Source: Pseudomonas sp. GM41(2012) (GTDB lineage Bacteria > Pseudomonadota > Gammaproteobacteria > Pseudomonadales > Pseudomonadaceae). Taken from it: a stretch of DNA of 64,000 nucleotides. How positions within the stretch are numbered: the first letter of the stretch is position 1; each line of letters starts with the position of its first letter. The stretch covers positions 434,001 through 498,000 of the forward strand of contig NZ_AKJN02000006.1 in assembly GCF_000282315.2 (NCBI RefSeq), given 5' to 3'. Shown one piece after another: positions 1 to 64,000 of the stretch. The notes under the pieces were generated by a model that saw only the letters and a program-made list of their open reading frames with translations, was not told where the DNA came from and made no database searches. Both the position numbers and the translations under genes were made by a program.

Positions 1-2
1 AC

Positions 3-710
3 GTCGAAGTCTTTGCCGGCGGTGCCGCACTCTACTTCATGCGACCCCAGGCAGCGCCGGTCGAAGTTCTCAACGACATCAACGGCGACCTGGTCACGCT
101 GTACCGCGTCGTGCAAAACCACCTTGAAGAGTTTGTGCGCCAGTTCAAATGGGCGCTCAGCTCGCGCCAGGTGTTCGAGTGGCAGAAGATGACCCGTCCC
201 GAAACCCTCACCGACATCCAGCGTGCCGCCCGATTCTTCTACCTGCAGCACCATGCCTTTGCCGGCAAGGTCACTGGGCAGACGTTCGGTACCGCTACAA
301 CCGGCCCGGCTATCAACCTGCTGCGGATCGAGGAAAACCTCTCGGCCGCCTGGCAGCGCCTGTCCGGCACTTACGTCGAAAACCTCCCTTGGCTTGAATG
401 TGCTGAACGCTATGATCGTGCCCACACCTTCCACTACATGGACCCGCCTTACTGGCAGACCGCCGGCTATGGCGTCGAATTTCCGTTTGAGAACTACGAG
501 CGCATGGCTGACTTCATGCGGCGCTGCAAGGGCAAGGTGATGGTCAGCATCAATGACCACCCTGATATCCGCCGGGTGTTTGAGGGCTTCCACTTCGAGA
601 CCTTGGACATCCGCTATTGCAACACCAATCAACGGCAGGGCAAGGCCGAGGTGAGTGGTGAACTGGTGATCATGAACTGGGAGCCGGCAGAGTTGGGAGG
701 ATTGTTCTGA
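3..710 (+). CDS. D12-class DNA N6-adenine methyltransferase, 5' end outside window
   Basis: The reading frame is open from base 3, so the N-terminus lies before the window. The first residues read EVFAGGAALYFM, the FxGxG-like motif I (AdoMet binding) of D12/Dam-type adenine methylases. DPPYWQTAGYG further on is the catalytic DPPY motif IV. About 235 residues are visible, which is most of a phage Dam-like enzyme of 260-290 residues. It would methylate adenine in a short recognition site; in phages this usually protects against host restriction or acts as an orphan methylase. No restriction partner is visible. The next gene is 560 bases away on the other strand. Confidence 0.85.
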   Translation, partial: VEVFAGGAALYFMRPQAAPVEVLNDINGDLVTLYRVVQNHLEEFVRQFKWALSSRQVFEWQKMTRPETLTDIQRAARFFYLQHHAFAGKVTGQTFGTATTGPAINLLRIEENLSAAWQRLSGTYVENLPWLECAERYDRAHTFHYMDPPYWQTAGYGVEFPFENYERMADFMRRCKGKVMVSINDHPDIRRVFEGFHFETLDIRYCNTNQRQGKAEVSGELVIMNWEPAELGGLF

Positions 711-980
711 TCACCATGGAGCGTATCCCGGGCAACCGACACCCCAGAGCTGCAACAGCTCAGTAAGTTTTATCAAAAACTCAACGGTCGCCATAAGAAG
801 AGTCAGCACATTCATTTTTTATTCTCGCAAAGAAATATGCCGCGCTTAATGGCGCGGTAGCTGAGAGGGAGGAAGTGAATCTGTTTTTAAACTAGTTGTT
901 TAAAGCAGCGTTCGTCAATGGTTTATCGCAATTAATTGAACTTTAGGCGGCGAGCACGTCGGATACATTGCCCTAGGGCT

Positions 981-1058
981 ATGGGTGTATATGGCGAGCG
1001 GGGATTAGGGGTATGGGTGTATATGACGAGCGAGGATTAGGGCTTTGGGTGTATATGG
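981..1058. repeat. 32-bp period direct repeats (two full copies plus one partial)
   Basis: Copies begin at 981, 1013 and 1045, exactly 32 bases apart. Each starts [A/T]TGGGTGTATATG; the first two continue with a GCGAGCGGGGATTAGGG-like tail and differ at only three positions. The third copy breaks off after about 14 bases. There are no spacers of varying sequence and no cas genes, so this is an iteron-like array and not a CRISPR. Confidence 0.7.
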
Positions 1059-1084
1059 GGTGTTGGTTTTTCTCCGGCTGTTTA

Positions 1085-1233
1085 TTACACGAAAAGTGGA
1101 AGTTACGTACGTACTTAAGTAAGTAACTGTCCCGCCATTTTCTGTAAGTATGGACGGAAGTAGTCGTTATTGCTGGGCTTGGCTAGTTGAAAGGGCTTAC
1201 ACATTAACGCTGTTAATTACACAAAAAGTGTAA
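1085..1233. promoter_or_regulatory. Paired TTACAC-N5-GTGTAA palindromes, candidate protein binding sites
   Basis: A perfect inverted repeat TTACAC-AAAAA-GTGTAA lies at 1217-1233, and a one-mismatch relative TTACAC-GAAAA-GTGGAA at 1085-1101. Between them 1102-1127 is a quasi-palindrome flanked by GTTAC and GTAAC with internal GTAC/AAGT repetition. The sites lie next to the iteron-like repeats and downstream of the SRAP gene end. Function is not known; operators or partition sites would fit. Confidence 0.4.
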
Positions 1234-1268
1234 ATCATGTCGTAAACACTTCAACCGCATCGAGCTGA

Positions 1269-1961
1269 TCAAAGCAGTAATGGGTCGGCCGGTGCAATAA
1301 GTGCTGCACCCTGATTGCGGACATTGCCTACTGCGCGATCAACCTTGAACCACTCGAATGCCTCGGTCGGCTCTCCCTGAAGCAGCACTATCTGTTCGGC
1401 GCGCTCCTTGGGCGTGCCCGGGTCCAGCCATTCGCGAGCGAGTTCCGGTGATAACGTCACTGGCCGCCGGTCGTGTATGTCCACCATGCCGCCGGCGCTG
1501 TCGGCGGTGATGATGACGAAGCCATCATGCTCGCCTGGTTCGTGCTCGCCGATGGGATATTGGCCAATCGCCGCGCAGAGGATTGGTGTCCGGTCGCGGT
1601 GGCGAATTAGGTAGGGCTGTTTCTTCGGCCCGCCTTCATCAACCCACTCAAACCAGTTGTCGATCGCGATGATCGCCCGGTGTGGCCAGATCGCTCTGAA
1701 GAATGGGCCATGGGCGACTTTCTCGACCCTAGCATTGATCGGTGCGGCGCGGTCTTTGGCCCAGTGCGGGCGCCAACCCCAGCGAACCATGTCTGCGCGC
1801 AGGTATTCTCCATCCCGGTGAAAGAGGGCGAGCTGCGTGGTCGGCGCGGCGTTATAGCGCTCGAAAGGCTGGTCGCCGGCATAGTTGATTAGGGCGTTTG
1901 GGATGCTGAGTGCCGCGACGAAGTCGTGAATGCCCCGGTACTGGGAAAGGCGTCCGCACAT
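1269..1961 (-). CDS. SRAP-domain protein (YedK/HMCES family), copy 1
   Basis: The start is placed at the ATG whose second codon is Cys (MCGRL), because Cys2 becomes the catalytic N-terminal residue after Met removal; a longer frame exists but would bury it. Length 230 aa fits the family. Visible active-site elements are Cys2, the Asn in YNAAPTTQ, Glu in WFEW and His in DIHDRRPV. SRAP proteins form a thiazolidine crosslink with abasic sites in single-stranded DNA; phage copies are common. It lies 23 bases after a zinc-ribbon gene on the same strand. A paralogue with near-identical upstream DNA lies at 15031-15780. Confidence 0.92.
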   Translation of the reverse strand: MCGRLSQYRGIHDFVAALSIPNALINYAGDQPFERYNAAPTTQLALFHRDGEYLRADMVRWGWRPHWAKDRAAPINARVEKVAHGPFFRAIWPHRAIIAIDNWFEWVDEGGPKKQPYLIRHRDRTPILCAAIGQYPIGEHEPGEHDGFVIITADSAGGMVDIHDRRPVTLSPELAREWLDPGTPKERAEQIVLLQGEPTEAFEWFKVDRAVGNVRNQGAALIAPADPLLL

Positions 1962-1984
1962 GATTGCACCCTCCGGCTGTGTAT

Positions 1985-2713
1985 TCAGGGTAGACCAGCG
2001 GCCAAAGGCTTCGTTACAAACCCTCTGCCAGCGCATCTCGGGCAATCTTCACGCCGGTCAAAACGATCAAGGCAAGCGGGGCAGGTGCGGAACCTGGCTA
2101 GATCGAGACGCGGCCGCACTCTTTCGAAAGCACCTAGATCACAGCCCTCTTTGGCAACTTGGGCAGCATCCACCAATGCGCGGTAGAGGTCGGGATCCTC
2201 GATCGGCTCGTAGGTGACGCCCTCGACTGTTCTTCCCGTTTCTATGAGATCGTACTGCTGCCCATCCGGTAGGGTTAAGGTAAGCCCGGTAATTCTCGCA
2301 ATTACCCCGGACGGGTTGAATACAAGGTTCGCTCCAGTGGCATCGCGGTAAATTTTCCCGTCATAGGAGGATCGCGCACCGTCGGCCAGCGTGCTCGTGG
2401 CATAGAAAATTGAACGCCCAATCTTGCCAAACAGCTCGGTGCTTCCGTGCCGCATGACGTCGTAGGCAGAGGCGCCGCAGTAGCGGCTCGGCGTGGTCTG
2501 CAATTCTTCCACGGCGTGCCAGTAGGCGGCGTTCGCCATCTCGTTCAGGTCGAACTGCTGGAGTTTATCGATCAACCCCTCGACGACCAGGGTCGCGCTC
2601 ATTGAATGAAGGGTCTGTCGGTGGGCTTCAGGGTTCTGCATTCGAAAGTCGTGGTCGTCGAGGGTCGAGCGCCACTGCTGAAGCCTCAGCGCTTTAGCCT
2701 GGTCGAAATTCAT
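1985..2713 (-). CDS. Phage-type hypothetical protein with C-terminal zinc ribbon
   Basis: A 242-aa protein of unknown function. The last 30 residues carry two CxxC pairs (CPACLDRFDRREDCPRC), a DnaJ-like zinc ribbon, followed by AGRGFV. The rest is mixed alpha/beta with no catalytic motif I recognise. The ATG at 2713 is preferred over a TTG seven codons upstream; neither has a strong Shine-Dalgarno. It precedes the SRAP gene closely and is probably co-transcribed with it. The tail of a homologous gene survives beside the second SRAP copy (15804-15877), so the two genes form an inherited pair. Confidence 0.7.
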   Translation of the reverse strand: MNFDQAKALRLQQWRSTLDDHDFRMQNPEAHRQTLHSMSATLVVEGLIDKLQQFDLNEMANAAYWHAVEELQTTPSRYCGASAYDVMRHGSTELFGKIGRSIFYATSTLADGARSSYDGKIYRDATGANLVFNPSGVIARITGLTLTLPDGQQYDLIETGRTVEGVTYEPIEDPDLYRALVDAAQVAKEGCDLGAFERVRPRLDLARFRTCPACLDRFDRREDCPRCAGRGFVTKPLAAGLP

Positions 2714-2855
2714 GGGAACGAGCTCGTTGTACAAATACTGGTTGCATGTACAGTACTCGAGGCGTAACTATCGTGGCGAGGGTGAGGCGACGAGCAGCAG
2801 GATTTAAGCTAGATGAGAGGACCGCTATCGACCCATAGCGGACTGTGCTCATGGT

Positions 2856-3083
2856 TCACATCTGAATTTGCAGTCGACGGCGCAGCAAATTGTCCAACCA
2901 CTCCTCTGCGCGGCGCGACTGGTTCTGCACGTGGTAAGGGAAGTGCTGCCGCATTCGACGGAGCTTGGGATCTAACGGTGCCTCGCTAGCACAGTACTTG
3001 CCCCCTAGGCAGATCCTCGGCAAATTGATGACCGCGCTACGTAGGCGGGGCGCTTCTCCCGACGTCGCCGAGTACCATTCTGG
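2856..3083 (-). pseudogene. Truncated phage gene ending at the border of the AT-rich module
   Basis: This frame is open from 3083 to a TGA at 2856 and reads like real protein: ICLGGKYCASEAPLDPKLR then MRQHFPYHVQNQSRRAEEWL and a basic tail. There is no ATG near its beginning (first ATG at 2954, a TTG at 3023), so the 5' part seems missing. It stops making sense 15 bases before the hairpin that ends the NACHT operon. I infer it was cut when that module arrived. It could instead be a short gene using the TTG at 3023. Confidence 0.4.
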
Positions 3084-3097
3084 TTATAAATGGGGTG

Positions 3098-3128
3098 GCA
3101 TCTGAGCGGCCATTGTACGCTCAGATGC
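3098..3128 (-). terminator. Perfect 11-bp hairpin ending the NYN-NACHT operon
   Basis: GCATCTGAGCG (3098-3108) pairs perfectly with CGCTCAGATGC (3118-3128) around a 9-base loop, starting 10 bases past the NACHT stop codon. The U-tract on the minus strand is poor, so it may be a weak terminator or the boundary of the inserted module. Confidence 0.5.
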
Positions 3129-3138
3129 TACTGCTTTT

Positions 3139-5409
3139 CTAATTATTGAACCCTGCTATGAAGTTCTCATAGGAACCCTGTGCTCCAGAAAGGTGAGCAT
3201 TGAGGGTCTGCAATGGTCTCCCCAACTTAAAGCGTCGCTGTTGACCAGCCCCTCGGTTCTCGATTTCTTCGACGACTTTGGTGGAAATCAAATCAGGTAA
3301 GGTATAATCAATAAAGGTTTGACCCCGATCACCCAACTTAATCTTAATCACAGACTCGCTGATATGGGTGCTGCGCATAAAATAGCGAAATAACTTCTCA
3401 ACACTTACGAGTCTTTCATCCATCGACAATGACTCAACATCCACTGCCTCCGCTACTTCTCCGCCATTCAAAAAAGTATTGTGCTTAGCTAGATAAGCCT
3501 TGATAGCATTTGGCTCCCAAATTTCCAGACTCGTTTCGTCGAACCGAATGGAATCAATAGTGCACGAGGTGAAAGTATTACGACCAATATTTGTCGAAGG
3601 AAAAAGCCTCAACTGCCCAAAAGTACACTCTACAAATTCACACGAAGCAATCTCCGTGGCTTCATAACTGCTATGCGAAAAATAACACTTGAAAAACAAG
3701 ATTCCGCTTAACTTACAATCACGCATAGAATCTACGCCGAAGACCATACCTTCTAATTCAAGCCCATTAGAATCTATGTCGCTGATAATTTTTAGTACTA
3801 GGTTGCCACAATTCTCTTTTGTATAAGAGGCCTGCCCATCGAGCTTGCTAATTGAAGCAAGAAATTTAGCCACCTCAAGTTTTTTATCGTCGCTCTCTCT
3901 CCTTACAGCCCGAATAAATTCGAGCTGAGAATTTTCAGGCAGAATACCTCGACGCAGCACGCTCAGCGCTTCAGAAGCCGCGCTTTTGGTTAGCGGAAGA
4001 ACGATGCGTGCTAGGCCGTCGCCTAAGAAGTACTGACGAAATTCATCATGATCAAACTCCACCGCAAGATTAATGTCAGGAGACGCAATAAGTAACGCAT
4101 GCCCTCTAATCCGGTCGCGCACCTGCTGGGATTGCAATGAAGACTTACGCTTCAACTCACAGAAATACTCAGCTACAACGTCCAAATGATCTTGCTTCAA
4201 GTACTCAATACGACTTTCCCACATATTGATGGCAATTAAAGATAAAAGCTCACAATGTTCCTCCACCGTGATTAAGGTTGCCCCCATTTCGCCGGATCTA
4301 TCAATCCACTTTTCGTTGGCTTCGCGCTCAATAATGCTACGAACAAAGACAGAAAAGAAATCCGAACCGGACGCATGAATTTTCTCAATGAATTCCTCGA
4401 GCGACACACTTTCTTGTGCGATGTCAACTAATCGTCGTACCAATACGGGTCGTGTTAATAGAGAATGATCCGAGCCTAAACGTTCCGCGACCCTCTGATA
4501 AATCTCTCTTGAATTTTTCAGCTTGCGATTATTGCAATACTGTAGGAATTGAGCTTCTTCCCATCTATTCAGTTCTAGCTTAGAGAAGCCCACTGAAAAA
4601 CTGCTGATAGTATCGTAAAGTTTTTCTTGCGACTTAAGATTTTCAAATTCAAAATAAGCTTTACGGGCAGCAATAACAACTGCTCCCGTAGAATTCAATG
4701 CACCGACCAGAATACCCATCGCAGATAGAGCTTCTCCGGAGCTGTTCTCTACGAACATTTCCTCAAAGCCATCGAATGCTGGGATAATCACACCCATCCT
4801 GACGAGAGCCAAAAAAGAATTGTAATACAGAAACGGAAATCTATATTTATTCTGCAACGCCCCAACGGTGATATCATCAAAACGTAAAAAATGTCTGCCC
4901 CCCAGAATAATGGGAACTAAAAGCCAATCCGAACTGCCTTCCGAAAACTTAGCCGCTTGTTTTCTAGCAGCCGCATTGATTAGTGAGGTCTTACCCTCAC
5001 CCGCATCGCTTGTGACATAAAGCACAGTTGTTTCGAGCGGGCTATCTGTATCCAACGTCTTTAGTGTTTCGCTGAGCGCATCTGCGATGTGAAAAACTTT
5101 CCCATCTGGACTTGCTTCCAAGGTCGGTAAAAGGTCAGCTGCTGGGGAGACAAAATTTGGATGATTGGGAATCTGCTCAAGAATTCGCGAGCTTAATAGC
5201 TGCAATTTCGCCAACCTTTCGACTATCCACCTGCTCGCAGAGATCTCTCCAGCCCCTTCATTAATGAAAATATCTCCAAACTTCGAGGAAATCACAGCTT
5301 CAACGACATCGCCATTAATAGGAAACATCATTCGCTGACTATCAAAGATGATCTCCGACCCAGGATCGGCAAATGTTGCCACAATAGATTTAAAAGTATC
5401 GATCTGCAT
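3139..5409 (-). CDS. NACHT-like STAND NTPase with pentapeptide-like C-terminal region
   Basis: A 756-aa protein. Residues 1-120 are a non-catalytic N-terminal region. The NTPase has Walker A at 134-142 (SDAGEGKTS, Lys140), Walker B at 207-218 (VIIPAFDGFEEM, Asp213, Glu216/217) and a sensor Arg in VVIAARK (244-250). A helical region follows, then residues 548-623 are rich in Cys/Phe/Leu at five-residue spacing (CKLSGILFFKCYF, CEFVECTF), like an irregular pentapeptide beta-helix. The last 130 residues look like a winged-helix fold. STAND ATPases act as switch-like sensors, many in anti-phage immunity. Its ATG overlaps the stop of the upstream NYN gene by one base (TAATG), so the two should be translationally coupled. 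The DNA is visibly AT-richer than its surroundings. Confidence 0.85.
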   Translation of the reverse strand: MQIDTFKSIVATFADPGSEIIFDSQRMMFPINGDVVEAVISSKFGDIFINEGAGEISASRWIVERLAKLQLLSSRILEQIPNHPNFVSPAADLLPTLEASPDGKVFHIADALSETLKTLDTDSPLETTVLYVTSDAGEGKTSLINAAARKQAAKFSEGSSDWLLVPIILGGRHFLRFDDITVGALQNKYRFPFLYYNSFLALVRMGVIIPAFDGFEEMFVENSSGEALSAMGILVGALNSTGAVVIAARKAYFEFENLKSQEKLYDTISSFSVGFSKLELNRWEEAQFLQYCNNRKLKNSREIYQRVAERLGSDHSLLTRPVLVRRLVDIAQESVSLEEFIEKIHASGSDFFSVFVRSIIEREANEKWIDRSGEMGATLITVEEHCELLSLIAINMWESRIEYLKQDHLDVVAEYFCELKRKSSLQSQQVRDRIRGHALLIASPDINLAVEFDHDEFRQYFLGDGLARIVLPLTKSAASEALSVLRRGILPENSQLEFIRAVRRESDDKKLEVAKFLASISKLDGQASYTKENCGNLVLKIISDIDSNGLELEGMVFGVDSMRDCKLSGILFFKCYFSHSSYEATEIASCEFVECTFGQLRLFPSTNIGRNTFTSCTIDSIRFDETSLEIWEPNAIKAYLAKHNTFLNGGEVAEAVDVESLSMDERLVSVEKLFRYFMRSTHISESVIKIKLGDRGQTFIDYTLPDLISTKVVEEIENRGAGQQRRFKLGRPLQTLNAHLSGAQGSYENFIAGFNN

Positions 5410-6125
5410 TATTGTATCCCTAACTCGATTAGCGTCGAAGATCCCACTTTTATCGGCAACAACGCATTACTCATTTGCGGATGCACCCGAACAACATTAG
5501 CGCCCCTCAACAGCAACGTTCTAATTGGAGGTAAGAAATCATCGTCCGCACTTAATATGAAGATAAAATCGTATGCTTGATTGGCGAGATACATCAGGTC
5601 GCAAGTGAGCATAGTATCGACAAGCTTTTGCTCGTGCCTATAAACCAGCGAGTTTCCACCTGTAACACAGCCCTGCGTCGGACAACTTCCTTTTTGCAGA
5701 AGCTTTTTCGCTAAAGGTAGAGGGCAGGTCAAGGTGCTACAGCCGACAGATGCAGGAGTTTCCACACGTATATTGCTTGGGCGCCCCTTTCTGCGATAAG
5801 TATTGAATAACTGATGGCCCGGCTCTTCCAACAGCGAAACAGCGAGCTCCGCTGTCGTTCTTAAAACGATTATCCCACCGCGATCATTCGGAACGCGCAA
5901 TAAAGCGGGAAACTCGCTATGAATATTTACGGAGAGTTGCTGCGACAATACGCTTAGATTATCGCCCTCATACCACCCGCCGTATAATCGAACTTCACAG
6001 GCTCCCATGCTCTTGAGAAACATCTCCGAAGCTTGAGTAAGTGTTTTTTGCACGACATCTAAAACCCCTGCAGACTTCTGAAGGGGGCTAAGATTATCGT
6101 AATCAATACATATAGCTATCTTCAT
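5409..6125 (-). CDS. NYN-domain predicted nuclease with four-cysteine insertion
   Basis: A 238-aa protein. NYN/PIN-like acidic motifs are visible: IDYDN at 7-11 (Asp8, Asp10), KLVDTMLTCDL with Asp170 and Asp176, and FILSADDDFLPP with Asp194-196, the expected metal-binding pocket of a small RNase. Between strands, residues 125-155 carry four cysteines spaced C129-x4-C134 and C148-x4-C153, which could bind zinc. The ATG at 6125 has no clear Shine-Dalgarno and begins two bases after the stop of a small upstream ORF. It is the natural effector partner for the NACHT ATPase encoded next. Nuclease activity is inferred from the motifs. Confidence 0.85.
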   Translation of the reverse strand: MKIAICIDYDNLSPLQKSAGVLDVVQKTLTQASEMFLKSMGACEVRLYGGWYEGDNLSVLSQQLSVNIHSEFPALLRVPNDRGGIIVLRTTAELAVSLLEEPGHQLFNTYRRKGRPSNIRVETPASVGCSTLTCPLPLAKKLLQKGSCPTQGCVTGGNSLVYRHEQKLVDTMLTCDLMYLANQAYDFIFILSADDDFLPPIRTLLLRGANVVRVHPQMSNALLPIKVGSSTLIELGIQ

Positions 6126-6127
6126 TC

Positions 6128-6349
6128 TTAAACCGCACCATAAGGCAAAAAGAGAATAGGTTTAAGATAATGGGTCTCAAACGGACCATTTATGCGATTC
6201 ATCTCCACCATAGTGATACTCGCGCTGGAGAAGGCAACCAAACTGTGAATACAACTAGGGAAGCCAATAATAGGGTAGAGCCTATGCATGGGATCCTTCC
6301 AAGCAAGGTTGAAGTGGGTTTTCCAGTACAGCTGACAGGAGCTTAGCAC
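6128..6349 (-). other. Small ORF (73 codons, GTG start) leading into the NYN gene
   Basis: The frame is open from 6361 and has a GTG at 6349; it ends TAA two bases before the NYN ATG. Its composition (NLAWKDPMHRLYPIIGFPSC and later FETHYLKPILFLPYGAV) looks protein-like, not random. No family is recognised. It could be the first gene of the operon, the tail of a longer lost gene, or chance. Confidence 0.35.
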
Positions 6350-6361
6350 GGGTTGAGCAGG

Positions 6362-6822
6362 TCATTACCACTACCGACCTGCGAAGTAGAGTGGTTTTGT
6401 AGTGGACGAATCTCGTCCCCCCGTTGCTTCAGCTCCTGTGCATTGGGCAGCTCTTGAGGCCGGTCCGCCCCGCCTCGCTGCTTTCATATTTTCGCGGCGG
6501 TGATCGTGTGCCTCGCAGAGCAAGAGACCGTGGAGCCGGTGGCGACTAAAAGTGGGGGTGTAGCTAGGGTTCGGGCTTGCCAGCACCCGTACAACACACA
6601 TCTTGTCGTCTCTCGCTACGTGTAAAACTGCACCGCTATGCGTCTAGGTTTTGCTCAGTGATTTCAAATTGCACTGAATTCGGGGTTTTCCGCAGTCCTT
6701 AACACGCAGTAGAAGGAAGCTAAGCCGGCATTCTGAAGATGGCGCGGGAAGGCTCAGGGATGAAATGACTACAACGGGTCATAAGCAGCTTCTGGTGAAC
6801 GTCCGCTATTGGCCGATAACTG
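6362..6822. other. Gene-poor stretch upstream of the defence module
   Basis: No gene is supported in these 461 bases. A 76-codon minus-strand frame exists at 6371-6601 but has biased low-information composition and no ribosome site. The promoter of the NYN-NACHT operon should lie here; I cannot point to it with confidence. Confidence 0.4.
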
Positions 6823-7032
6823 TCATTCAGGCGTCATCAGGACTGCGAGCGTAAGCTTGATGAACTCTTCGTTCTTATCGATGGTGTCCAACGCGCCGCG
6901 CACATTGTCGGCGACATCGGCCGATCCGCGCTGCTCAACCCAGTTCGAGAGTTCCAGGATGGCGGCTTCGAGGGCGAGCTGATTTTCGTTGATCTTGAAT
7001 AGCAGGGAAGGGAGCAGGTCTGAATTTGGCAA
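6823..7032 (-). CDS. Small helical hypothetical protein, TTG start
   Basis: 69 aa. The start is a TTG preceded by GGAGG at good spacing; no ATG lies in the first part of the frame. The core (LEAAILELSNWVEQRG, then DNVRGALDTIDKNEEF) closely matches the small protein at 35721-35951, which begins with ATG after the same GGAGG arrangement. So this is a Pseudomonas-specific paralogous family of unknown function, predicted to be all helical and cytoplasmic. It is the last gene before the tRNA-Cys fragment. Confidence 0.75.
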   Translation of the reverse strand: MPNSDLLPSLLFKINENQLALEAAILELSNWVEQRGSADVADNVRGALDTIDKNEEFIKLTLAVLMTPE

Positions 7033-7282
7033 GGCGATTCCTCCGTGGAAGATTCAGCGTAGCAGGCGGCAACGGCGGTGACACATACGGGGGCGCAGAT
7101 CCAGAGCGCCAATGGGGGTACATTCGGGCTGATGCCGGGCTGGAGGCAGGGGAGAAAGAGGAAAAATCCGTTCCGCAACCCAAAACTGGCTCCTTGAATG
7201 CCGGAGGATACAGGCCTTTAAAAATCAGTAGCTTGCGGAATGGTAAAGCTGCTAACCTATTGAAATAGCTTGTTTTGTGGAT

Positions 7283-7329
7283 GGATTGCAAATCCACCTA
7301 CGCCGGTTCGATTCCGACCTCGGCCTCCA
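7283..7329 (+). pseudogene. tRNA-Cys(GCA) 3' fragment: attachment-site remnant
   Basis: Forty-seven bases match the 3' half of tRNA-Cys: anticodon loop with GCA (7288-7290), T arm GGTTCGATTCC, and acceptor strand CTCGGCC followed by TCCA. The DNA before 7283 has no acceptor GGCCGAG or D arm, so no functional tRNA is encoded. Elements that insert in the 3' half of a tRNA leave the intact gene at one end and such a fragment at the other. The intact tRNA-Cys is therefore expected to the left, beyond this window. Confidence 0.85.
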
Positions 7330-7338
7330 CTTTAAACG

Positions 7339-7372
7339 AGCTCCGTAGATCTATGATTTACGGAGCTTTTTT
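7339..7372 (+). terminator. Rho-independent terminator after tRNA-Cys fragment
   Basis: AGCTCCGTA (7339-7347) pairs perfectly with TACGGAGCT (7359-7367), followed by a run of six T. Confidence 0.9.
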
Positions 7373-7524
7373 ATTTGCACCGTCCTGCAAGATTTAGTCT
7401 TGAAAAGGCCGGTCGCAAACTTGCTTCACCGGAGCGGGATGTATATATTTCCCCCTCTGCTGCACAGGCGTCAGAACTGCCAGATCGTTATTTGACAGCC
7501 TTCAGACTGCTTCACCGCGCTACC

Positions 7525-7611
7525 GCCCGAATGGCGAAACTGGTAGACGCATGGGACTTAAAATCCCCCGCTCGTAAGGGCGTGCCGGTTCGATTCCGGC
7601 TTCGGGCACCA
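7525..7611 (+). tRNA. tRNA-Leu (anticodon TAA)
   Basis: A complete 87-nt tRNA. The acceptor stem is GCCCGAA/TTCGGGC, CCA is encoded at 7609-7611, and the anticodon TAA is at 7559-7561 in the loop CTTAAAA. There is a long variable arm (CCCGCTCGTAAGGGCG) as expected for class II tRNA-Leu. It follows the tRNA-Cys remnant as in the usual Gly-Cys-Leu cluster. Confidence 0.97.
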
Positions 7612-7615
7612 TCTA

Positions 7616-7679
7616 AAATCAAGGGTTTGCGGGCGAAAGCTGATGCAAACCCTTGTTTGTTTCTGGTCCGCTATTTTAG
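7616..7679. repeat. 64-bp repeat downstream of tRNA-Leu (candidate att, left copy)
   Basis: It begins four bases after the tRNA CCA and recurs at 33046-33109 with 59 of 64 positions identical (all five differences are transitions). It ends 14 bases before the stop codon of an integrase remnant, the usual place of an attachment site. It contains the hairpin that terminates tRNA-Leu. Confidence 0.7.
7620..7663 (+). terminator. Terminator of tRNA-Leu
   Basis: CAAGGGTTTGC (7620-7630) pairs perfectly with GCAAACCCTTG (7645-7655), then TTTGTTTC. It lies inside the 64-bp repeat. Confidence 0.8.
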
Positions 7680-7693
7680 AGTTGGTCCGCAAT

Positions 7694-8050
7694 TCACTTA
7701 GTTGGTGAGACTTTCTTGCCCTTGCGGTTGCGGATGTACTGTTCCGTCATAACAACGGTGGTATGCCCAAGTTGATCCTTGGCCTGCATGATGTCGCCAC
7801 TCGATTCAGCCTTGTCCGTACCGGCTTTAGCGCGTAAATCACGCATTTGAAACTCGGACTTCGCGACACCTGCTGCCTCCCTGGCCAGGTCAAACCTTCC
7901 CCGCAACATTGCCACCGTCATTGGTGTGCCATCCTCCGAAACGATCAGCCGCGTCGAGCGGACCCTATGTTCTTTTTTTCGGGACATGATTCGATCGATT
8001 GCCAGGCCGTAGTCGCTGCCCAGCGCGATTTCTTTACGGTCCTCGACCGT
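7694..8050 (-). pseudogene. Phage tyrosine integrase, C-terminal 118 residues only
   Basis: The readable part runs from about TVEDRKEIALG to the stop and contains catalytic-domain landmarks: FQMRDLRAKAG (Arg box), DQLGHTTVVMTEQY with the LGH histidine, and the Tyr nucleophile 14 residues before the end. A full enzyme is 330-400 aa, so the N-terminal and core-binding domains are gone. The upstream side runs directly into another phage gene on the same strand, which shows a deletion fusion near 8050. It presumably once integrated the element at the tRNA-Leu site next door. Confidence 0.85.
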
Positions 8051-8324
8051 CCCCGGGGTTAATCTCTGGCGCCAGGTACGACAGGTCTTCTTCCAACTGA
8101 CCGAAGTAGTAGAGGTGTTCACCATCGCTGCCCCATTCAGGCTGGGCGGTGGCCCAAGTGCGGGCAGGAAGGCAATCGGGACATGTCTTGAAACTGGCCA
8201 TGTCGCCATCCCAGCAGCCGGTAATGAGCTGATACTGCTGACCTGGCTGAATCGGCCCGCAGCACTCACAGCATTTATGCTGCTTGCGAGCGGTGGGCGT
8301 GGATTCCGTTTGAAAATCGGACAT
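8034..8324 (-). CDS. Phage zinc-finger hypothetical protein
   Basis: 96 aa from the ATG at 8324 (MSDFQTES). Cysteines in HKCCECCGPIQPGQQY and FKTCPDC suggest a zinc site. The remainder (SDGEHLYYFGQLEEDLSYL) is acidic. No known function. Its last codons overlap the start of the integrase remnant, so its natural C-terminus may have been altered by the same deletion. Confidence 0.7.
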   Translation of the reverse strand: MSDFQTESTPTARKQHKCCECCGPIQPGQQYQLITGCWDGDMASFKTCPDCLPARTWATAQPEWGSDGEHLYYFGQLEEDLSYLAPEINPGDGRGP

Positions 8325-8424
8325 AGCGATTCCTCGCCCGCCGTTCACCGGCAGGCTGTATGTGGATTAATGGGATACGCTGGAAAGCAGGCGGCGTGAG
8401 AATGCAAACGATCTCTCATCACGG

Positions 8425-8715
8425 ATGAATCAAATGAAACTGATTTGGTTAGTGCTTGTTGTTGGTCTGTTGGCTTGGAAGTTTTCCCCTGACGTACAGT
8501 CATGGACTGAGGCGAGGCTATCGAATCAACAGGTAACCTCCAAAGTCATGACTGCGCAGAAGCCCGTTGCGGCTCGATTCAAATGTGATGGCCGCAAGCG
8601 CTGTTCGCAGATGACCTCGTGCGCAGAGGCCAAAAACTTTCTGCAGAATTGCCCGGGAATGGAAATGGACGGAGACGACGACGGGATACCGTGTGAGACG
8701 CAGTGGTGTCGATGA
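8425..8715 (+). CDS. Membrane-anchored excalibur-domain protein
   Basis: 96 aa. Residues 4-20 (MKLIWLVLVVGLLAWKF) form a membrane anchor or uncleaved signal. The C-terminal half carries the excalibur calcium-binding pattern: C-DGR-x-C-SQMTSCAEA, then DGDDDGIPCE and a final cysteine. This domain is found in cell-surface and nuclease-associated proteins. It is the only plus-strand gene in this part of the prophage and may be a moron. An alternative start is the ATG four codons downstream. Confidence 0.8.
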   Translation: MNQMKLIWLVLVVGLLAWKFSPDVQSWTEARLSNQQVTSKVMTAQKPVAARFKCDGRKRCSQMTSCAEAKNFLQNCPGMEMDGDDDGIPCETQWCR

Positions 8716-8749
8716 CCGTTCACCGGCAGGCTGGTAGGTGGAGGAGGGG

Positions 8750-9106
8750 TTAGGCTGTGGCTTTGGAGGCCAGCTCGCAGTCAGCGGCCAGTTTCAAAAG
8801 GTTGAGGGTTGTCGGCCTGAAGCTTCCGGTGTCGGGATAGCATTCAAACTCATGACCTTCCGGGAAAGATTCGAACGGGCCATGCCAGGGCCAATTCGTC
8901 TTCCAGTCTGCCCATGCGGTATATGCGTTCTGTCCTTCACCCCGGTAGTCGGTACCGCCGCCGATACTCCATACGTGGCTAACGCGGGTGCGCTGCTTGT
9001 AAGCAAGCTCGCTCGGCTCGTCTTTGTCGATCCAGACGCCAACGAATATCGACGGGGCAATTTCGACCAGGCGCCTGCTGAGCTTCTTCTCGATACGGGC
9101 CTTCAT
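8750..9106 (-). CDS. Phage hypothetical protein
   Basis: 118 aa with an aromatic, tryptophan-rich centre (AYTAWADWKTNWPWHGPFE) and a basic N-terminus. No family recognised. Its ATG overlaps the stop of a 19-codon ORF (CGATGA), part of a tightly packed minus-strand series from 10351 down to 8750. Confidence 0.65.
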   Translation of the reverse strand: MKARIEKKLSRRLVEIAPSIFVGVWIDKDEPSELAYKQRTRVSHVWSIGGGTDYRGEGQNAYTAWADWKTNWPWHGPFESFPEGHEFECYPDTGSFRPTTLNLLKLAADCELASKATA

Positions 9107-9162
9107 CGCCGTGGCCCCGAGTAGATGAGCCAGGCCATGTAAGCGAGGGCTGGGAGGATCAT
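9103..9162 (-). CDS. 19-aa hydrophobic peptide ORF
   Basis: ATG at 9162 preceded by GAGGTGA. It encodes MILPALAYMAWLIYSGPRR, a single short membrane-type helix with a basic end. Its stop overlaps the next ATG. Tiny overlapping membrane peptides are common in phage early operons. Confidence 0.5.
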   Translation of the reverse strand: MILPALAYMAWLIYSGPRR

Positions 9163-9182
9163 GGCGTCACCTCGCGCCGAGC

Positions 9183-9473
9183 CTACTGCACATATGGGCC
9201 GTCTTCGGTGTCGAAAATACCGAGTAGAAACCAGTCATACGCCGGCGGCGTTTCGGGCTGCCATCCGAGGCAGTGACAGGCGTCATCATCCCAATAGGGA
9301 TGGGCTTCTAAGTCCGACTCCATGTGCCAGCCGACCATTTTGAGACTCTGGCCATCGAGCCACGCTTTGTAGGCTTCGTGGTCTTCGTCGAATTCTGGGA
9401 TGCCCGGGTGATACCAATACCCGTCCTCGTCGCGCACAACATCAACGGGGCCAATCAACTTTTCTTCAGGCAT
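9183..9473 (-). CDS. Phage hypothetical acidic protein
   Basis: 96 aa from the ATG at 9473, chosen because AAAGGAA lies just upstream; a longer frame to 9581 lacks such a site and overlaps the next gene. It is acidic and aromatic (DEDGYWYHPGIPEFDEDHEA). No known domain. Confidence 0.7.
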   Translation of the reverse strand: MPEEKLIGPVDVVRDEDGYWYHPGIPEFDEDHEAYKAWLDGQSLKMVGWHMESDLEAHPYWDDDACHCLGWQPETPPAYDWFLLGIFDTEDGPYVQ

Positions 9474-9520
9474 GACTGTTCCTTTGCCGCTATACCGGCT
9501 GACTTTGAAGGGGGAGGGAG

Positions 9521-9700
9521 TTACGGGTAGTTGGTGCTGATGCGCTTGGCGATGGCTTCGAGCTGCTCGGCCATTCCCCACATGTCGTTGTTGTCGCGGC
9601 GGGAGACGACGGCGGCGCGCTGGACGTTGCGGTCAATCAGAATTTTCGCTGCCAGCAGGATCAGCCAGGCTTCGAACTTGCGGCGAATGAATGGCTTCAT
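9521..9700 (-). CDS. Small phage protein with membrane-type helix
   Basis: 59 aa: MKPFIRRKFEAWLILLAAKI, then DRNVQRAAVVSRRDNNDMW and MAEQLEAIAKRISTNYP. It begins three bases after the stop of the preceding gene (9704), so it belongs to the same operon. A basic N-terminus followed by a hydrophobic stretch suggests membrane association. Function unknown. Confidence 0.65.
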   Translation of the reverse strand: MKPFIRRKFEAWLILLAAKILIDRNVQRAAVVSRRDNNDMWGMAEQLEAIAKRISTNYP

Positions 9701-9703
9701 GGT

Positions 9704-10000
9704 CTACACCCCCGGACGGCCTTTGAAGGCGAGCCAGATGTAGTGACGGCCCTTGACGGTGACCTTGATCTTGCTGGTCTGCCTGTTCCAGTTGATCAGG
9801 CGAAGCTCTTCAAGGATGGTGGTCAGCGTGTGACCCTGGTGCCAGGCGGCCAGCGCCTTGATGCAGCCTTGGGCGAGCAGACCCCGGTAATCGGTGTGAC
9901 CGAAGTTGGTGCCTTGGAACACGCTCTGCATCTGCTCGTCTGTCACCAGGTCGGTGACGGCGTTCACGTCCGGGTCGCGCCGGTAGCACTTATGGGTCAT
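9704..10000 (-). CDS. Phage hypothetical protein
   Basis: 98 aa from the ATG at 10000, which has AAGG nine bases upstream; another ATG at 10006 overlaps the previous stop (ATGA). The sequence (TDLVTDEQMQSVFQGTNFG, then NWNRQTSKIKVTVKGRHYIW) gives no family match I recognise. It terminates with TAG, unlike a genome that would reassign TAG. Confidence 0.65.
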   Translation of the reverse strand: MTHKCYRRDPDVNAVTDLVTDEQMQSVFQGTNFGHTDYRGLLAQGCIKALAAWHQGHTLTTILEELRLINWNRQTSKIKVTVKGRHYIWLAFKGRPGV

Positions 10001-10002
10001 GG

Positions 10003-10351
10003 TCATTCGCCTTGGTTGGCCAGTGTGTTGAGGCGCATGCCCGATGTGCCGGGGATCTGATGGTCGCGCTCAGTTTGCGATTTGGCAGTGGCATCCATCG
10101 CGGCGCGCAAGGCAACTTCCAGCAGATCCGCCCGCTCATCCGCTGCGTTCAGGCGCAGCTGCAGAGCTTGTTCCCGAGCTTTGACGTCCTCGAAATGCTG
10201 CGCCAGCGTGCACGCGAAGTCGCCGGCCAGTCGCTCATTGATGTACTGGCGGTAGTCGTGACGCTTGAGCACGGTCTTGAACAGGTTGGCGATGTAACCG
10301 CGGCCACCCAGGTCGAAGCCAGGATCGGCCGGTTTGTTTTTCTGTGGGCAT
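10003..10351 (-). pseudogene. Phage protein gene with 5' frameshift
   Basis: The frame ending at 10003 reads coherently upstream of its only start (GTG at 10272): NKPADPGFDLGGRGYIANLF continues into KTVLKRHDYRQYINERL with no start codon. An ATG preceded by GAGG lies at 10351 in another frame and begins MPTEK. Joining the two at the A-run near 10336 gives a normal-looking 115-residue protein with a helical C-terminal half. A one-base indel there has broken the gene, unless it is a sequencing error. Confidence 0.6.
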
Positions 10352-10403
10352 GGGGATACCTCGTGGGCAGCTATAATTCACGATTCATAGGGAGGAAATG
10401 GCT

Positions 10404-10703
10404 ATGGCTACTTTCATTGTTACTGCGGCTAGACATACCGAGGGCGGAAAGCTGATCGCGCTTCAGGGGCAAGAAACCCATGGCCACGTGGCCAACACTT
10501 TGCCCGGCGAATCATCAGAGCATCGCGACTTTTCCGTACCTGAAGTGCTGGGCTTGATCGAGAGGGGAGATGCGTTCTACTTGGCATTTGGCCCGTTCGA
10601 TTCCCGGGTCAATGGCGGTCTGATCATTCCTGATGGTAAGGGGTCGTTGTCAGAAGGTGAGGGTAGGCAAGGCAGGTGCATTGCCGATCTTCCTTCGTTC
10701 TGA
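10404..10703 (+). CDS. DUF3892-like small protein
   Basis: 99 aa from the ATG at 10404, which has GGAGG eight bases upstream; the ATG at 10398 is too close to that site. The pattern MATFIVTAARHTEGGKLIAL, PEVLGLIERGD and FYLAFG resembles DUF3892 proteins (antiparallel strands around an I-x-x-G-D turn). No function known. It is encoded against the surrounding phage genes. Confidence 0.65.
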   Translation: MATFIVTAARHTEGGKLIALQGQETHGHVANTLPGESSEHRDFSVPEVLGLIERGDAFYLAFGPFDSRVNGGLIIPDGKGSLSEGEGRQGRCIADLPSF

Positions 10704-10717
10704 AGGCGGGCTTATCC

Positions 10718-11641
10718 TTATGCAGCTTTCAGCAAGGCTTCGATGACTAGTTGACCGGCCAGCGGCTGCACTGCATTGCCGGCCATGTGCATGGTCAGGC
10801 GGTGGTTATCGGGGCGCAGGGTGCTGGTGGGGAAAGATTGGGCGGCCAACGCTTCGTTGGCGCTGAGCATCCGCATCTCGTTGCCACGTACCAGCGCCCA
10901 TCGATCCAAAGTAGTGATGGTGCCGATTGGTCGACCCATGTCCCTACCTGTGAGCCCTGAGCCTTTACCGTAGTAGGGCATGATGAACTGGTCACCGAAG
11001 CGAGCCCGCCCATTTGCCACACGCGCAAGGGTTGCTGCGGCCCGGCCCGGCTTGTCGATGGGTGACCACTTACCGGCATTGAAATCTAGGAAGCTGGTGG
11101 TTGGTACATGCTGGCGCCGGTGCAGCTCGAGCATCAGCGGAGCTTTGCTGCGGGTCAGAACCAGAAACAGGCGAACACGGTGCTGAGGAACACCATGGTC
11201 AGCGCAATCGACGATGTGCGGCGCGACCTGGTATCCGAGAGCCTGAACGGCTGCAAGCCAAGCTGGATAAAGTGTCCACTCCATGAATTCAGTTACGTTT
11301 TCCAGCAGTCCGCCTTCGGGCCGGTGAAACTCCAGTGCCGACACAACAGCCCAGGCAGTTGAGCGACTGGCGTCGTGCTTTGGATTTCCCGATTTCTTGC
11401 CGCGTGCCTTCGAATGGCCTTGGCAGCATGGGGAGGCCAGAAGCAGATCATGCCCCGGGACCTTCTCCCACTCCGCCTAGCGCAGGTCCTGACAGACATG
11501 CTGCGTGCGAGGGTGGTTGGCACTATGCCATTTCACCGCTTCGGGCCAATGGTTGGCGGCCCATACAACCTCGACGCCGGCATTGCGCGCACCAGTACTC
11601 CATCCGCCGAGTCCGGCGAACAAATCGATTGCTGTGGTCAT
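10718..11641 (-). pseudogene. C5-cytosine DNA methyltransferase interrupted by an in-frame TAG
   Basis: From the ATG at 11641 the frame reads MTTAIDLFAGLGGWSTGARN, motif I of cytosine-5 methylases. Codon 55 is TAG (11477-11479). The same frame continues without a shift through ASPCCQGHSKARG (motif IV, catalytic Cys in a PCCQ variant), ENVTEF (motif VI, ENV) and QHRVRLFLV (motif VIII), ending near AGNAVQP (motif X). Total 307 codons, a complete enzyme apart from the one stop. A CAG to TAG change is the simplest explanation; read-through or amber suppression would restore it. Confidence 0.85.
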
Positions 11642-11693
11642 AGAATGTCCTGATGTTTAGGATTCTGGTTTTCAGGTGATGTAGGTCGGTTTT

Positions 11694-11957
11694 ATGAAAG
11701 ACTTCGTTCTATACGTTTCGTTGGTAACTGGCATGCTTTCAGCCGTGTTCTGGACAATCTCGGCCTATGTGAAAGTAAAACCTAGTCCGGAAGTTCCAGA
11801 TGAGAACGGCATGTTTGACGCTAGGCTGATTATCGATGGTGCTGACATAGAGCCTACGATGCGTAAGCAGTCGATCTGGAACAGTCGGGCTGCACTTGCT
11901 GCAGCTTTAACAGCCGTGTTGCAGGTTGCTTACAACGCTTGGCCGTCAGCGATGTGA
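11694..11957 (+). CDS. Small inner-membrane protein
   Basis: 87 aa with two likely membrane helices, residues 5-25 (VLYVSLVTGMLSAVFWTI) and 66-84 (AALAAALTAVLQVAYNAW), joined by a polar loop. Function unknown; it lies in the prophage early region. Confidence 0.6.
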   Translation: MKDFVLYVSLVTGMLSAVFWTISAYVKVKPSPEVPDENGMFDARLIIDGADIEPTMRKQSIWNSRAALAAALTAVLQVAYNAWPSAM

Positions 11958-12068
11958 TGAGCGGTGTCACCGTCATAGCACTACATGGCATGTCGGTCTG
12001 CTGGCGTGATTCGTTGAAGTGGGGTATTTGTGTTCGGCCCGGCATGGAGCCGGATCAAGGAGATCGAA

Positions 12069-12323
12069 ATGGTGTTAGCGGATAGGCCGTACCCAGTTGT
12101 CTATGAGCATCGAGGCGTTAAAGCGAAAATTGATTTCGAATGGGATAGCGACAGTGATTCTGTGCCAACAGGACTTAGAATCGCTGTAGAGAACAAAGAA
12201 AGCCGGGTTGAAGCAATCCGTGAAAATGCCAAGTACAACAGCTTCAATGAGGCGTTAGCCCGCGGTAAAGCATTGGCGAGGCTAGACATCGATTTGACTC
12301 TTGGGCCTGATCTTTCGGCTTGA
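12069..12323 (+). CDS. Phage hypothetical protein
   Basis: 84 aa from the ATG at 12069, chosen because AAGGAG lies six bases upstream; a GTG 13 codons earlier has none. It has short beta-type segments (YPVVYEHRGVKAKIDFEW) followed by a helix. No family recognised. Confidence 0.6.
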   Translation: MVLADRPYPVVYEHRGVKAKIDFEWDSDSDSVPTGLRIAVENKESRVEAIRENAKYNSFNEALARGKALARLDIDLTLGPDLSA

Positions 12324-12355
12324 AAACAGTACTCAACGCAATAGGTGAGGGTGGG

Positions 12356-12952
12356 TCAGGCGGTGATCCGCTCGCCGATCACCGTGGTGGTGAAGCTCAC
12401 CGAGTACTCGGTCACCAGTTCGAAACTGCCGTCGCAGGTATCGCACTCCATTTTTTTATCGCCGTAGTCCTCCGATTCAATGTGGATGACTGTGGCGCAG
12501 TGCGGGCACTTACACTCGTCTTGGCAGCGATAATCCCACTCGTTGTATTTGCCCTCGGCGACCTTTGCCAGTGCCGCGGCTTTGGCCTGGGCATCTTCCG
12601 CATCTTGGCAGGGCTTGCAGGTCCAGCCATCAGGGTGACTCCATGGCGTTTCTGCCAGCTTTGACCGGTGAATGCTGCACAGCCGGCAAACGTCGTGCTT
12701 ATCGCAAACGCTGTAGTTCCACTGTTCGCCTGTGCCGTTGCACTTCGCGCAGCCAGAAACCCAGTACCAGACGCCGTCGATACGCTCGGCGTACAGACCT
12801 ACCTCGGGCGGGGCCAGGCGCACTTCAGGAAGACCATTGCGATGTGGCTTGCCGTGCAACGCGTGATTCTAGATGTTGGTGCTGCCGGAGCGCAGGCGCT
12901 CCGTCCATTCGCCGGAGATTTCCGGAATCAGGATCTTCGTGTTCTTGTCCAT
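12356..12952 (-). pseudogene. Zinc-finger phage protein with an in-frame TAG at codon 28
   Basis: From the ATG at 12952 (GGAGATACGCC upstream) the frame reads MDKNTKILIPEISGEWTERL to a TAG at 12869-12871. It continues in the same frame as NHALHGKPHRNGLPEVRL, through CAKCNGTGEQW, CDKHDVCRLC, CKPC, and CKCPHC..CDTC zinc motifs to 12356. No ATG follows the TAG until far downstream (a TTG at 12859 exists). Either two genes abut, or one 198-codon gene carries an amber codon. The second is favoured by the shared frame and continuous protein character. Confidence 0.6.
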
Positions 12953-13080
12953 GGCGTATCTCCAGTCAGGCGCCGCCCTCCGTGACCGGATGCGACAGTG
13001 GTGGGGGTATCTATAGTGGCTGATTGCTATAAGATTCTCGGCCATCACATGGCCATGGCCGCTAATCAAAAAGGATTTAT

Positions 13081-13284
13081 ATGAAGCTGAAAATTACCGC
13101 GCTTAGCCTTCTGGCTGTCTTGGCTGGCTGTACCACCGCAGGACCCTACGTCACCAACATTTCCAGCGATGGTCGCAACGGCCTGAACATCGAGAAGTGT
13201 GCGGTGAAGATGAACGCATTCATGGGTACTGTTAGCACCGCAGAGTGCACTACTCAAAATTTGCAGCTAAGTCGCAGTAACTGA
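13081..13284 (+). CDS. Small predicted lipoprotein
   Basis: 67 aa. MKLKITALSLLAVLAGC is a lipoprotein signal with lipobox LAGC (Cys17), preceded by AAGGA. The mature part is about 50 residues with two cysteines. It is likely anchored in the envelope. Its 3' end overlaps the end of the decayed gene on the opposite strand. Confidence 0.75.
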   Translation: MKLKITALSLLAVLAGCTTAGPYVTNISSDGRNGLNIEKCAVKMNAFMGTVSTAECTTQNLQLSRSN

Positions 13285-13727
13285 AGTCGGATCGACGATT
13301 TCGTCTTCGGGCTCGCCAGGGTCTTTTGCCAGCGTGCACAGGCTCTGGGTGCGGAGCGAGCGCGACACCTTTTCGGTAACTACATAAGGTGTCGTGACAC
13401 ACTCAAGCATCCCCGCGGCGGTATCGAAGTCGGCGGCGACAGATTTCGCAGCAACCGCTGATGGATGTCCTGTTGATTGTTGATGCCGTGCTCTTTCATT
13501 ACTCGCTTGAGGTCGGACTTGAATACCCCGGCGACTTCAACCGAGAACTTCTCGATGCCCAGCTCGGCATTCTTGGCCACTTCCTTCTCGCGCTTCTTAC
13601 GCTGCTTGATGGCTTCCGCCGTCGGCTCCTGCTCTTCCTCGGTCATGGCCTGCCTCTCCAATTCAGTGGGCCGGTAGATCCAGCCATGTTTGTCGTCGGC
13701 GCTGGCGCACCTGGTGGTTGATGCGTC
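13267..13727 (-). pseudogene. Decayed phage protein gene (5' stop and internal frameshift)
   Basis: Frame A reads KHGWIYRPTELERQAM, EEEQEPTAEAIKQRKKREKE and HGINNQQDIHQRLLRNL (about 13428-13727), following a TGA at 13728. Frame B then reads AADFDTAAGMLECVTTPYVV, SRSLRTQSLCTLAKDPGEP to a TAG at 13267. Joined, they make a plausible basic/helical regulatory-type phage protein. A restart at the ATG at 13646 would give a 88-residue product with a nonsense tail. I infer a dead gene. Confidence 0.6.
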
Positions 13728-13793
13728 TCACGCTGCTACCTTCACTTGATGCCAGGCGCCGGCGGCGTAGAACAGCTTCGCAACGTGAACAAG

Positions 13794-13982
13794 ATGAAAG
13801 TCGGCGGTTACACCGCGCAAATCGAGTACAGCGAAGAAGATGGGCTGTTCATCGGACATATCGCGGGCATCAAGGACATCGTTGGCTTCCAGGGCGAGTC
13901 AGTCGATGCATTGCAAGACGCGTTTGCTGAGGCGGTCACGGATTACCTGGAGACATGTGCCACGCTCGGGCGCACCCGATGA
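13794..13982 (+). pseudogene. HicB-like antitoxin, C-terminally truncated, no HicA partner
   Basis: 62 codons beginning MKVGGYTAQIEYSEEDGLF and continuing HIAGIKDIVGFQGESVDAL, FAEAVTDYLETCATLG: the N-terminal HicB RNase-H-like fold. Full HicB proteins go on to a DNA-binding RHH or HTH domain of 40-60 residues that is missing here. No HicA toxin precedes it; the upstream DNA is antisense to a phage gene fragment ending at 13728. There is no good ribosome site. Probably a relic. Confidence 0.65.
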
Positions 13983-14015
13983 CTGGAACAAAAAGAAGGA
14001 CAGCGCCCACAGCCT

Positions 14016-14084
14016 ATGAATCAAACCCTCGTCCACCCACTGCGCCGCGATGTGCCAGCAGTGTCCGAAGCGCAACGCACATGA
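14016..14084 (+). CDS. 22-codon phage ORF
   Basis: ATG at 14016 encodes MNQTLVHPLRRDVPAVSEAQ RT before a TGA. Protein-like composition but very short and without a strong ribosome site; it may be the start of a longer gene that has been cut. It is followed by a terminator. Confidence 0.3.
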   Translation: MNQTLVHPLRRDVPAVSEAQRT

Positions 14085-14111
14085 TCAAGACCCAAACGAC
14101 AGGCGAAAAAA

Positions 14112-14137
14112 AACCGCCTTTGCGGGGCGGTTCTTTT
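14112..14137 (+). terminator. Rho-independent terminator
   Basis: AACCGCC (14112-14118) pairs with GGCGGTT (14126-14132), flanked by an A-run and followed by CTTTT. A second small hairpin CTCAGC/GCTGAG follows at about 14144-14160. Confidence 0.8.
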
Positions 14138-14189
14138 GTAAGCCTCAGCTTGCGGCTGAGACTTGGTGCATCTCACGGACGACACTAGC

Positions 14190-14606
14190 GTGGGGGCATA
14201 ATATTGAGCTTTGCTTATCCTTGCAACGTTATTTTGCTTTGGTTGATTTACATCATCTGAAGGTATCAGTAGCGAATTGTGGTGCTCAAAGCGTTAGCTT
14301 GAACCTGACAGAAATAACGTTTTACAAAAACACGTCATCCCTTTGCATTGGAACGTCAAAGATCATCCGTTGCGCTTGAGTTTCTAGGTTAATATGCCGG
14401 CGCTCACATGCTGGTGCGCGGTGAGGTTTGGCCGGTGGCATAACAGTTTCACGCCCTCTGACACGGTTTTGCACCCGTGCCGGAATGATGGTTCGGGGGG
14501 AGCTCAACCGGCCGCCTCACGGACGTCACTAGCATAAATGTCCGAAGGCACGCGTGATCCGGTAAGTGCGCTGGAGGTTTGGCCCCCAACCTGGAGGCCA
14601 AAACGT
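14190..14606. other. Gene-free stretch with a structured segment at 14421-14520
   Basis: No gene is seen. GTGAGG plus GGCCGGT (14421-14436) can pair with ACCGGCC plus CCTCAC (14507-14520), enclosing a further hairpin CACGG/CCGTG (14462-14479). The motif CTCACGGACG[A/T]CACTAGC occurs at the end of this fold (about 14516) and again at about 14172. It could be an RNA element or a recombination site. Confidence 0.4.
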
Positions 14607-14705
14607 ATGAAGCTTTTGTTGCGTACGCTGAGCCTCGTATGGAGATTGTTTAAAGCGTTTCGCTTTTACGAGTTCCTGCGAGACCACTTTAACGACATGA
14701 AGTAA
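14607..14705 (+). CDS. 32-aa basic phage peptide
   Basis: MKLLLRTLSLVWRLFKAFRF continues YEFLRDHFNDMK to a TAA. CTGGAGGCC lies upstream at usable spacing and a terminator follows. An amphipathic, basic peptide of this type is plausible as a phage small protein. Function unknown. Confidence 0.5.
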   Translation: MKLLLRTLSLVWRLFKAFRFYEFLRDHFNDMK

Positions 14706-14724
14706 CGGTTGTTGATGTGGGGAA

Positions 14725-14761
14725 ACGCCCGTTTCAGTTTCGGCTGAGGCGGGTTTTTTTT
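14725..14761 (+). terminator. Rho-independent terminator
   Basis: CGCCCGTTTCAG pairs (with G-U wobbles) with CTGAGGCGGG, then a run of eight T. It closes the 32-aa peptide gene. Confidence 0.8.
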
Positions 14762-14856
14762 GTCTTGAATAAGCTGTCAAAAGTAGGATTTATATCCGGG
14801 TCATTCTCTAATGCCTGTAAGTCATTTCGTCGGCATCTGTAGGCGCTGAAGTGGGC

Positions 14857-15021
14857 ATGCCACTAGAGCCGGATCCGTTACCGCATCTTCTAGACGCAAC
14901 ACTCGCAGAGATGGCGGTTACCGGCTTCGTTCTGAGCACAATGCTCTGGCAACTCTCAAGTACAAGCACGGATATCCCACGCATCCTGATCATCAACGCT
15001 TACAGGGTGGCACGAGATTGA
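14857..15021 (+). CDS. Possible 54-aa hydrophobic protein
   Basis: ATG at 14857 opens MPLEPDPLPHLLDATLAEMA, then TGFVLSTMLWQL and IPRILIINAYRVARD. One moderate hydrophobic segment. No clear ribosome site and no family; it faces the convergent SRAP gene. The rest of 14762-15030 shows nothing else. Confidence 0.3.
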   Translation: MPLEPDPLPHLLDATLAEMAVTGFVLSTMLWQLSSTSTDIPRILIINAYRVARD

Positions 15022-15030
15022 ATCAGTGCC

Positions 15031-15780
15031 CTAAGTCTCGGAGCGCTGGTGACGTGCTGAAGCTGATCTCCCGTTACCTTTCTCATCTCCGCCGGTAATT
15101 TCTCCAATGGGCTCGATCAGTTCGGGGCCTTGATTTCGAACATTGCCCACAGCTCGGTCCACCGGGTACCACTCAAACGCCTCGGTGGGCTCGCCCTGGT
15201 ACAGCACAATTTCCTCGGCGCGCTCCTTCGGCATGGCTGGGACCAGCCATTCGCGAGCGAGCTCGGGTGACAGCGTCACCGGGCGGCGGTCATGAATGTC
15301 CACCATACCGCCGGCGCTGTCTGCGGTGATGATAACGAAGCCGTCATGCTCGCTCGGTTCATGCTCGGCGACGGGGTACTGACCGATTGCGGCACACAGG
15401 ATTGGCGTCCGGTCACGGTGGCGAATCAGGTAGGGCTGTTTCTTCGGTCCGCCTTCATAAACCCACTCAAACCAGTTGTCGATGGCGATGATCGCCCGGT
15501 GGGGCCAGATCGCTTTAAAGAATGGGCCATGGGCTACTTTCTCAACTCGAGAATTGATCGGTGCGACGCGATCTTTGGCCCAGTGTGGGCGCCAGCCCCA
15601 GCGAACCATGTCGGCCCGCAGAAACTGACCCTCTTGGTGAAAGAGGGCAAGTTGCGTGGTCGGCGCGGCGTTGTAGTGCTCGAAAGGCTGATCGCCGGCA
15701 TAGTTGATCAATGCGTTGGGGATGCTGAGCGCCGCGACGAAGTCGTGAATGCCCCGGTACTGTGAAAGGCGTCCGCACAT
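15031..15780 (-). CDS. SRAP-domain protein (YedK/HMCES family), copy 2
   Basis: 249 aa, start again at MCGRL so that Cys2 is available. It is very close to the copy at 1269-1961 over its first 215 residues (same YNAAPTTQ, WFEW and DIHDRRPV motifs). After VRNQG the tail differs and is about 19 residues longer. The 95 bases upstream also match copy 1. The two therefore descend from a duplicated or twice-acquired phage segment. Role as for copy 1: abasic-site crosslinking on single-stranded DNA. Confidence 0.92.
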   Translation of the reverse strand: MCGRLSQYRGIHDFVAALSIPNALINYAGDQPFEHYNAAPTTQLALFHQEGQFLRADMVRWGWRPHWAKDRVAPINSRVEKVAHGPFFKAIWPHRAIIAIDNWFEWVYEGGPKKQPYLIRHRDRTPILCAAIGQYPVAEHEPSEHDGFVIITADSAGGMVDIHDRRPVTLSPELAREWLVPAMPKERAEEIVLYQGEPTEAFEWYPVDRAVGNVRNQGPELIEPIGEITGGDEKGNGRSASARHQRSET

Positions 15781-15803
15781 GGTTGAACCCTCCGGCTGTA
15801 CAT

Positions 15804-15877
15804 TCAGGGTAGACCAGTGGCTGCCGCCTTCGTTACAAACCCTCTGCCAGCGCAAGCCGGGCAATCTTCACGCCTCA
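15804..15877 (-). pseudogene. Tail of the zinc-ribbon gene beside SRAP copy 2
   Basis: The last codons (REDCPACAGRGFVTK, ending ATGLP and TGA) match the end of the gene at 1985-2713. Homology stops abruptly near 15877, where the next gene begins in unrelated sequence. One zinc ligand pair survives. This marks the right border of the prophage-derived DNA. Confidence 0.75.
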
Positions 15878-15881
15878 CGCC

Positions 15882-16658
15882 TCACGGATCAGGCGCACAG
15901 CGCCAACCGCCAGCTGGAATGAATGTGCCGAGTGAAGACATGACAGCTTCATTAGCGAAAATATCTGGGGCAAACGGGTCCACCGATGATGGCAGCAGGG
16001 CTTGGCCAGTTTTGGCGGGGAGCGTTGAGCACTCGATTTTCCATGGGGTTTCTCCGGCGTGATGCCGGCCAAAAGACAGTTCGCAGGCGAACAGGGAAGC
16101 AGGGGTTATTGAGCTTTCGGGTTGGCTGAACGTTTCGCGCAAATGAACGCCCGGTTTCAGCGGTGTGGGACGGCTGGCGGCGAACAGAAAATAGTCCCCG
16201 ACCAACAGCAGACAACCCTGGCGCGATGGCTCATCCATCGCTTGCAACCATTGGCCACGACAAGCGCCGAGGGAGTCGGGCAAGCGTTCCCATATTTCGT
16301 AGTAACTTTCGTCCAGAGCGGTTTCGATCAGGCGCTCACTGGTTTCAAAGTGCATGCGGCCAATGTCTTCAGCGCCGCTAGCCGGCTGATAATCCATTTT
16401 GCGATGCCATTGGCAAATGTCGGCGTCTATCTGGGTTACCCCGGCAAAACCTTTCTGTTCACACAACGCCCGATGTTGAGAGTGGCTGAGTTCTTCGAGC
16501 GCCAGACTTGGGAGCGGGTAGGGGGGGATTCGCAGGTCGGCAAACAGTCGCGGTGTCTGTAGCCAATGCACGACCGTTTCGCTGTCCGAAAGCCCCGAGC
16601 GGTGCTGGATCAAACGCCGCTTCCATACGCCAAGATAACATTGTGCAACCTGATGCAT
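15882..16658 (-). CDS. Conserved hypothetical protein, possibly HRI1/lipocalin-like
   Basis: 258 aa. Near the N-terminus it has WKRRLIQ, DSETVVHWLQTPRLFADLRI and then P-rich segments; later GRMHFETSERLIETALDES, YEIWERLP and LLVGDYFLFAASRP. The WLQTxxxFxDxRIP pattern and repeated beta-type segments recall small-molecule-binding barrel proteins of the HRI1 type. I cannot confirm this. It starts 150 bases below the glutamine amidotransferase gene on the same strand and may be co-expressed. Confidence 0.55.
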   Translation of the reverse strand: MHQVAQCYLGVWKRRLIQHRSGLSDSETVVHWLQTPRLFADLRIPPYPLPSLALEELSHSQHRALCEQKGFAGVTQIDADICQWHRKMDYQPASGAEDIGRMHFETSERLIETALDESYYEIWERLPDSLGACRGQWLQAMDEPSRQGCLLLVGDYFLFAASRPTPLKPGVHLRETFSQPESSITPASLFACELSFGRHHAGETPWKIECSTLPAKTGQALLPSSVDPFAPDIFANEAVMSSLGTFIPAGGWRCAPDP

Positions 16659-16687
16659 TGATACTCCCTGTGTTACGCGTCGCGTTT

Positions 16688-16740
16688 GGGCAGATCACTG
16701 CATGCATGCCTTCCTCGGCCATGCGCGCAGTGATCTGCCC
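16688..16740. repeat. Perfect 14-bp inverted repeat with 25-base loop
   Basis: GGGCAGATCACTGC (16688-16701) pairs perfectly with GCAGTGATCTGCCC (16727-16740). The loop itself can pair GCATG-CC with GG-CATGC. No T-run follows on either side, so it is not a normal terminator. Confidence 0.7.
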
Positions 16741-16808
16741 ATGCGGTCAGACGCCTTTAAAAAGCTCCTGAGAGCGACAATGTTTTCATCGACTCAGTGG
16801 TGTCTCCC

Positions 16809-17474
16809 TCACTTCGACCATGACGTCGACCAACGATCGAGTAATCCGAAGAACCACTGATGCATACGGGCGTAACAGGCTTCATCCGAAATTGAGGGCA
16901 TAGGCAGTGGCGACTCGGCAGCAAAGCGGAGGTTGAGTGCTTTCACAATCTGCGGCGTCCATTCCGGGTGAAACTGCAGTCCAATCATCCCATCGCCGAC
17001 AGAGTAAGCCTGGTTCTCCCAGTCTGATCCCCTGGCCAGATGCCTGGCCCCAACCGGCAGCGCAAAACCGCGTTCGTGCCACTGCAGCACCTGCATGTTT
17101 TGCCCGTCATCCTCACCATCCCCAATGAACTCTACCTCGCACCATCCCCCCTCAGGGTGGTCGATGGGGGCAACCTGCGCGCCAAGCCGATCAGCGAGCA
17201 GTTGCCCGCCCAGGCAGATACCGAGCACCGGCTTGGCCTTGCGCAGCAAGTTGCCAAGCCAGACCTTTTCCTGCTCCAGCCACGGCGGGCAATCCGCCCC
17301 TACCACATTGAAGGGTCCTCCCAACAACACGTAGGCATCGTAGTCTTCGTGCGTCGGCAACTGCCCTAGGTCACCGCGAAACAGTTCGATGGCGACATCA
17401 CGACGCAGAGCCCATTCGGCCAGGGCACCTGGGCCTTCTTCTGCCAGATGCTGAATGCAAGCGATCTTCTTCAT
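16809..17474 (-). CDS. Class I glutamine amidotransferase (GMP-synthase-like)
   Basis: 221 aa. The GATase1 triad is visible: Cys87 in LGICLGGQLL, His169 and Glu171 in GLQFHPEW. Such stand-alone enzymes hydrolyse glutamine-like gamma-glutamyl amides; relatives include gamma-glutamyl-polyamine and GMP-synthase-like hydrolases. The acceptor cannot be told from sequence. A LysR regulator is transcribed divergently 190 bases away and may control it. Confidence 0.85.
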   Translation of the reverse strand: MKKIACIQHLAEEGPGALAEWALRRDVAIELFRGDLGQLPTHEDYDAYVLLGGPFNVVGADCPPWLEQEKVWLGNLLRKAKPVLGICLGGQLLADRLGAQVAPIDHPEGGWCEVEFIGDGEDDGQNMQVLQWHERGFALPVGARHLARGSDWENQAYSVGDGMIGLQFHPEWTPQIVKALNLRFAAESPLPMPSISDEACYARMHQWFFGLLDRWSTSWSK

Positions 17475-17665
17475 GCGGCGTCCCCGAAAATAGCCAATAC
17501 GAACTCCAAAGCGTGCATGGAAAACTCCTTACCGCAGGTCGGGACAAAGTGGATTATGCGTATCAAACCCAGCATCGCCTCTCCTTGCCGAGGCGAAAAA
17601 CGTTCGCTATTCTCCGCGATCAAACTTGCTTTTCAATCCACGAATATTCATCAATCATTGAGCAA

Positions 17666-18574
17666 ATGGAAACATTCGATCTAGCGACCCTGCGCCAATT
17701 CCTGGCCCTTGCGCGCCACCAAAACCTGTCCGATGCCGCTTTGGAACTGCACTTGAGCCCGAGTGCTCTGTCCAAGGGGCTGAAGAGACTGGAGCAAGCC
17801 TTGCAGACCACGCTGTTCGACCGCCAAGGGCGCAATCTGCGCTTGAATACCGACGGCGCGCGCTTGCTTGATCGGGCTGCGGCGCTGATGGCCAGTGCCG
17901 ACCAGATGCGCAGTGAGTTTCTAGGGACTCGCGGTAGTTTCCACTGCCGGATCTCCGGGCCGGCGCTGTTGCAGCTGAATTGGGGGCGGCGGATAGCCAG
18001 TTTGATCGGCGAACGTTTTCCCGGCGCTCAAGTGGCTTTCGGCAACGAGAAGGAAGACGAGGCACTCAGTGCCTTGGCCCGCGGTGAGGCGGATCTGGCA
18101 CTGGTGACCACGGCAGCCCTAGGGGCGCTCGACCCGCGCCATCGTGCACTGAACATCGGACTAACCCGCTTTGAAGTGGCTGTCGGCGCAAACCATCCGC
18201 TCGCCCTCTCAGCCAGCGGCCCACGCGCCACGGTGACCGAGGTTCTGAAATACCCCTTCGTGGTACCTGCACAGCCGCCGTTTCGCGGGCTGCAAGGTGG
18301 GCCGGCCACCGACGGTTGGCGTGACGATCAGCAGCCGCGCATCATCCGCTACCGCAGCGATGACCTTCTTTTGGTTGATGGCCTTGTGCGTGCGGGTCTG
18401 GCTCTGGCTTACCTACCGGACTATGCCCTGGCCGAACTTCAGCTGTTGCGACTCGATCTGACTGACAACCCGTTCTCCTGCACCCAACAGGTGGTGCTGG
18501 TTTATCGCCCCGGCACCGCCAGCGGTTGGCTCAATTATGTGGTTGAAGCGATGAAGTCCGAGGCGGTTACCTAG
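17666..18574 (+). CDS. LysR-family transcriptional regulator
   Basis: 302 aa from the ATG at 17666; an upstream ATG at 17513 would add 51 residues not typical of the family. N-terminal helix-turn-helix at about 4-60 (LRQFLALARHQNLSDAALEL, SPSALSKGLKRLE). An effector-binding domain follows. It is divergent from the amidotransferase gene and its stop overlaps that of the amidase by four bases, so it could regulate either side. Confidence 0.88.
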   Translation: METFDLATLRQFLALARHQNLSDAALELHLSPSALSKGLKRLEQALQTTLFDRQGRNLRLNTDGARLLDRAAALMASADQMRSEFLGTRGSFHCRISGPALLQLNWGRRIASLIGERFPGAQVAFGNEKEDEALSALARGEADLALVTTAALGALDPRHRALNIGLTRFEVAVGANHPLALSASGPRATVTEVLKYPFVVPAQPPFRGLQGGPATDGWRDDQQPRIIRYRSDDLLLVDGLVRAGLALAYLPDYALAELQLLRLDLTDNPFSCTQQVVLVYRPGTASGWLNYVVEAMKSEAVT

Positions 18575-19926
18575 TCTCGTACGAATCGCTGCGCCATCAC
18601 CCGCAACAAACGATCATCCTCTCCCGCAGCGCCAATCACCTGCAGCCCCACCGGCATTCCCCTCAACAGTCCCACCGGCAGGCTGATCGCAGGCAGCCCG
18701 GTGAGATTCCAGGCACTGGTATGGCTGAGCAACGCGGCGCGCACATCGATGTCCTGCTCACCAACCCGGACTTCGCGGGCATCGACCGCTGTCGCGGTAA
18801 TCGGCACGCTGGGCGAGACCAGGAAGTCATAGTGCTCGAACAAGCGCGCCATCGCCGCCTTGAGCCGTACTTGGCTCGATTGTGCGCGGATGTATTGCCA
18901 GCCCCTGACTTCACGCGACAATTCGAGGCGCTCGCGCACCTCCTGCTCGAACGTGTGCGGTGCATCCTGCATGCGTTCGGCATGCACATCGAAGGCCTCG
19001 GCGCGTTGCAGCACCAGCAAGGTGTCTTTCATTTCGGCCGCCAGCGGCACCAGCTCGGCAGCATCCTGCAGCGCTTCGCCAAACAGCTGCTGCGCCGCCT
19101 GGTAGACCTGTCGATCCAGCTCGGCGTCGACCGGGCCGAAGCTGCCGGTGGTGATCCAGCCAACCCGTAACGGTCGAGGGTTGGCCATCGGTGCACACAC
19201 TCGCCCAGCCACCACTTCGAACAGTAGGCGCGCATCCTCGACGTGGTTGGCGATCGGGCCTACGTGGTCGAGGCTCGACGACAGCGGGAACACCCCCTCC
19301 AGCGGCACGCTGGCAAACGATGGCTTGAAGCCGACCACTCCGCACAACCCCGCCGGAATACGGATCGATCCGCCGGTGTCGGTGCCCAGCGCCAGCGGCA
19401 CCATGCCGCTCGCCACCGCAGCGGCGCTGCCGGCGCTGGAGCCGCCAGTGATGCAGCGGGCATCCCATGGGTTACGTGCCGCGCCCTGCAGCGAGCGGTC
19501 ACCGGTCGGGCCGTAGGCGAATTCGTGGGTCAAGGTCTTGCCGACAATGACCGCACCCGCCTCGCGCAGCCGCTGCACGCACAGCGCATCGCGGCTCGGC
19601 TTGAAGCCTGCGAAATGCGCCGAACCGTAGGTGGTGACGTGGTCGAACGTGTCGATATTGTCTTTGACCGCCACCGGTATGCCGTGCAGCGGGCCCAGGT
19701 CCAGGCCCTGGGCAAACAGCTCGTCGGCCTTGCGCGCTTGGGCCAGCGCCACGGGTGCATCGACATGAACGAAGGCGTTCAAGGTCGGATTCAGGCGCTC
19801 GATACTGTCCAGGGCTGCTTGCGTCAGCTCGACGCTCGTCAGGCTGCCCGCGCGCAGGCGCTCGGCCAGCGCGATGACTGATTGACCAAAAAAAGATCCA
19901 ACGTGAGGAGGCTTCGCCAGGCTCAT
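18571..19926 (-). CDS. Amidase signature family enzyme
   Basis: 451 aa. Ser-cisSer-Lys triad: Lys88 in PVAVKDNID, cis-Ser about 163 in ITGGSSAGSAAA, nucleophile Ser187 in TDTGGSIRIPAG. It hydrolyses a carboxamide; relatives include AtzF-like and glutamyl-amidase-like enzymes, and the substrate is unknown. It follows the MFS transporter gene by 13 bases, so the pair is an operon for uptake and hydrolysis of one compound. The LacI-type repressor beyond the transporter is the likely regulator. Confidence 0.9.
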   Translation of the reverse strand: MSLAKPPHVGSFFGQSVIALAERLRAGSLTSVELTQAALDSIERLNPTLNAFVHVDAPVALAQARKADELFAQGLDLGPLHGIPVAVKDNIDTFDHVTTYGSAHFAGFKPSRDALCVQRLREAGAVIVGKTLTHEFAYGPTGDRSLQGAARNPWDARCITGGSSAGSAAAVASGMVPLALGTDTGGSIRIPAGLCGVVGFKPSFASVPLEGVFPLSSSLDHVGPIANHVEDARLLFEVVAGRVCAPMANPRPLRVGWITTGSFGPVDAELDRQVYQAAQQLFGEALQDAAELVPLAAEMKDTLLVLQRAEAFDVHAERMQDAPHTFEQEVRERLELSREVRGWQYIRAQSSQVRLKAAMARLFEHYDFLVSPSVPITATAVDAREVRVGEQDIDVRAALLSHTSAWNLTGLPAISLPVGLLRGMPVGLQVIGAAGEDDRLLRVMAQRFVRD

Positions 19927-19939
19927 ACAAACAACTCCA

Positions 19940-21271
19940 TCAAACTGCGGCGGGTAAAGGGGAAGGGCTGATTTGCCGACTGCCGGGACGCACCATCAGC
20001 ATCGCGCTCATGCCCAGTGCAGTGGCCACTGCCGCTGCCACGAACATCGACGAGTAGCCGTAGTGCACGGTCAGGTAGCCGGTCAGCATTGGCGCGATGA
20101 ACGAAGCGGTGTTGGCGATGAAATGGGTCATGCCGCTGTAGGCACCGACCCGGTTGGATGGCGCGGTGTCGATCACCACGGCCCAGTAAACTGAATTGGG
20201 CAGTGCGTTGAGGGCGTTGGCCAGGGTCATCAGGGCAATCACGCCCCAGACGGTCTGGGCCTGCGATACCAGTATGAAACAGAGCGTGGTCAACAGCAGG
20301 CAGGTCGCGGCTAGCCAGCTGCGTGCCACCTTCAGGTTGCCGGTGCGACGCAACAGCAGGTCGGAGATCTTGCCGCCCAGTAGCACGGTGAAGCAGGCGC
20401 CGGTCCAGGGAATCATGCCCATGTACCACAGCGATGACAGGTTGTAGTGGAACTCGTCCTGCAGGTATTTGGGGGTCCAGGTCAGCAGCAGGAACGTCAC
20501 GTACACGAACGAGAAGTAACCGACCGCATTGAGTAACAGGTCCTTGTTCTTGAAGAAATGCCATACCGGCGCAACGCTGGTGGTCGGGGTTGAAGCATTG
20601 GCTGCCGAGGCGCGTTCCCGTCGCAGGAAATCGAGCTCGGCCTTGGACACACGCGGGTTCTCATCGGGGGTGTTGGTGAAGCGCGTCATGAAGAAAATCA
20701 GCAGCGCCAGGCTGACCACGCCCAGCACCACGAACATGCTGCGCCAGCCGCCAGTCAGGGTTTGCAGACCTACCGCTACCGGGGCGGTGAGCAGCGCGCC
20801 CAATGGTGTGCTGAGCAGTCCAACCGAGACCACGAAGCCGCGCTCCTTGGGCGTGGCCCAGTTGGCCACGCTTTTGTTGATCACCGAGTAGGCCGGGCCT
20901 TCGGCAAAGCCGAACAGCACGCGGATAGTGGCGAAACCGGCCATGGCCGAGCCTCCCATGAATGCCAGCCCGAGGTCACCGGCAAACGCGGTGGCGATCT
21001 CGAAAATCGACCAGGTGGCACCCGCAATCAGCCAGATGCGCTTGGCGCCAAAGCGGTCAGCCAGGATGCCGCCGATCAACGCCCCGAGGATGTAGCCGTA
21101 ACCGAAGTAACCCAGGACTTTGCCCCAGTCGGCCTTGTCGAAACCGTACTCCGGGAGAATGCTCGCCGAGGCATAGGCAATCGCGCCGCGGTCAATGTAG
21201 TTGAGCAGTGCCATCAGCATGATCAGGAAGAAAATCTGGTAGCGGAAAGACGGAATAGCTGCGCTCTTCAT
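19940..21271 (-). CDS. MFS transporter, anion:cation symporter family
   Basis: 443 aa from the ATG at 21271; a TTG twelve codons upstream is less likely. Twelve membrane helices can be traced. The first loop has YIDRGAIAYA and GGILADRFGAKR, typical of the ACS family that carries organic anions such as glucarate, phthalate or hydroxyphenylacetate. It is the first gene of an operon with the amidase and is transcribed divergently from the LacI-type repressor across two operators. Confidence 0.9.
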   Translation of the reverse strand: MKSAAIPSFRYQIFFLIMLMALLNYIDRGAIAYASASILPEYGFDKADWGKVLGYFGYGYILGALIGGILADRFGAKRIWLIAGATWSIFEIATAFAGDLGLAFMGGSAMAGFATIRVLFGFAEGPAYSVINKSVANWATPKERGFVVSVGLLSTPLGALLTAPVAVGLQTLTGGWRSMFVVLGVVSLALLIFFMTRFTNTPDENPRVSKAELDFLRRERASAANASTPTTSVAPVWHFFKNKDLLLNAVGYFSFVYVTFLLLTWTPKYLQDEFHYNLSSLWYMGMIPWTGACFTVLLGGKISDLLLRRTGNLKVARSWLAATCLLLTTLCFILVSQAQTVWGVIALMTLANALNALPNSVYWAVVIDTAPSNRVGAYSGMTHFIANTASFIAPMLTGYLTVHYGYSSMFVAAAVATALGMSAMLMVRPGSRQISPSPLPAAV

Positions 21272-21342
21272 AGGGATCTGACTCTTCAAAATGATGGCAG
21301 AAGTCAAAAAGTCGGCCGCGTCCGGCGTATTTTTATTGTGTT

Positions 21343-21403
21343 ACCCAAACGTTTGGGTTGCCGAAATGTAGATACAGGAAAAGCTTTAGTCAATCGTTTG
21401 GGT
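21343..21403. promoter_or_regulatory. Two LacI-family operators
   Basis: ACCCAAACGTTTGGGT at 21343-21358 is a perfect 16-bp palindrome with the central CG typical of LacI-family sites. A second site at 21388-21403 matches it at 13 of 16 positions, 45 bp away centre to centre. They lie between the divergent transporter and repressor genes, fitting repression of the operon and autoregulation. Confidence 0.88.
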
Positions 21404-21483
21404 AAAGGTTTTTTTTCCGGGAAGGGGGCCTGATTGAGGTAGAATCGCGCGCTGAATAATGCACGGTTGGAAGACTCTCAAAC

Positions 21484-22521
21484 ATGCCGAATCAATCTCG
21501 TCCCGCCACCCTGAAGTCCATGGCGACTGCACTCGGGTTGCACGTCTCCACGGTGTCGCGGGTGCTCAATGGCGACCCGACCGGGGTCGAGCGAGCGGCG
21601 TCGGCTGAGGTGGTGGAGCGTATCCGTGCGCTGGCCAAGGAGCTGGATTATCGGCCGAACACGCAGGCATCCAACCTGAAATTGCGCAAAAGCCAGGAGA
21701 TCTGCGTGCTCATGCCACGCCTCACCGACCTGGTGATGGCGACCATTTATGACAGCATCGACAGCGCGGCGGAGGAGGCCGGCTACCTCACGTTCGTCTC
21801 CAATACCGACGACCTGCAGCCGCGCCAACTGGCACGTGCCGAGCACGCCTTGCGCCGCTCAGTGGCCGGGCTGATCGTGGGCGACTCGCACGTGGGTGAA
21901 AACCAGCCCTTACTCGATCTGCTCGCACGCAAGCACATTCCCTACGTGCTGGTCAGCCGGCAGATTGCTGGGCACCTCTCGGCGGCCAGCGACGACGAAT
22001 TGGGCGGCTGGTTGGCGGCCGAACATTTGTATCAGTTGGGTTGTCGCGATGTGGCGATCCTGGCGGGTGAACGGCATGCGTCCACCGGGGCTGATCGTAC
22101 CCGCGGCTTCATCCGCTATTACCGTGAACAAGGCGTCGCCCTGCGCCCGGAGTGGATCCTCAATGGTCCTTTTGACAGCCACACCGGACACCAACAAGGC
22201 GAGTATCTGCTGGGGCTCAATCCACACCCTCAGGCGTTTTTCGCGGTCAACGACTTCCTTGCCATTGGTCTGATGGGCGCCGCCCGCGACAAAGGCTTGC
22301 AACCGGGCAAGGACATCGCCGTCGTCGGCTTCAATGACATCCCGCTAGCCAATGAACTCATCGTTCCACTGACCAGCGTGCGCCTGCAGATGGCACAGAT
22401 GGGGCGGCATGCGGTGGAGTTGCTGCTCAAACGCATCAAGGGCGAGGCCGCAGAGTCGATCATCCTTGCGCCGCAGTTGCAGGTGCGGGCGAGTTCCTCG
22501 CTGTTGCGCCGCGATAACTGA
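21484..22521 (+). CDS. LacI/GalR-family repressor
   Basis: 345 aa. The N-terminal helix-turn-helix and hinge read ATLKSMATALGLHVSTVSRV then a YRPNTQASNLK hinge region. A periplasmic-binding-type effector domain follows (residues 65-340), ending with AVVGFNDIPLANELIVPLTS. It is divergent from the MFS-amidase operon with two palindromic operators between them, so it should repress that operon until its ligand binds. Confidence 0.92.
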   Translation: MPNQSRPATLKSMATALGLHVSTVSRVLNGDPTGVERAASAEVVERIRALAKELDYRPNTQASNLKLRKSQEICVLMPRLTDLVMATIYDSIDSAAEEAGYLTFVSNTDDLQPRQLARAEHALRRSVAGLIVGDSHVGENQPLLDLLARKHIPYVLVSRQIAGHLSAASDDELGGWLAAEHLYQLGCRDVAILAGERHASTGADRTRGFIRYYREQGVALRPEWILNGPFDSHTGHQQGEYLLGLNPHPQAFFAVNDFLAIGLMGAARDKGLQPGKDIAVVGFNDIPLANELIVPLTSVRLQMAQMGRHAVELLLKRIKGEAAESIILAPQLQVRASSSLLRRDN

Positions 22522-22545
22522 GTCGGAGTCAGTCAAATCAAGTGG

Positions 22546-23460
22546 TCAGGCGCTGACCGATTTCGCCCCAAAAATGTCGATCAACTCTGTCAAGAAGCTG
22601 CTCACCAGCTCACTCTGGCGAGTCGAATGTCGAACCGCTGCATGAAAGACGACCTCATAGCGCAACTGCTCTGGGTTAAGTGAGTGCAACTGCCCTAACG
22701 CTTCATGCTTGGCGCCGTAAAACTGCGGCAGAAAACCCAAGTGTTGGCCCGACAGGATGAGCAAAGCGGCGCCGTCCATACTGTCGGTAAGCGCCGTCAA
22801 ACGTTCAATGGACGTGGGTGCCGGCATTTCGGGTAACGGGTGGCTGGGCCAAACCCAGTCGTGCTCCCGAACATCCTCGTTATTGAGCGCCCCGACCTTT
22901 TCAAAAAGAGGATGCGTGGGGCCGCAATAGGCGATTTGTGCTTCGTTAAACAATGGAAAGTAATCGAGGTTAGGTAGACGGCGCCAGAAATAACCTATCG
23001 CCAGATCGAGATGACCATTGATCAGTTTCTCTTCCAGGAACGATGACGACAGTTCCGTAAAGTGAAAGTAAAGCCCTTCGTGCTCGGATCGTAATCGGGC
23101 GATGGCCAAGGCAATTTTTTTATTGACCACGGGATCGATCTGGCCCAGTAACCCGATATTGATGTTGCCGGTGATCTTGCGATTGATGTGCTGGACTTCA
23201 ATGCGAAATCCCTCCGTTGCGGCCATCAATCGGCGGGCTGCATCGAGGAACTGGTTCCCCTTGGGCGTGACAGAAAAACCTGCACGTCCTCGCTCGCAAA
23301 GGCGAAATCCGAGCCTGGCTTCCAGCGTGGCCAATTGCGCGCTGATGGTCGGTTGCGTGGTATTGAGCGCCGTTTGTGCTGCCGAAATTCCTCCCGCCTC
23401 AACGACGGCAAGAAACACCCGGATCAAGCGTAGATCCAGTTCCGATACAGTTCCCAGCAT
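22546..23460 (-). CDS. LysR-family transcriptional regulator
   Basis: 304 aa from the ATG at 23460, which has GGGAG six bases upstream; an ATG 12 codons earlier is less well placed. Helix-turn-helix at about 8-65 (LIRVFLAVVEAGGISAAQTA, TTQPTISAQLATLEARLGF). It faces away from the NCS1 permease gene across 330 bases, so it probably controls the permease-nitrilase operon. Confidence 0.88.
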   Translation of the reverse strand: MLGTVSELDLRLIRVFLAVVEAGGISAAQTALNTTQPTISAQLATLEARLGFRLCERGRAGFSVTPKGNQFLDAARRLMAATEGFRIEVQHINRKITGNINIGLLGQIDPVVNKKIALAIARLRSEHEGLYFHFTELSSSFLEEKLINGHLDLAIGYFWRRLPNLDYFPLFNEAQIAYCGPTHPLFEKVGALNNEDVREHDWVWPSHPLPEMPAPTSIERLTALTDSMDGAALLILSGQHLGFLPQFYGAKHEALGQLHSLNPEQLRYEVVFHAAVRHSTRQSELVSSFLTELIDIFGAKSVSA

Positions 23461-23790
23461 ACGTGCTCCCGATAGATCAGCTACATAGACAAACATCTAT
23501 GTAAACAGTTGGCCTGCGATATTTAACAGTTTCGATCAAATCCATACATTTCAAACGGCCGGTACTCAGCCTCAATGCCAGGGAGTGTGAGCGGATGCCT
23601 CGTGGTACCGGCGGGCAATGATAGGTCGTGATTGGGCGCAGTTACCACAACGTTTCAGCGACCACATCGCGATGTATTTTGGAGCGCAATCTGATCTGGA
23701 AGTCGAGCGAAGGTAGCCGTCGGCACGCACCGACAGCTCTACCCATATAAAAACAATTTCACTATCGATTCCAAGTAAAAGGAGAGTCGT
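23461..23790. other. Divergent intergenic region between LysR and NCS1 permease genes
   Basis: 330 bases without a gene. It should hold the promoters of both neighbours. AAAGGAGAG is the ribosome site of the permease. I do not see a strong palindrome that would mark the LysR site. Confidence 0.5.
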
Positions 23791-25284
23791 ATGTCCGAGA
23801 CCAAAAGTTCAGCGCGCGCCATCGAGACGGGCGGGGGAATGGCCATCGAAGGCCACTCGATCGATTACATTCCGGAAAACGAACGGCACGCCAAACTCAG
23901 GAACCAGGGCCCATTCTGGTTTTTGGGGAACTTCCATTTCTTCACCATTTCCATCGGTTTTGTTGGCCCAAGCCTGGGACTGTCCGCACTGTGGGCTACC
24001 TTGGCGGGTACGCTCGGTATCATGTTCGGCACCATTTTTATGGCTTTCCACGGCTCTCAGGGGCCTGAGATGGGCCTTCCGCAAATGATCCAGTCGCGCG
24101 CCCAATTCGGCTATCGCGGCGTGATCCTCGCATTGATGGCGACGATGTTTGTGTTCGTCGGCTTCAACGTGGTGAACGTTACGCTCATCATGGGCGGCCT
24201 CAAGCATGTCTTCGGACTCGATCCAACCATTGTGGCTGTCACGGTGGTGCTGATCGGTGCGTTGCTGGCGATCTACGGCCACGACATGATGCACAAGGCG
24301 TTCAAATGGGCGCTGCTGGCCACCTTACCGCTCTATACGCTCGTCACCATCGCCTTGATGTTTGGCGCAGGCCAAAGTGATGTCGCTCCCGCAACTACCC
24401 TCGGCTTCAACTGGGTCGCGTTTGCCAGCATGTTTGCCATTGGTGCCAGCTACAACATCTCCTATGCGCCGTACGTGTCCGATTACTCACGTTATCTGCC
24501 TAAAAACACCAGTCGTACCAAACTGATTACCGCCTTGTTCCTGGGGGCATCCTTGTCGGGCGGCTGGATGATCGGCCTTGGTGCCTGGCTTGCGCAGCAG
24601 TTGCAGGCGACTGATGCTCTGGTTGCGCTGAATCAGGTCGGTTCCTCAATGATCCCTGGCTTGGGCAACTCACTGGTGCTGTTGTCGGTTTTGGGCTTCC
24701 TGCCGATTATCGCGCTCAACACCTACAGCGCAATGCTGACGCTGCTGACCGGTGTCGACTCGATCAAAAAAATCACCCCGACGCCTCGCGCTCGTGTGAT
24801 ATCGATCTTCGCCATCAGCGTCATCCTGTTGGTTTGTGTGCTGTCGATCAAAGGTGATGGTGTCGCGCTGTTGAACACCTTCCTGGTCGTGCTGTTGTAT
24901 TTCCTGGTGCCATGGACCGCCGTCAACCTGGTGGATTACTTCTTTGTTCGTAAAGGCCGCTACGCCATCCCCCATTTTTTTACTCCCAAGGGCATTTACG
25001 GCGCTTGGCAATTTCGCGGGATTGTTTCGTACCTGATCGGATTCGCCGCCATGGTGCCGTTTTTCTACATCTTTGACGCCACTGCCGGCAAGGAAGTGTT
25101 CGTCGGCCCGCTGGCGCGCCAACTCGAAGGCGTCGACATTGCCTGGCTGGTGGGCCTGGTGGTCTCTGGCCTGACCTATTTCGTACTCAGTCGATCGATC
25201 GATCTTGAGTCCGAGCGCCGGATCATCGATTCAATCACCGAAAGCGATATCGTCTCGATGGCTCAAACGTCGACAGAAAAATGA
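23791..25284 (+). CDS. NCS1-family permease (cytosine/purine type)
   Basis: 497 aa with about twelve membrane segments. Family landmarks include the N-terminal YIPENERHAKLRNQGPFWF, HGSQGPEMGLPQMIQSRAQF and SYAPYVSDYSRYLP. NCS1 carriers bring in nucleobases, hydantoins or related nitrogen heterocycles with protons or sodium. Its stop overlaps the beginning of the next frame and a nitrilase-type hydrolase follows, so imported substrate is probably an amide-bearing nitrogen source. Confidence 0.9.
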   Translation: MSETKSSARAIETGGGMAIEGHSIDYIPENERHAKLRNQGPFWFLGNFHFFTISIGFVGPSLGLSALWATLAGTLGIMFGTIFMAFHGSQGPEMGLPQMIQSRAQFGYRGVILALMATMFVFVGFNVVNVTLIMGGLKHVFGLDPTIVAVTVVLIGALLAIYGHDMMHKAFKWALLATLPLYTLVTIALMFGAGQSDVAPATTLGFNWVAFASMFAIGASYNISYAPYVSDYSRYLPKNTSRTKLITALFLGASLSGGWMIGLGAWLAQQLQATDALVALNQVGSSMIPGLGNSLVLLSVLGFLPIIALNTYSAMLTLLTGVDSIKKITPTPRARVISIFAISVILLVCVLSIKGDGVALLNTFLVVLLYFLVPWTAVNLVDYFFVRKGRYAIPHFFTPKGIYGAWQFRGIVSYLIGFAAMVPFFYIFDATAGKEVFVGPLARQLEGVDIAWLVGLVVSGLTYFVLSRSIDLESERRIIDSITESDIVSMAQTSTEK

Positions 25285-25334
25285 TCGTTGATCACTGCCA
25301 GCGAGCGCATGTTCTAACAATGGAAATCTGCACA

Positions 25335-26174
25335 ATGAACACACCCAAAAGCATCACCGTCGCGTGCTGCCAATTGGCGCCGAAGATCGGCGATCTTGTC
25401 TATAACCGGACACTCACCGAGCAGGCGATCCGTTCGGCAGCTTCCCGCGGCGCCCAGGTGGTGGTGCTGCCCGAGTTGGTGCAGAGCGGTTACCTCTTTG
25501 CTGACCGTAACGAAGCGCTGTTCTCGTCTGAATCGACAGATGGGCCGACCTTACGCTTGTGGGAAGCACTGGCCCGCGAATTGGAGATCGTTATCGTCGC
25601 AGGATTCTGCGAGCGGCTGGAGGGCTATGAGGTGGCCAACAGTGCGGCAATGATCGATGCTCAAGGATTGCGCGCGGTTTACCGAAAGGCTCATCTCTGG
25701 GGAGCGGAAAACTCGATCTTCAGCGCCGGAAGCGCGCAGCCGCCGGTGGTGGACACTGCCTTTGGGCGAATCGGCATGATGATCTGTTACGACCTGGAGT
25801 TTCCTGAGTGGGTACGGCTACCGGCATTGGCGGGTGCGGAGCTGCTCTGCGCGCCTGTCAATTGGCCCGATGGCCCACGACCAGAAACCGAACGTCCAAC
25901 TGAAGTCATACGAGTCCAGGCCAATGCGGCGGTCAACCGCATGTTCATCGCCGCGTGCGATCGCCACGGCCACGAGCGCGGGGTCGACTGGGTTCAGGGT
26001 TCGGTCATCGTCGACGCCGATGGTTACCCTCTGACAGGGCCGACGGAGCTGGCAGGCGAACAGACTTTGCTGGCGACGATGAACCTCGCCGAAGCGCGTA
26101 ACAAGCGCATCGGTGACCAGAACGACGTGCATTGCGATCGTCGTCCTCAGCTCTACAGCCACCCGATCCAGTAA
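25335..26174 (+). CDS. Carbon-nitrogen hydrolase (nitrilase superfamily)
   Basis: 279 aa from the ATG at 25335 (MNTPKSITVACCQLAP); upstream starts at 25281 and 25320 would add a leader not seen in the family. Glu-Lys-Cys triad: Glu47 in VVVLPELVQSG, Lys118 in YRKAHLWG, Cys151 in MMICYDLEFPE. Cytoplasmic amidase or carbamoylase-type enzyme. Its position directly after an NCS1 permease points to hydrolysis of the imported compound; the exact substrate is not readable from sequence. Confidence 0.88.
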   Translation: MNTPKSITVACCQLAPKIGDLVYNRTLTEQAIRSAASRGAQVVVLPELVQSGYLFADRNEALFSSESTDGPTLRLWEALARELEIVIVAGFCERLEGYEVANSAAMIDAQGLRAVYRKAHLWGAENSIFSAGSAQPPVVDTAFGRIGMMICYDLEFPEWVRLPALAGAELLCAPVNWPDGPRPETERPTEVIRVQANAAVNRMFIAACDRHGHERGVDWVQGSVIVDADGYPLTGPTELAGEQTLLATMNLAEARNKRIGDQNDVHCDRRPQLYSHPIQ

Positions 26175-26345
26175 CAGGCAATAGAGGGGGCGCACGGGCA
26201 ACTTAGCGTGTGTCCTCTATATCCAGCGCTGCCAACTTGACCCGTTCGAGCTGAGGACGATTAGGTAATGGATGGGTGGGGGCCCGCTTGGGTTCGTTCG
26301 TGAAGACCCGTTTAAACCTCTGTTTCATTACCTCAAGTTCGCCAC

Positions 26346-26480
26346 ATGAACATTCTGAATCAGTCCAAATTCTCGACCAGGCTTTTGTCCTCGTTCGTTA
26401 TCTGCGCCCTGATCACCCTGGCCGAACTGTCGCGGCTGGCCGTCTCCTTCAATGCCCTGGTAGCGCAGTTCAAGCTTTAA
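26346..26480 (+). pseudogene. Methyl-accepting chemotaxis protein relic with internal deletion
   Basis: Forty-four codons. MNILNQSKFSTRLLSSFVIC ALITL is the N-terminal cytoplasmic tip and first membrane helix of a chemoreceptor. ELSRLAVSFNALVAQFKL before the TAA is the C-terminal end of such receptors. The roughly 500 residues between are gone and the join is in frame. Nothing else of the gene remains. Confidence 0.7.
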
Positions 26481-26519
26481 GGTCCTGAGGACGGCTTCAC
26501 GTCGGCCACCGGTCCATGG

Positions 26520-28415
26520 TCATTCCGCCTGGCTTCTACCAGGCATGTCTATGCCGTGCTGATGCACCCGGCGATACAGGGTTGCCCGGGAGATGCCCAA
26601 AGCCTTGGCGGCGGCGGTGGGTTTCCAGCGGTGACGCACCAGGGCATCGAGCAGTGTCTGGCGTTCCGGGCTCGCGCAGCAATCAATGGTGGCGCCGGCG
26701 CTTGGGCCATTAAGCCTGTGGCCTTGCACTTGCTCGGGCAAATGGCTGACCTGAATCAGGTTTGAATCGCACACCGCACAGGCGTAACGCAGCACATGCC
26801 GTAACTGGCGAACGTTACCTGGCCAGCGGTAGCCAAGCAGGCATTCCAGAGCCGCGCCTCCCAGTCGCATGGGTTCTGCGCAAAGCGTCGATTCCTCATC
26901 GAGAATCCGGTTGATCAGCGCCAGGCGGTCACTGCGTTCGCGCAGCGGCGGCAACTGGAAACGCGCTCCACTCAAACGAAAGTACAGGTCTTCGCGAAAC
27001 TCCCCCGCGGCGACCAGTGCTTCCAGATCTCGGTGACTCGCGCAGACGACCTGAAGGTCGATCACTTTGCGCCGTGAAGCTCCCAGTGGCGCCACTTCAC
27101 CCTCGGCCAGAACCCGCAGCAGGCGGGTTTGCAAGGGCAGGGGCATGTCGCCGATTTCATCGAGAAACAGCGTGCCGCCGTCGGCCTGTTCCAGCAGACC
27201 TTGCATGCCCTTGCTCGAGGCACCCGTGAAGGCGCCGGCGACATAGCCAAATAATTCGCTTTCGATCAGGTTCTCGGGGATCGCCGCGCAGTTCACCGCA
27301 ACGAACGGACGCTCACGGCGCTGGCTGGCCTGGTGCAGCTTACGGGCGAAGACTTCCTTGCCGGAGCCGGTTTCGCCCTGGATCAGCACCGGCAGGTTGC
27401 GGTCTTTGACCCGCACTGCAAGGCGCAGGCTTTCTTCCAGTCGCGGATCGAGTTCGGCGGGTGTCAGTACCGGGCGCGCGGGGTTGGGTTTCACCCGACG
27501 TGGCACGCTGAGTCGTCCATGCAGCACAGGGTGGCCACCTTGGCCGTGAAGTACGCAGAGCGATTCGTCGCTGGCCCGATGCAACAACTGCTGATCGAAC
27601 ACCTGGCCGATGTGTTCCGGCAGTTGGCCAAAGCTTTGCAAAAGCAACTGCCGCGCCGCCGGGTTCAGCGCCTGCAAACGGCCGTCATCGTCCCAGGCGA
27701 GCAAGTAATCGGGTTGGCTGTCGACGTAGCCCGGGCTGTTGTGGGCTCGCAGCACCCAGTAACCCTGGGCGCTGTTCATGAAAAACGCCTGTTCTATTTC
27801 CCGTGCGCTCTGCACCACCATCTGCCGGGTCAGGTGTTGGGAGCGACGGTCGTCGGGTGAGCGCACCGCCGACACATCGAGCACCCCGAGCAGTTCGCCC
27901 TTGGGGTCGAAGACCGGTGCCGCTGAGCAGGTGAGGCCGATAAACGCGGCGCGAAAGTGATCGCGTTTGTGCACCGTGACCGGTGTTCGCGCGGTCAGTA
28001 CCGCCGCCACGCCACACGTACCTTCCTCACCTTCCGACCAGCAAGTGCCCAGGTAAAGACCGGCCTTGCGGCAGTCATTGCGGATGGAGGTTTCGACGCG
28101 GTAGTCGATGGTCTGGCCCTGAGCGTCGGTGAGCAGGACGCAGTAGTCGGCATCGCGGACCCGACCGTGGAGGCGGGCGACTTCTTCACTGGCGATGCGC
28201 AGAAACAGCTCGGACCGCTCGCGGCATTCCTGCAACACGTTCTGCGAAAGGATCCGTGGCCCTTGTAATGAGCCAGGGTCCAGGTGGTGCTGCTCCATGG
28301 AGCGGCGCCAGGAATCGAGTATCAAGCCCGGCACAGGCAACTGCGGCAGGTGTTCGGCATTTTTCAAAACACGGCTGACGCAATCCACATGCGCCTTCGA
28401 GTGTGCGGAAAGCAT
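26520..28415 (-). CDS. acoR: AcoR, sigma-54-dependent activator of acetoin catabolism
   Basis: 631 aa. An N-terminal sensor region with a GAF domain (about 90-220: GTCGVAAVLTARTPVTVH) is followed by an AAA+ sigma-54 interaction domain (about 320-545). The latter shows Walker A GETGSGKE, the GAFTGA loop that contacts sigma-54, and Walker B GGTLFLDEIGDM. A Fis-type helix-turn-helix ends the protein (AAAKALGISRATLYRRV). AcoR proteins activate aco operons when acetoin is present. It is divergent from acoXABC, with a palindrome and a sigma-54 promoter in between. Confidence 0.95.
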   Translation of the reverse strand: MLSAHSKAHVDCVSRVLKNAEHLPQLPVPGLILDSWRRSMEQHHLDPGSLQGPRILSQNVLQECRERSELFLRIASEEVARLHGRVRDADYCVLLTDAQGQTIDYRVETSIRNDCRKAGLYLGTCWSEGEEGTCGVAAVLTARTPVTVHKRDHFRAAFIGLTCSAAPVFDPKGELLGVLDVSAVRSPDDRRSQHLTRQMVVQSAREIEQAFFMNSAQGYWVLRAHNSPGYVDSQPDYLLAWDDDGRLQALNPAARQLLLQSFGQLPEHIGQVFDQQLLHRASDESLCVLHGQGGHPVLHGRLSVPRRVKPNPARPVLTPAELDPRLEESLRLAVRVKDRNLPVLIQGETGSGKEVFARKLHQASQRRERPFVAVNCAAIPENLIESELFGYVAGAFTGASSKGMQGLLEQADGGTLFLDEIGDMPLPLQTRLLRVLAEGEVAPLGASRRKVIDLQVVCASHRDLEALVAAGEFREDLYFRLSGARFQLPPLRERSDRLALINRILDEESTLCAEPMRLGGAALECLLGYRWPGNVRQLRHVLRYACAVCDSNLIQVSHLPEQVQGHRLNGPSAGATIDCCASPERQTLLDALVRHRWKPTAAAKALGISRATLYRRVHQHGIDMPGRSQAE

Positions 28416-28506
28416 TAAGGCCTCCGGTTCTATCTTCTTTTAGTTGTGCGGCTATTAAGCGCCGTTCATTGGCCTCGGACAAGCGTCGGGTCACCCAGGG
28501 CTGGTG

Positions 28507-28525
28507 GTGAGACGCAACGTCTCAC
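28507..28525. promoter_or_regulatory. 19-bp palindrome, likely AcoR upstream activator site
   Basis: GTGAGACG-CAA-CGTCTCAC is a perfect inverted repeat 121 bases upstream of the sigma-54 promoter, the usual distance for an enhancer-binding protein. A related CGTCTCAT half-site occurs at about 28561. Confidence 0.7.
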
Positions 28526-28645
28526 GGTCTCGCCGCCACCTCATGCAGCCTGACATGACGCGTCTCATTCGGGCTTGATTCCGAGCACCCTCAGGTTCTC
28601 GCTGGAGCGCTCTACGACGGGGTTTTGCAGGTGTTTTTGCAGATC

Positions 28646-28661
28646 TGGCACCGGCCTTGCT
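28646..28661 (+). promoter_or_regulatory. Sigma-54 promoter of acoXABC
   Basis: TGGCAC-N5-TTGCT, an exact match to the -24/-12 consensus, 98 bases before the acoX ATG and on the correct strand. Confidence 0.92.
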
Positions 28662-28758
28662 CTAGCTCTGGCAACCAGCCCGACTGGCAACCCGATAATA
28701 AAAAGAGGTGCCCGATGTCCTGCCGAGACCTTTTCCTTGTTCTGCCCGTGGTGGCGTC

Positions 28759-29817
28759 ATGAGCCGTGCGCCGCTGACCGTCGGCATCATCGCCAACCCG
28801 GCATCCGGTCGGGACGTGCGGCGCCTGACCGCCAACGCCGGGCTGTTTTCCAGCACCGACAAAGTCTCGGTGATCCAGCGCTTGCTGGCTGCCTTTGGCG
28901 CCACGGGCATCGAACGGGTGCTGATGCCCACCGACATGACCGGCATCGCCGCCGCCGTGCTGAAAAACAGCCACGGTCGCCAGGCTCGCAGCAGTCACTG
29001 GCCGGCCCTTGAGTTCCTCGACCTGACCCTGCGCCAAAGTGTCGAGGACACCCGTCACGCGGCACGCTGGATGGCCGAACGCGGCGTTGCCCTGATCGCC
29101 GTGCTGGGCGGCGACGGTACTCATAAGGCGGTGGCCGCGGAGGTCGGCGACATTCCGCTGCTGACCCTGTCCACCGGCACCAACAACGCCTTCCCGGAAC
29201 TGCGTGAAGCCACCAGCGCCGGGTTGGCCGGCGGGCTGTTTGTCAGTGGGCGGATCCCGCCCGAGATCGCCTTGCGCCGCAACAAACGCTTGCTGGTGCG
29301 CGAGCCGAGTCGTGGCCTGTGCGAGATGGCCCTGGTGGACGTGGCGGTGTCCTCGCTGCCCTTTGTCGGCGCACGGGCCATCAGTCGCGGGGCCGATCTG
29401 GCCGAGGTGTTTGTGACCTTCGCCGAACCTCAGTCCATTGGCATCTCGGCCCTTTGCGGCTTGTGGTTTCCCGTATCGCGTCAGGCTCCGGGTGGGGCCT
29501 GGATGCGCCTCGATGCGCAATCTCCCGAAGCGCTGCTGGTGCCTCTGGCTCCCGGCCTGCTGCAAGGCTGCGGCGTGCTTGCTGCCGCAAGCCTTGAACC
29601 CGGCGTCGCCCATGGTCTGTGCCTGGCCAGCGGCACCCTGGCTCTGGATGGCGAGCGCGAGATCGAATTCAACGCCAATGACCGCCCCACGGTCACCCTC
29701 GATGCCGGCGGTCCGCTGAGCATCGACGTCAATGCGGCCCTGGCCTATGCCGCGCAACAGCGACTTCTGGCCATTGGCCGTGAACACCCGCAACACCCTT
29801 TGAACCTTGAAACTTGA
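28759..29817 (+). CDS. acoX: AcoX, ATP-NAD kinase-family protein of the acetoin operon
   Basis: 352 aa from the ATG at 28759 (MSRAPLTVGIIANPASGRDV), rather than the ATG 17 codons upstream, which lies in the leader. NAD-kinase-like motifs are visible: NPASGRD and LGGDGTHKAV, then LSTGTNNAF. AcoX is regularly the first gene of Pseudomonas and Cupriavidus aco operons; its exact role is unsettled. It is followed by acoA after 26 bases. Confidence 0.92.
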   Translation: MSRAPLTVGIIANPASGRDVRRLTANAGLFSSTDKVSVIQRLLAAFGATGIERVLMPTDMTGIAAAVLKNSHGRQARSSHWPALEFLDLTLRQSVEDTRHAARWMAERGVALIAVLGGDGTHKAVAAEVGDIPLLTLSTGTNNAFPELREATSAGLAGGLFVSGRIPPEIALRRNKRLLVREPSRGLCEMALVDVAVSSLPFVGARAISRGADLAEVFVTFAEPQSIGISALCGLWFPVSRQAPGGAWMRLDAQSPEALLVPLAPGLLQGCGVLAAASLEPGVAHGLCLASGTLALDGEREIEFNANDRPTVTLDAGGPLSIDVNAALAYAAQQRLLAIGREHPQHPLNLET

Positions 29818-29843
29818 GCCTCAAGACAACCTGGAGAATAAAA

Positions 29844-30821
29844 ATGTCGACACAGCTGACCGCTGATCAATTGCTGCATGCCTACCAGGTGATGCGCACC
29901 ATCCGCGTCTTTGAAGAGCGCCTGCACGTGGAATTCGCCACCGGCGAGATTCCCGGTTTCGTCCATCTGTATGCCGGCGAAGAAGCTTCAGCCGCTGGGG
30001 TCATGGCCCACTTGGGTGATGACGATTGCATCGCCTCCAACCACCGTGGTCACGGCCACTGCATCGCCAAAGGTGTCGATGTGTACGGGATGATGGCCGA
30101 GATTTACGGCAAGAAAACCGGGGTCTGCCAAGGCAAGGGCGGCTCCATGCACATCGCCGATTTCGAGAAGGGCATGCTCGGCGCCAACGGCATTGTGGGG
30201 GCCGGTGCGCCGCTGATCGTAGGCGCGGCCCTGGCCGCCAAACTCAAGGGGACTGACAGTGTGGCGGTGGTGTTCTTTGGTGACGGGGGATCCAACGAAG
30301 GGGCGGTGTTCGAAGCGATGAACATGGCCTCGGTGTGGAATCTGCCGTGCCTGTTCATCGCCGAGAACAACGGTTACGCCGAAGCCACGGCCTCCAACTG
30401 GTCGGTGGCCTGCGATCACATCGCCGACCGCGCTGCCGGTTTCGGCATGCCCGGGGTCACGGTGGACGGCTTCGACTTCTTCGCCGTTCACGAAGCCGCC
30501 GGTGCCGCTGTGGAGCGGGCCCGGGCCGGGGAGGGGCCGTCGCTGATCGAGGTCAAGCTGACTCGCTATTACGGTCACTTCGAGGGCGACGCCCAGACCT
30601 ATCGGGCGCCGGACGAGGTCAAGCATTTCCGCGAGCACAACGACTGCCTGATGCAGTTCCGCGAACGCACCCTCCGCGCCGGGCGGGTGCAGGCCAGCCA
30701 GTTGGACCAGATCGACAGCGAGGTCGACCTGCTGATCGAGAACGCCGTGCGCAAGGCCAAGTCCGACCCCAAGCCGAGCGCGGCCGATCTGCTTTCCGAC
30801 GTCTACGTTTCCTATCCCTGA
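29844..30821 (+). CDS. acoA: Acetoin dehydrogenase E1 component, alpha subunit
   Basis: 325 aa from the ATG at 29844, with TGGAG upstream. Thiamine-diphosphate-dependent E1 alpha: GKGGSMHIAD and the cofactor motif GDGGSNEGAVFEAMNMASVW ending in NN (AENNGYAEATAS). With AcoB it cleaves acetoin to acetaldehyde and an acetyl group transferred to the lipoyl arm of AcoC. Cytoplasmic. Tight operon with acoX and acoB. Confidence 0.95.
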   Translation: MSTQLTADQLLHAYQVMRTIRVFEERLHVEFATGEIPGFVHLYAGEEASAAGVMAHLGDDDCIASNHRGHGHCIAKGVDVYGMMAEIYGKKTGVCQGKGGSMHIADFEKGMLGANGIVGAGAPLIVGAALAAKLKGTDSVAVVFFGDGGSNEGAVFEAMNMASVWNLPCLFIAENNGYAEATASNWSVACDHIADRAAGFGMPGVTVDGFDFFAVHEAAGAAVERARAGEGPSLIEVKLTRYYGHFEGDAQTYRAPDEVKHFREHNDCLMQFRERTLRAGRVQASQLDQIDSEVDLLIENAVRKAKSDPKPSAADLLSDVYVSYP

Positions 30822-30854
30822 ACGCCCCCTATAACAAGAATCGAGACCTTCATC

Positions 30855-31874
30855 ATGGCGAGAAAAATCAGTTATCAGCAGGCAATCAACGAAGCGCTGG
30901 CCCAGGAAATGCGTCGCGATCCCAGCGTGTTCATCATGGGTGAGGACGTCGCCGGCGGTGCCGGTGCCCCCGGTGAAGACGACGCCTGGGGCGGGGTTCT
31001 GGGCGTGACCAAGGGCCTCTATCACCAGTTCCCTGGACGAGTGCTGGACACGCCATTGTCGGAGTTGGGGTATGTCGGTGCTGCAGTGGGCGCCGCGACC
31101 TGTGGTGTACGCCCGGTGTGTGAATTGATGTTCGTCGACTTCGCCGGTTGCTGCCTGGATCAGATCCTCAATCAGGCGGCCAAGTTTCGCTACATGTTCG
31201 GTGGCAAGGCCTCCACGCCACTGGTGATCCGCACGATGGTCGGCGCCGGGTTGCGGGCCGCCGCCCAGCACTCGCAGATGCTGACCTCGTTGTGGACCCA
31301 CATTCCGGGGCTGAAAGTGGTTTGCCCGTCGTCACCTTATGACGCCAAAGGATTGCTGATCCAGGCCATCCGCGACAACGACCCGGTGATCTTCTGTGAA
31401 CACAAAATGCTCTACAGCATGCAGGGCGAAGTACCGGAAGAGCTCTATACCATCCCCTTCGGCGAAGCCAACTTCCTGCGTGATGGCAAGGACGTGACGC
31501 TGGTCTCCTATGGCCGCACGGTTAACACCGCGATGGACGCCGCCCGCAATTTGGCCGCGCGCGGCATCGACTGCGAGGTGATCGACCTGCGCACCACCAG
31601 CCCGCTGGACGAAGACAGCATTTTGGAAAGTGTGGAGAAGACCGGGCGCTTGGTGGTCATCGACGAAGCCAACCCGCGTTGCTCCATGGCCACCGACATT
31701 TCGGCTCTGGTGGCGCAAAAAGCCTTCGCCTCGCTCAAGGCGCCGATCGAGATGGTGACTGCGCCGCACACGCCAGTGCCGTTCTCCGACGCCCTGGAAG
31801 ACCTCTACATTCCCGACGCGGCGAAGATCGAGAACGCCGTGCTCAAGGTGATTGAGTGGAGCAAGCGTTCATGA
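30855..31874 (+). CDS. acoB: Acetoin dehydrogenase E1 component, beta subunit
   Basis: 339 aa, transketolase-like beta subunit: the ITQ-type N-terminus ARKISYQQAINEALAQEM, FIMGEDVAGG with the conserved Glu for thiamine activation, and a C-terminal transketolase domain (DLRTTSPLDEDSI). It pairs with AcoA. Its stop overlaps the acoC ATG (ATGA), indicating coupled translation. Confidence 0.95.
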   Translation: MARKISYQQAINEALAQEMRRDPSVFIMGEDVAGGAGAPGEDDAWGGVLGVTKGLYHQFPGRVLDTPLSELGYVGAAVGAATCGVRPVCELMFVDFAGCCLDQILNQAAKFRYMFGGKASTPLVIRTMVGAGLRAAAQHSQMLTSLWTHIPGLKVVCPSSPYDAKGLLIQAIRDNDPVIFCEHKMLYSMQGEVPEELYTIPFGEANFLRDGKDVTLVSYGRTVNTAMDAARNLAARGIDCEVIDLRTTSPLDEDSILESVEKTGRLVVIDEANPRCSMATDISALVAQKAFASLKAPIEMVTAPHTPVPFSDALEDLYIPDAAKIENAVLKVIEWSKRS

Positions 31875-32983
31875 GCCAGATCCATACCCTGACCATGCCC
31901 AAGTGGGGCCTGTCCATGACCGAGGGCCGGGTCGATGTCTGGCTCAAGGAGGAAGGCCAGGTCATCGCCAAGGGCGACGAAGTGCTGGACGTCGAAACCG
32001 ACAAAATCTCCAGCAGTGTCGAGGCGCCGTTTTCCGGAGTGCTTCGTCGGCAGATCGCCCGCCAGGATGAAACCCTGGCGGTGGGCGCGTTGCTCGGCAT
32101 CGTGGTCGACGGCGAGGCCAGCGAGGCGGAGATCGATGCGGTGGTCGAGCAGTTTCAAGCCGCGTTCGTGCCCGGTGACGGTGCCGAGGAAGACAGCGGG
32201 CCGAAGCCGCAAAAGGTCGAGCTGGACGGACGGTTGATCCGTTACTTCGAGCGCGGCGAAGGCGGGGTGCCGTTGGTGCTGGTGCACGGCTTTGGCGGTG
32301 ACCTCAACAACTGGATGTTAAATCACGAAGCATTAGCCGCTGGCCGCCGGGTGGTTGCACTGGACCTGCCGGGCCATGGCGAGTCGACCAAACAGCTGGA
32401 GCGCGGGGACTTGGATGAGCTGAGCGGCGTGGTGCTGGCACTGCTCGATCACCTGGACATTCCCGCAGCGCATCTGGTGGGTCACTCCATGGGCGGCGCG
32501 GTGTCGCTGAACACTGCGCGTCTGGCTCCGGAGCGGGTCCGTTCCCTGACCTTGATCGGCAGCGCCGGTCTGGGCGAGGACATCAACGGCGATTACCTGC
32601 AAGGCTTTGTCGAGGCTGCCAACCGCAATGCCCTCAAGCCGCAGTTGGTGCAACTGTTCTCCAACCCCGAACTGGTCAACCGGCAGATGCTCGAAGACAT
32701 GCTGAAGTACAAGCGCCTGGAAGGCGTGGACGCGGCATTGAGGATGCTGGTTTCGGGTCTGTTTACCGAGGGCCGGCAGCAGCTGGATCTGCGCCATGTG
32801 GTGCAAGAAGGCCAGCAGCCGGTGTTGCTGATCTGGGGCAGTGACGACGCGATTATTCCGGTGAACCACAGCGCCGGGCTGAAGGCCCAGGTCGAGGTCC
32901 TGCCAGGTCAGGCGCACATGGTGCAGATGGAAGCGGCCGAGCAGGTCAACCGATTGATTCTGGACTTTGTGCAACAGCACTGA
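31871..32983 (+). CDS. acoC: AcoC, E2 lipoyl-alpha/beta hydrolase protein of acetoin dehydrogenase
   Basis: 370 aa. Residues 1-80 form a lipoyl domain with the lipoylated Lys45 in DVETDKISSS. A linker follows, then from about 110 an alpha/beta hydrolase fold with LVHGFGGDLNNW (oxyanion), the nucleophile elbow GHSMGGA, and a C-terminal His in GQAHMVQME. This lipoyl plus hydrolase architecture is typical of AcoC and differs from catalytic E2 of pyruvate dehydrogenase. No acoD (E3) or butanediol dehydrogenase follows, so E3 must be supplied from elsewhere. Confidence 0.93.
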   Translation: MSQIHTLTMPKWGLSMTEGRVDVWLKEEGQVIAKGDEVLDVETDKISSSVEAPFSGVLRRQIARQDETLAVGALLGIVVDGEASEAEIDAVVEQFQAAFVPGDGAEEDSGPKPQKVELDGRLIRYFERGEGGVPLVLVHGFGGDLNNWMLNHEALAAGRRVVALDLPGHGESTKQLERGDLDELSGVVLALLDHLDIPAAHLVGHSMGGAVSLNTARLAPERVRSLTLIGSAGLGEDINGDYLQGFVEAANRNALKPQLVQLFSNPELVNRQMLEDMLKYKRLEGVDAALRMLVSGLFTEGRQQLDLRHVVQEGQQPVLLIWGSDDAIIPVNHSAGLKAQVEVLPGQAHMVQMEAAEQVNRLILDFVQQH

Positions 32984-33045
32984 CGCCCCCCTCCTGGTGG
33001 CCTCTCGCGGGGCGCCAGGTCGATTCCTGCGTAAGGAATGCTATT

Positions 33046-33109
33046 AAATCAAGGGTTTGCGAGCGAAAGCTGATGCAAACCCTTGTTTGTTTCTGGCTTG
33101 CTGTTTTAG
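33046..33109. repeat. 64-bp repeat, right copy (candidate att; also a hairpin after acoC)
   Basis: 59 of 64 bases match 7616-7679. It includes the same perfect CAAGGGTTTGC/GCAAACCCTTG hairpin followed by TTTGTTTC, so it could also terminate the aco operon 60 bases upstream. There is no tRNA here, which suggests the far end of an element inserted at tRNA-Leu. Confidence 0.65.
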
Positions 33110-33119
33110 CCCGTGGCAG

Positions 33120-33329
33120 TTATTGACCCGGGCCGCCAGCCCCTGGATTAGCACCGCGTCGATCTTCGCCAGAAGGGTTGCCGGTATCGACAAGCCTTCT
33201 CTCGACCAAGACATTTTGAAGGGCCTGGCGGGCTGCCGGATCGAGCTGATGCTCTCTTTCTTTGAGTTCAAGCAAGATAGGGCTGGACCAAGTGCGATAG
33301 GTTTTCTCAGCAATACGAATAGGTGTCAT
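33120..33329 (-). CDS. Small hypothetical protein
   Basis: 69 aa with a strong ribosome site (AAGGAGGAGACC before the ATG). N-terminal MTPIRIAEKTYRTWSSPILL and a helix ELKEREHQLDPAARQALQNV; Gly-rich tail. No function known. It begins right after the 64-bp repeat in the convergent direction. Confidence 0.65.
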   Translation of the reverse strand: MTPIRIAEKTYRTWSSPILLELKEREHQLDPAARQALQNVLVERRLVDTGNPSGEDRRGANPGAGGPGQ

Positions 33330-33429
33330 CGGTCTCCTCCTTGATCAAGGCGCGCCAACACAGCCGGCGCGATTTCGATTCGATAGAACCCTAGTCGAGA
33401 AATCTGTTTGCCGCCAAGCGGCTTCGATT

Positions 33430-34260
33430 TCATCCCTCATTTGCCCAGGCGCCCGTAGCCGCCGTGCGCCGAACATAGTCGGAAAAGTCCCGCGCCGGCC
33501 GACCGAGCGCACGCTGTACGCCATCGGCCACCGGAGTGTTGCGGCCATCCAGCACGGTGGTGAAAAGATAGAGCACCAGGTCGATCAGTTGGGCAGGAAG
33601 TTCTTCCTGTTCCAGCGCCTGGCGATAAGCCTCGGGCGGCACTGCGGCGAAACGGATTTCGCGGTTTGTCGCACGGGCGATTTCATCGATGGCTTCGGCA
33701 AATGTCAGCGCTCGTGGGCCCGTCAGTTCATAGAGTTGGCCAGAGTGTTCCGGTTTGGTCAGCGCCTCGACCGCGATCTCGGCGATGTCTTCTGCATCGA
33801 TGAACGGCTCTGCGATATGACCGACGGGCAGGGCCAATTCCCCTTGAAGGATGGGCTCCAGGAAATGCGCCTCGCTGAAATTCTGGAAGAACCAGCTGGC
33901 CCGCAGGATTGTCCAGTCGACTCCGCTGTTCTGGATGACGTGTTCGGCCTGCTCTGCTTCGACCTCGCCGCGCCCCGATAGCAACACCAGTTTGCTGACA
34001 CCGCTTTTGACCGCCTGATCGGTGAATGCCTGAACTGTTTCCAGTGCGCCAGGGACAGCGAGGTCTGGTTGAAAGGAGAGGTAGACCGCGTGAATGCCAT
34101 CAAGGGCTGCTTCCCAGGTAGCTCGATCTTCCCAGTCGAAGGGTGGGGTCGCCACGCGGGAACCTAGACGCACAGACCGGCCTTCCAGGCGTTGGGCAAT
34201 TCGCCGCCCGGTTCTGCCAGTCGCGCCGAGGATCAGGGTTTTTTCTTGAGTGGTTTTCAT
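33430..34260 (-). CDS. NmrA-like NAD(P)-binding protein
   Basis: 276 aa from the ATG at 34260 (GGAG nine bases upstream). Rossmann-type GATGRTGRRIAQRL at the N-terminus, then the NmrA/atypical SDR pattern (VYLSFQPDLAVPGALETVQA, LVLLSGRGE, TILRASWFFQNF). Such proteins are NAD(P)H-dependent reductases or redox-sensing regulators; substrate unknown. A TetR-family gene is divergent, and a palindrome lies in the promoter of this gene. Confidence 0.85.
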   Translation of the reverse strand: MKTTQEKTLILGATGRTGRRIAQRLEGRSVRLGSRVATPPFDWEDRATWEAALDGIHAVYLSFQPDLAVPGALETVQAFTDQAVKSGVSKLVLLSGRGEVEAEQAEHVIQNSGVDWTILRASWFFQNFSEAHFLEPILQGELALPVGHIAEPFIDAEDIAEIAVEALTKPEHSGQLYELTGPRALTFAEAIDEIARATNREIRFAAVPPEAYRQALEQEELPAQLIDLVLYLFTTVLDGRNTPVADGVQRALGRPARDFSDYVRRTAATGAWANEG

Positions 34261-34284
34261 CGCGTTCATCTCCATCGGGTTAAT

Positions 34285-34299
34285 GTGAGTGATGCTCAC
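34285..34299. promoter_or_regulatory. GTGAG-N5-CTCAC operator candidate
   Basis: A palindrome (AATGTGAG/CTCACGTT with one mismatch when extended) 25 bases upstream of the NmrA-like start, between it and the divergent TetR gene. It probably binds that TetR repressor. Confidence 0.6.
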
Positions 34300-34441
34300 G
34301 TTTAAAAGATGATAAACCCTCATGTTAAGCCGTCAACCGACAGAACCCTGGAAACCGACGTATGGAAGCTACCTGTTGGGCGCTCTGTTGAGCGGTGCTA
34401 AGGTGAGCCTATGTCATGTTTGTTGAAAGGGAAGTGCACCT

Positions 34442-35128
34442 ATGCCCAAGAAAATTCCTGAGGTGCTCGAGCCCCTTGGTTCAGAGCCGACACGGCGCAA
34501 CCCGACGCAACAGCGCAGTCGAGAGCGTCAGGAGCGAATTCTGGCCGTTGCAACTCAACTGATCGCGACCAAGGGCAGCGATCAATTGAAAATGAGTGAA
34601 ATTGCCGAGCGTTCCGAAATATCGATCGGATCGCTTTACCAATACTTTCCCGACAAGAGTTCGGTGATTTGGATGCTGGCCGAGCGCTATAACGCCGAAA
34701 GCCGTCGCTGTATCGAAGAAGCGTTGGGTGCGGTCGAGGACGCGCAAGGATTGCAAGCAGCCTATTCGGAGCTGCTCGATCAGTATTACGAGATTGTTTT
34801 GGCTACACCGGCGATGCGTGATATCTGGTCCGGGATGCAGGCGGACAAACAGCTCATGGCGTTGGAACTGCAGGAGAGTCGTATTGCGGGCGGGTTGTTG
34901 GCCGACACGATGCTGCGGGTATTCCCCGACAGCGATGCGTTGCGGGTTCGGGAGTCTGCGTTTCTGATCTGGCATTTGGGGGAGGCGACCATGCGGTTGG
35001 CTATCGCCTGCGCACCCGAGGAGGGGCGTGGTCTGGTCGAGGCCTTCAAACGCATGTCGTTGCTGGAAATCATGGCGCCAGCGGCCGGATCGAGTGAACT
35101 CGATTCAGCCGCCGATGCTGTCAGCTAA
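34442..35128 (+). CDS. TetR-family transcriptional regulator
   Basis: 228 aa. DNA-binding domain at about 25-75: RERQERILAVATQLIATKGS, then KMSEIAERSEISIGSLYQYF. The C-terminal ligand domain is of the TetR_C type. Divergent from the NmrA-like gene, which is its likely target. Its stop overlaps the end of the next convergent gene by four bases. Confidence 0.9.
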   Translation: MPKKIPEVLEPLGSEPTRRNPTQQRSRERQERILAVATQLIATKGSDQLKMSEIAERSEISIGSLYQYFPDKSSVIWMLAERYNAESRRCIEEALGAVEDAQGLQAAYSELLDQYYEIVLATPAMRDIWSGMQADKQLMALELQESRIAGGLLADTMLRVFPDSDALRVRESAFLIWHLGEATMRLAIACAPEEGRGLVEAFKRMSLLEIMAPAAGSSELDSAADAVS

Positions 35129-35409
35129 ACGAAAGGCTGACCGGTAAAACCACGAGGCAATCGTTGCCGTCCTTCCATGGCGGTGAGCCGTTCGACCCAG
35201 GCCGCGCGCCAGTCATTGGCGGTATGCGTAACTTTGGCTTTGCGTGCGGCGCGGCGTGCAGCGTTGCGCTGTTCTTTGCGCGCATCCTTGAACGCGTCGG
35301 TGTTGCGGCAGCTTCTGCATTTCACCCGGGCCAGTTCGCTGGTTGAAACGAGTTTGCTGCCTTTGTGACCGCAGGCCAGATGCCCGCCGACTTTGAAGTG
35401 AGTGACCAT
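35125..35409 (-). CDS. Small basic zinc-finger-like protein
   Basis: 94 aa from the ATG at 35409 (AAGGAGGCG upstream). Two Cys pairs (HLACGHKGS and VKCRSCRNTD) suggest a zinc ribbon. A strongly basic helix follows (KDARKEQRNAARRAARKAK), suggesting nucleic acid binding. No name known. Confidence 0.7.
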   Translation of the reverse strand: MVTHFKVGGHLACGHKGSKLVSTSELARVKCRSCRNTDAFKDARKEQRNAARRAARKAKVTHTANDWRAAWVERLTAMEGRQRLPRGFTGQPFV

Positions 35410-35485
35410 CAGACGCCTCCTTCGTGACGTGTGTTTGTTTGACCTCCAGCGTGCGGTGAACGTTCGTTGCCTGTGCAATGTGGAC

Positions 35486-35513
35486 AAAAAAAGGCCCGCA
35501 TGCGGGCGGGCCA
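35486..35513 (-). terminator. Minus-strand terminator
   Basis: The CCCGCATGCGGG palindrome (35495-35506) is followed, reading on the minus strand, by CC and a run of seven T (A-run at 35486-35492). Confidence 0.75.
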
Positions 35514-35588
35514 GGGGGATTCTTCAAAGGAGTCCGGTCACTGTAGGGCGTGAGTTGTGAACACAGCGTGAAACAGGCTGCGCAGTCA

Positions 35589-35614
35589 TAAAAAAGCCCA
35601 GCGTCAGGCTGGGT
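35589..35614 (-). terminator. Minus-strand terminator below the 76-aa gene
   Basis: GCCCAGC pairs with GCTGGGT, and an A-run at 35590-35595 gives a U-run on the minus-strand transcript. Confidence 0.8.
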
Positions 35615-35720
35615 TGGGGATGCAGCAGAAAGCGCTCACGCAAGGACGCACCCGGTGACGATAAGGTCGCCGTTCATGCGTCCTGAATCAGGCCGTGTCC
35701 TTGAGGATGTCCAGATCGAA

Positions 35721-35951
35721 TCATCTGAACCGCGGCAGGGGCGGGTCGACAGGTTTGAGCGACGACAGCGTATTGCGAATCAGTGGCGTGTCCTTCTCGA
35801 TGTCGTTCAGACGATCACGGATTCTGAGGGCTGTCGGGTGCCCGCCTTGATGATCGACCCAGTCGGCAATTTCCTTGCATGCCGCTGCCAGGCGAGCCTG
35901 ACGGGAGTCGAGCAGGGTGAGCAACGTGGTGATGGACTCTTTTTCGGACAT
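35721..35951 (-). CDS. Small helical hypothetical protein, paralogue of the 6823-7032 protein
   Basis: 76 aa from the ATG at 35951 (GGAGG eight bases upstream). Core ACKEIADWVDHQGGHPTALR then DRLNDIEKDTPLI matches the protein before the tRNA-Cys fragment at the W-V-x-x-x-G and D-x-I-x-K positions. Function unknown. Its transcript ends at the hairpin at 35589. Confidence 0.75.
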   Translation of the reverse strand: MSEKESITTLLTLLDSRQARLAAACKEIADWVDHQGGHPTALRIRDRLNDIEKDTPLIRNTLSSLKPVDPPLPRFR

Positions 35952-36078
35952 GGCAAACACCTCCGTTCAAGAAACCTTTAACTGGCAGCAAAAAGCCCGC
36001 GGGGAGCGAGCTGTCTGCCGATGGGGTCGCTAATCCTTCAGCTGTTTTTCAGTATAGACCCGTGAAAGGCAGGTAGCA

Positions 36079-36300
36079 TCAGCCTTGTCGGGCCGTCACT
36101 TGCGACCTGGCATTCAGCTGCCGGCATTCACGCAGGGCGTCTTCTTCACGATCGAAACCGTCCCCGATGAAGCCGCGGGTACGAGTATCGGCGATCCGAT
36201 ACCAGACGGCGGCGTCAGGTGGAGGATGATCGGTTTCTCCGGCTCGGCGACCATGGATGATGATCTTGTTGCATCGCTTCACAACGAAAATGTCTTCCAT
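36079..36300 (-). CDS. Small hypothetical protein
   Basis: 73 aa from the ATG at 36300 (MEDIFVVKRCNKIIIHGRRA). Short strand-forming segments (VWYRIADTRTRGFIGDGFD) followed by an acidic helix. No family recognised and a weak ribosome site. Confidence 0.55.
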   Translation of the reverse strand: MEDIFVVKRCNKIIIHGRRAGETDHPPPDAAVWYRIADTRTRGFIGDGFDREEDALRECRQLNARSQVTARQG

Positions 36301-36372
36301 GGCGTCACCGCAGCTCATTCAGGTTCACAACAACTATAGAAGCCATTTGCGATCGTGCAAAAAATGGACAGG

Positions 36373-37413
36373 TCAGTTCGTCGCTTCAACGGTGGCGGTC
36401 ATCTTCTCCAAAAACACCGCCAGCCCGACTTCCTCCGCCTTGAGCCCTTTGCGAGCTCGAGGCCTGGGCAGCTCAGCCAACGCCCCCAAGAGAAAACCAT
36501 CGAGCACCGCCGGGTGGATGTAACACTTGCGGCAGACGGCCGGGGTGTTGCCCAGTTGTTTGGCGACGTTCTTGACCATCTCCACCACATGCCGCTTGGC
36601 ATCCGACTCGGGCTCCCACTGCAGTTCCCGCAACATCGCCAATGCCAACGCGCTGCCGGCCCAGGTTCGGTAGTCCTTGGCGGTGAAGTCGGCACCGGTG
36701 AGGGTTTGCAGGTAGGCGTTGACGTCGGAGGAACTGACGGTGTGTCGCTCACCGTTTTCATCCAGGTACTGAAACAGGTTTTGCCCGGGAATTTCCAGGC
36801 ATCGTTTGATGATCCGCGCCAGGCGTCGGTCCTTCACGGTGATCTGGTGCTCGACGCCGCTTTTGCCACGGAACTGGAACTGGATCGCGGTGCCGTTGAC
36901 CTCGACGTGGCGGTTGCGCAGGGTGGTCAGGCCGTAGGATCGATTGTCCCGAGCGTACTGGGAGTTGCCGACCCGGATCAGCGTCGCATCAAGCAAGGTG
37001 ATGACCGTGGCCATGACTTTGTCGCGACTGAAGCCGGGAGCCGCCAACAGCGTTTCAAGCCGTTGGCGCAGTTTCGGCAGGGCCAGGCCAAAGTCACGCA
37101 AACGTGAATACTTGTCGGCATCACGCACCTCTCGCCAGCGCGGGTGATAACGGTATTGCTTTCGACCTCGGGCGTCACGGCCGGTGGCTTGTAGATGGCC
37201 GCACGGGTCGGCGCAGATCCATACATCGGTGTACGCCGGCGGTACGGCGAGGGCATTGATGCGTTTGATCTCGTCTTGATCGGTGATGCGCTGACCCGCA
37301 GGGTCGTAATAGCAGAACTTGTCGCGCAGTTTCTTGCGGGTGATGCCGGGCTGGGTGTCATCGACGTAATGCAGGTCGGATGGCAGCACATCGGGCAGCG
37401 CAGTATCGGGCAT
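36373..37413 (-). CDS. DNA topoisomerase IB
   Basis: 346 aa from the ATG at 37413. Bacterial type IB enzyme: RYHPRWREVRDADKYSRL, FRGKSGVEH (catalytic Arg and following Lys region), AKDYRTWAGSALAL, and the tyrosine nucleophile in CRKCYIHPAV. It relaxes supercoils by transient 3'-phosphotyrosine linkage. It stands alone, upstream of no partner. Confidence 0.92.
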   Translation of the reverse strand: MPDTALPDVLPSDLHYVDDTQPGITRKKLRDKFCYYDPAGQRITDQDEIKRINALAVPPAYTDVWICADPCGHLQATGRDARGRKQYRYHPRWREVRDADKYSRLRDFGLALPKLRQRLETLLAAPGFSRDKVMATVITLLDATLIRVGNSQYARDNRSYGLTTLRNRHVEVNGTAIQFQFRGKSGVEHQITVKDRRLARIIKRCLEIPGQNLFQYLDENGERHTVSSSDVNAYLQTLTGADFTAKDYRTWAGSALALAMLRELQWEPESDAKRHVVEMVKNVAKQLGNTPAVCRKCYIHPAVLDGFLLGALAELPRPRARKGLKAEEVGLAVFLEKMTATVEATN

Positions 37414-37488
37414 GGCGGTAGTCCTTGGCGGTGGATCACGGGCCGTTACAGCCATTGACCGCACGCTGTAGCAGGGGTGCCAGCGGAT

Positions 37489-38568
37489 TTACGCCAGCAC
37501 CGCCACCGCCTTGATCTGTGCCCAGAGTTGCTGGCCGGGGTGCACGCCCAATTGGTCCCGGGAGTAGCGGGTGATCCGCGCCAGCAGCGGTGTGCCGGCA
37601 GCGTCCAGACGGATCAGCACGTGGGCGGCGTTGTCGGCGCCCAACTCACTGATCACGGTGACCGGCAGGCGATTGAGGATGCTGCTTTGCTCGACGCTTT
37701 GCAGGCTCAGGCTGACATCCCGCGCCTGAACCTTGCAGCGTAGAGCCTGACCCGGATTCATCGGTGAGTGAGCCACGCGAATGTTCAGGGTCGTGTTCGG
37801 CAGTTGCAGGGTCAGCAACTGATAGTCGGGGTCATAGGCACTGACGTGCCCCTCGATCACCACGCCGGCGTCGTCACCCAGCGCCAAGGGCAGGTCGAGA
37901 CGGGCCAGCGTTTCGCCAATAGCGCCGCTGGCCAGCGCCTTGCCATTGCTGAGCAGAACGAGGTGATCGGCCAACCGCGCGACCTCATCCTGTGAGTGGC
38001 TGACATACAGCACCGGGATGTCCAGCTCATCATGCAGTCGTTGCAGGTAAGGCAGGATTTCGTTTTTGCGTTGGCTATCCAATGCTGCCAGCGGCTCGTC
38101 CATCAACAACAGTTTCGGGCTGGTGAGCAGGGCGCGGGCGATGCCGACCCGCTGCCGTTCACCGCCGGAAAGGTGTTGCGGATGGCGATCCAGCAAATGG
38201 CCGATCCCCAGCAGTTCAGTCGCGTGAGCCATGTCGACCCGTCGCTGCGGGCGAGGAATACGCTTGAGGCCGAACTCCAGATTGGCCAGCACCGACAGAT
38301 GGGGAAACAGGCTGGCTTCCTGGAAGACGTAACCCAGCGCACGTTTGTGTGGCGGCACGAAAATCTTCTTGTCGCTGTCCTGCCAGACTTCATCGTTGAC
38401 CTGGATGAATCCCTGCTCGGCCTTCTCCAGGCCAGCAATGCAGCGCAGGCAGGTGGTCTTGCCCGAACCGGAATGGCCGTAAAGTGCAGTGACGCCGCGG
38501 CCAGGCAATTGCAGATCCACCTCCAGGGCGAACCCTGAATACTTCAGTTTCAGACGCGTATGAATCAT
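37489..38568 (-). CDS. modC: ModC, molybdate ABC transporter ATP-binding protein
   Basis: 359 aa. Walker [10 protein letters not shown], signature [10 protein letters not shown] and Walker [12 protein letters not shown] in the first 230 residues. A C-terminal TOBE/Mop-type domain that binds oxyanion follows (about 290-350). It powers molybdate import with ModB and ModA. It begins three bases after the modB stop. Confidence 0.95.
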
Positions 38569-38571
38569 CGA

Positions 38572-39252
38572 TCAGCTCCAGCCCGCTTTGGTTTTACGGC
38601 TGGAGTAGAGCGCCAGCAACACCATAAAGGAGAACACCAGCATCGCACCCGCCAGCCAATGGGCCTGGGCGTATTCCATGGCTTCGACGTGATCGTAGAT
38701 CTGCACCGAGACCACGCGGGTCTTGTCGGGAATGTTGCCGCCGATCATCAGCACCACGCCGAATTCACCGACGGTGTGGGCAAAACCGAGAATGGCAGCG
38801 GTGATGAAACCGGGGCGGGCCAGCGGCAGGATCACGCTGAAAAACGTGTCCCAGGGATTGGCGCGTAAGGTCGCGGCCACTTCCAAGGGGCGAGTGCCGA
38901 TGGCAGAAAAAGCGTTTTGCAGTGGCTGGACCACGAACGGCATCGAGTAGAGCACTGAGCCGATCACCAGCCCTGCAAAACTGAACGTGAGGGTGCCGAG
39001 GCCGAGTGATTGGGTGAAGTGGCCGACAAACCCGTTAGGGCCGAGCGCCAGCAACAGATAAAAGCCAATCACCGTCGGCGGCAGTACCAGGGGCAGGGCG
39101 ACGATCGCCCCGACCGGGCCACGCAACCACGAGCGGGTGCGCGACAGCCATAACGCAATCGGAGTGCCGATGACCAGCAGGATGACTGTCGTCAGCGACG
39201 CCAGTTTCAGGGTCAGCCAGATGGCGGAAAAGTCGGCACTCGATAGCGTCAT
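38572..39252 (-). CDS. modB: ModB, molybdate ABC transporter permease
   Basis: 226 aa with five to six membrane helices. The EAA-type loop is visible ([20 protein letters not shown]). Its ATG follows the modA stop directly (TAAATG), so the operon is tightly coupled. Confidence 0.95.
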
Positions 39253-40084
<832 letters not shown>

Positions 40085-40136
40085 AAATGCCTGCAAACGG
40101 AATGTGCTAAATGCGCGTTATTAAGGCCGCGCTGAA

Positions 40137-40273
40137 CCTGTAGCAGCTGCCGAAGGCTGCGTTCGGCTGCGCAGCAGTCGTAAATCCAGCTGCCGCGGTT
40201 AGCCTGAAAGACTGCGGTGTCTGGTTTCACGACCGCTTCGCAGCCGAACGCAGCCTTCGGCAGCTGCTACAGG
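40137..40273. repeat. REP/BIME palindrome pair
   Basis: CCTGTAGCAGCTGCCGAAGG at 40137 and its complement ending at 40273 form two inverted REP units separated by about 50 bases. They lie between modA and the nitronate monooxygenase gene. Confidence 0.85.
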
Positions 40274-40281
40274 TGAGTGCG

Positions 40282-41346
40282 TTACCGACCCACCAATTTC
40301 GCCAATCCTTCCTCAGCTAACTTCCGGGTCAGTTCAGCCGTAGTCATTTCAACGCCCAGCGTGAATGCCTGACCCGCCCAGAGATTGCTGAAATCCGCTT
40401 CTCCCTTGGCCCGCAACGGCATCAGCGCACCACCCGCCAGCGGGAAGGCCGGTGCTTTGGTGCTCATCGGTCCGAGTTCGCGCATTACCCGATTGAGAAT
40501 TCCGCGCGCCGGGCGTCCGGTGAAAATGTTAGTGACGGCGGTTTCACTTTCCTTGGCCGTGCGCAACGCCTTGTGATGAGACGTACTGACCTTGGCCTCT
40601 GGCGTGAACAAGTACGCCGTGCCCACTTGCACCGCCGAAGCCCCCAACAGGAAAGCCGCCGCGACGCCTCGTGCATCGGCAATCCCGCCAGCAGCAATCA
40701 CCGGCACTTTCACCGCATCAACGATCTGCGGCACCAGCGCAAAGATCCCCACCTGGCTGCTCAGATCATCACTGAGAAACATGCCCCGATGGCCACCGGC
40801 TTCATACCCCATGGCAATGATTGCGTCACAACCGTGCTGTTCGAGCCAAATGGCCTCTTCAACCGTGGTGGCCGAGGAGAGCACTTTCGCCCCAGTGGCT
40901 TTCACGCGATCCAACAGGGACTTTTCCGGCAGGCCGAAGTGGAAACTCACGACTTCGGGGCGAAATTCTTCGATCACTTCGCAGGCCGCGCTATCGAACG
41001 GCGCTCGATTGGACACCGGCGTCGGCGCGTCGAAGTCCACGCCAAGTTCCCGGTAGTAGGGCTCTAGCAGATTCTTCCAGTCTCGAGCGCGTTGCTCATC
41101 GGCGGCGGGCGGCTGATGACAGAAGTAGTTGACGTTGATCGGGCGCTGAGTGTGTTGGCGAATCGTTTTCAGCTCCTCGCGCAACTGATCGATGCTCAAC
41201 ATGGCGGCGGGCATCGAGCCCAAGCCGCCAGCGTCACTGGCTGCGATAACCATGGCCGAAGTGGTCGCGCCGGCCATGGGTGCCTGGATGATCGGCAGCT
41301 CAATGCCAAGCAGGTCAAGAATGCGGGTATCTGGCCATTTGCTCAT
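40282..41346 (-). CDS. Nitronate monooxygenase / 2-nitropropane dioxygenase family
   Basis: 354 aa, FMN-binding TIM barrel. N-terminal LPIIQAPMAGATTSAMVIAA, the central AMGYEAGGHRGMF (class I NMO motif) and PVIAAGGIADARGVAAAFLL phosphate-binding region. It oxidises nitronates such as propionate 3-nitronate using oxygen. It is flanked by a REP pair and stands alone. Confidence 0.9.
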   Translation of the reverse strand: MSKWPDTRILDLLGIELPIIQAPMAGATTSAMVIAASDAGGLGSMPAAMLSIDQLREELKTIRQHTQRPINVNYFCHQPPAADEQRARDWKNLLEPYYRELGVDFDAPTPVSNRAPFDSAACEVIEEFRPEVVSFHFGLPEKSLLDRVKATGAKVLSSATTVEEAIWLEQHGCDAIIAMGYEAGGHRGMFLSDDLSSQVGIFALVPQIVDAVKVPVIAAGGIADARGVAAAFLLGASAVQVGTAYLFTPEAKVSTSHHKALRTAKESETAVTNIFTGRPARGILNRVMRELGPMSTKAPAFPLAGGALMPLRAKGEADFSNLWAGQAFTLGVEMTTAELTRKLAEEGLAKLVGR

Positions 41347-41535
41347 TTGAAGGGTTCTCCGACGTCATAACAGGGCAGGGACGGTAGGACAGATTTTGTA
41401 ACAGCTATGACTGACATAAGGCCAGTCGAGTTTTTGTTCCGTGTGTCACTCTTGGCTTAAAGTCGAGTACGGTGAAATGTTGCTATGTGTTATTTCAACT
41501 GCACGAAAACTGAGTGATTCCATCTGGAGGCAGCA

Positions 41536-42519
41536 ATGTTCCAAGGCATTTTGATCGACAAAGACGACAGCGGTTACCGGGCCACACTGCAAGAGATCAA
41601 TGACGATCAACTGCCCGAGGGCGATGTGACTGTGCGTGTGGCGTACAGCACGCTGAACTTCAAGGATGGCCTGGCGATCACCGGCAGCAGCCCGGTGGTG
41701 CGAAAATTCCCAATGGTGCCGGGCATCGATCTGGCAGGCACTGTCGAATCCAGTGAGCATCCGGACTACAAGGTCGGTGATCAGGTCGTACTCAATGGCT
41801 GGGGTGTTGGCGAAGGACATTGGGGCGGACTGGCGCAGAAGGCTCGCTTGAACGGCGACTGGCTGATTCCACTACCCAAGGCGTTCACCGCGGCGCAAGC
41901 GATGGCCATCGGCACGGCGGGTTACACGGCGATGCTGAGCATCCTGGCGCTGGAACATAATGGCGTGACGCCCGATCAGGGCGAAGTATTGGTCACCGGC
42001 GCCAATGGCGGTGTAGGCAGTTTCGCCATCGCACTGCTGAGCAAGCTCGGCTATCGGGTGGTCGCGTCCACCGGCCGAACCTCCGAGCACGATTACCTCA
42101 AGCAACTGGGTGCCAGCGAAATCATCGACCGCGCCACGCTGTCCGAGCCGGGCAAGCCCTTGGCCAGGGAGCGCTGGGCGGCGGTCATCGACTCGGTGGG
42201 CAGTCACACCCTGGCCAATGCCTGTGCCAGCACCAAGGCCAACGGCACTGTCGCCGCGTGTGGCCTGGCGCAAGGCATGGACTTCCCGGCTTCAGTCGCA
42301 CCGTTCATTTTGCGCGGCGTAACCCTGGCTGGGATCAACAGCGTGACTCAGCCCAAAGCCAAGCGGATACTGGCCTGGAATCGTCTGGCCAAGGATCTAG
42401 ACTTCGCCTTGCTGCCGTTGATCAGTCACGAAATCGGTTTGAGTGAAACGATCGAGGCCGCACCGCGTTTGCTCGCAGGTCAGTTGCGTGGTCGGGTGGT
42501 GGTCGACGTCAATCGTTGA
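41536..42519 (+). CDS. acuI: YhdH/AcuI-type acrylyl-CoA reductase, MDR family
   Basis: 327 aa, zinc-free medium-chain dehydrogenase/reductase. MFQGILIDKDDSGYRATLQE is typical of YhdH/AcuI. STLNFKDGLAITG, GWGVGEGHWGG and the Rossmann VTGANGGVGSFAIALLSKLG are visible. It reduces acrylyl-CoA with NADPH. GGAGG lies upstream of the ATG. The next gene follows 52 bases later on the same strand. Confidence 0.88.
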   Translation: MFQGILIDKDDSGYRATLQEINDDQLPEGDVTVRVAYSTLNFKDGLAITGSSPVVRKFPMVPGIDLAGTVESSEHPDYKVGDQVVLNGWGVGEGHWGGLAQKARLNGDWLIPLPKAFTAAQAMAIGTAGYTAMLSILALEHNGVTPDQGEVLVTGANGGVGSFAIALLSKLGYRVVASTGRTSEHDYLKQLGASEIIDRATLSEPGKPLARERWAAVIDSVGSHTLANACASTKANGTVAACGLAQGMDFPASVAPFILRGVTLAGINSVTQPKAKRILAWNRLAKDLDFALLPLISHEIGLSETIEAAPRLLAGQLRGRVVVDVNR

Positions 42520-42571
42520 CTGTTGCACCATAATTAAAACAGACAAATGACAGAGACAAGGACTATTGACC

Positions 42572-43060
42572 ATGGATGTAAAGCAGCGTGAAGTACGGCC
42601 CTTTAGCGTCTCGGGCCTGCAAGTGCGCACTTGCAATGCCGCAGAGCAGCAACCAGGCACTGCGCGCATTGGTCCGATGTGGGAACAATTCTTCGTTGAG
42701 GGGGTTTTTGACAAGATCCCCCACAAACAGCCGGATTCCTTCATGTACGGCGTCTACTCCAACTACGAGTCCGACGCTTCGGGCTACTTCGATGTGACCG
42801 CGGGTGTGGCGGTCACCGCGCCCTCCGAGAACTTTGCGCAGATTCAGGTGGAGGGAGGCGATTACCTGGTGTTCAGCGCCAAAGGGGCGATGCCGGAGAG
42901 CGTCATTCAGACGTGGGGCCTGATCTGGGCCTACTTTAAGGACAACCCGCAGATTTGCCGTTCGTTCGCCACAGACTTCGAGGTCTATACCAGCCCGGAT
43001 TCAGTGTCGGTCTACATCGGCATTCAAGACTCAGACGGGTTTTCGCGCTCAAGCAACTGA
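42572..43060 (+). CDS. GyrI-like/AraC effector-binding domain protein
   Basis: 162 aa from the ATG at 42572 (AAGGA eight bases upstream; the TTG two codons earlier is less likely). GyrI-like fold: IGPMWEQFFVEGVFDKIPHK, YGVYSNYESDASGYFDVTAG, and a C-terminal DFEVYTSPDSVSVYIGI. It binds small amphipathic ligands in related proteins. Its 3' end overlaps ada by 37 bases on the other strand. Confidence 0.85.
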   Translation: MDVKQREVRPFSVSGLQVRTCNAAEQQPGTARIGPMWEQFFVEGVFDKIPHKQPDSFMYGVYSNYESDASGYFDVTAGVAVTAPSENFAQIQVEGGDYLVFSAKGAMPESVIQTWGLIWAYFKDNPQICRSFATDFEVYTSPDSVSVYIGIQDSDGFSRSSN

Positions 43061-44097
43061 CGCTTGCGCTCCACACCCCAGCGATAGCCCGACAGGTTGC
43101 CGTCGCTGCGCACCACGCGGTGGCACGGAATCGCCACCGCCAGGTTGTTCGCGCCGCAGGCTTGAGCCACGGCGCGCATCGCTTTTGGCGCGCCGATTCG
43201 TTGAGCGATATCGGCGTAGCTGGCGGTGCAGCCGACGGGAATCTCCCGCAGGGCTTGCCAGACCCGTTCCTGAAAAGCGGTGCCGCGAACATCCAGCGGC
43301 AAGTCCAGGCCAAGGGCCGGCGCTTCGATAAAACCAACCACCTTGGCGATCAGTTGCTCGAACGCTTGATCGGCGCCAATCAGATTGGCACGCCGAAACT
43401 TGTCCTGTAGATCGCAGACCAGTTGGTGCGGGTCATCGCCCAGCAGGATCGCGCAAACACCCCGCTCACTCTGCGCCACCAGAATCGCTCCCAGGGAACA
43501 CTGGCCGACGGCGAAACGGATGTCGTTGTTCTGACCGGCGGCGCGGTAATCAGCGGGTTTCATGCCCAATAGTTGATCGGCGGATTCATAGAAACGGCTG
43601 TTGGAGTTGAAGCCGGCGTCATACAGCGCGTCGGTCACTGAGTCTCCGTCCGCGAGGCGCTCACGGACCCTGCGTGAACGGTGGGCCGCAGCGTAACCCT
43701 TAGGCGTCAGACCGGTAACCGCTTTGAACACCCGATGGAAGTGAAAGCTGCTGAGGCCCGCCGCAACAGCCAGTTCGCTCAGGACAGGCAGATTCTCCGC
43801 GGTTTCGATCTGGCGGCAAGCGGCCGCCACAGTCGCAGCATGTTGCGCGGCGATGTCGCTTTGATCCTTCGCGGCGCGTTTGCTGGGGCGATAACCCGCC
43901 GCCTGGGCCTGCTCGGCGGTGTCGAAAAACTCGACGTTCTGCGGTTTCGGCAAACGCGCCAGGCTGCTGGGGCGGCAGTAAATGCCGGTGGTTTTCACCG
44001 CATACACAAACTGTCCGTCTGCCCGGGGATCACGCGCGACGACGGCGGCCCAGCGAGGATCGTTCTCGGTGGCAATCTTTGTCGAATGGCTTGTCAT
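43024..44097 (-). CDS. ada: Ada-type alkylation response protein with degenerate N-terminal zinc site
   Basis: 357 aa from the ATG at 44097. Order: N-terminal Ada domain (1-80), AraC-type helix-turn-helix (about 90-190: LSSFHFHRVFKAVTGLTPKG), and C-terminal O6-alkylguanine transferase with the acceptor Cys in AIPCHRVVRSDGNLSGYRWG. In the N-terminal domain the methyl-acceptor Cys41 (GIYCRPS) is kept. The other three zinc cysteines of E. coli Ada correspond to Ser45, Ser72 and Ala75 (CRPSS and PSKRA). The methylphosphotriester switch is therefore probably altered. It is the last gene of the cluster ogt, 2OG oxygenase, alkB, ada. Confidence 0.92.
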   Translation of the reverse strand: MTSHSTKIATENDPRWAAVVARDPRADGQFVYAVKTTGIYCRPSSLARLPKPQNVEFFDTAEQAQAAGYRPSKRAAKDQSDIAAQHAATVAAACRQIETAENLPVLSELAVAAGLSSFHFHRVFKAVTGLTPKGYAAAHRSRRVRERLADGDSVTDALYDAGFNSNSRFYESADQLLGMKPADYRAAGQNNDIRFAVGQCSLGAILVAQSERGVCAILLGDDPHQLVCDLQDKFRRANLIGADQAFEQLIAKVVGFIEAPALGLDLPLDVRGTAFQERVWQALREIPVGCTASYADIAQRIGAPKAMRAVAQACGANNLAVAIPCHRVVRSDGNLSGYRWGVERKRQLLERENPSES

Positions 44098-44184
44098 GGC
44101 TTCATGTCCGTTGATCCGTTTCATGCAGATTAGCCAGCCGACGGGGTCGCTGCACCCCGGGTCTTGCGGTCGAATTCGAAGGCT

Positions 44185-44850
44185 TCATCCGGCGGTACGA
44201 AAGGTGAAGTTGATCCGTTGTTCGCCCAGTCGCGGGTGTAGTCCGTCCTTGATCGGCAAGACCCCGTGATAACGCAAACGATCCACGCCACCCCAGACCA
44301 CGATGTCGCCATGAAACAGCGGTACTCGTTGGCTTTTATCGCCGCGTTCGAAGCCGCCGAACAGGAACATCGCCGGCAATCCCAGAGACACTGAAACAAT
44401 CGGTGCTGCGTAGGAAGCTTCGTCCTTATCCTGGTGCAACGACATCTTGGCTCCGGGAACATAGCGGTTGATCAGGCAGGAATCCGGCACGAAATCCGCA
44501 AACCCCGCTTCCCGCGCCGCCGCTTGTGCCAATTCGAGAAACACCTCGGGCATTTTCGGCCAGGGTTTTCCGGTCAGCGGATCATCGCGGGTATAACGAT
44601 AACCGCTGCGGTCGGTGGTCCAGCCCAGCACGCCGCAACTGCTCAAGGCGACCGACATGGTAAAGCCCCCGGGCGTGATCATCTGCCGAAACGGTGCCTC
44701 CGCCAGAACCGCGTCCAGTGCGGGCAGCAACTGATCCAGCCAGGGCAGGGCAAAGCCTCTGAGGACGCAGGACTGTTCGCCGATACGATCGAGCCTGGGT
44801 TGCTGCTCGGGTTCCGCGTCGGCAAACAAGTCGAAGGTGATCGGGTTCAT
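44185..44850 (-). CDS. alkB: AlkB, DNA/RNA alkylation repair dioxygenase
   Basis: 221 aa from the ATG at 44850. Fe(II)/2-oxoglutarate signature: HxD in SLHQDKDE, a distal His in RYHGVLP, and 2OG-binding arginines in QRINFTFR. TMSVALSSCGVLGWTTDRSG is the substrate loop. It removes 1-methyladenine and 3-methylcytosine by oxidation. It starts four bases after the stop of the preceding oxygenase gene. Confidence 0.95.
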   Translation of the reverse strand: MNPITFDLFADAEPEQQPRLDRIGEQSCVLRGFALPWLDQLLPALDAVLAEAPFRQMITPGGFTMSVALSSCGVLGWTTDRSGYRYTRDDPLTGKPWPKMPEVFLELAQAAAREAGFADFVPDSCLINRYVPGAKMSLHQDKDEASYAAPIVSVSLGLPAMFLFGGFERGDKSQRVPLFHGDIVVWGGVDRLRYHGVLPIKDGLHPRLGEQRINFTFRTAG

Positions 44851-44854
44851 GGGG

Positions 44855-45559
44855 TCATAACGCGTCGTGAAAGATGATTCCAAGGGTATGCCGTTTTCCG
44901 CTGTGCAGGCGACTCACGCCGTGGCGCAGGGTCACTCGGTAATAGCCACGAACGCCTTTGACCGGTCGTTGGTTGACGGCAAAGATCAGCGCGTCGCCTT
45001 TCTTCAGGCCAATGACCTGAGGGCGCGACTGCATCCGCGGGCGCTGTTCCGTCAGCACGAACTCGCCGCCGGTGAAGTCGTCGTCCGGCTCTGACAGCAG
45101 AATCGCCACTTGCAGCGGGAAGACGTGCTCGCCGTACAGGTCCTGATGCAAGCAGTTGTAGTCCTGCGGTCCATATTGCAGCAACAACGGCGTCGGGCGT
45201 TCCTGACCGGCGGCATGGCAGCGGTCGAGGAACGCTTCATGCGCTTCAGGGAAACGGGTCGGCAGGTCCATGTGCTCGTACCAGCGATTGGCAATGGGCA
45301 CCAATCGAGGATAGAGCGCACGGCGCAAACGGGCGACGATATCCGGCAACGGGTATTTGAAGTATTTGTACTCGCCACGGCCAAAGCCGTGACGAGCCAT
45401 GATCACTTGCGAGCGAAACGGTTCGGGACTGGCATACAGCGCGCTGATTTCATCACACGTCTCGTGGCTTAAAAGCGACCTGATGATCGCGCAGCCATCC
45501 TGATCGAGCTGCTGTGCCAGCGCTTCCCAGTCCAGTTCATCGAGAGAGCGCTCGCTCAT
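44855..45559 (-). CDS. 2OG-Fe(II) oxygenase of the alkylation repair cluster
   Basis: 234 aa. LLQYGPQDYNCLHQDLYGEH gives the HxD iron ligands. FTGGEFVLTEQRPR and the distal YYRVTLRHGVSRLHSG supply the second His and the 2OG-binding Arg, as in prolyl-hydroxylase-like enzymes. It is not AlkB-like in its N-terminal half. Its ATG overlaps the ogt stop (ATGA) and alkB follows after four bases, so it is embedded in the repair operon. Substrate unknown. Confidence 0.85.
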   Translation of the reverse strand: MSERSLDELDWEALAQQLDQDGCAIIRSLLSHETCDEISALYASPEPFRSQVIMARHGFGRGEYKYFKYPLPDIVARLRRALYPRLVPIANRWYEHMDLPTRFPEAHEAFLDRCHAAGQERPTPLLLQYGPQDYNCLHQDLYGEHVFPLQVAILLSEPDDDFTGGEFVLTEQRPRMQSRPQVIGLKKGDALIFAVNQRPVKGVRGYYRVTLRHGVSRLHSGKRHTLGIIFHDAL

Positions 45560-46062
45560 CGCTGTGCCTCACGATCCAGCAGTTGCCGTTTACGCTCCAG
45601 CCCCCAACGGTAGCCGCCAAGGCTGCCATCCTGGCGCAGCACTCGATGGCACGGCACGATCACCGCCAGCGGGTTTGCTCCGCAGGCATTGGCCACCGCC
45701 CGAAAAGCCGTGGGTTGACCCAGTTGTCGCGCGATATCCAGATAGCTGGCGGTTTCACCTACCGGTATTTGCCGCAGGGCATCCCAGACTCGCCGTTGAA
45801 AAACGCTGCCTGTCGGGTCCAGCGGCAAATCCAGGGTGATGCGCGGGTCTTCGAGGTGGCGCAGGGTTTGCTCCAGCGCAGGCATCAAGCCTTCATCGCG
45901 CTGCGGTGCTTGTTGGCCGGGGAAGCGTTGTGAAAGATCGCGTTCCAGCATTGCCAGGTCATCACCGATCAGCAGTGCACACAAACCGTCGGCGCTGAAC
46001 GCGAGCAGCAAGACGCCAAGGCTGGAAGTGCCGCTGATGAAGCGAATCGAGGACGTGGACAT
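45556..46062 (-). CDS. ogt: Methylated-DNA-protein-cysteine methyltransferase
   Basis: 168 aa. The acceptor motif VIVPCHRVLRQDGSLGGYRW is intact, with the helix-turn-helix ASYLDIARQLGQPTAFRAVA before it. It transfers O6-alkyl groups from guanine to its Cys in a suicide reaction. AAGGAG lies before the ATG. It is the first gene of a four-gene operon and is a second alkyltransferase beside the Ada C-terminal domain. Confidence 0.93.
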   Translation of the reverse strand: MSTSSIRFISGTSSLGVLLLAFSADGLCALLIGDDLAMLERDLSQRFPGQQAPQRDEGLMPALEQTLRHLEDPRITLDLPLDPTGSVFQRRVWDALRQIPVGETASYLDIARQLGQPTAFRAVANACGANPLAVIVPCHRVLRQDGSLGGYRWGLERKRQLLDREAQR

Positions 46063-46188
46063 GTTCTGACTCCTTAACCAAAGGTTGAGGTGGCCAGTCT
46101 AGGGAGCGGGGACTTCGTTAACACTCCGGCGCTTGCGGTTGAATTCCAGAGACAGGAGCAGACGTCCATGTTGTCGCTCCGGATCCCG

Positions 46189-46365
46189 TTACAGCGCTTT
46201 GCTGACGCTGATGTCGCTGATGACGTCTTCGCTCGAACCATGAAGAGCATCCAGTGCGGCCTTGGCTTCTTCTTCGGTGCCTTTTTCAAGCTGGGCAAAT
46301 TCGAAGCGACGTTCACCATTGAGTTTGTATTTGATGACGTACTTGGTCGTTTGGGCCACGGTCAT
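46189..46365 (-). CDS. Small conserved hypothetical protein
   Basis: 58 aa: MTVAQTTKYVIKYKLNGERR then FEFAQLEKGTEEEAKAALDA and SSEDVISDISVSKAL. A short strand-helix arrangement with no known function. It lies just downstream of the DUF1883 gene on the same strand. Confidence 0.7.
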   Translation of the reverse strand: MTVAQTTKYVIKYKLNGERRFEFAQLEKGTEEEAKAALDALHGSSEDVISDISVSKAL

Positions 46366-46394
46366 ACCTGCTTGTCTTGGTGTTTGGGTGTCAC

Positions 46395-46697
46395 TCAGCT
46401 CAGTTTCGTGCTGGAGCGGCGGATGATCTTGATGGTGTGAGTCAGGGTCGGTTTGCGAGTCACGCTGATCGGCCGGCGGTTGACCGTGTCGATGGTGATG
46501 TTCCAGAAACCGGTGCTCGGTGCAGTAATCCGGGCCGGGAAGGTGTCGAATGCACCACCGTGGTAAGTATGGCGGCCGCCATTCTTGAAACTGCGGAAAT
46601 TGGCGTCGTTCATCAAGCGGATATTGCATGTTTGGGAGCATTGAATGACGACGATGTCGTCTTCGTTGAGGTGCTCGCGCTGGTGGATAAATTTCAT
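46395..46697 (-). CDS. DUF1883-domain protein
   Basis: 100 aa with GGAGG before the ATG. MKFIHQREHLNEDDIVVIQC, DANFRSFKNGGRHTYHGGAF and FPARITAPSTGFWNITIDT match the DUF1883 pattern (small beta-sandwich). Function unknown. Confidence 0.85.
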   Translation of the reverse strand: MKFIHQREHLNEDDIVVIQCSQTCNIRLMNDANFRSFKNGGRHTYHGGAFDTFPARITAPSTGFWNITIDTVNRRPISVTRKPTLTHTIKIIRRSSTKLS

Positions 46698-46909
46698 GAG
46701 GCGCCTCCAGAAGGGCTTTTTCTACAAAATCAAAACGATAGCATGTGCGATTGGCGCAGTTTATCAGCCCGAACGGGTTATTATCCGGTCGTCGAGGTCT
46801 GCTTTGACAATTAAAAACAGTTATTCGGAATTCTATGAGCGATAAATGCAGCATGCCTCGGAGAAAAACAGCATTTGTACTGTCGGAGTGTCTTTATCGG
46901 AGGTGTTGT

Positions 46910-47266
46910 ATGAAGTGGGGTGTGCTGTTCCTGCCTATGGCAATAGCGATGAGTGGTTGTGCGAGTGTCTCGGAGATCAATGAGTCGCTACCGACCATGA
47001 ACGTAATTTCAGGCAAGAATCCTCATGAGTACGCGCAATGCCTGACCGAAAAACTGGCCGGCAGCCGGGGAGCCCTGCAAGTCGAGCCGCACAAGGACGG
47101 GATGCGAGTCATCGTGCCGCAGAAGTTCTCGTCGGGGCCGGCCGCGGTATTTGATATCGAAGACCGCTCCACTGGCAGCAGCATCAAGTTGCATGAACGT
47201 ATCTCAAATGTGCCGTTGCGTCCCATGGATGTACGCAATGCCGCTACGGCGTGCATTTCCGGCTGA
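46910..47266 (+). CDS. Predicted lipoprotein
   Basis: 118 aa from the ATG at 46910 (GGAGG upstream); a longer frame exists but lacks a signal. MKWGVLFLPMAIAMSGC is a lipoprotein signal with lipobox MSGC (Cys17). The mature part is a small alpha/beta domain (YAQCLTEKLAGSRGALQVEP). Its transcript ends in a strong hairpin. Envelope location inferred. Confidence 0.8.
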   Translation: MKWGVLFLPMAIAMSGCASVSEINESLPTMNVISGKNPHEYAQCLTEKLAGSRGALQVEPHKDGMRVIVPQKFSSGPAAVFDIEDRSTGSSIKLHERISNVPLRPMDVRNAATACISG

Positions 47267-47291
47267 TAAACTGTCGCCCGTCAGCACCGAT

Positions 47292-47320
47292 GCCGCCAAA
47301 GCAGCGCTTTGGCGGCATTG
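47292..47320 (+). terminator. Terminator of the lipoprotein gene
   Basis: GCCGCCAAAGC (47292-47302) pairs perfectly with GCTTTGGCGGC (47306-47316), then ATTGTCATTT. The T content is modest. Confidence 0.65.
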
Positions 47321-47338
47321 TCATTTCTGGAGTCGAGC

Positions 47339-47569
47339 ATGAAGCGAGAGCAGGTACGGGAGCGGCATGCAGAGGGTCACATCTCTGCCACCCATGTGAT
47401 TCAGAATCCGGCGAATCCGGGCGAATGGATCGTGTTTTTCAAGAAAAGCGCCGGGCGCAGTTATTTTCTGGTGGATGAAAACGATGAAGTCGAATCCTTC
47501 AGTAGCCTCGATGAATTGATCGAGACGGTGCGCGGTCTCGGGATCAAGTTCGCCGAAATTCACATGTAG
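47339..47569 (+). CDS. Small conserved hypothetical protein
   Basis: 76 aa from the ATG at 47339 (TGGAG six bases upstream). GEWIVFFKKSAGRSYFLVDE followed by an acidic helix EVESFSSLDELIETVRGLG. A small alpha/beta protein of unknown function, convergent with the next lipoprotein gene. Confidence 0.75.
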   Translation: MKREQVRERHAEGHISATHVIQNPANPGEWIVFFKKSAGRSYFLVDENDEVESFSSLDELIETVRGLGIKFAEIHM

Positions 47570-47580
47570 GGCAGGGCGCC

Positions 47581-47862
47581 TTACTTGCAGACCACCACAA
47601 CGCTGCGGTTCTTGTAGTTGCCGACGTCGACGCCCAGCGTCTTGTCGCTTTCCTTGGTTGAAGGTGTTCCGTCGGTACCGACGATTCGATAGCCGGTGCC
47701 GGCGCAAGAGGCATCGGCTAATTCGTAGCAGGTCGCCCAGGAATTGGCTTCCCCAGAGCAGTCGATCGCCAGGCCTTGCTCGCCGTTGTTCAAATAGGTC
47801 GTTTCGGAAGTGGCGCAGCCGCTCAGGGCCAGTGCCGCAATCAGTGGCAAGAATTTATTCAT
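47581..47862 (-). CDS. Predicted lipoprotein
   Basis: 93 aa from the ATG at 47862. MNKFLPLIAALALSGC is a lipoprotein signal with lipobox LSGC (Cys16). The mature part has cysteines in AIDCSGEANSWATCYELADA and ends VVVVCK, suggesting disulfides. Similar small lipoproteins are common in Pseudomonas; function unknown. Confidence 0.8.
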   Translation of the reverse strand: MNKFLPLIAALALSGCATSETTYLNNGEQGLAIDCSGEANSWATCYELADASCAGTGYRIVGTDGTPSTKESDKTLGVDVGNYKNRSVVVVCK

Positions 47863-47955
47863 GTCGTTGTCGTCATCAGGATGAAGGGGCTGAGCCTGTG
47901 ACAGCGCTGGCATCAAAAGGTTATAGCGAATGGCCACTTAGTTGCAGGCAATCAC

Positions 47956-47982
47956 AAAAAAGCCCTGCGCAAGGCAGGGCTT
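47956..47982 (-). terminator. Minus-strand terminator of the 62-aa gene
   Basis: AAGCCCTGC pairs with GCAGGGCTT and the A-run at 47956-47961 becomes a U-run on the minus strand. Confidence 0.85.
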
Positions 47983-48001
47983 GGGCCAAGTCCGGTACTT
48001 C

Positions 48002-48190
48002 TCAGGACTTGTCCTTGCCGCGACGCTTCGGGGCTGGGTGTTCGAGCTCCAGAACGGATGCCACTTCAATCGCCGACGCTTCGGTAGGGAAAGGCCCGGC
48101 GATATTTTCGCCGCCTGCACTGTCTACCCACCACTGGCCGTCTTTCGCCTGACTGATCAGGAATCCGTTGACACTTTTTGCTTCCGACAT
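48002..48190 (-). CDS. Small conserved hypothetical protein
   Basis: 62 aa: DGQWWVDSAGGENIAGPFPT forms a small beta segment, followed by a helix and a basic tail (PAPKRRGKDKS). No named family. Terminated by the hairpin at 47956. Confidence 0.7.
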   Translation of the reverse strand: MSEAKSVNGFLISQAKDGQWWVDSAGGENIAGPFPTEASAIEVASVLELEHPAPKRRGKDKS

Positions 48191-48456
48191 CTATCTGCCT
48201 CGTTGGCTGGTTCAATCGCGCAATGATAGCGCCAAATGCACTCAACGGGTGCTGATGGTGTAGGGTGGTCCGATTCGCGGCCGTGCAGATCTGATGGTCT
48301 GTGCTATCTATAAAGGCTGCGGAGCTATCTCGGGAACTATCCGCGAAAATATTTCTCTATGATGGCATCGGTTAGCCAGCGCGGGGCATTGTAAGGTGCA
48401 CGCCGCCTGATTAGACTGCGCCGAAACTCGTACACACAGCCCTATCAAGGACTTAT

Positions 48457-49296
48457 ATGATCAAGAAATGCTTGTTCCCAGCAGCCGGTTACGGTACTCG
48501 CTTCCTGCCAGCGACTAAAGCCATGCCCAAAGAAATGCTGCCGGTGGTAAACAAGCCACTGATCCAGTACGGCGTCGAAGAAGCACTGGACGCTGGGTTG
48601 ACCGAAATCTCCATCGTGACCGGTCGCGGCAAACGCGCTCTTGAAGACCACTTCGACATCAGCTACGAGTTGGAAAACCAGATCAAAGGCACCGACAAGG
48701 AAAAATACCTGGTCGGTATCCGCAAACTGTTGGACGAGTGCTCGTTCTCCTACACCCGTCAGACCGAAATGAAAGGCCTGGGCCACGCGATCCTGACTGG
48801 CCGCCCACTGATCGGTGACGAACCGTTCGCGGTAGTGCTGGCGGACGACTTGTGCGTCAACCTCGAAGGCGACGGCGTGCTGACCCAGATGGTCAAGCTG
48901 TATGAGCAGTATCGCTGCACCATCGTTGCGATCCAGGAAGTGGATCCGCAGGAAACCAACAAATACGGCGTAATCGCCGGCGAGCTGATCGCTGATGATT
49001 TGTACCGTGTTCGCAACATGGTGGAAAAACCAGCTCCGGAAGACGCACCGTCGAACCTGGCGATCATCGGTCGTTACATCCTGACGCCGGATATTTTCGA
49101 GCTGATCAAACAAACCGAGCCAGGCAAAGGCGGCGAGATTCAAATCACCGACGCCCTGATGAAGCAGGCGAAAAACGGTTGCGTGATTGCCTACAAGTTC
49201 AAGGGCAAGCGTTTTGACTGCGGTGGCGCTGAAGGCTACATCGAGGCTACCAACTTCTGCTTCGAGAACTTCTACAAGACTGGCAAGGCTTACTGA
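48457..49296 (+). CDS. galU: UTP-glucose-1-phosphate uridylyltransferase
   Basis: 279 aa. N-terminal nucleotide-binding FPAAGYGTRFLPATKAMPKE, then EEALDAGLTEISIVTGRGKR and the C-terminal AYKFKGKRFDCGGAEGYIEA. It makes UDP-glucose for envelope polysaccharides. A clear terminator follows the stop. Confidence 0.97.
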   Translation: MIKKCLFPAAGYGTRFLPATKAMPKEMLPVVNKPLIQYGVEEALDAGLTEISIVTGRGKRALEDHFDISYELENQIKGTDKEKYLVGIRKLLDECSFSYTRQTEMKGLGHAILTGRPLIGDEPFAVVLADDLCVNLEGDGVLTQMVKLYEQYRCTIVAIQEVDPQETNKYGVIAGELIADDLYRVRNMVEKPAPEDAPSNLAIIGRYILTPDIFELIKQTEPGKGGEIQITDALMKQAKNGCVIAYKFKGKRFDCGGAEGYIEATNFCFENFYKTGKAY

Positions 49297-49320
49297 TAGC
49301 CTCTGACCCACTTGTATTGA

Positions 49321-49346
49321 AAAGCCACCTTCGGGTGGCTTTTTCA
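49321..49346 (+). terminator. Terminator of galU
   Basis: AAAGCCACC-TTCG-GGTGGCTTT followed by TTCATTT; a stable tetraloop hairpin. Confidence 0.92.
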
Positions 49347-49426
49347 TTTTCCGTCCCCATATCGTTTGCAGCGCTTGCCCAACGGATGTCTGCGGGTATG
49401 CTTGTGGACTGCCGAGGAGATTGAAA

Positions 49427-50785
49427 ATGGCCTACGATTTTGACCTTTATGTGATTGGCGCCGGTTCCGGCGGTGTGCGGGCTGCGCGTTTTGCTGCCGG
49501 TTTTGGAGCGAAAGTGGCTGTGGCCGAGAGCCGCTACCTGGGTGGCACTTGTGTGAACGTCGGCTGTGTGCCGAAGAAACTGCTGGTCTACGGCGCGCAC
49601 TTCGCCGAAGACTTCGAGCAGTCTTCGGGTTTTGGCTGGACGCCGGGCGAAGCGAAGTTCGATTGGGCGACGCTGATCGCCAACAAGGATCGCGAGATCA
49701 ATCGCCTGAACGGTATCTATCGCAACCTGCTGGTTAACAGTGGTGTGACCTTGCATGAAGGCCACGCCAAAATCGTTGATCCGCACCAGGTCGAGATCAA
49801 TGGCGAGCGCTACACCGCTAAAAATATCCTGATTGCTACCGGTGGCTGGCCACAGATTCCGGAGATTCCGGGGCACGAGCATGCAATCAGTTCCAACCAG
49901 GCATTCTTCCTCAAAGAGCTGCCCAAGCGCGTTCTGGTCGTAGGCGGTGGTTACATCGCCGTCGAATTCGCCGGGATCTTCCACGGTCTGGGCGCCGACA
50001 CCACGTTGCTGTATCGCGGTGAACTGTTCCTGCGCGGCTTCGACGGTGCAGTGCGCAAACACTTGCAGGAAGAGCTGACCAAGCGCGGCATGGACCTGCA
50101 ATTCAACGCCGACATTGAGCGTATCGACAAGCAGTCCGATGGCAGCCTGAAGGTGACCCTCAAGGACGGCCGTGAGCTGGAAGCGGATTGTGTGTTCTAC
50201 GCCACCGGTCGACGTCCGATGCTCGACAATCTTGGGCTGGAAAACACCGGGGTCAAACTCGACAAGAAAGGTTTCGTCGAAGTCGACGAGCAGTATCAGA
50301 CGGCTGAACCGTCGATCCTGGCGCTTGGCGATGTCATCGGTCGGGTTCAGCTGACGCCAGTCGCTCTGGCCGAAGGCATGGCTGTGGCGCGACGTTTGTT
50401 CAAGCCTGAGCAGTATCGCCCGGTGGATTACAAGATGATCCCGACCGCGGTGTTCAGCTTGCCGAACATCGGCACGGTCGGTTTCACCGAGGAAGAGGCG
50501 CGGGAGGCCGGTCACGATGTGGTGATCTTCGAAAGCCGCTTCCGCCCAATGAAGCTGACCCTGACCGAGTGCCAGGAGCGCACCCTGATGAAACTGGTGG
50601 TGGACGCCAAGACCGACAAGGTTCTGGGCTGCCACATGGTCGGTCCGGATGCTGGAGAAATTGTGCAGGGCTTGGCGATCGCCTTGAAGGCGGGTGCCAC
50701 CAAGCGCGACTTCGATGAAACCATCGGCGTGCACCCAACTGCCGCCGAAGAGTTCGTCACCATGCGCACGCCGGTCGCGGGTTAA
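49427..50785 (+). CDS. gor: Glutathione-disulfide reductase
   Basis: 452 aa from the ATG at 49427 (GAGGAG upstream; a TTG two codons earlier is not preferred). FAD-binding [20 protein letters not shown], redox-active [17 protein letters not shown](P)-binding [20 protein letters not shown], and the C-terminal interface [12 protein letters not shown] with its catalytic His-Glu pair. It keeps glutathione reduced using NADPH. Its end overlaps that of the convergent KfrA-like gene by four bases. Confidence 0.96.
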
Positions 50786-51801
50786 TCGTCCTTTTTGGGG
50801 TCTGATGCGTCTGGCGCTGTCGCAATGACGGCCGCCAGGCGCACGCTTTCATCGAGGCTCGCCTGAGTCTTGAGCAACTCAATTTCCAGCGCTTTGTTAA
50901 TCTGCGATTGCTCATCGACACTCTGTTTCAGCGACTGGCTTTCCAGCAGGGCAGCGCGCAAGCGTTCCTGGAGGAGGGTGCGTTCGTTGTCGATGCGGTT
51001 GACCTGTTCCAGCAACTGATCCTGTCGAGCGTTGGTTTGCTTGAGTTGATCCTGCAGCAGGCTCAATTCTCTCAGGGTGCCACGGTTCTCCGTCAACAAA
51101 CGTTCGTTGTCGCGGTGCAGTTGCGTGATTTCATCCTGGCGCACCAATGCGCTTTGCTGGGCCTGGCGCAACTCCATCTGAATCTGCTGCACCTGGCTTT
51201 CGTGGCGGCGTTGCTCCTGCTCGCGCTGTTCTTTGACGGCGTTGCGGTAATGTTCCAGGGCATCGCGAGCGTGCAGGTGTTTTTCTTCCAGTGAGCGGAT
51301 TTGCTCATCCTTGTCTTGCAAGCGTAATTCGAAATCGGCCAGCGCCTGGTTCAGTCCGGCGTTGCGGGTTTGCTCGGTCTGCAGCATGGCGCCGGTTTCT
51401 TGCAGGGCCTCGGACTCTTGAGTCAGTGCCAGGCTTTGAATCTCGTACTGCTGCTGCAATTGCGTGTTGGCTTGTTGGGCTTCATGCAACTGCGTATCCA
51501 GCGCTTTCTTTTGTTTATCGAACTGCTCGCGAGCCTGATCGATAGGCTCCTGAGCCTGCTCCTTGAGTCTTTGAGCCAGCCGCGAGACCAGTCCCGCCAG
51601 CTCGTCATCAATCGGTTCTGGCGGCACTTCGGCGCGCTCGGCGCCGTCATCCAGTTCCTTCAAATAGCGATGAATCGTGGTTTTCGAGCCCGTGTTGCCC
51701 ATTTCGATCCGTACCGCATCGATGCTTGGGTTTTCACCGCGCGCCAGAATTGCCAGGCGCGCCGCTTGCACCACCGCTTTGTTTACACCGCCACGAGCCA
51801 T
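50782..51801 (-). CDS. KfrA-like DNA-binding coiled-coil protein
   Basis: 339 aa from the ATG at 51801 (GGAG upstream). Residues 1-70 match the KfrA N-terminal DNA-binding domain ([36 protein letters not shown]). Residues about 85-325 are one long Gln/Glu/Leu-rich coiled coil ([40 protein letters not shown]). KfrA proteins on plasmids autoregulate and support partition. Here the gene is chromosomal and divergent from a solitary tyrosine recombinase, with palindromes in the shared promoter. Confidence 0.9.
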
Positions 51802-51819
51802 GAGTTCTCCTACGATTTC

Positions 51820-51858
51820 GTACTGTGGTACATGCCACTTAAGTACACAATGTACCAC
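51820..51858. promoter_or_regulatory. Nested GTAC palindromes, candidate KfrA-like operator
   Basis: GTGGTACAT (51825-51833) and ATGTACCAC (51850-51858) form a perfect 9-bp inverted repeat with a 16-base spacer. Two further GTAC units (51820, 51843) give four in 36 bases. They lie 19 bases upstream of the KfrA-like start and 120 bases from the recombinase start. Confidence 0.6.
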
Positions 51859-51979
51859 GTCATACAAAAACTTAAAATACGACAAGTATTCATGCGGGAT
51901 ATACTGGTATTACCCCGTGTGATGAGCCCTATGACGCGTTTTCACCTGCCAAAGCGGTACGTTTTAGAGAGTTGAGCCC

Positions 51980-52924
51980 ATGACTGAGCTGGATCGTTAC
52001 CTGCAAGCCGCCACCCGCGACAACACCCGTCGCAGCTACCGGGCGGCCATTGAGCATTTCGAAGTCAGTTGGGGCGGTTTTCTGCCGGCGACCAGCGACA
52101 GCGTGGCGCGTTACCTGGTCGCTCATGCGGGTGTGCTGTCGATCAATACCTTGAAATTGCGTTTGTCGGCGCTGGCGCAATGGCACAACAGCCAGGGTTT
52201 TCCTGATCCCACCAAAGCGCCGGTGGTGCGCAAGGTCTTCAAGGGCATTCGCGCGCTACACCCGGCTCAAGAAAAACAGGCCGAGCCGTTACAGCTTCAA
52301 CATCTGGAGCAAGTGGTTGCCTGGCTGGAGCAAGAAGCGCACACCGCAAAATCTGAACACGATCAGCCGGCTCTGTTGCGAGCCAGACGTGACAGGGCGC
52401 TGATCCTGTTGGGCTTCTGGCGCGGTTTTCGTAGCGATGAGTTGTGCCGGTTACAGATCGAGCACGTGCAAGCGGCAGCCGGTTCAGGCATCACGCTCTA
52501 TTTGCCGCGAACCAAGAGCGATCGCGAAAACCTCGGCAAGACTTACCAGACGCCGGCGTTGCAGCGTCTGTGCCCGGTGCAGGCGTACATCGACTGGATC
52601 ACCGAAGCCGCACTGGTCCGTGGACCGGTATTCCGGGGCATCGACCGTTGGGGCCATCTGAGCGAGGAGGGGCTGCACGCTAACAGCGTGATCCCGTTAT
52701 TGCGCCAGGCGCTGGAGCGCGCCGGCATCCCGGCCGAGCACTACACCAGTCACTCCTTGCGGCGCGGCTTTGCCACCTGGGCCCATCAGAGCGGGTGGGA
52801 CTTGAAGTCGTTGATGAGTTACGTGGGCTGGAAGGATATGAAGTCCGCCATGCGCTATGTTGAAGCCAGCCCGTTTCTCGGGATGACACCGCTCGCGGAA
52901 AAAACCATTGGCGCTGCCAAGTAA
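51980..52924 (+). CDS. Solitary tyrosine recombinase/integrase
   Basis: 314 aa. An N-terminal SAM-like core-binding domain (RRSYRAAIEHFEVSWGGFLP) precedes a catalytic domain with GFWRGFRSDELCRLQIEHV (first Arg), HSLRRGFATWA (His-x-x-Arg) and the Tyr nucleophile in MKSAMRYVEAS after W-K-D. No phage genes, att repeats or tRNA are nearby, so this seems to be a resident recombinase and not a mobile element's integrase. Confidence 0.9.
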   Translation: MTELDRYLQAATRDNTRRSYRAAIEHFEVSWGGFLPATSDSVARYLVAHAGVLSINTLKLRLSALAQWHNSQGFPDPTKAPVVRKVFKGIRALHPAQEKQAEPLQLQHLEQVVAWLEQEAHTAKSEHDQPALLRARRDRALILLGFWRGFRSDELCRLQIEHVQAAAGSGITLYLPRTKSDRENLGKTYQTPALQRLCPVQAYIDWITEAALVRGPVFRGIDRWGHLSEEGLHANSVIPLLRQALERAGIPAEHYTSHSLRRGFATWAHQSGWDLKSLMSYVGWKDMKSAMRYVEASPFLGMTPLAEKTIGAAK

Positions 52925-53069
52925 GTTTTCTTCTATTAATACGTTCGGCTAATAGCGAAAACCAATGAGCAGCATGAGCTTTGCCAATGAGCCATCCGGC
53001 AATCGAGTCGGTAGGATCCACTCCATCAACTTCTCAACCAAACTTTTCAACCCTGACGGAGAGTCATCG

Positions 53070-53633
53070 ATGCCTATCATCAACAGCCAAGTAAAACCGT
53101 TCAAAGCTACCGCCTACAAAAATGGCGACTTCGTACAAGTGTCGGACGCTGACCTGAAAGGCAAGTGGTCTGTCGTGTTCTTCTACCCAGCCGACTTCAC
53201 CTTCGTCTGCCCGACCGAACTGGAAGACCTGGCTGACAACTACGACGCGTTCCAGAAGCTGGGCGTCGAGATCTACAGCGTTTCCACCGATACCCACTTT
53301 GCCCACGCTGCCTGGCACAACACTTCGCCAGCCATCGGCAAAATCCAGTACACCATGATCGGCGACCCGACTCACGCCATCTCCCGCAACTTCGACGTGC
53401 TGATCGAAGAAGCTGGTCTGGCTGACCGTGGCACCTTCGTGATCAACCCTGAAGGCCAGATCAAAATCGTTGAACTGAACGATGGCGGCGTTGGCCGTGA
53501 CGCTTCCGAGCTGCTGCGCAAAATCAAGGCTGCTCAGTACGTCGCTGCTCACCCAGGCCAGGTTTGCCCAGCCAAGTGGAAAGAAGGCGAGGCCACTCTG
53601 GCTCCGTCCCTGGACCTGGTCGGCAAGATCTAA
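53070..53633 (+). CDS. ahpC: AhpC, alkyl hydroperoxide reductase peroxiredoxin subunit
   Basis: 187 aa from the ATG at 53070 (CGGAGAG upstream); a longer frame has no family support. Peroxidatic Cys in [12 protein letters not shown] and resolving Cys in [14 protein letters not shown]. It reduces peroxides and is recycled by AhpF, encoded 140 bases downstream after a terminator. Confidence 0.97.
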
Positions 53634-53697
53634 GTCTGTGGATCGCAACATCAGGGCGGGTTTCCGCACCTAAGTAAGCTGCAACCGCCCAATAAAA

Positions 53698-53730
53698 ACG
53701 CCCGGGCGAGATTCGCTCGGGCGTTTTTTT
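53698..53730 (+). terminator. Terminator between ahpC and ahpF
   Basis: ACGCCCGGGCGAG pairs (one mismatch) with CTCGGGCGT and is followed by seven T. It should reduce ahpF relative to ahpC transcription. Confidence 0.9.
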
Positions 53731-53773
53731 ATGTCGGCTCTTTATGTAACTGCAAAAAAAGGAAATCGCCCGT

Positions 53774-55336
53774 ATGTTGGACGCCAATCTTAAAGCCCAG
53801 TTGAAATCGTACCTGGAACGGGTCACCCAGCCGATCGAGATCGTTGCATCCCTCGATGACGGTGCGAAATCCCAGGAAATGCTCGCTCTTCTGAAAGACG
53901 TTGCCAGTCTTTCTACTCAAATTACCTTGCTCGATAACGGTGACGATGCACGTAAACCATCGTTCTCGATCAACCGCCCGGGTGCCGCTATCAGCCTGCG
54001 TTTCGCCGGCATCCCGATGGGCCACGAATTCACTTCCCTGGTGCTGGCCTTGCTGCAAGTCGGCGGTCACCCTTCGAAGGCCAGCGTTGAAGTGATCGAA
54101 CAGATCCGATCGCTAAAAGGCGAGTTCAGCTTCGAGACTTACTTCTCGCTGTCCTGCCAGAACTGCCCGGACGTGGTCCAGGCACTGAACCTGATGGCCG
54201 TGCTTAACCCGAACATCCGCCACGTCGCCATCGATGGCGCGCTGTTCCAGGCCGAAGTCGATGACCGTCAGATCATGGCCGTGCCAAGCGTTTACCTGAA
54301 CGGCGTGAACTTTGGCCAGGGTCGTATGGGCCTGGAAGAAATTCTCGCCAAGATCGACACCAGCGGTATCGAGCGTCAGGCCGAGAAGATCAGCGCCAAA
54401 GAAGCTTTTGACGTACTGGTCGTCGGCGGTGGCCCGGCCGGTGCTTCGGCCGCGATCTACGCTGCCCGCAAAGGCATTCGTACCGGTGTGGCGGCTGAAC
54501 GTTTTGGTGGGCAGGTGCTCGACACCATGGCCATCGAAAACTTCATCTCCGTGCAGGAAACCGAAGGACCGAAATTGGCTGTGGCGCTGGAAGAACACGT
54601 CAAGCAATACGACGTCGACATCATGAACCTGCAATGCGCCGACAAGTTGGTGCCGGGCAAGAACGGCGAGTTGCACGAAGTCCACTTCGCCAGCGGCGCG
54701 ACCCTGAAAGCCAAGGCCGTGATCCTGGCGACCGGTGCGCGGTGGCGTGAAATGAACGTCCCGGGTGAGCAGCAGTACCGTAACAAAGGCGTGGCGTACT
54801 GCCCGCACTGCGACGGTCCGCTGTTCAAAGGCAAGCGCGTGGCGGTGATTGGCGGCGGTAACTCCGGCGTCGAAGCGGCCATCGACCTGGCGGGTATCGT
54901 GTCCCACGTAACACTGCTGGAGTTCGACGTGCAGCTGCGCGCCGATGCGGTCTTGCAGCGCAAGTTGCACAGCCTGCCGAACGTCACCGTGATCACCAGT
55001 GCGCAAACCACTGAAGTGTTGGGCGACGGCCAGAAGGTCAACGGCCTGCGTTACAAGGATCGTCAGTCGGACGAGTTGCGTAGCGTCGAGCTGGAAGGGA
55101 TCTTCGTGCAGATCGGTTTGCTGCCCAACACCGACTGGCTCAAAGGCACCATCGAGTTGTCGCCTCGCGGCGAGATCATCGTCGATGCCCGCGGTGAAAC
55201 GTCGATGCCGGGTGTGTTCGCTGCCGGTGACGTGACCACCGTGCCGTACAAGCAGATCGTGATTGCAGTGGGCGAGGGCGCCAAGGCTTCCTTGAGCGCA
55301 TTCGATCACCTGATCCGGACCTCGGCTCCGGCATAA
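53774..55336 (+). CDS. ahpF: AhpF, alkyl hydroperoxide reductase flavoprotein subunit
   Basis: 520 aa. The N-terminal double-thioredoxin-like domain carries [10 protein letters not shown] (redox pair). FAD-binding [20 protein letters not shown], the active-site pair in AYCPHCDGP, and NADH-binding [17 protein letters not shown] follow. It passes electrons from NADH to AhpC. Confidence 0.97.
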
Positions 55337-55355
55337 AACCCGACGCTGAAAACAC

Positions 55356-55388
55356 AAAAACCCCATGAGCGATCATGGGGTTTTTTTT
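55356..55388. terminator. Bidirectional terminator between ahpF and gloA
   Basis: AACCCCATGA-GCGA-TCATGGGGTT with A-run and T-run on the two sides, so it can serve both convergent genes. Confidence 0.92.
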
Positions 55389-55396
55389 AGGTGGAT

Positions 55397-55479
55397 CAAA
55401 AGATCGCAGGCTTCGCCAGCTCCTACAAAAGCCAGGTCAGGCTCGATTCTGTAGGAGCTGCCGCAGGCTGCGATCTTTT
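55397..55479. repeat. REP/BIME palindrome pair
   Basis: AAAAGATCGCAGGCTTCGCC..CTCCTACA and its inverse TGTAGGAGCTGCCGCAGGC..GATCTTTT face each other over about 25 bases. Confidence 0.85.
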
Positions 55480-56000
55480 TACAGCGGTGCAGGCTGGATG
55501 ATCTCGACCCAGTACGCATCCGGGTCTTTGATAAAGGCCAGGCTCTTCATACGGCCGTCATTCAGGCGCTTCTGGAAATCGCAGCCCAGCGCTTCGAAGC
55601 GCTCGCACGCAGCGACGATATCCGGCACCGAGATGCAGATGTGACCGAAGCCACGCGGGTCGGTGTTGCCATTGTGGTAAGCGAAATCCGCGTCGTTCTC
55701 GGTGCCGTGGTTGTGGGTCAGCTCGAGAATGCCGGGGATCGACTTCATCCACTCGGTGCGAGCAGCAGCGTCGGCCGGGATCTGGTTTTTATCAACGAGC
55801 GCCAGGAAATACAGGCTGAACTCGGCTTCCGGGAAGTCGCGTTTTTCAACCAGCGAGAAACCCAAAATGCGCGTGTAGAAATCCAGCGACTTGGTGATGT
55901 CCTTGACCCGCAGCATGGTGTGGTTGAAGACGAACTTCTGGGTGGCGGTGTCAGGTTGGGCAGTCACGCCTGGGAAGGTGTTCAAATCGTGCAGGCTCAT
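55479..56000 (-). CDS. gloA: Lactoylglutathione lyase (glyoxalase I)
   Basis: 173 aa. KFVFNHTMLRVKDITKSLDF (metal His), LVEKRDFPEAEFSLYFLALV, LELTHNHGTEND (metal Glu), and GFGHICISVPD with a metal His. The larger size and extra loop fit the zinc-type glyoxalase I of Pseudomonas. It detoxifies methylglyoxal with glutathione. Confidence 0.95.
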   Translation of the reverse strand: MSLHDLNTFPGVTAQPDTATQKFVFNHTMLRVKDITKSLDFYTRILGFSLVEKRDFPEAEFSLYFLALVDKNQIPADAAARTEWMKSIPGILELTHNHGTENDADFAYHNGNTDPRGFGHICISVPDIVAACERFEALGCDFQKRLNDGRMKSLAFIKDPDAYWVEIIQPAPL

Positions 56001-56145
56001 GGGCCCTCCGGAAAATAAGTGGGGCTAACGAATGGCGACAATGATACGCAAGGGCTCTGACATCACCAAACCCAAACAGTCGGCTATTGCCTGACCGACG
56101 GGCGAGGCTCAGACTTTACGGTTCAATCCGTGAGTGTTCATTGCA

Positions 56146-56670
56146 ATGATGCGTTTCTGTAAATCAATGTTCGTCCTGATCTGTGTGCTTTCAGCTGTTA
56201 ACAGCGCTCACGCAGACGAGCCAGTCATGACCTGGCCCAACGGCTGGGAGGTCGAAGCTGTCCCGCAAGATGACGCCAACGCTCAGGTATCCCGCCAGCG
56301 CGCGGTGAAAAACGATCAGGTCGGCACGCCGGTGATGGTAATGGAGTTGACCATGACTCAAGTGGAAAGCGGTCATCAGGTGAATCTGCAAGGCGTGTTG
56401 CTGGAGATGCGCAAGTCGGTGCAAAAGGACTTCTTTCAAGGCGGTTATCAAAGTGTCTGCAACAAGATTCACCCGGCGACCTTGAGCCGCTTATCAGCGC
56501 TGGAAACTACCTGCACGATCACGCAGAACGGAAGGCATGTGCTCTCTCAAACATTGGTTGCCGCCGTGGATGGCGATAAGGCCTATGTTCTTTCCTACGC
56601 GGGGCAGGCAGAGGTTTATAAGGCAAGTCAGGATGAAATAGAGACAGCCCGTAACAGCTTGAAACTTTAG
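56146..56670 (+). CDS. DUF4946-type secreted protein
   Basis: 174 aa from the ATG at 56146; a GTG at 56134 and ATG at 56149 are alternatives. Signal peptide MRFCKSMFVLICVLSAVNSA with cleavage near AHA. The mature protein begins DEPVMTWPNGWEVEAVPQDD, typical of this family. Periplasmic, function unknown. Confidence 0.8.
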   Translation: MMRFCKSMFVLICVLSAVNSAHADEPVMTWPNGWEVEAVPQDDANAQVSRQRAVKNDQVGTPVMVMELTMTQVESGHQVNLQGVLLEMRKSVQKDFFQGGYQSVCNKIHPATLSRLSALETTCTITQNGRHVLSQTLVAAVDGDKAYVLSYAGQAEVYKASQDEIETARNSLKL

Positions 56671-56801
56671 TTAAAGATTTCAATGGCTGCCGGTTTCAGC
56701 GCATTCTGAAATTTTTAGATACCCAAACGGATTAAGCACAAAGTTATTCAGCAAGTAGCGAGTTGATCGACGCCAATCGTTGCATTTAGAGGGCGTCCAT
56801 G

Positions 56802-56829
56802 AAAAAGCCCTGCATTGGCAGGGCTTTTT
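56802..56829. terminator. Bidirectional terminator (DUF4946 gene and mvaU)
   Basis: AAAAAGCCCTGC-ATTG-GCAGGGCTTTTT, symmetrical with A- and T-runs, between two convergent genes. Confidence 0.92.
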
Positions 56830-56844
56830 GGTCACCGCGAGTGC

Positions 56845-57207
56845 TTAGCCACGCAGCCAGGAATCAACGGTAGCGGCACCGTATTGTTCCTTCCAGGCTT
56901 TCAGGCCGCGGTGGTTACCACCCTTGGTTTCAATCAGTTCACCGGTGTGCGGATTCTGATAAACCTTGACCACGCGAGCGCGGCGGGTTTTAGGTGTTGC
57001 CTGTTGCAGACCGGATTTTGCCGGGTTCGGATCGAGAATGGCGATGATGTCGCGCAGGCTCTTGCCGTAGGTTTTCATCAGCCCCTGGAGCTTTTCTTCG
57101 AATTCGATTTCTTTCTTGAGCCCGGCATCATTCTTCAGGGTTTCCAGCTGCTTGAGCTGCTCTTGAAGGGCCTTTTCAGCTGCACGAAATTCAGCGAGTC
57201 TGGACAA
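56845..57207 (-). CDS. mvaU: MvaU-type H-NS family nucleoid protein, TTG start
   Basis: 120 aa. The family N-terminus SRLAEFRAAEKALQEQLKQL begins right after a TTG at 57207 that has GGAG eight bases upstream; no ATG fits unless 14 non-family residues are added. An N-terminal coiled oligomerisation helix is followed by ILDPNPAK and the DNA-binding C-terminus YQNPHTGELIETKGGNHRGL. It silences AT-rich foreign DNA, which is of interest for the AT-rich module at 3139-6125. Confidence 0.9.
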   Translation of the reverse strand: MSRLAEFRAAEKALQEQLKQLETLKNDAGLKKEIEFEEKLQGLMKTYGKSLRDIIAILDPNPAKSGLQQATPKTRRARVVKVYQNPHTGELIETKGGNHRGLKAWKEQYGAATVDSWLRG

Positions 57208-57440
57208 TATCTTTACTCCAATAGTGTGTTTGGCTGATACCAACCGCAAACAAAGCTATAAGCCAAGAGCCTTGAAGCGACCCGGTGATAGTGGCTCACC
57301 TGCCAATCTAGCGCAGGCATGAAAAATTGTAGTAGTTAATTGGCCAAGAGTAAATCCTGTCTTTTTCTTCATGTAACAACAGTAGTCTTTTGATTCAAAT
57401 TGGTGCGCGATTTCCTTGTATCGTCGCTTAGCGCCGCTAG

Positions 57441-57547
57441 TTAATGGTGACTTAATACGTTAATGAAGTCCGCGCCGGGCATTGGCCGGCCGAACAGATA
57501 ACCTTGCAAGAAGTTCACGCCGTGAGCGGTCAGATAATCGGCCGGAC
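57441..57547 (-). pseudogene. EAL-domain (c-di-GMP phosphodiesterase) C-terminal remnant
   Basis: The minus frame reads ADYLTAHGVNFLQGYLFGRP then MPGADFINVLS and a stop, the last segment of an EAL domain (GxxxxQGYxxGRP). Nothing upstream in frame continues the domain. The rest of 57208-57611 holds no gene. Confidence 0.65.
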
Positions 57548-57611
57548 CGGACGCCTTCCAAAAAGAGTTGAGGTTGAGGCCATGATAGTTGGCCCTCGGC
57601 GCGTGCGCCGC

Positions 57612-58484
57612 TCAACGGTTGTTCAGGCGCTCTGCCAGTTTGATAAAGGCCAGCGTCGCGGGTGATGACTGGCGCTGATCGAGCACTGCCAGACCCACCT
57701 GGCGCGTGACCGTTGGCGACAGCGGTTTTTTCACGTAGCGACTGTCGCGATCATCGGGCAATGAGCTTTCGGCGACGACCGTCAGCGCGTCGCCTCGGCC
57801 AACGGTGTCCAGCGTGCTCAGTAGTTGCGAGCAGCGATAACGGATATTCGGTGTCAGCCGTGCGGCGCTGAACAAGCGCGACACCAGTTCCGACGAACCG
57901 GCCTCGGTCAACACAAACGGGTCGTGACACAAATCGCTCAAACTCAGGCTGTCGTGGCGGGCCAGCGGGTGATCGACGGGCAGCAGCGCGACCATTTGGT
58001 CTTCGATCAGCGCAAAGGTGTCGAACCGCTCCTCGGGCAACACCACGAAACCGACATCGATACGCCGTTCCTCCAGCCACTGGATCACCTGTCGGTCCGG
58101 GCCTTCATCTATATGGACCTCAATGCCCGGGTGAGCCGCGCGGTAATGCTGCAGGATCAGCGGCAGCAGTTTGATCGATGAGGTCGGGCCGAACGAGCCG
58201 ATGCGCAACGTGCCGCGTTTCATCCCGCGCGCATCGGCCGCTTCCTGGCGCAAGGTGTTGGCCAGGCCCAGCATCGCCCGGGCGCGCAGCAAAAGCTGTT
58301 GGCCGATGTCGCTGAGTTCGACCCTGGACTGATGCCGGCGCAGCAGCTCGACACCCAATTCCTGTTCCAGCGACTTGAGGGCGTGAGAGACCGCGGATTG
58401 GGAAATCCCCAAGCGATTGGCTGCCGCGGTAAAACCGTGAAGCTCGGCGACCAGAGAAAAGATCTCCAGTTGGGTAAGGGTCAT
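57612..58484 (-). CDS. LysR-family transcriptional regulator
   Basis: 290 aa. Helix-turn-helix at 3-60 (LEIFSLVAELHGFTAAANRL, SQSAVSHALKSLEQELGVEL). It is divergent from the EamA transporter gene 80 bases away and probably regulates it. Confidence 0.9.
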   Translation of the reverse strand: MTLTQLEIFSLVAELHGFTAAANRLGISQSAVSHALKSLEQELGVELLRRHQSRVELSDIGQQLLLRARAMLGLANTLRQEAADARGMKRGTLRIGSFGPTSSIKLLPLILQHYRAAHPGIEVHIDEGPDRQVIQWLEERRIDVGFVVLPEERFDTFALIEDQMVALLPVDHPLARHDSLSLSDLCHDPFVLTEAGSSELVSRLFSAARLTPNIRYRCSQLLSTLDTVGRGDALTVVAESSLPDDRDSRYVKKPLSPTVTRQVGLAVLDQRQSSPATLAFIKLAERLNNR

Positions 58485-58563
58485 GAGTGTTTGCTCATTT
58501 TACGATGAGAAGGTATTAGCCGAATGATACGTCATCTCTCCCGATTTCTCGTTCTGGAAACCT

Positions 58564-59508
58564 ATGACAACCTGTGAGCAAAGCCTGTCCAACCGTTCGG
58601 ATGTCCCGGTTTATCTGAAACTGGCTGCCGTCACCATGATCTGGGGCGGCACCTTTGTCGCTGGGCGGTTTCTGGCCGACAGCCTCAGCCCCTTGTTTGC
58701 CGCCAGCCTGCGATTCTTGCTGGCCAGCGTGGCTTTGCTGGTGTTTCTGCTACTGGCCCGCGTGCCTCTTGCAAGGCCCATCCCCAGGCAATGGCTGCAA
58801 TTGGCGCTGCTGGGGTTTTTCGGGATCTTTTTCTACAACCTGTGCTTCTTTTATGGGCTGCACTACATCAATGCCTCACGGGCGTCATTGATCGTGGCGT
58901 TGAACCCGGCCGTGATCGGGCTGGCGTCGTGGCTGTTGTTCAAGGAGCGCTTGAGTCGGGCAAAGGTTTTCGGGATCGCGATCTGTATTGCCGGGGCGAG
59001 CCTGGTGATCGTCAGCCGTAACCCACAATTGTTGGCCGGCAACGCCGACGCGTGGATCGGCGATCTGTTGATCTTCGGCTGTGTGCTTGGCTGGGGCGTT
59101 TATTCGCTGTTCTCCAAAGATTTGAATCAAACCCTGGGGCCGGTGCAAACGGTGACGTACTCGATTCTGTTGGGCACGCTGATGCTGTGGGTGACCAGTG
59201 CTGTTCGCGGTGAGTTGAGTGTGGCTGCACTCGCCAGCCTCGGACCCACGCAATGGCTGAGTTTGATGTACCTGGGCGTATTGGGTTCGGCGCTGGCCTA
59301 TATCGGCTATTACGACGGCATTCGCAAAATCGGCGCGACCCGTTCAGGCGTGTTCATCGCCCTGAACCCGCTGACGGCAGTGATCCTCGGTGCGCTGCTG
59401 TTGGGCGAGCAATTGACCCCGGCGATGTGCCTGGGAGGAGGGCTGATCCTCGCGGGGATTTTCCTGTGCAACAAACCCCTTGCGCGAGCAGGGAAAAAGG
59501 GGATTTGA
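58564..59508 (+). CDS. EamA-family (DMT) transporter
   Basis: 314 aa, ten predicted membrane helices in two EamA repeats (WGGTFVAGRFLADSLSPLFA; SRASLIVALNPAVIGLASWL; ATRSGVFIALNPLTAVILGA). Likely an exporter of amino acids or similar metabolites. A LysR gene is divergent. Confidence 0.88.
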   Translation: MTTCEQSLSNRSDVPVYLKLAAVTMIWGGTFVAGRFLADSLSPLFAASLRFLLASVALLVFLLLARVPLARPIPRQWLQLALLGFFGIFFYNLCFFYGLHYINASRASLIVALNPAVIGLASWLLFKERLSRAKVFGIAICIAGASLVIVSRNPQLLAGNADAWIGDLLIFGCVLGWGVYSLFSKDLNQTLGPVQTVTYSILLGTLMLWVTSAVRGELSVAALASLGPTQWLSLMYLGVLGSALAYIGYYDGIRKIGATRSGVFIALNPLTAVILGALLLGEQLTPAMCLGGGLILAGIFLCNKPLARAGKKGI

Positions 59509-59616
59509 TACAGAAGGCGGACAAACCTATTTACGCTGTGTAGAATCGGGTTACGCATATAAGAATAATCGTCTTCTGGCAGCAGAAGCCTCGCCCGCAA
59601 TAGCCTTGGGTCGACA

Positions 59617-59721
59617 ATGAAGAGTTTTGGGTTTCAATTGATCTACGGTGACTTCCTCGCCCGCAGCGTGCGGGGCATCTCCTGCGCGCCACCCGCCGGT
59701 CTCAGCATTGCTAGCAACTAA
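59617..59721 (+). CDS. Possible 34-codon leader ORF upstream of hppD
   Basis: MKSFGFQLIYGDFLARSVRG continues ISCAPPAGLSIASN to a TAA 39 bases before hppD. The reading looks protein-like, but the ribosome site is poor. It could be a leader peptide or chance. Confidence 0.3.
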   Translation: MKSFGFQLIYGDFLARSVRGISCAPPAGLSIASN

Positions 59722-59760
59722 CGATCCGTTAATTGACAAGAAAATGATGAGGCGCCAACC

Positions 59761-60837
59761 ATGGCAGATTTATACGAAAACCCAATGGGCCTGATGGGCT
59801 TTGAATTCATCGAATTCGCATCGCCGACCCCGAACACGCTGGAGCCGATCTTCGAGATCATGGGCTTCACCAAGGTCGCGACCCACCGTTCCAAAGACGT
59901 GCACCTGTATCGCCAGGGCCAGATCAACCTGATCCTCAACAACGAACCCCACAGCGTCGCTTCGTACTTCGCGGCCGAGCACGGTCCGTCGGTGTGCGGC
60001 ATGGCGTTCCGCGTCAAGAATGCCCAGCAGGCGTTTGCCCGGGCTCAGGAACTGGGCGCTCAGCCGATTCACATCGAAACCGGCCCGATGGAACTGAACC
60101 TGCCCGCGATCAAGGGCATCGGCGGCGCGCCGCTGTACCTGATCGACCGTTTCGGCGAAGGCAGTTCGATCTACGACATCGACTTCGTGTTCATCGAAGG
60201 CGTTGACCGCAACCCGGTCGGGGCTGGCCTGAAGATCATCGACCACCTGACCCACAACGTGTATCGCGGTCGCATGGCCTACTGGGCCAACTTCTACGAG
60301 AAGCTGTTCAACTTCCGCGAAATCCGTTACTTCGACATCAAGGGCGAATACACCGGCCTGACCTCCAAGGCCATGACCGCGCCGGACGGCATGATCCGCA
60401 TCCCGCTGAACGAAGAATCGTCCAAGGGCGCCGGGCAGATCGAAGAGTTCCTGATGCAGTTCAACGGCGAGGGCATCCAGCACGTTGCCTTCCTGTCCGA
60501 TGACCTGATCAAGACCTGGGATCACCTGAAAAGCATCGGCATGCGCTTCATGACCGCGCCGCCGGAAACCTATTACGAAATGCTCGAAGGTCGTTTGCCG
60601 AACCACGGTGAGCCGGTTGATCAACTGCAATCGCGTGGCATTCTGCTGGACGGTTCGTCCGAGTCAGGCGACAAGCGTCTGCTGCTGCAGATCTTCTCGG
60701 AAACCCTGATGGGCCCGGTGTTCTTCGAATTCATCCAGCGTAAAGGCGACGATGGTTTCGGCGAAGGCAACTTCAAGGCGCTGTTCGAATCCATCGAGCG
60801 CGACCAGGTTCGTCGCGGCGTGCTCTCCACCGACTAA
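59761..60837 (+). CDS. hppD: 4-hydroxyphenylpyruvate dioxygenase
   Basis: 358 aa. Two VOC-type halves with iron ligands in the second: His in [11 protein letters not shown], His in [13 protein letters not shown] and Glu in [12 protein letters not shown]. It converts 4-hydroxyphenylpyruvate to homogentisate in tyrosine breakdown. Length and sequence are typical for Pseudomonas. A bidirectional terminator follows. Confidence 0.97.
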
Positions 60838-60852
60838 GCCATTTCAGATGTA

Positions 60853-60891
60853 AAAAAAGCCCGGTCAGCAGCAATGCTGGCCGGGCTTTTT
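60853..60891. terminator. Bidirectional terminator between hppD and rarD
   Basis: AAAAGCCCGG...CCGGGCTTTT with inner TCAGCA/TGCTGG pairing, between convergent genes. Confidence 0.92.
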
Positions 60892-60901
60892 CGTGCCGGT
60901 C

Positions 60902-61789
60902 CTACATCGATTTTCGTCGATGCCGGACCAGGTGTTTGAACCCTTCGTACACCAGAACAACAACAGCCAACCAGATCGGAATGTAGGTCAGCCACTCACC
61001 GGGCTTGATGCTTTCCCCCAGCAGCAACGCAACGCCGAGCAACAGCACCGGCTCGACGTAACTCAACAACCCGAACAGGCTGAACGGCAACAACCGGCTG
61101 GCGATGATGTAAACCACCAGCGCCGATGCGCTGATGACGCCGAGCAACGGGATCAGCAGCGACAGCCACGGGTGTTGATCGAATACAGCGAAACCCTGTT
61201 CACCGCCTTGAACGAACCAGAACGCCACCGGAATCATCAAGGCCATGTCCATCCACAAACCGCCGAGGTTGTCGGTCGCCAGTCGTTTGCGCAGGATGAA
61301 GTAGAGCGGATAACCGATGACGACCAGCAAGGTCGCCCAGGAAAAACCGCCGACCTGATACAACTCGTTGAGCACCCCGAGGGACGCAAAAAACACGGCA
61401 ACCTTTTGCAGGTAAGACAGTCGCTCGCCATAGGCGAACCGCCCGGTCAGCACCATGGCCAGCGGCAACAGGAAGTAGCCCAGGGACACGTCGAGGCTGT
61501 AGCCGTTGAGCGGCGCCCACATGAATAGCCAGAGTTGCAGGCCAAGCAGCGTCGCGGAAACGATCAGGCCGGCAAGCAATTTTGGTTGGCCAATCAGCCG
61601 CCGAAACAGGGCGACCACGCGTTTCCATTCACCGGAGACCACCATGAACACGGTCATGCACGGCAGGGTCAGCAGCATTCGCCAACCGAAGATTTCCACG
61701 CCGCTCAAAGGCGTGAGCAACGACGTGTAGTAATACATGACGGCAAACAGCACCGAGGCTGAAACCGATAGAGCGATACCTTTAGACAA
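60902..61789 (-). CDS. rarD: RarD-type EamA transporter
   Basis: 295 aa from a TTG at 61789 (GAGGACAG just upstream), where the family N-terminus begins (SKGIALSVSASVLFAVMYYY). The frame remains open to a TTG at 61867, but those 26 residues do not look like RarD. TSLLTPLSGVEIFGWRMLLT and about ten membrane helices are typical. Role: chloramphenicol-sensitive-protein-type exporter, substrate unknown. Confidence 0.85.
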   Translation of the reverse strand: MSKGIALSVSASVLFAVMYYYTSLLTPLSGVEIFGWRMLLTLPCMTVFMVVSGEWKRVVALFRRLIGQPKLLAGLIVSATLLGLQLWLFMWAPLNGYSLDVSLGYFLLPLAMVLTGRFAYGERLSYLQKVAVFFASLGVLNELYQVGGFSWATLLVVIGYPLYFILRKRLATDNLGGLWMDMALMIPVAFWFVQGGEQGFAVFDQHPWLSLLIPLLGVISASALVVYIIASRLLPFSLFGLLSYVEPVLLLGVALLLGESIKPGEWLTYIPIWLAVVVLVYEGFKHLVRHRRKSM

Positions 61790-61924
61790 ACTGTCCTCGC
61801 GAAGTTGAACGTGAAACGGCTGCGGAGGATACGTGGTTTTTGTGTTGAATATTGGCCGAGTGATCAATATTCACAACATGGCTTTCTTGTGGGCTGAAGC
61901 TTAGCTAACTGATGAGCTAAGAAC

Positions 61925-62084
61925 CTGCGGGAGCGAGCCTGCTCGCGAAGAGGCCGGCACATTCAACACCTTATCTGGATGACCCACCGCTTTCGCGAGC
62001 AGGCTCGCTCCCACCTTGATCTGCGCCGAACACAAAATCTGCATCCGCCACGAATCCCCTGTGGGAGCGAGCCTGCTCGCGATC
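61925..62084. repeat. Three REP palindromes
   Basis: Units GGGAGCGAGCCTGCTCGCG at about 61929, its inverse CGCGAGCAGGCTCGCTCCC at about 61994, and again at about 62064, the common P. fluorescens REP. Confidence 0.88.
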
Positions 62085-62088
62085 AATT

Positions 62089-63102
62089 TCACGCCAGACG
62101 CGGTTTACGCCCCGACACAAAGTGGCTCACATCATTAAACCCCGGCGTCGACGCATGCCCAGGCACAACCAGCGAATCAATGAACGCTTCATCCTCAGCC
62201 GTAATCTTCACCGCTTGAGCCTTGGTGTAGGCATCCCATTGTTCTTCGGTCCGCGGTCCAACGATGGCCGAGGTGACGGCGCTGTTGTTCAGCACCCAGG
62301 CGATGGCGAACTCCACGATGCCCACGCCGCGACCCTGGGTGTACTGCTGGATCTGCTGAGCAATGCGCAGGGATTCAACACGCCATTCGGTTTCCAGAAT
62401 GCGTTTGTCTGCGCGGCCGGCGCGGCTGTTGGCATCCGGCTTCACGTCCGGCGCGTATTTACCGCTGAGCACACCACGCGCCAGCGGACTGTACGGCACC
62501 ACGCCCAGGCCATAGTTTTGCGCGGCGGTGATCTGCTCGGTTTCCGCCTGACGGTTGACTATGTTGTACAGCGGCTGACTGATCACCGGCCGGTCGATGC
62601 CCAGTTGATCGGCCACACGAATCACCTCGGCGATGCGCCAGCCACGGTAGTTCGACAAACCCCAATAGCGAATCTTGCCCTGGCGGATCAAATCGCCGAT
62701 GGCCGACACCGTGACTTCCAACGGCGTGTTGTGGTCTTCGCGGTGCAGGTAATAGATGTCGAGATAATCGGTGCCCAAACGCGTCAGGCTGGCGTCGATG
62801 CCATTGAACAGGTGCTTGCGGCTCAAACCGCTGCGATTTGGAACGCCGTCCACCGGGCCGAAACCGACCTTGGTCGCCAGCACCCATTCGTGGCGGTTCC
62901 CGGCAATCGCTTCGCCGACGATCTCTTCGGAGCGGCCGTTGGTGTAAACGTCTGCGGTGTCGATGAAATTGATGCCCTGGTCCCAGGCCTTGTCGATGAT
63001 CCGCAGGGAATCTTCGGTGCTGGTCTGTTCGCCGAACATCATGGTGCCCAGGGTCAGGGTGGAAACTTGTAAACCCGAATGACCCAGCGTGCGATAGCTC
63101 AT
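62089..63102 (-). CDS. Aldo/keto reductase
   Basis: 337 aa. DTADVYTNGRSEEIVGEAI (catalytic Asp and Tyr), ATKVGFGPVDG (Lys) and YLHRED (His) form the AKR tetrad. GLSNYRGWRIAEV and a C-terminal NADP region are also present. NADPH-dependent carbonyl reductase of unknown substrate. Confidence 0.92.
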   Translation of the reverse strand: MSYRTLGHSGLQVSTLTLGTMMFGEQTSTEDSLRIIDKAWDQGINFIDTADVYTNGRSEEIVGEAIAGNRHEWVLATKVGFGPVDGVPNRSGLSRKHLFNGIDASLTRLGTDYLDIYYLHREDHNTPLEVTVSAIGDLIRQGKIRYWGLSNYRGWRIAEVIRVADQLGIDRPVISQPLYNIVNRQAETEQITAAQNYGLGVVPYSPLARGVLSGKYAPDVKPDANSRAGRADKRILETEWRVESLRIAQQIQQYTQGRGVGIVEFAIAWVLNNSAVTSAIVGPRTEEQWDAYTKAQAVKITAEDEAFIDSLVVPGHASTPGFNDVSHFVSGRKPRLA

Positions 63103-63196
63103 GACGAAATCCTTTTACCGGTGGGAGAAAGGCTCAATCAAATACCAGAATGGTGGGGCGGGGCAAACGGAAATCTCAAACACCCTCAGATCAAAT

Positions 63197-63299
63197 GTGG
63201 GAGCGGGCTTGCTCCGGGCGGCGTTCCGACGAAAGCGGTGTGTCAGCCGAAAAAATGTTGACTGACACTCCGTCTTCGCGAGCAAGCCCGCTCCCACAG
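63197..63299. repeat. REP/BIME palindrome pair
   Basis: GTGGGAGCGGGCTTGCTC at 63197 and GAGCAAGCCCGCTCCCAC ending about 63298 face each other. Confidence 0.88.
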
Positions 63300-63313
63300 G
63301 AGATCCGCCGTGA

Positions 63314-64000
63314 TCAGACGCGAAGCGTACGGGTCATGCGCAGCGCCAACAAACTCCCGCACACAATCACGCCCGCCAGCAGGTAAAGCGCGGCATCGGT
63401 CGACCCGGTGCTGTCCTTGACCCAACCCACCAGATACGGACTCAGGAATCCGGCCATCTGCCCCATGGAGTTGATCAACGCCAAACCACCCGCCGCAGCG
63501 CCCGCGCTCAGCAGCGCAGTCGGTACCGGCCAGAACATCGGCAGGCCGGTGAGGGCGCCCATGGTGGCGATGGTCAGGCCGAGGATGGCGATGGCCGGCG
63601 TAGTCGCAAAGTTCACAGCGATCAGCAAACCGACCGCGCCCATCAGCATCGGCACCACCAAGTGCCAGCGGCGTTCTTTACGCAGGTCTGCCGAGCGGCC
63701 GACCATCAACATGAACAGCGCCGCCAGCAGGTACGGAATCGCACTGAGCCAGCCGATCACCAGGTTATCGCTGAAACCCAGGTTCTTGATGATCGACGGC
63801 AGCCAGAAGTTGATCGCGTAGACGCCGCTCTGGATGCAGAAGTAGATCAGACCGAAGGCCCAGATCGCCGGGTTCTTGAACACGGCCAGCAGCGAGTCGG
63901 TGGTGGTTTTCGGTTTGTTGGCCAGATCGATAGCGTGATCGGCTTCCAGCACCGAGCGCTCGAACGGCGTGAGCCATTTGGCGTTGGCGTAACTGTCGCT
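63314..64000 (-). CDS. MFS transporter, C-terminal part (start outside window)
   Basis: The frame runs in phase to the last base of the window, giving 228 residues of the C-terminal half with about six membrane helices (IWAFGLIYFCIQSGVYAINF, LPSIIKNLGFSDNLVIGWLS). The pattern fits the ACS family of organic-anion symporters. The N-terminal half lies beyond 64000. Confidence 0.88.
   Translation of the reverse strand, partial: SDSYANAKWLTPFERSVLEADHAIDLANKPKTTTDSLLAVFKNPAIWAFGLIYFCIQSGVYAINFWLPSIIKNLGFSDNLVIGWLSAIPYLLAALFMLMVGRSADLRKERRWHLVVPMLMGAVGLLIAVNFATTPAIAILGLTIATMGALTGLPMFWPVPTALLSAGAAAGGLALINSMGQMAGFLSPYLVGWVKDSTGSTDAALYLLAGVIVCGSLLALRMTRTLRV

Follow-up and report, generated by a model that had tools for sequence, protein, structure and literature searches.

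The 64,000-nucleotide stretch of the Pseudomonas sp. GM41(2012) genome analysed here (hereafter the window) carries, inside a prophage, a two-gene operon in which a NYN-domain protein is encoded directly upstream of an ATPase with a predicted NLR fold. We favour, with a probability of about 0.6, the view that this conserved NYN-STAND operon is a mobile module for abortive infection: the ATPase would detect the infection and trigger RNA cleavage by its predicted nuclease partner. The gene order, its conservation, the predicted folds, the prophage position and the embedding of relatives in restriction-modification (R-M) loci are direct observations.

Both genes lie on the minus strand, the 238-aa NYN gene preceding the 756-aa ATPase gene with a one-base overlap (TAATG), in agreement with the two overlapping genes described by the first-pass annotation (Table 1). 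The AT-richness it had noted is also borne out, as the GC content of the pair is 0.445 versus 0.577 for the window, and ties with the minimum of 203 equal-sized sliding windows over the 104 kb scanned. The promoter-like site in front of the operon is unproven, because such sites are no more frequent here than in shuffled sequences. Comparison with the copy found in Lonsdalea gives pN values of 0.107 and 0.118 and pS values of 0.85 and 0.87 (saturated), synonymous change being far commoner.

Table 1. Coordinates of the features of the NYN-ATPase operon and its surroundings in the window.
Feature	Position	Strand	Remarks
NLR-like STAND ATPase, 756 aa	3139..5409	-	Operon gene 2; predicted fold
C-terminal domain, residues 665-756	3142..3417	-	Predicted secondary structure read as winged-helix-like
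Short pentapeptide-repeat (beta-helix) segment	3523..3720	-	Candidate sensor region; profile matches
Walker B DGFEE, residues 213-217	4759..4773	-	D213, G214, E216 and E217 each in 66/66 relatives
Walker A SDAGEGKT, residues 134-141, Lys140	4987..5010	-	GEGK137-140 in 66/66 relatives; T141 in 65/66
NYN-domain protein, 238 aa, predicted metal-dependent RNase effector	5409..6125	-	Operon gene 1; PF01936 and fold
Asp194-Asp195-Asp196, third acidic cluster	5538..5546	-	D194 and D196 in 64/64 relatives; D195 in 47/64
Asp170 codon	5616..5618	-	Assigned to MARF1 D426; 64/64 relatives
Four-cysteine insert C129-x4-C134-x13-C148-x4-C153	5667..5741	-	Zinc-ribbon-like
Asp8 codon, first catalytic Asp (predicted)	6102..6104	-	D in 63/64 relatives, gap in one
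Promoter-like site	6153..6180	-	Just 5' of the operon; candidate
attR	7282..7331	+	50-bp exact direct repeat of the tRNA-Cys 3' end; right prophage edge

The first gene product matches the Pfam NYN family (PF01936) above its cut-off (E 9.1e-7; 29.9 bits for a cut-off of 24.2) and has a predicted PIN/NYN fold resembling the NYN domains of MARF1 and VPA0982. Foldseek by itself hardly recognised the NYN fold, and a profile built from the NYN alignment gave no more than a chance-level match in the PDB (E 0.15). The acidic residues that the first-pass annotation had noted in the NYN-type fold are conserved: D170, D176, D194 and D196 are each present in 64/64 aligned relatives, and D10 in 61/64. Asp8 would correspond to MARF1 D358, an assignment made from motif and spacing without superposition (MARF1 residues were taken from PMC6294520), and the spacing of 24 between D170 and D194 falls within the 23-26 reported for known NYN RNase residues. 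Three of the cysteines of the insert (C129, C134, and C148) are found in 64/64 NYN relatives and C153 in 58/64. To judge from the alignment, this insert is typical of the NYN subfamily to which the pair belongs, and we infer that it binds zinc.

The second gene product is predicted to adopt an NLR/NACHT fold, and its model displays the NBD-HD1-WHD-HD2 arrangement. The Walker A and B motifs, reported as intact in the first-pass annotation, are conserved in 66/66 relatives, and in STAND proteins the Walker B motif follows a rule of a small residue and an acidic pair (DGxEE). The STAND/NACHT assignment made at that stage is supported by motifs and fold, though no Pfam NACHT or nSTAND model exceeds its cut-off in the window ATPase (nSTAND1, E 0.036). 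Among relatives, NACHT is found in 1/32 (E 0.0049) and nSTAND_NTPase5 in 10/32 (E <= 0.01). The N-terminal ~57 residues consist of one helix and a few strands, with no fused effector, the nuclease being separately encoded. Towards the other end, the pentapeptide segment matches Pfam Pentapeptide_4 (E 8.5e-7, under its cut-off), and McbG-like, MfpA and Qnr structures in a profile search; pentapeptide repeats are detected in 23/32 ATPase relatives (Pfam, E <= 0.01). The pentapeptide beta-helix of MfpA and Qnr is a DNA mimic. This segment, HD2 and the linker are the most variable parts of the ATPase, and the domain spanning residues 665-756 is better conserved than the pentapeptide segment. The C-terminal repeats form a putative STAND-type sensor. 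The C-terminal region is less hypervariable than might be expected of a direct sensor.

With the ATPase as the sole query, a scan of 84,980 species genomes yielded 58 loci, which represent a lower bound because the scan relied on two peptide patterns, and which include repeats (L041 and L046 equal L040; L017 equals L018). The first-pass annotation had made its novelty claim depend on co-occurrence of the two genes in other genomes, and a same-strand NYN frame (>=180 profile positions) does lie directly upstream of the ATPase in 53 of the 58 loci. Spacing between the two genes ranges from -56 to +16 nt, and their divergences are correlated (Mantel r 0.867, 0/5000 permutations, 39 loci). The other five loci depart from this arrangement in different ways. 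The NYN gene is interrupted by a transposase-like gene beside an intact ATPase gene in L024, reduced to a fragment beside an intact ATPase gene in L054 and on the opposite strand in L051, and L019 carries the ATPase without any NYN gene in intact surroundings; L035 is truncated by a contig end. In addition, the NYN gene is split into two frames in L062. Since NYN is absent or broken in L019, L024, L054 and L062, the ATPase may be able to function or survive without its partner. Conversely, L055 retains an intact NYN gene while its ATPase frame is split. We also searched for a third conserved gene by clustering 812 flanking proteins from 63 loci, and this candidate was rejected, the largest families covering only 6 loci each; the two largest are HsdR (6 loci, two of them near-duplicates) and an ABC transporter ATPase assigned by reading (6 loci). 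As no flanking family is widely shared, the module consists of two genes.

The pair is patchily distributed. In the genus sample (298 genomes), the ATPase (E <= 1e-10) and NYN (E <= 1e-5) occur at full length in the same 2, and among 398 genomes of the phylum, ATPase (E <= 1e-30) and NYN (E <= 1e-15) occur in the same 3, counts that are not independent of the 58 loci because the window's genome is in both and two phylum matches are apparently L012 and L013. Partial NYN matches in 11 further genomes of the genus (E 1.4e-9 to 1.7e-6, covering only about positions 148-224) were judged to be generic domain relatives, and partial ATPase matches in 2 further genomes (E 5.1e-13 and 2.8e-12) were likewise judged generic and non-members. 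A tree of 54 ATPase rows under 12 phylum labels requires 17 label changes, for a minimum of 11 and 29.3 after shuffling. The tree thus clusters by phylum label yet crosses labels repeatedly, as would be expected under horizontal transfer (metagenome bins can be contaminated). The ATPase is found in 0/72,556 plasmid records (protein search, E 1e-5), the pair was not found in a phage collection by protein search, and 0/20,395 E. coli records match in a DNA search at distant sensitivity. No solo NYN was detected in viral contigs, the 4 and 3 matches obtained sharing contigs with ATPase matches.

The genomic location of the window pair provides direct evidence of residence in a mobile element. An intact tRNA-Cys gene (L069:3262-3335) lies to the left of attR, the two copies of the repeat starting 43,994 bp apart. 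Between them, Pfam recognises a tyrosine integrase along with a minor tail protein of phages, and further ORFs were interpreted as repressor, primase, portal and tail genes, the portal gene also having a DNA match. Because phage genes lie between the two tRNA-Cys repeats, the pair is cargo located 1.2-4.1 kb inside attR, which confirms its siting, as initially described, between phage genes and an attachment remnant. The left prophage end carries a gene for an AbiJ_NTD4 protein (Pfam), so that both ends look like defence cargo. The IMG/VR record L060 is the same stretch (100% identical). Similarly, in the second genus member (G100), the pair adjoins phage baseplate and tail genes (assigned by reading).

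Neighbours of the relatives provide further clues. Four loci bearing three phylum labels (L003, L005, L009, and L052) share the gene order hsdM, hsdS, NYN, ATPase, hsdR, i.e., the pair sits within a type I R-M operon, with the hsdS stop abutted or overlapped by the predicted NYN start. HsdS and HsdR were recognised by Pfam in all four, HsdM by Pfam in L003 and by sequence clustering elsewhere; further ORFs occupy the hsdM-hsdS gap in L003, L005 and L009 and the ATPase-hsdR gap in L003 and L005. In addition, the upstream neighbour in L010 is a type III methyltransferase, with SLFN and ResIII genes downstream, and a type IIG enzyme lies just 5' of the pair in L015 and L039. These seven R-M-linked loci represent 6 changes on the tree. 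No directly upstream R-M gene was identified in the remaining 51 of the 58 loci, so that seven is a lower bound, because the neighbours of these 51 are only partly named; no R-M gene adjoins the pair in the window. Looser neighbours include GmrSD and an HsdR-family gene (L040), a type IV enzyme (L059), a SIR2 protein (L032), an AAA_13 protein (L038), an RmuC protein (L007), a PLD/SNF2 helicase (L036) and a caspase-like protein (L008). Other loci have housekeeping neighbours (topoisomerase in L021, GlyRS in L037, M36 peptidase in L043, PSD1 and TonB-plug proteins in L054, and aminotransferase in L057), and the large neighbour in L051 is a sortilin-like protein; singly scanned neighbours were picked by size and position, hence non-randomly.

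Overall, PADLOC family matches number 324 (109 proteins) and 171 (98 proteins) near the pair and 143 (109 proteins) in a control more than 6 kb away, a density only moderately higher near the pair on a measure that is crude, because single proteins match many models and lengths are unmatched. Of the 213 near-flank proteins, 207 were used (the six omitted include four of more than 1400 aa), the far control was a random draw of 109 out of 179 proteins, and near-duplicates L017, L041, L046 and L060 were excluded from both.

Is the pair an already named system? STAND ATPases that sense phages, some with extra genes, are also found in AVAST (Avs) systems. PADLOC-DB includes Avs models, and the ATPase has no PADLOC match at E <= 1. 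In NCBIfam, matches are weak and confined to the pentapeptide stretch (HalA, Qnr), and the best PHROGs match has an E-value of 0.013. The NYN protein weakly matches HEC-09, a PADLOC candidate (E 7.9e-4, 54/203 profile positions), the match being limited to the common NYN core with no ATPase partner model matched; the term "HEC" was not found in the body of the PADLOC article.

Proteins of the bNACHT group resemble our ATPase in being STAND ATPases with an NLR/NACHT fold, Walker A and B motifs, a putative C-terminal sensor and a mobile, patchy distribution. However, their effector is N-terminal, or none is discernible (PMC12169576), whereas that of the pair is a separate NYN gene and its C-terminus bears a pentapeptide beta-helix, a distinction drawn from descriptions. 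CARD-NLR operons (Lysobacter; LypABC of Caulobacter) combine an NLR-like ATPase with separately encoded operon partners, according to PMC13236601, and thus set a precedent for an NLR acting via separate partners; they encode CARD, protease, and gasdermin or other death effectors, whereas the pair has two genes only, one of them a NYN nuclease. PrrC and RloC also control an RNase by an ATPase, and PrrC shares with 4/58 relatives of the pair its location in a type I R-M locus, but both are HEPN nucleases fused to an ABC ATPase, unlike the separate NYN and STAND-like/pentapeptide proteins recognised here (Pfam). Finally, the CRISPR-associated NYN of B. fragilis and the MARF1 NYN are demonstrated RNases that share the fold and conserved acidic active site (MARF1 residues in PMC6294520), and the text consulted on them mentions no NLR partner; the NYN subfamily of the pair differs by its four-Cys insert. 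A literature search, with most subscription journals outside its scope, found no paper on the NYN-ATPase pair, and the pair is not described in the accessible parts of PMC10853773, PMC10910872, PMC3710099, PMC12893667, PMC13414232 and PMC8195603. It is therefore likely, as far as sequence comparison goes, that the pair, for which the first-pass annotation knew of no named system, is an undescribed bacterial NLR whose predicted NYN effector is encoded in trans. The broader proposal of that annotation, an undescribed anti-phage module, is supported as regards conserved pairing and defence context, whereas the chain leading from infection sensing to RNA cleavage is one that we still infer.

Under the abortive-infection hypothesis, the ADP-bound ATPase would be autoinhibited at rest and keep NYN inactive, as suggested by NLR biology and by the conserved gene coupling. 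An infection cue would act on the variable C-terminal half (HD2 and pentapeptide beta-helix), ATP binding would cause the ATPase to open or oligomerise, and NYN, which may dock on the small domain at the N-terminus of the ATPase, would become active. It is predicted to cut single-stranded RNA (host, phage or both) at a D8/D170/D194 metal site, whereupon translation would halt and the phage burst be lost. A defence role is supported by the R-M embedding of relatives, the prophage cargo position and the patchy distribution, and as cargo beside attR the pair would shield the lysogen from other phages. Counting against the abortive-infection reading are the several loci located beside housekeeping rather than defence genes, the moderate PADLOC enrichment, the loci with an ATPase but no intact NYN, the limited C-terminal hypervariability and the lack of an above-cut-off Pfam NACHT match in the window protein.

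The R-M neighbours lend themselves to a different, rather unlikely explanation, in which the ATPase would check whether an R-M complex, or other DNA-level defences, are intact or active and would free NYN when a phage inhibitor disables them. The hsdS-NYN-ATPase order with hsdR further down (four loci, three phylum labels), the type III and type IIG neighbours and the 6 changes on the tree are in line with it. PrrC offers a precedent, being an RNase held within a type Ic R-M locus (PrrI) and freed by a phage anti-restriction peptide (PMC3710099). On this view, the prophage copy would guard another host factor. However, the window pair has no R-M neighbour, and among the neighbours named none was identified directly upstream in the other 51 of the 58 loci. 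Moreover, defence genes cluster in islands, and DISARM and type I specificity models are still matched more than 6 kb away from the pair.

It is also conceivable, if speculative, that the pair is a widespread unnamed NLR-RNase cassette with its effector in trans, repeatedly inserted at R-M loci, where RNA shutdown would serve as a second line of defence and punish phage anti-restriction, free and prophage copies guarding other host functions. The insertion sites would then be the hsdS-hsdR interval and positions just after type III and type IIG enzymes, and, by analogy, the pentapeptide beta-helix would be a bait engaged by phage DNA-mimic or DNA-binding inhibitors.

A toxin-antitoxin or addiction module, in which the ATPase would restrain a NYN toxin and help to maintain the element but would not sense phages, is improbable: an overlapping two-gene operon with the nuclease first, on mobile elements, is what one would look for, but we know of no antitoxin that resembles an NLR-fold ATPase of 756 aa whose Walker motifs are invariant, L055 keeps an intact NYN with a split ATPase frame, and the ATPase is missing from the plasmid records searched. 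Finally, a cellular RNA-processing or stress regulator unrelated to phages is very improbable, as the housekeeping surroundings at some loci and the role of NYN domains in everyday RNA decay, as in Rae1 of B. subtilis, are set against rarity (2/298 and 3/398 genomes), prophage cargo position, R-M embedding and a tree that crosses phylum labels.

Returning to the abortive-infection module that we favour, its absence from the E. coli, phage and plasmid collections searched may be why E. coli screens have missed the pair. Bacterial NLRs are usually viewed as single-protein sensors to which an effector is fused. If the nuclease of a conserved pair present under 12 phylum labels works in trans, bacterial NLR immunity would gain a branch that acts by RNA cleavage. 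The repeated siting in R-M operons would offer a connection between restriction and NLR guarding that lends itself to testing and, if the cassette reading were true, the pair would represent a bacterial 'guard' NLR wired to restriction-modification.

The NYN gene is absent or disrupted at particular loci of the ATPase scan. At L024, it is broken by a transposase-like insertion, with the ATPase still intact, and L019 is the sole ATPase locus with intact surroundings yet without a NYN gene. One of the two genes upstream of the L019 ATPase shows by eye a metallo-beta-lactamase-like HYHYDH motif (no Pfam match at 1e-4), and its product is a possible alternative effector to NYN. The L017 and L018 pairs, from a 'Clostridiales' bin and Petrimonas, respectively, score equally, which is probably explained by a mis-binned contig; the Firmicutes record of the pair should therefore not be counted.

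Features at the prophage ends and at two further ATPase loci
Feature	Location	Strand	Remarks
Transposase-like gene	L024:8465-9625		By eye; within NYN gene
Two genes	L019:8465-9718	-	Upstream of ATPase, opposite strand
traJ-II RNA match	window 6509-6608	-	34.7 bits; E 8e-4
tRNA-Leu	window 7525-7611		Immediately right of attR
ORF	window 7694-8269		After tRNA-Leu; C-terminal part tyrosine integrase-like (by reading)
AbiJ_NTD4 protein gene	L069:6322-7476 = G000:C8:400322-401476	+	Outside window; Pfam E 7.3e-27

The traJ-II match, which shares the strand of the NYN gene and lies some 0.4 kb upstream of it, falls below the gathering threshold of 40 and is either a chance match or a conjugative-element relic. 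Beyond attR, the integrase-like ORF, whose start, unlike its C-terminal part, reads as lacking such likeness, is followed by phage-like ORFs; together with the tRNA-Leu, these read as a second element, perhaps a decayed one.

At the left end of the pair-carrying prophage, the AbiJ_NTD4 gene (no PADLOC match at 1e-10 for its protein) is placed between attL and the integrase. The prophage thus seems to bear defence-like cargo at both ends, AbiJ_NTD4 on the left and the pair on the right.
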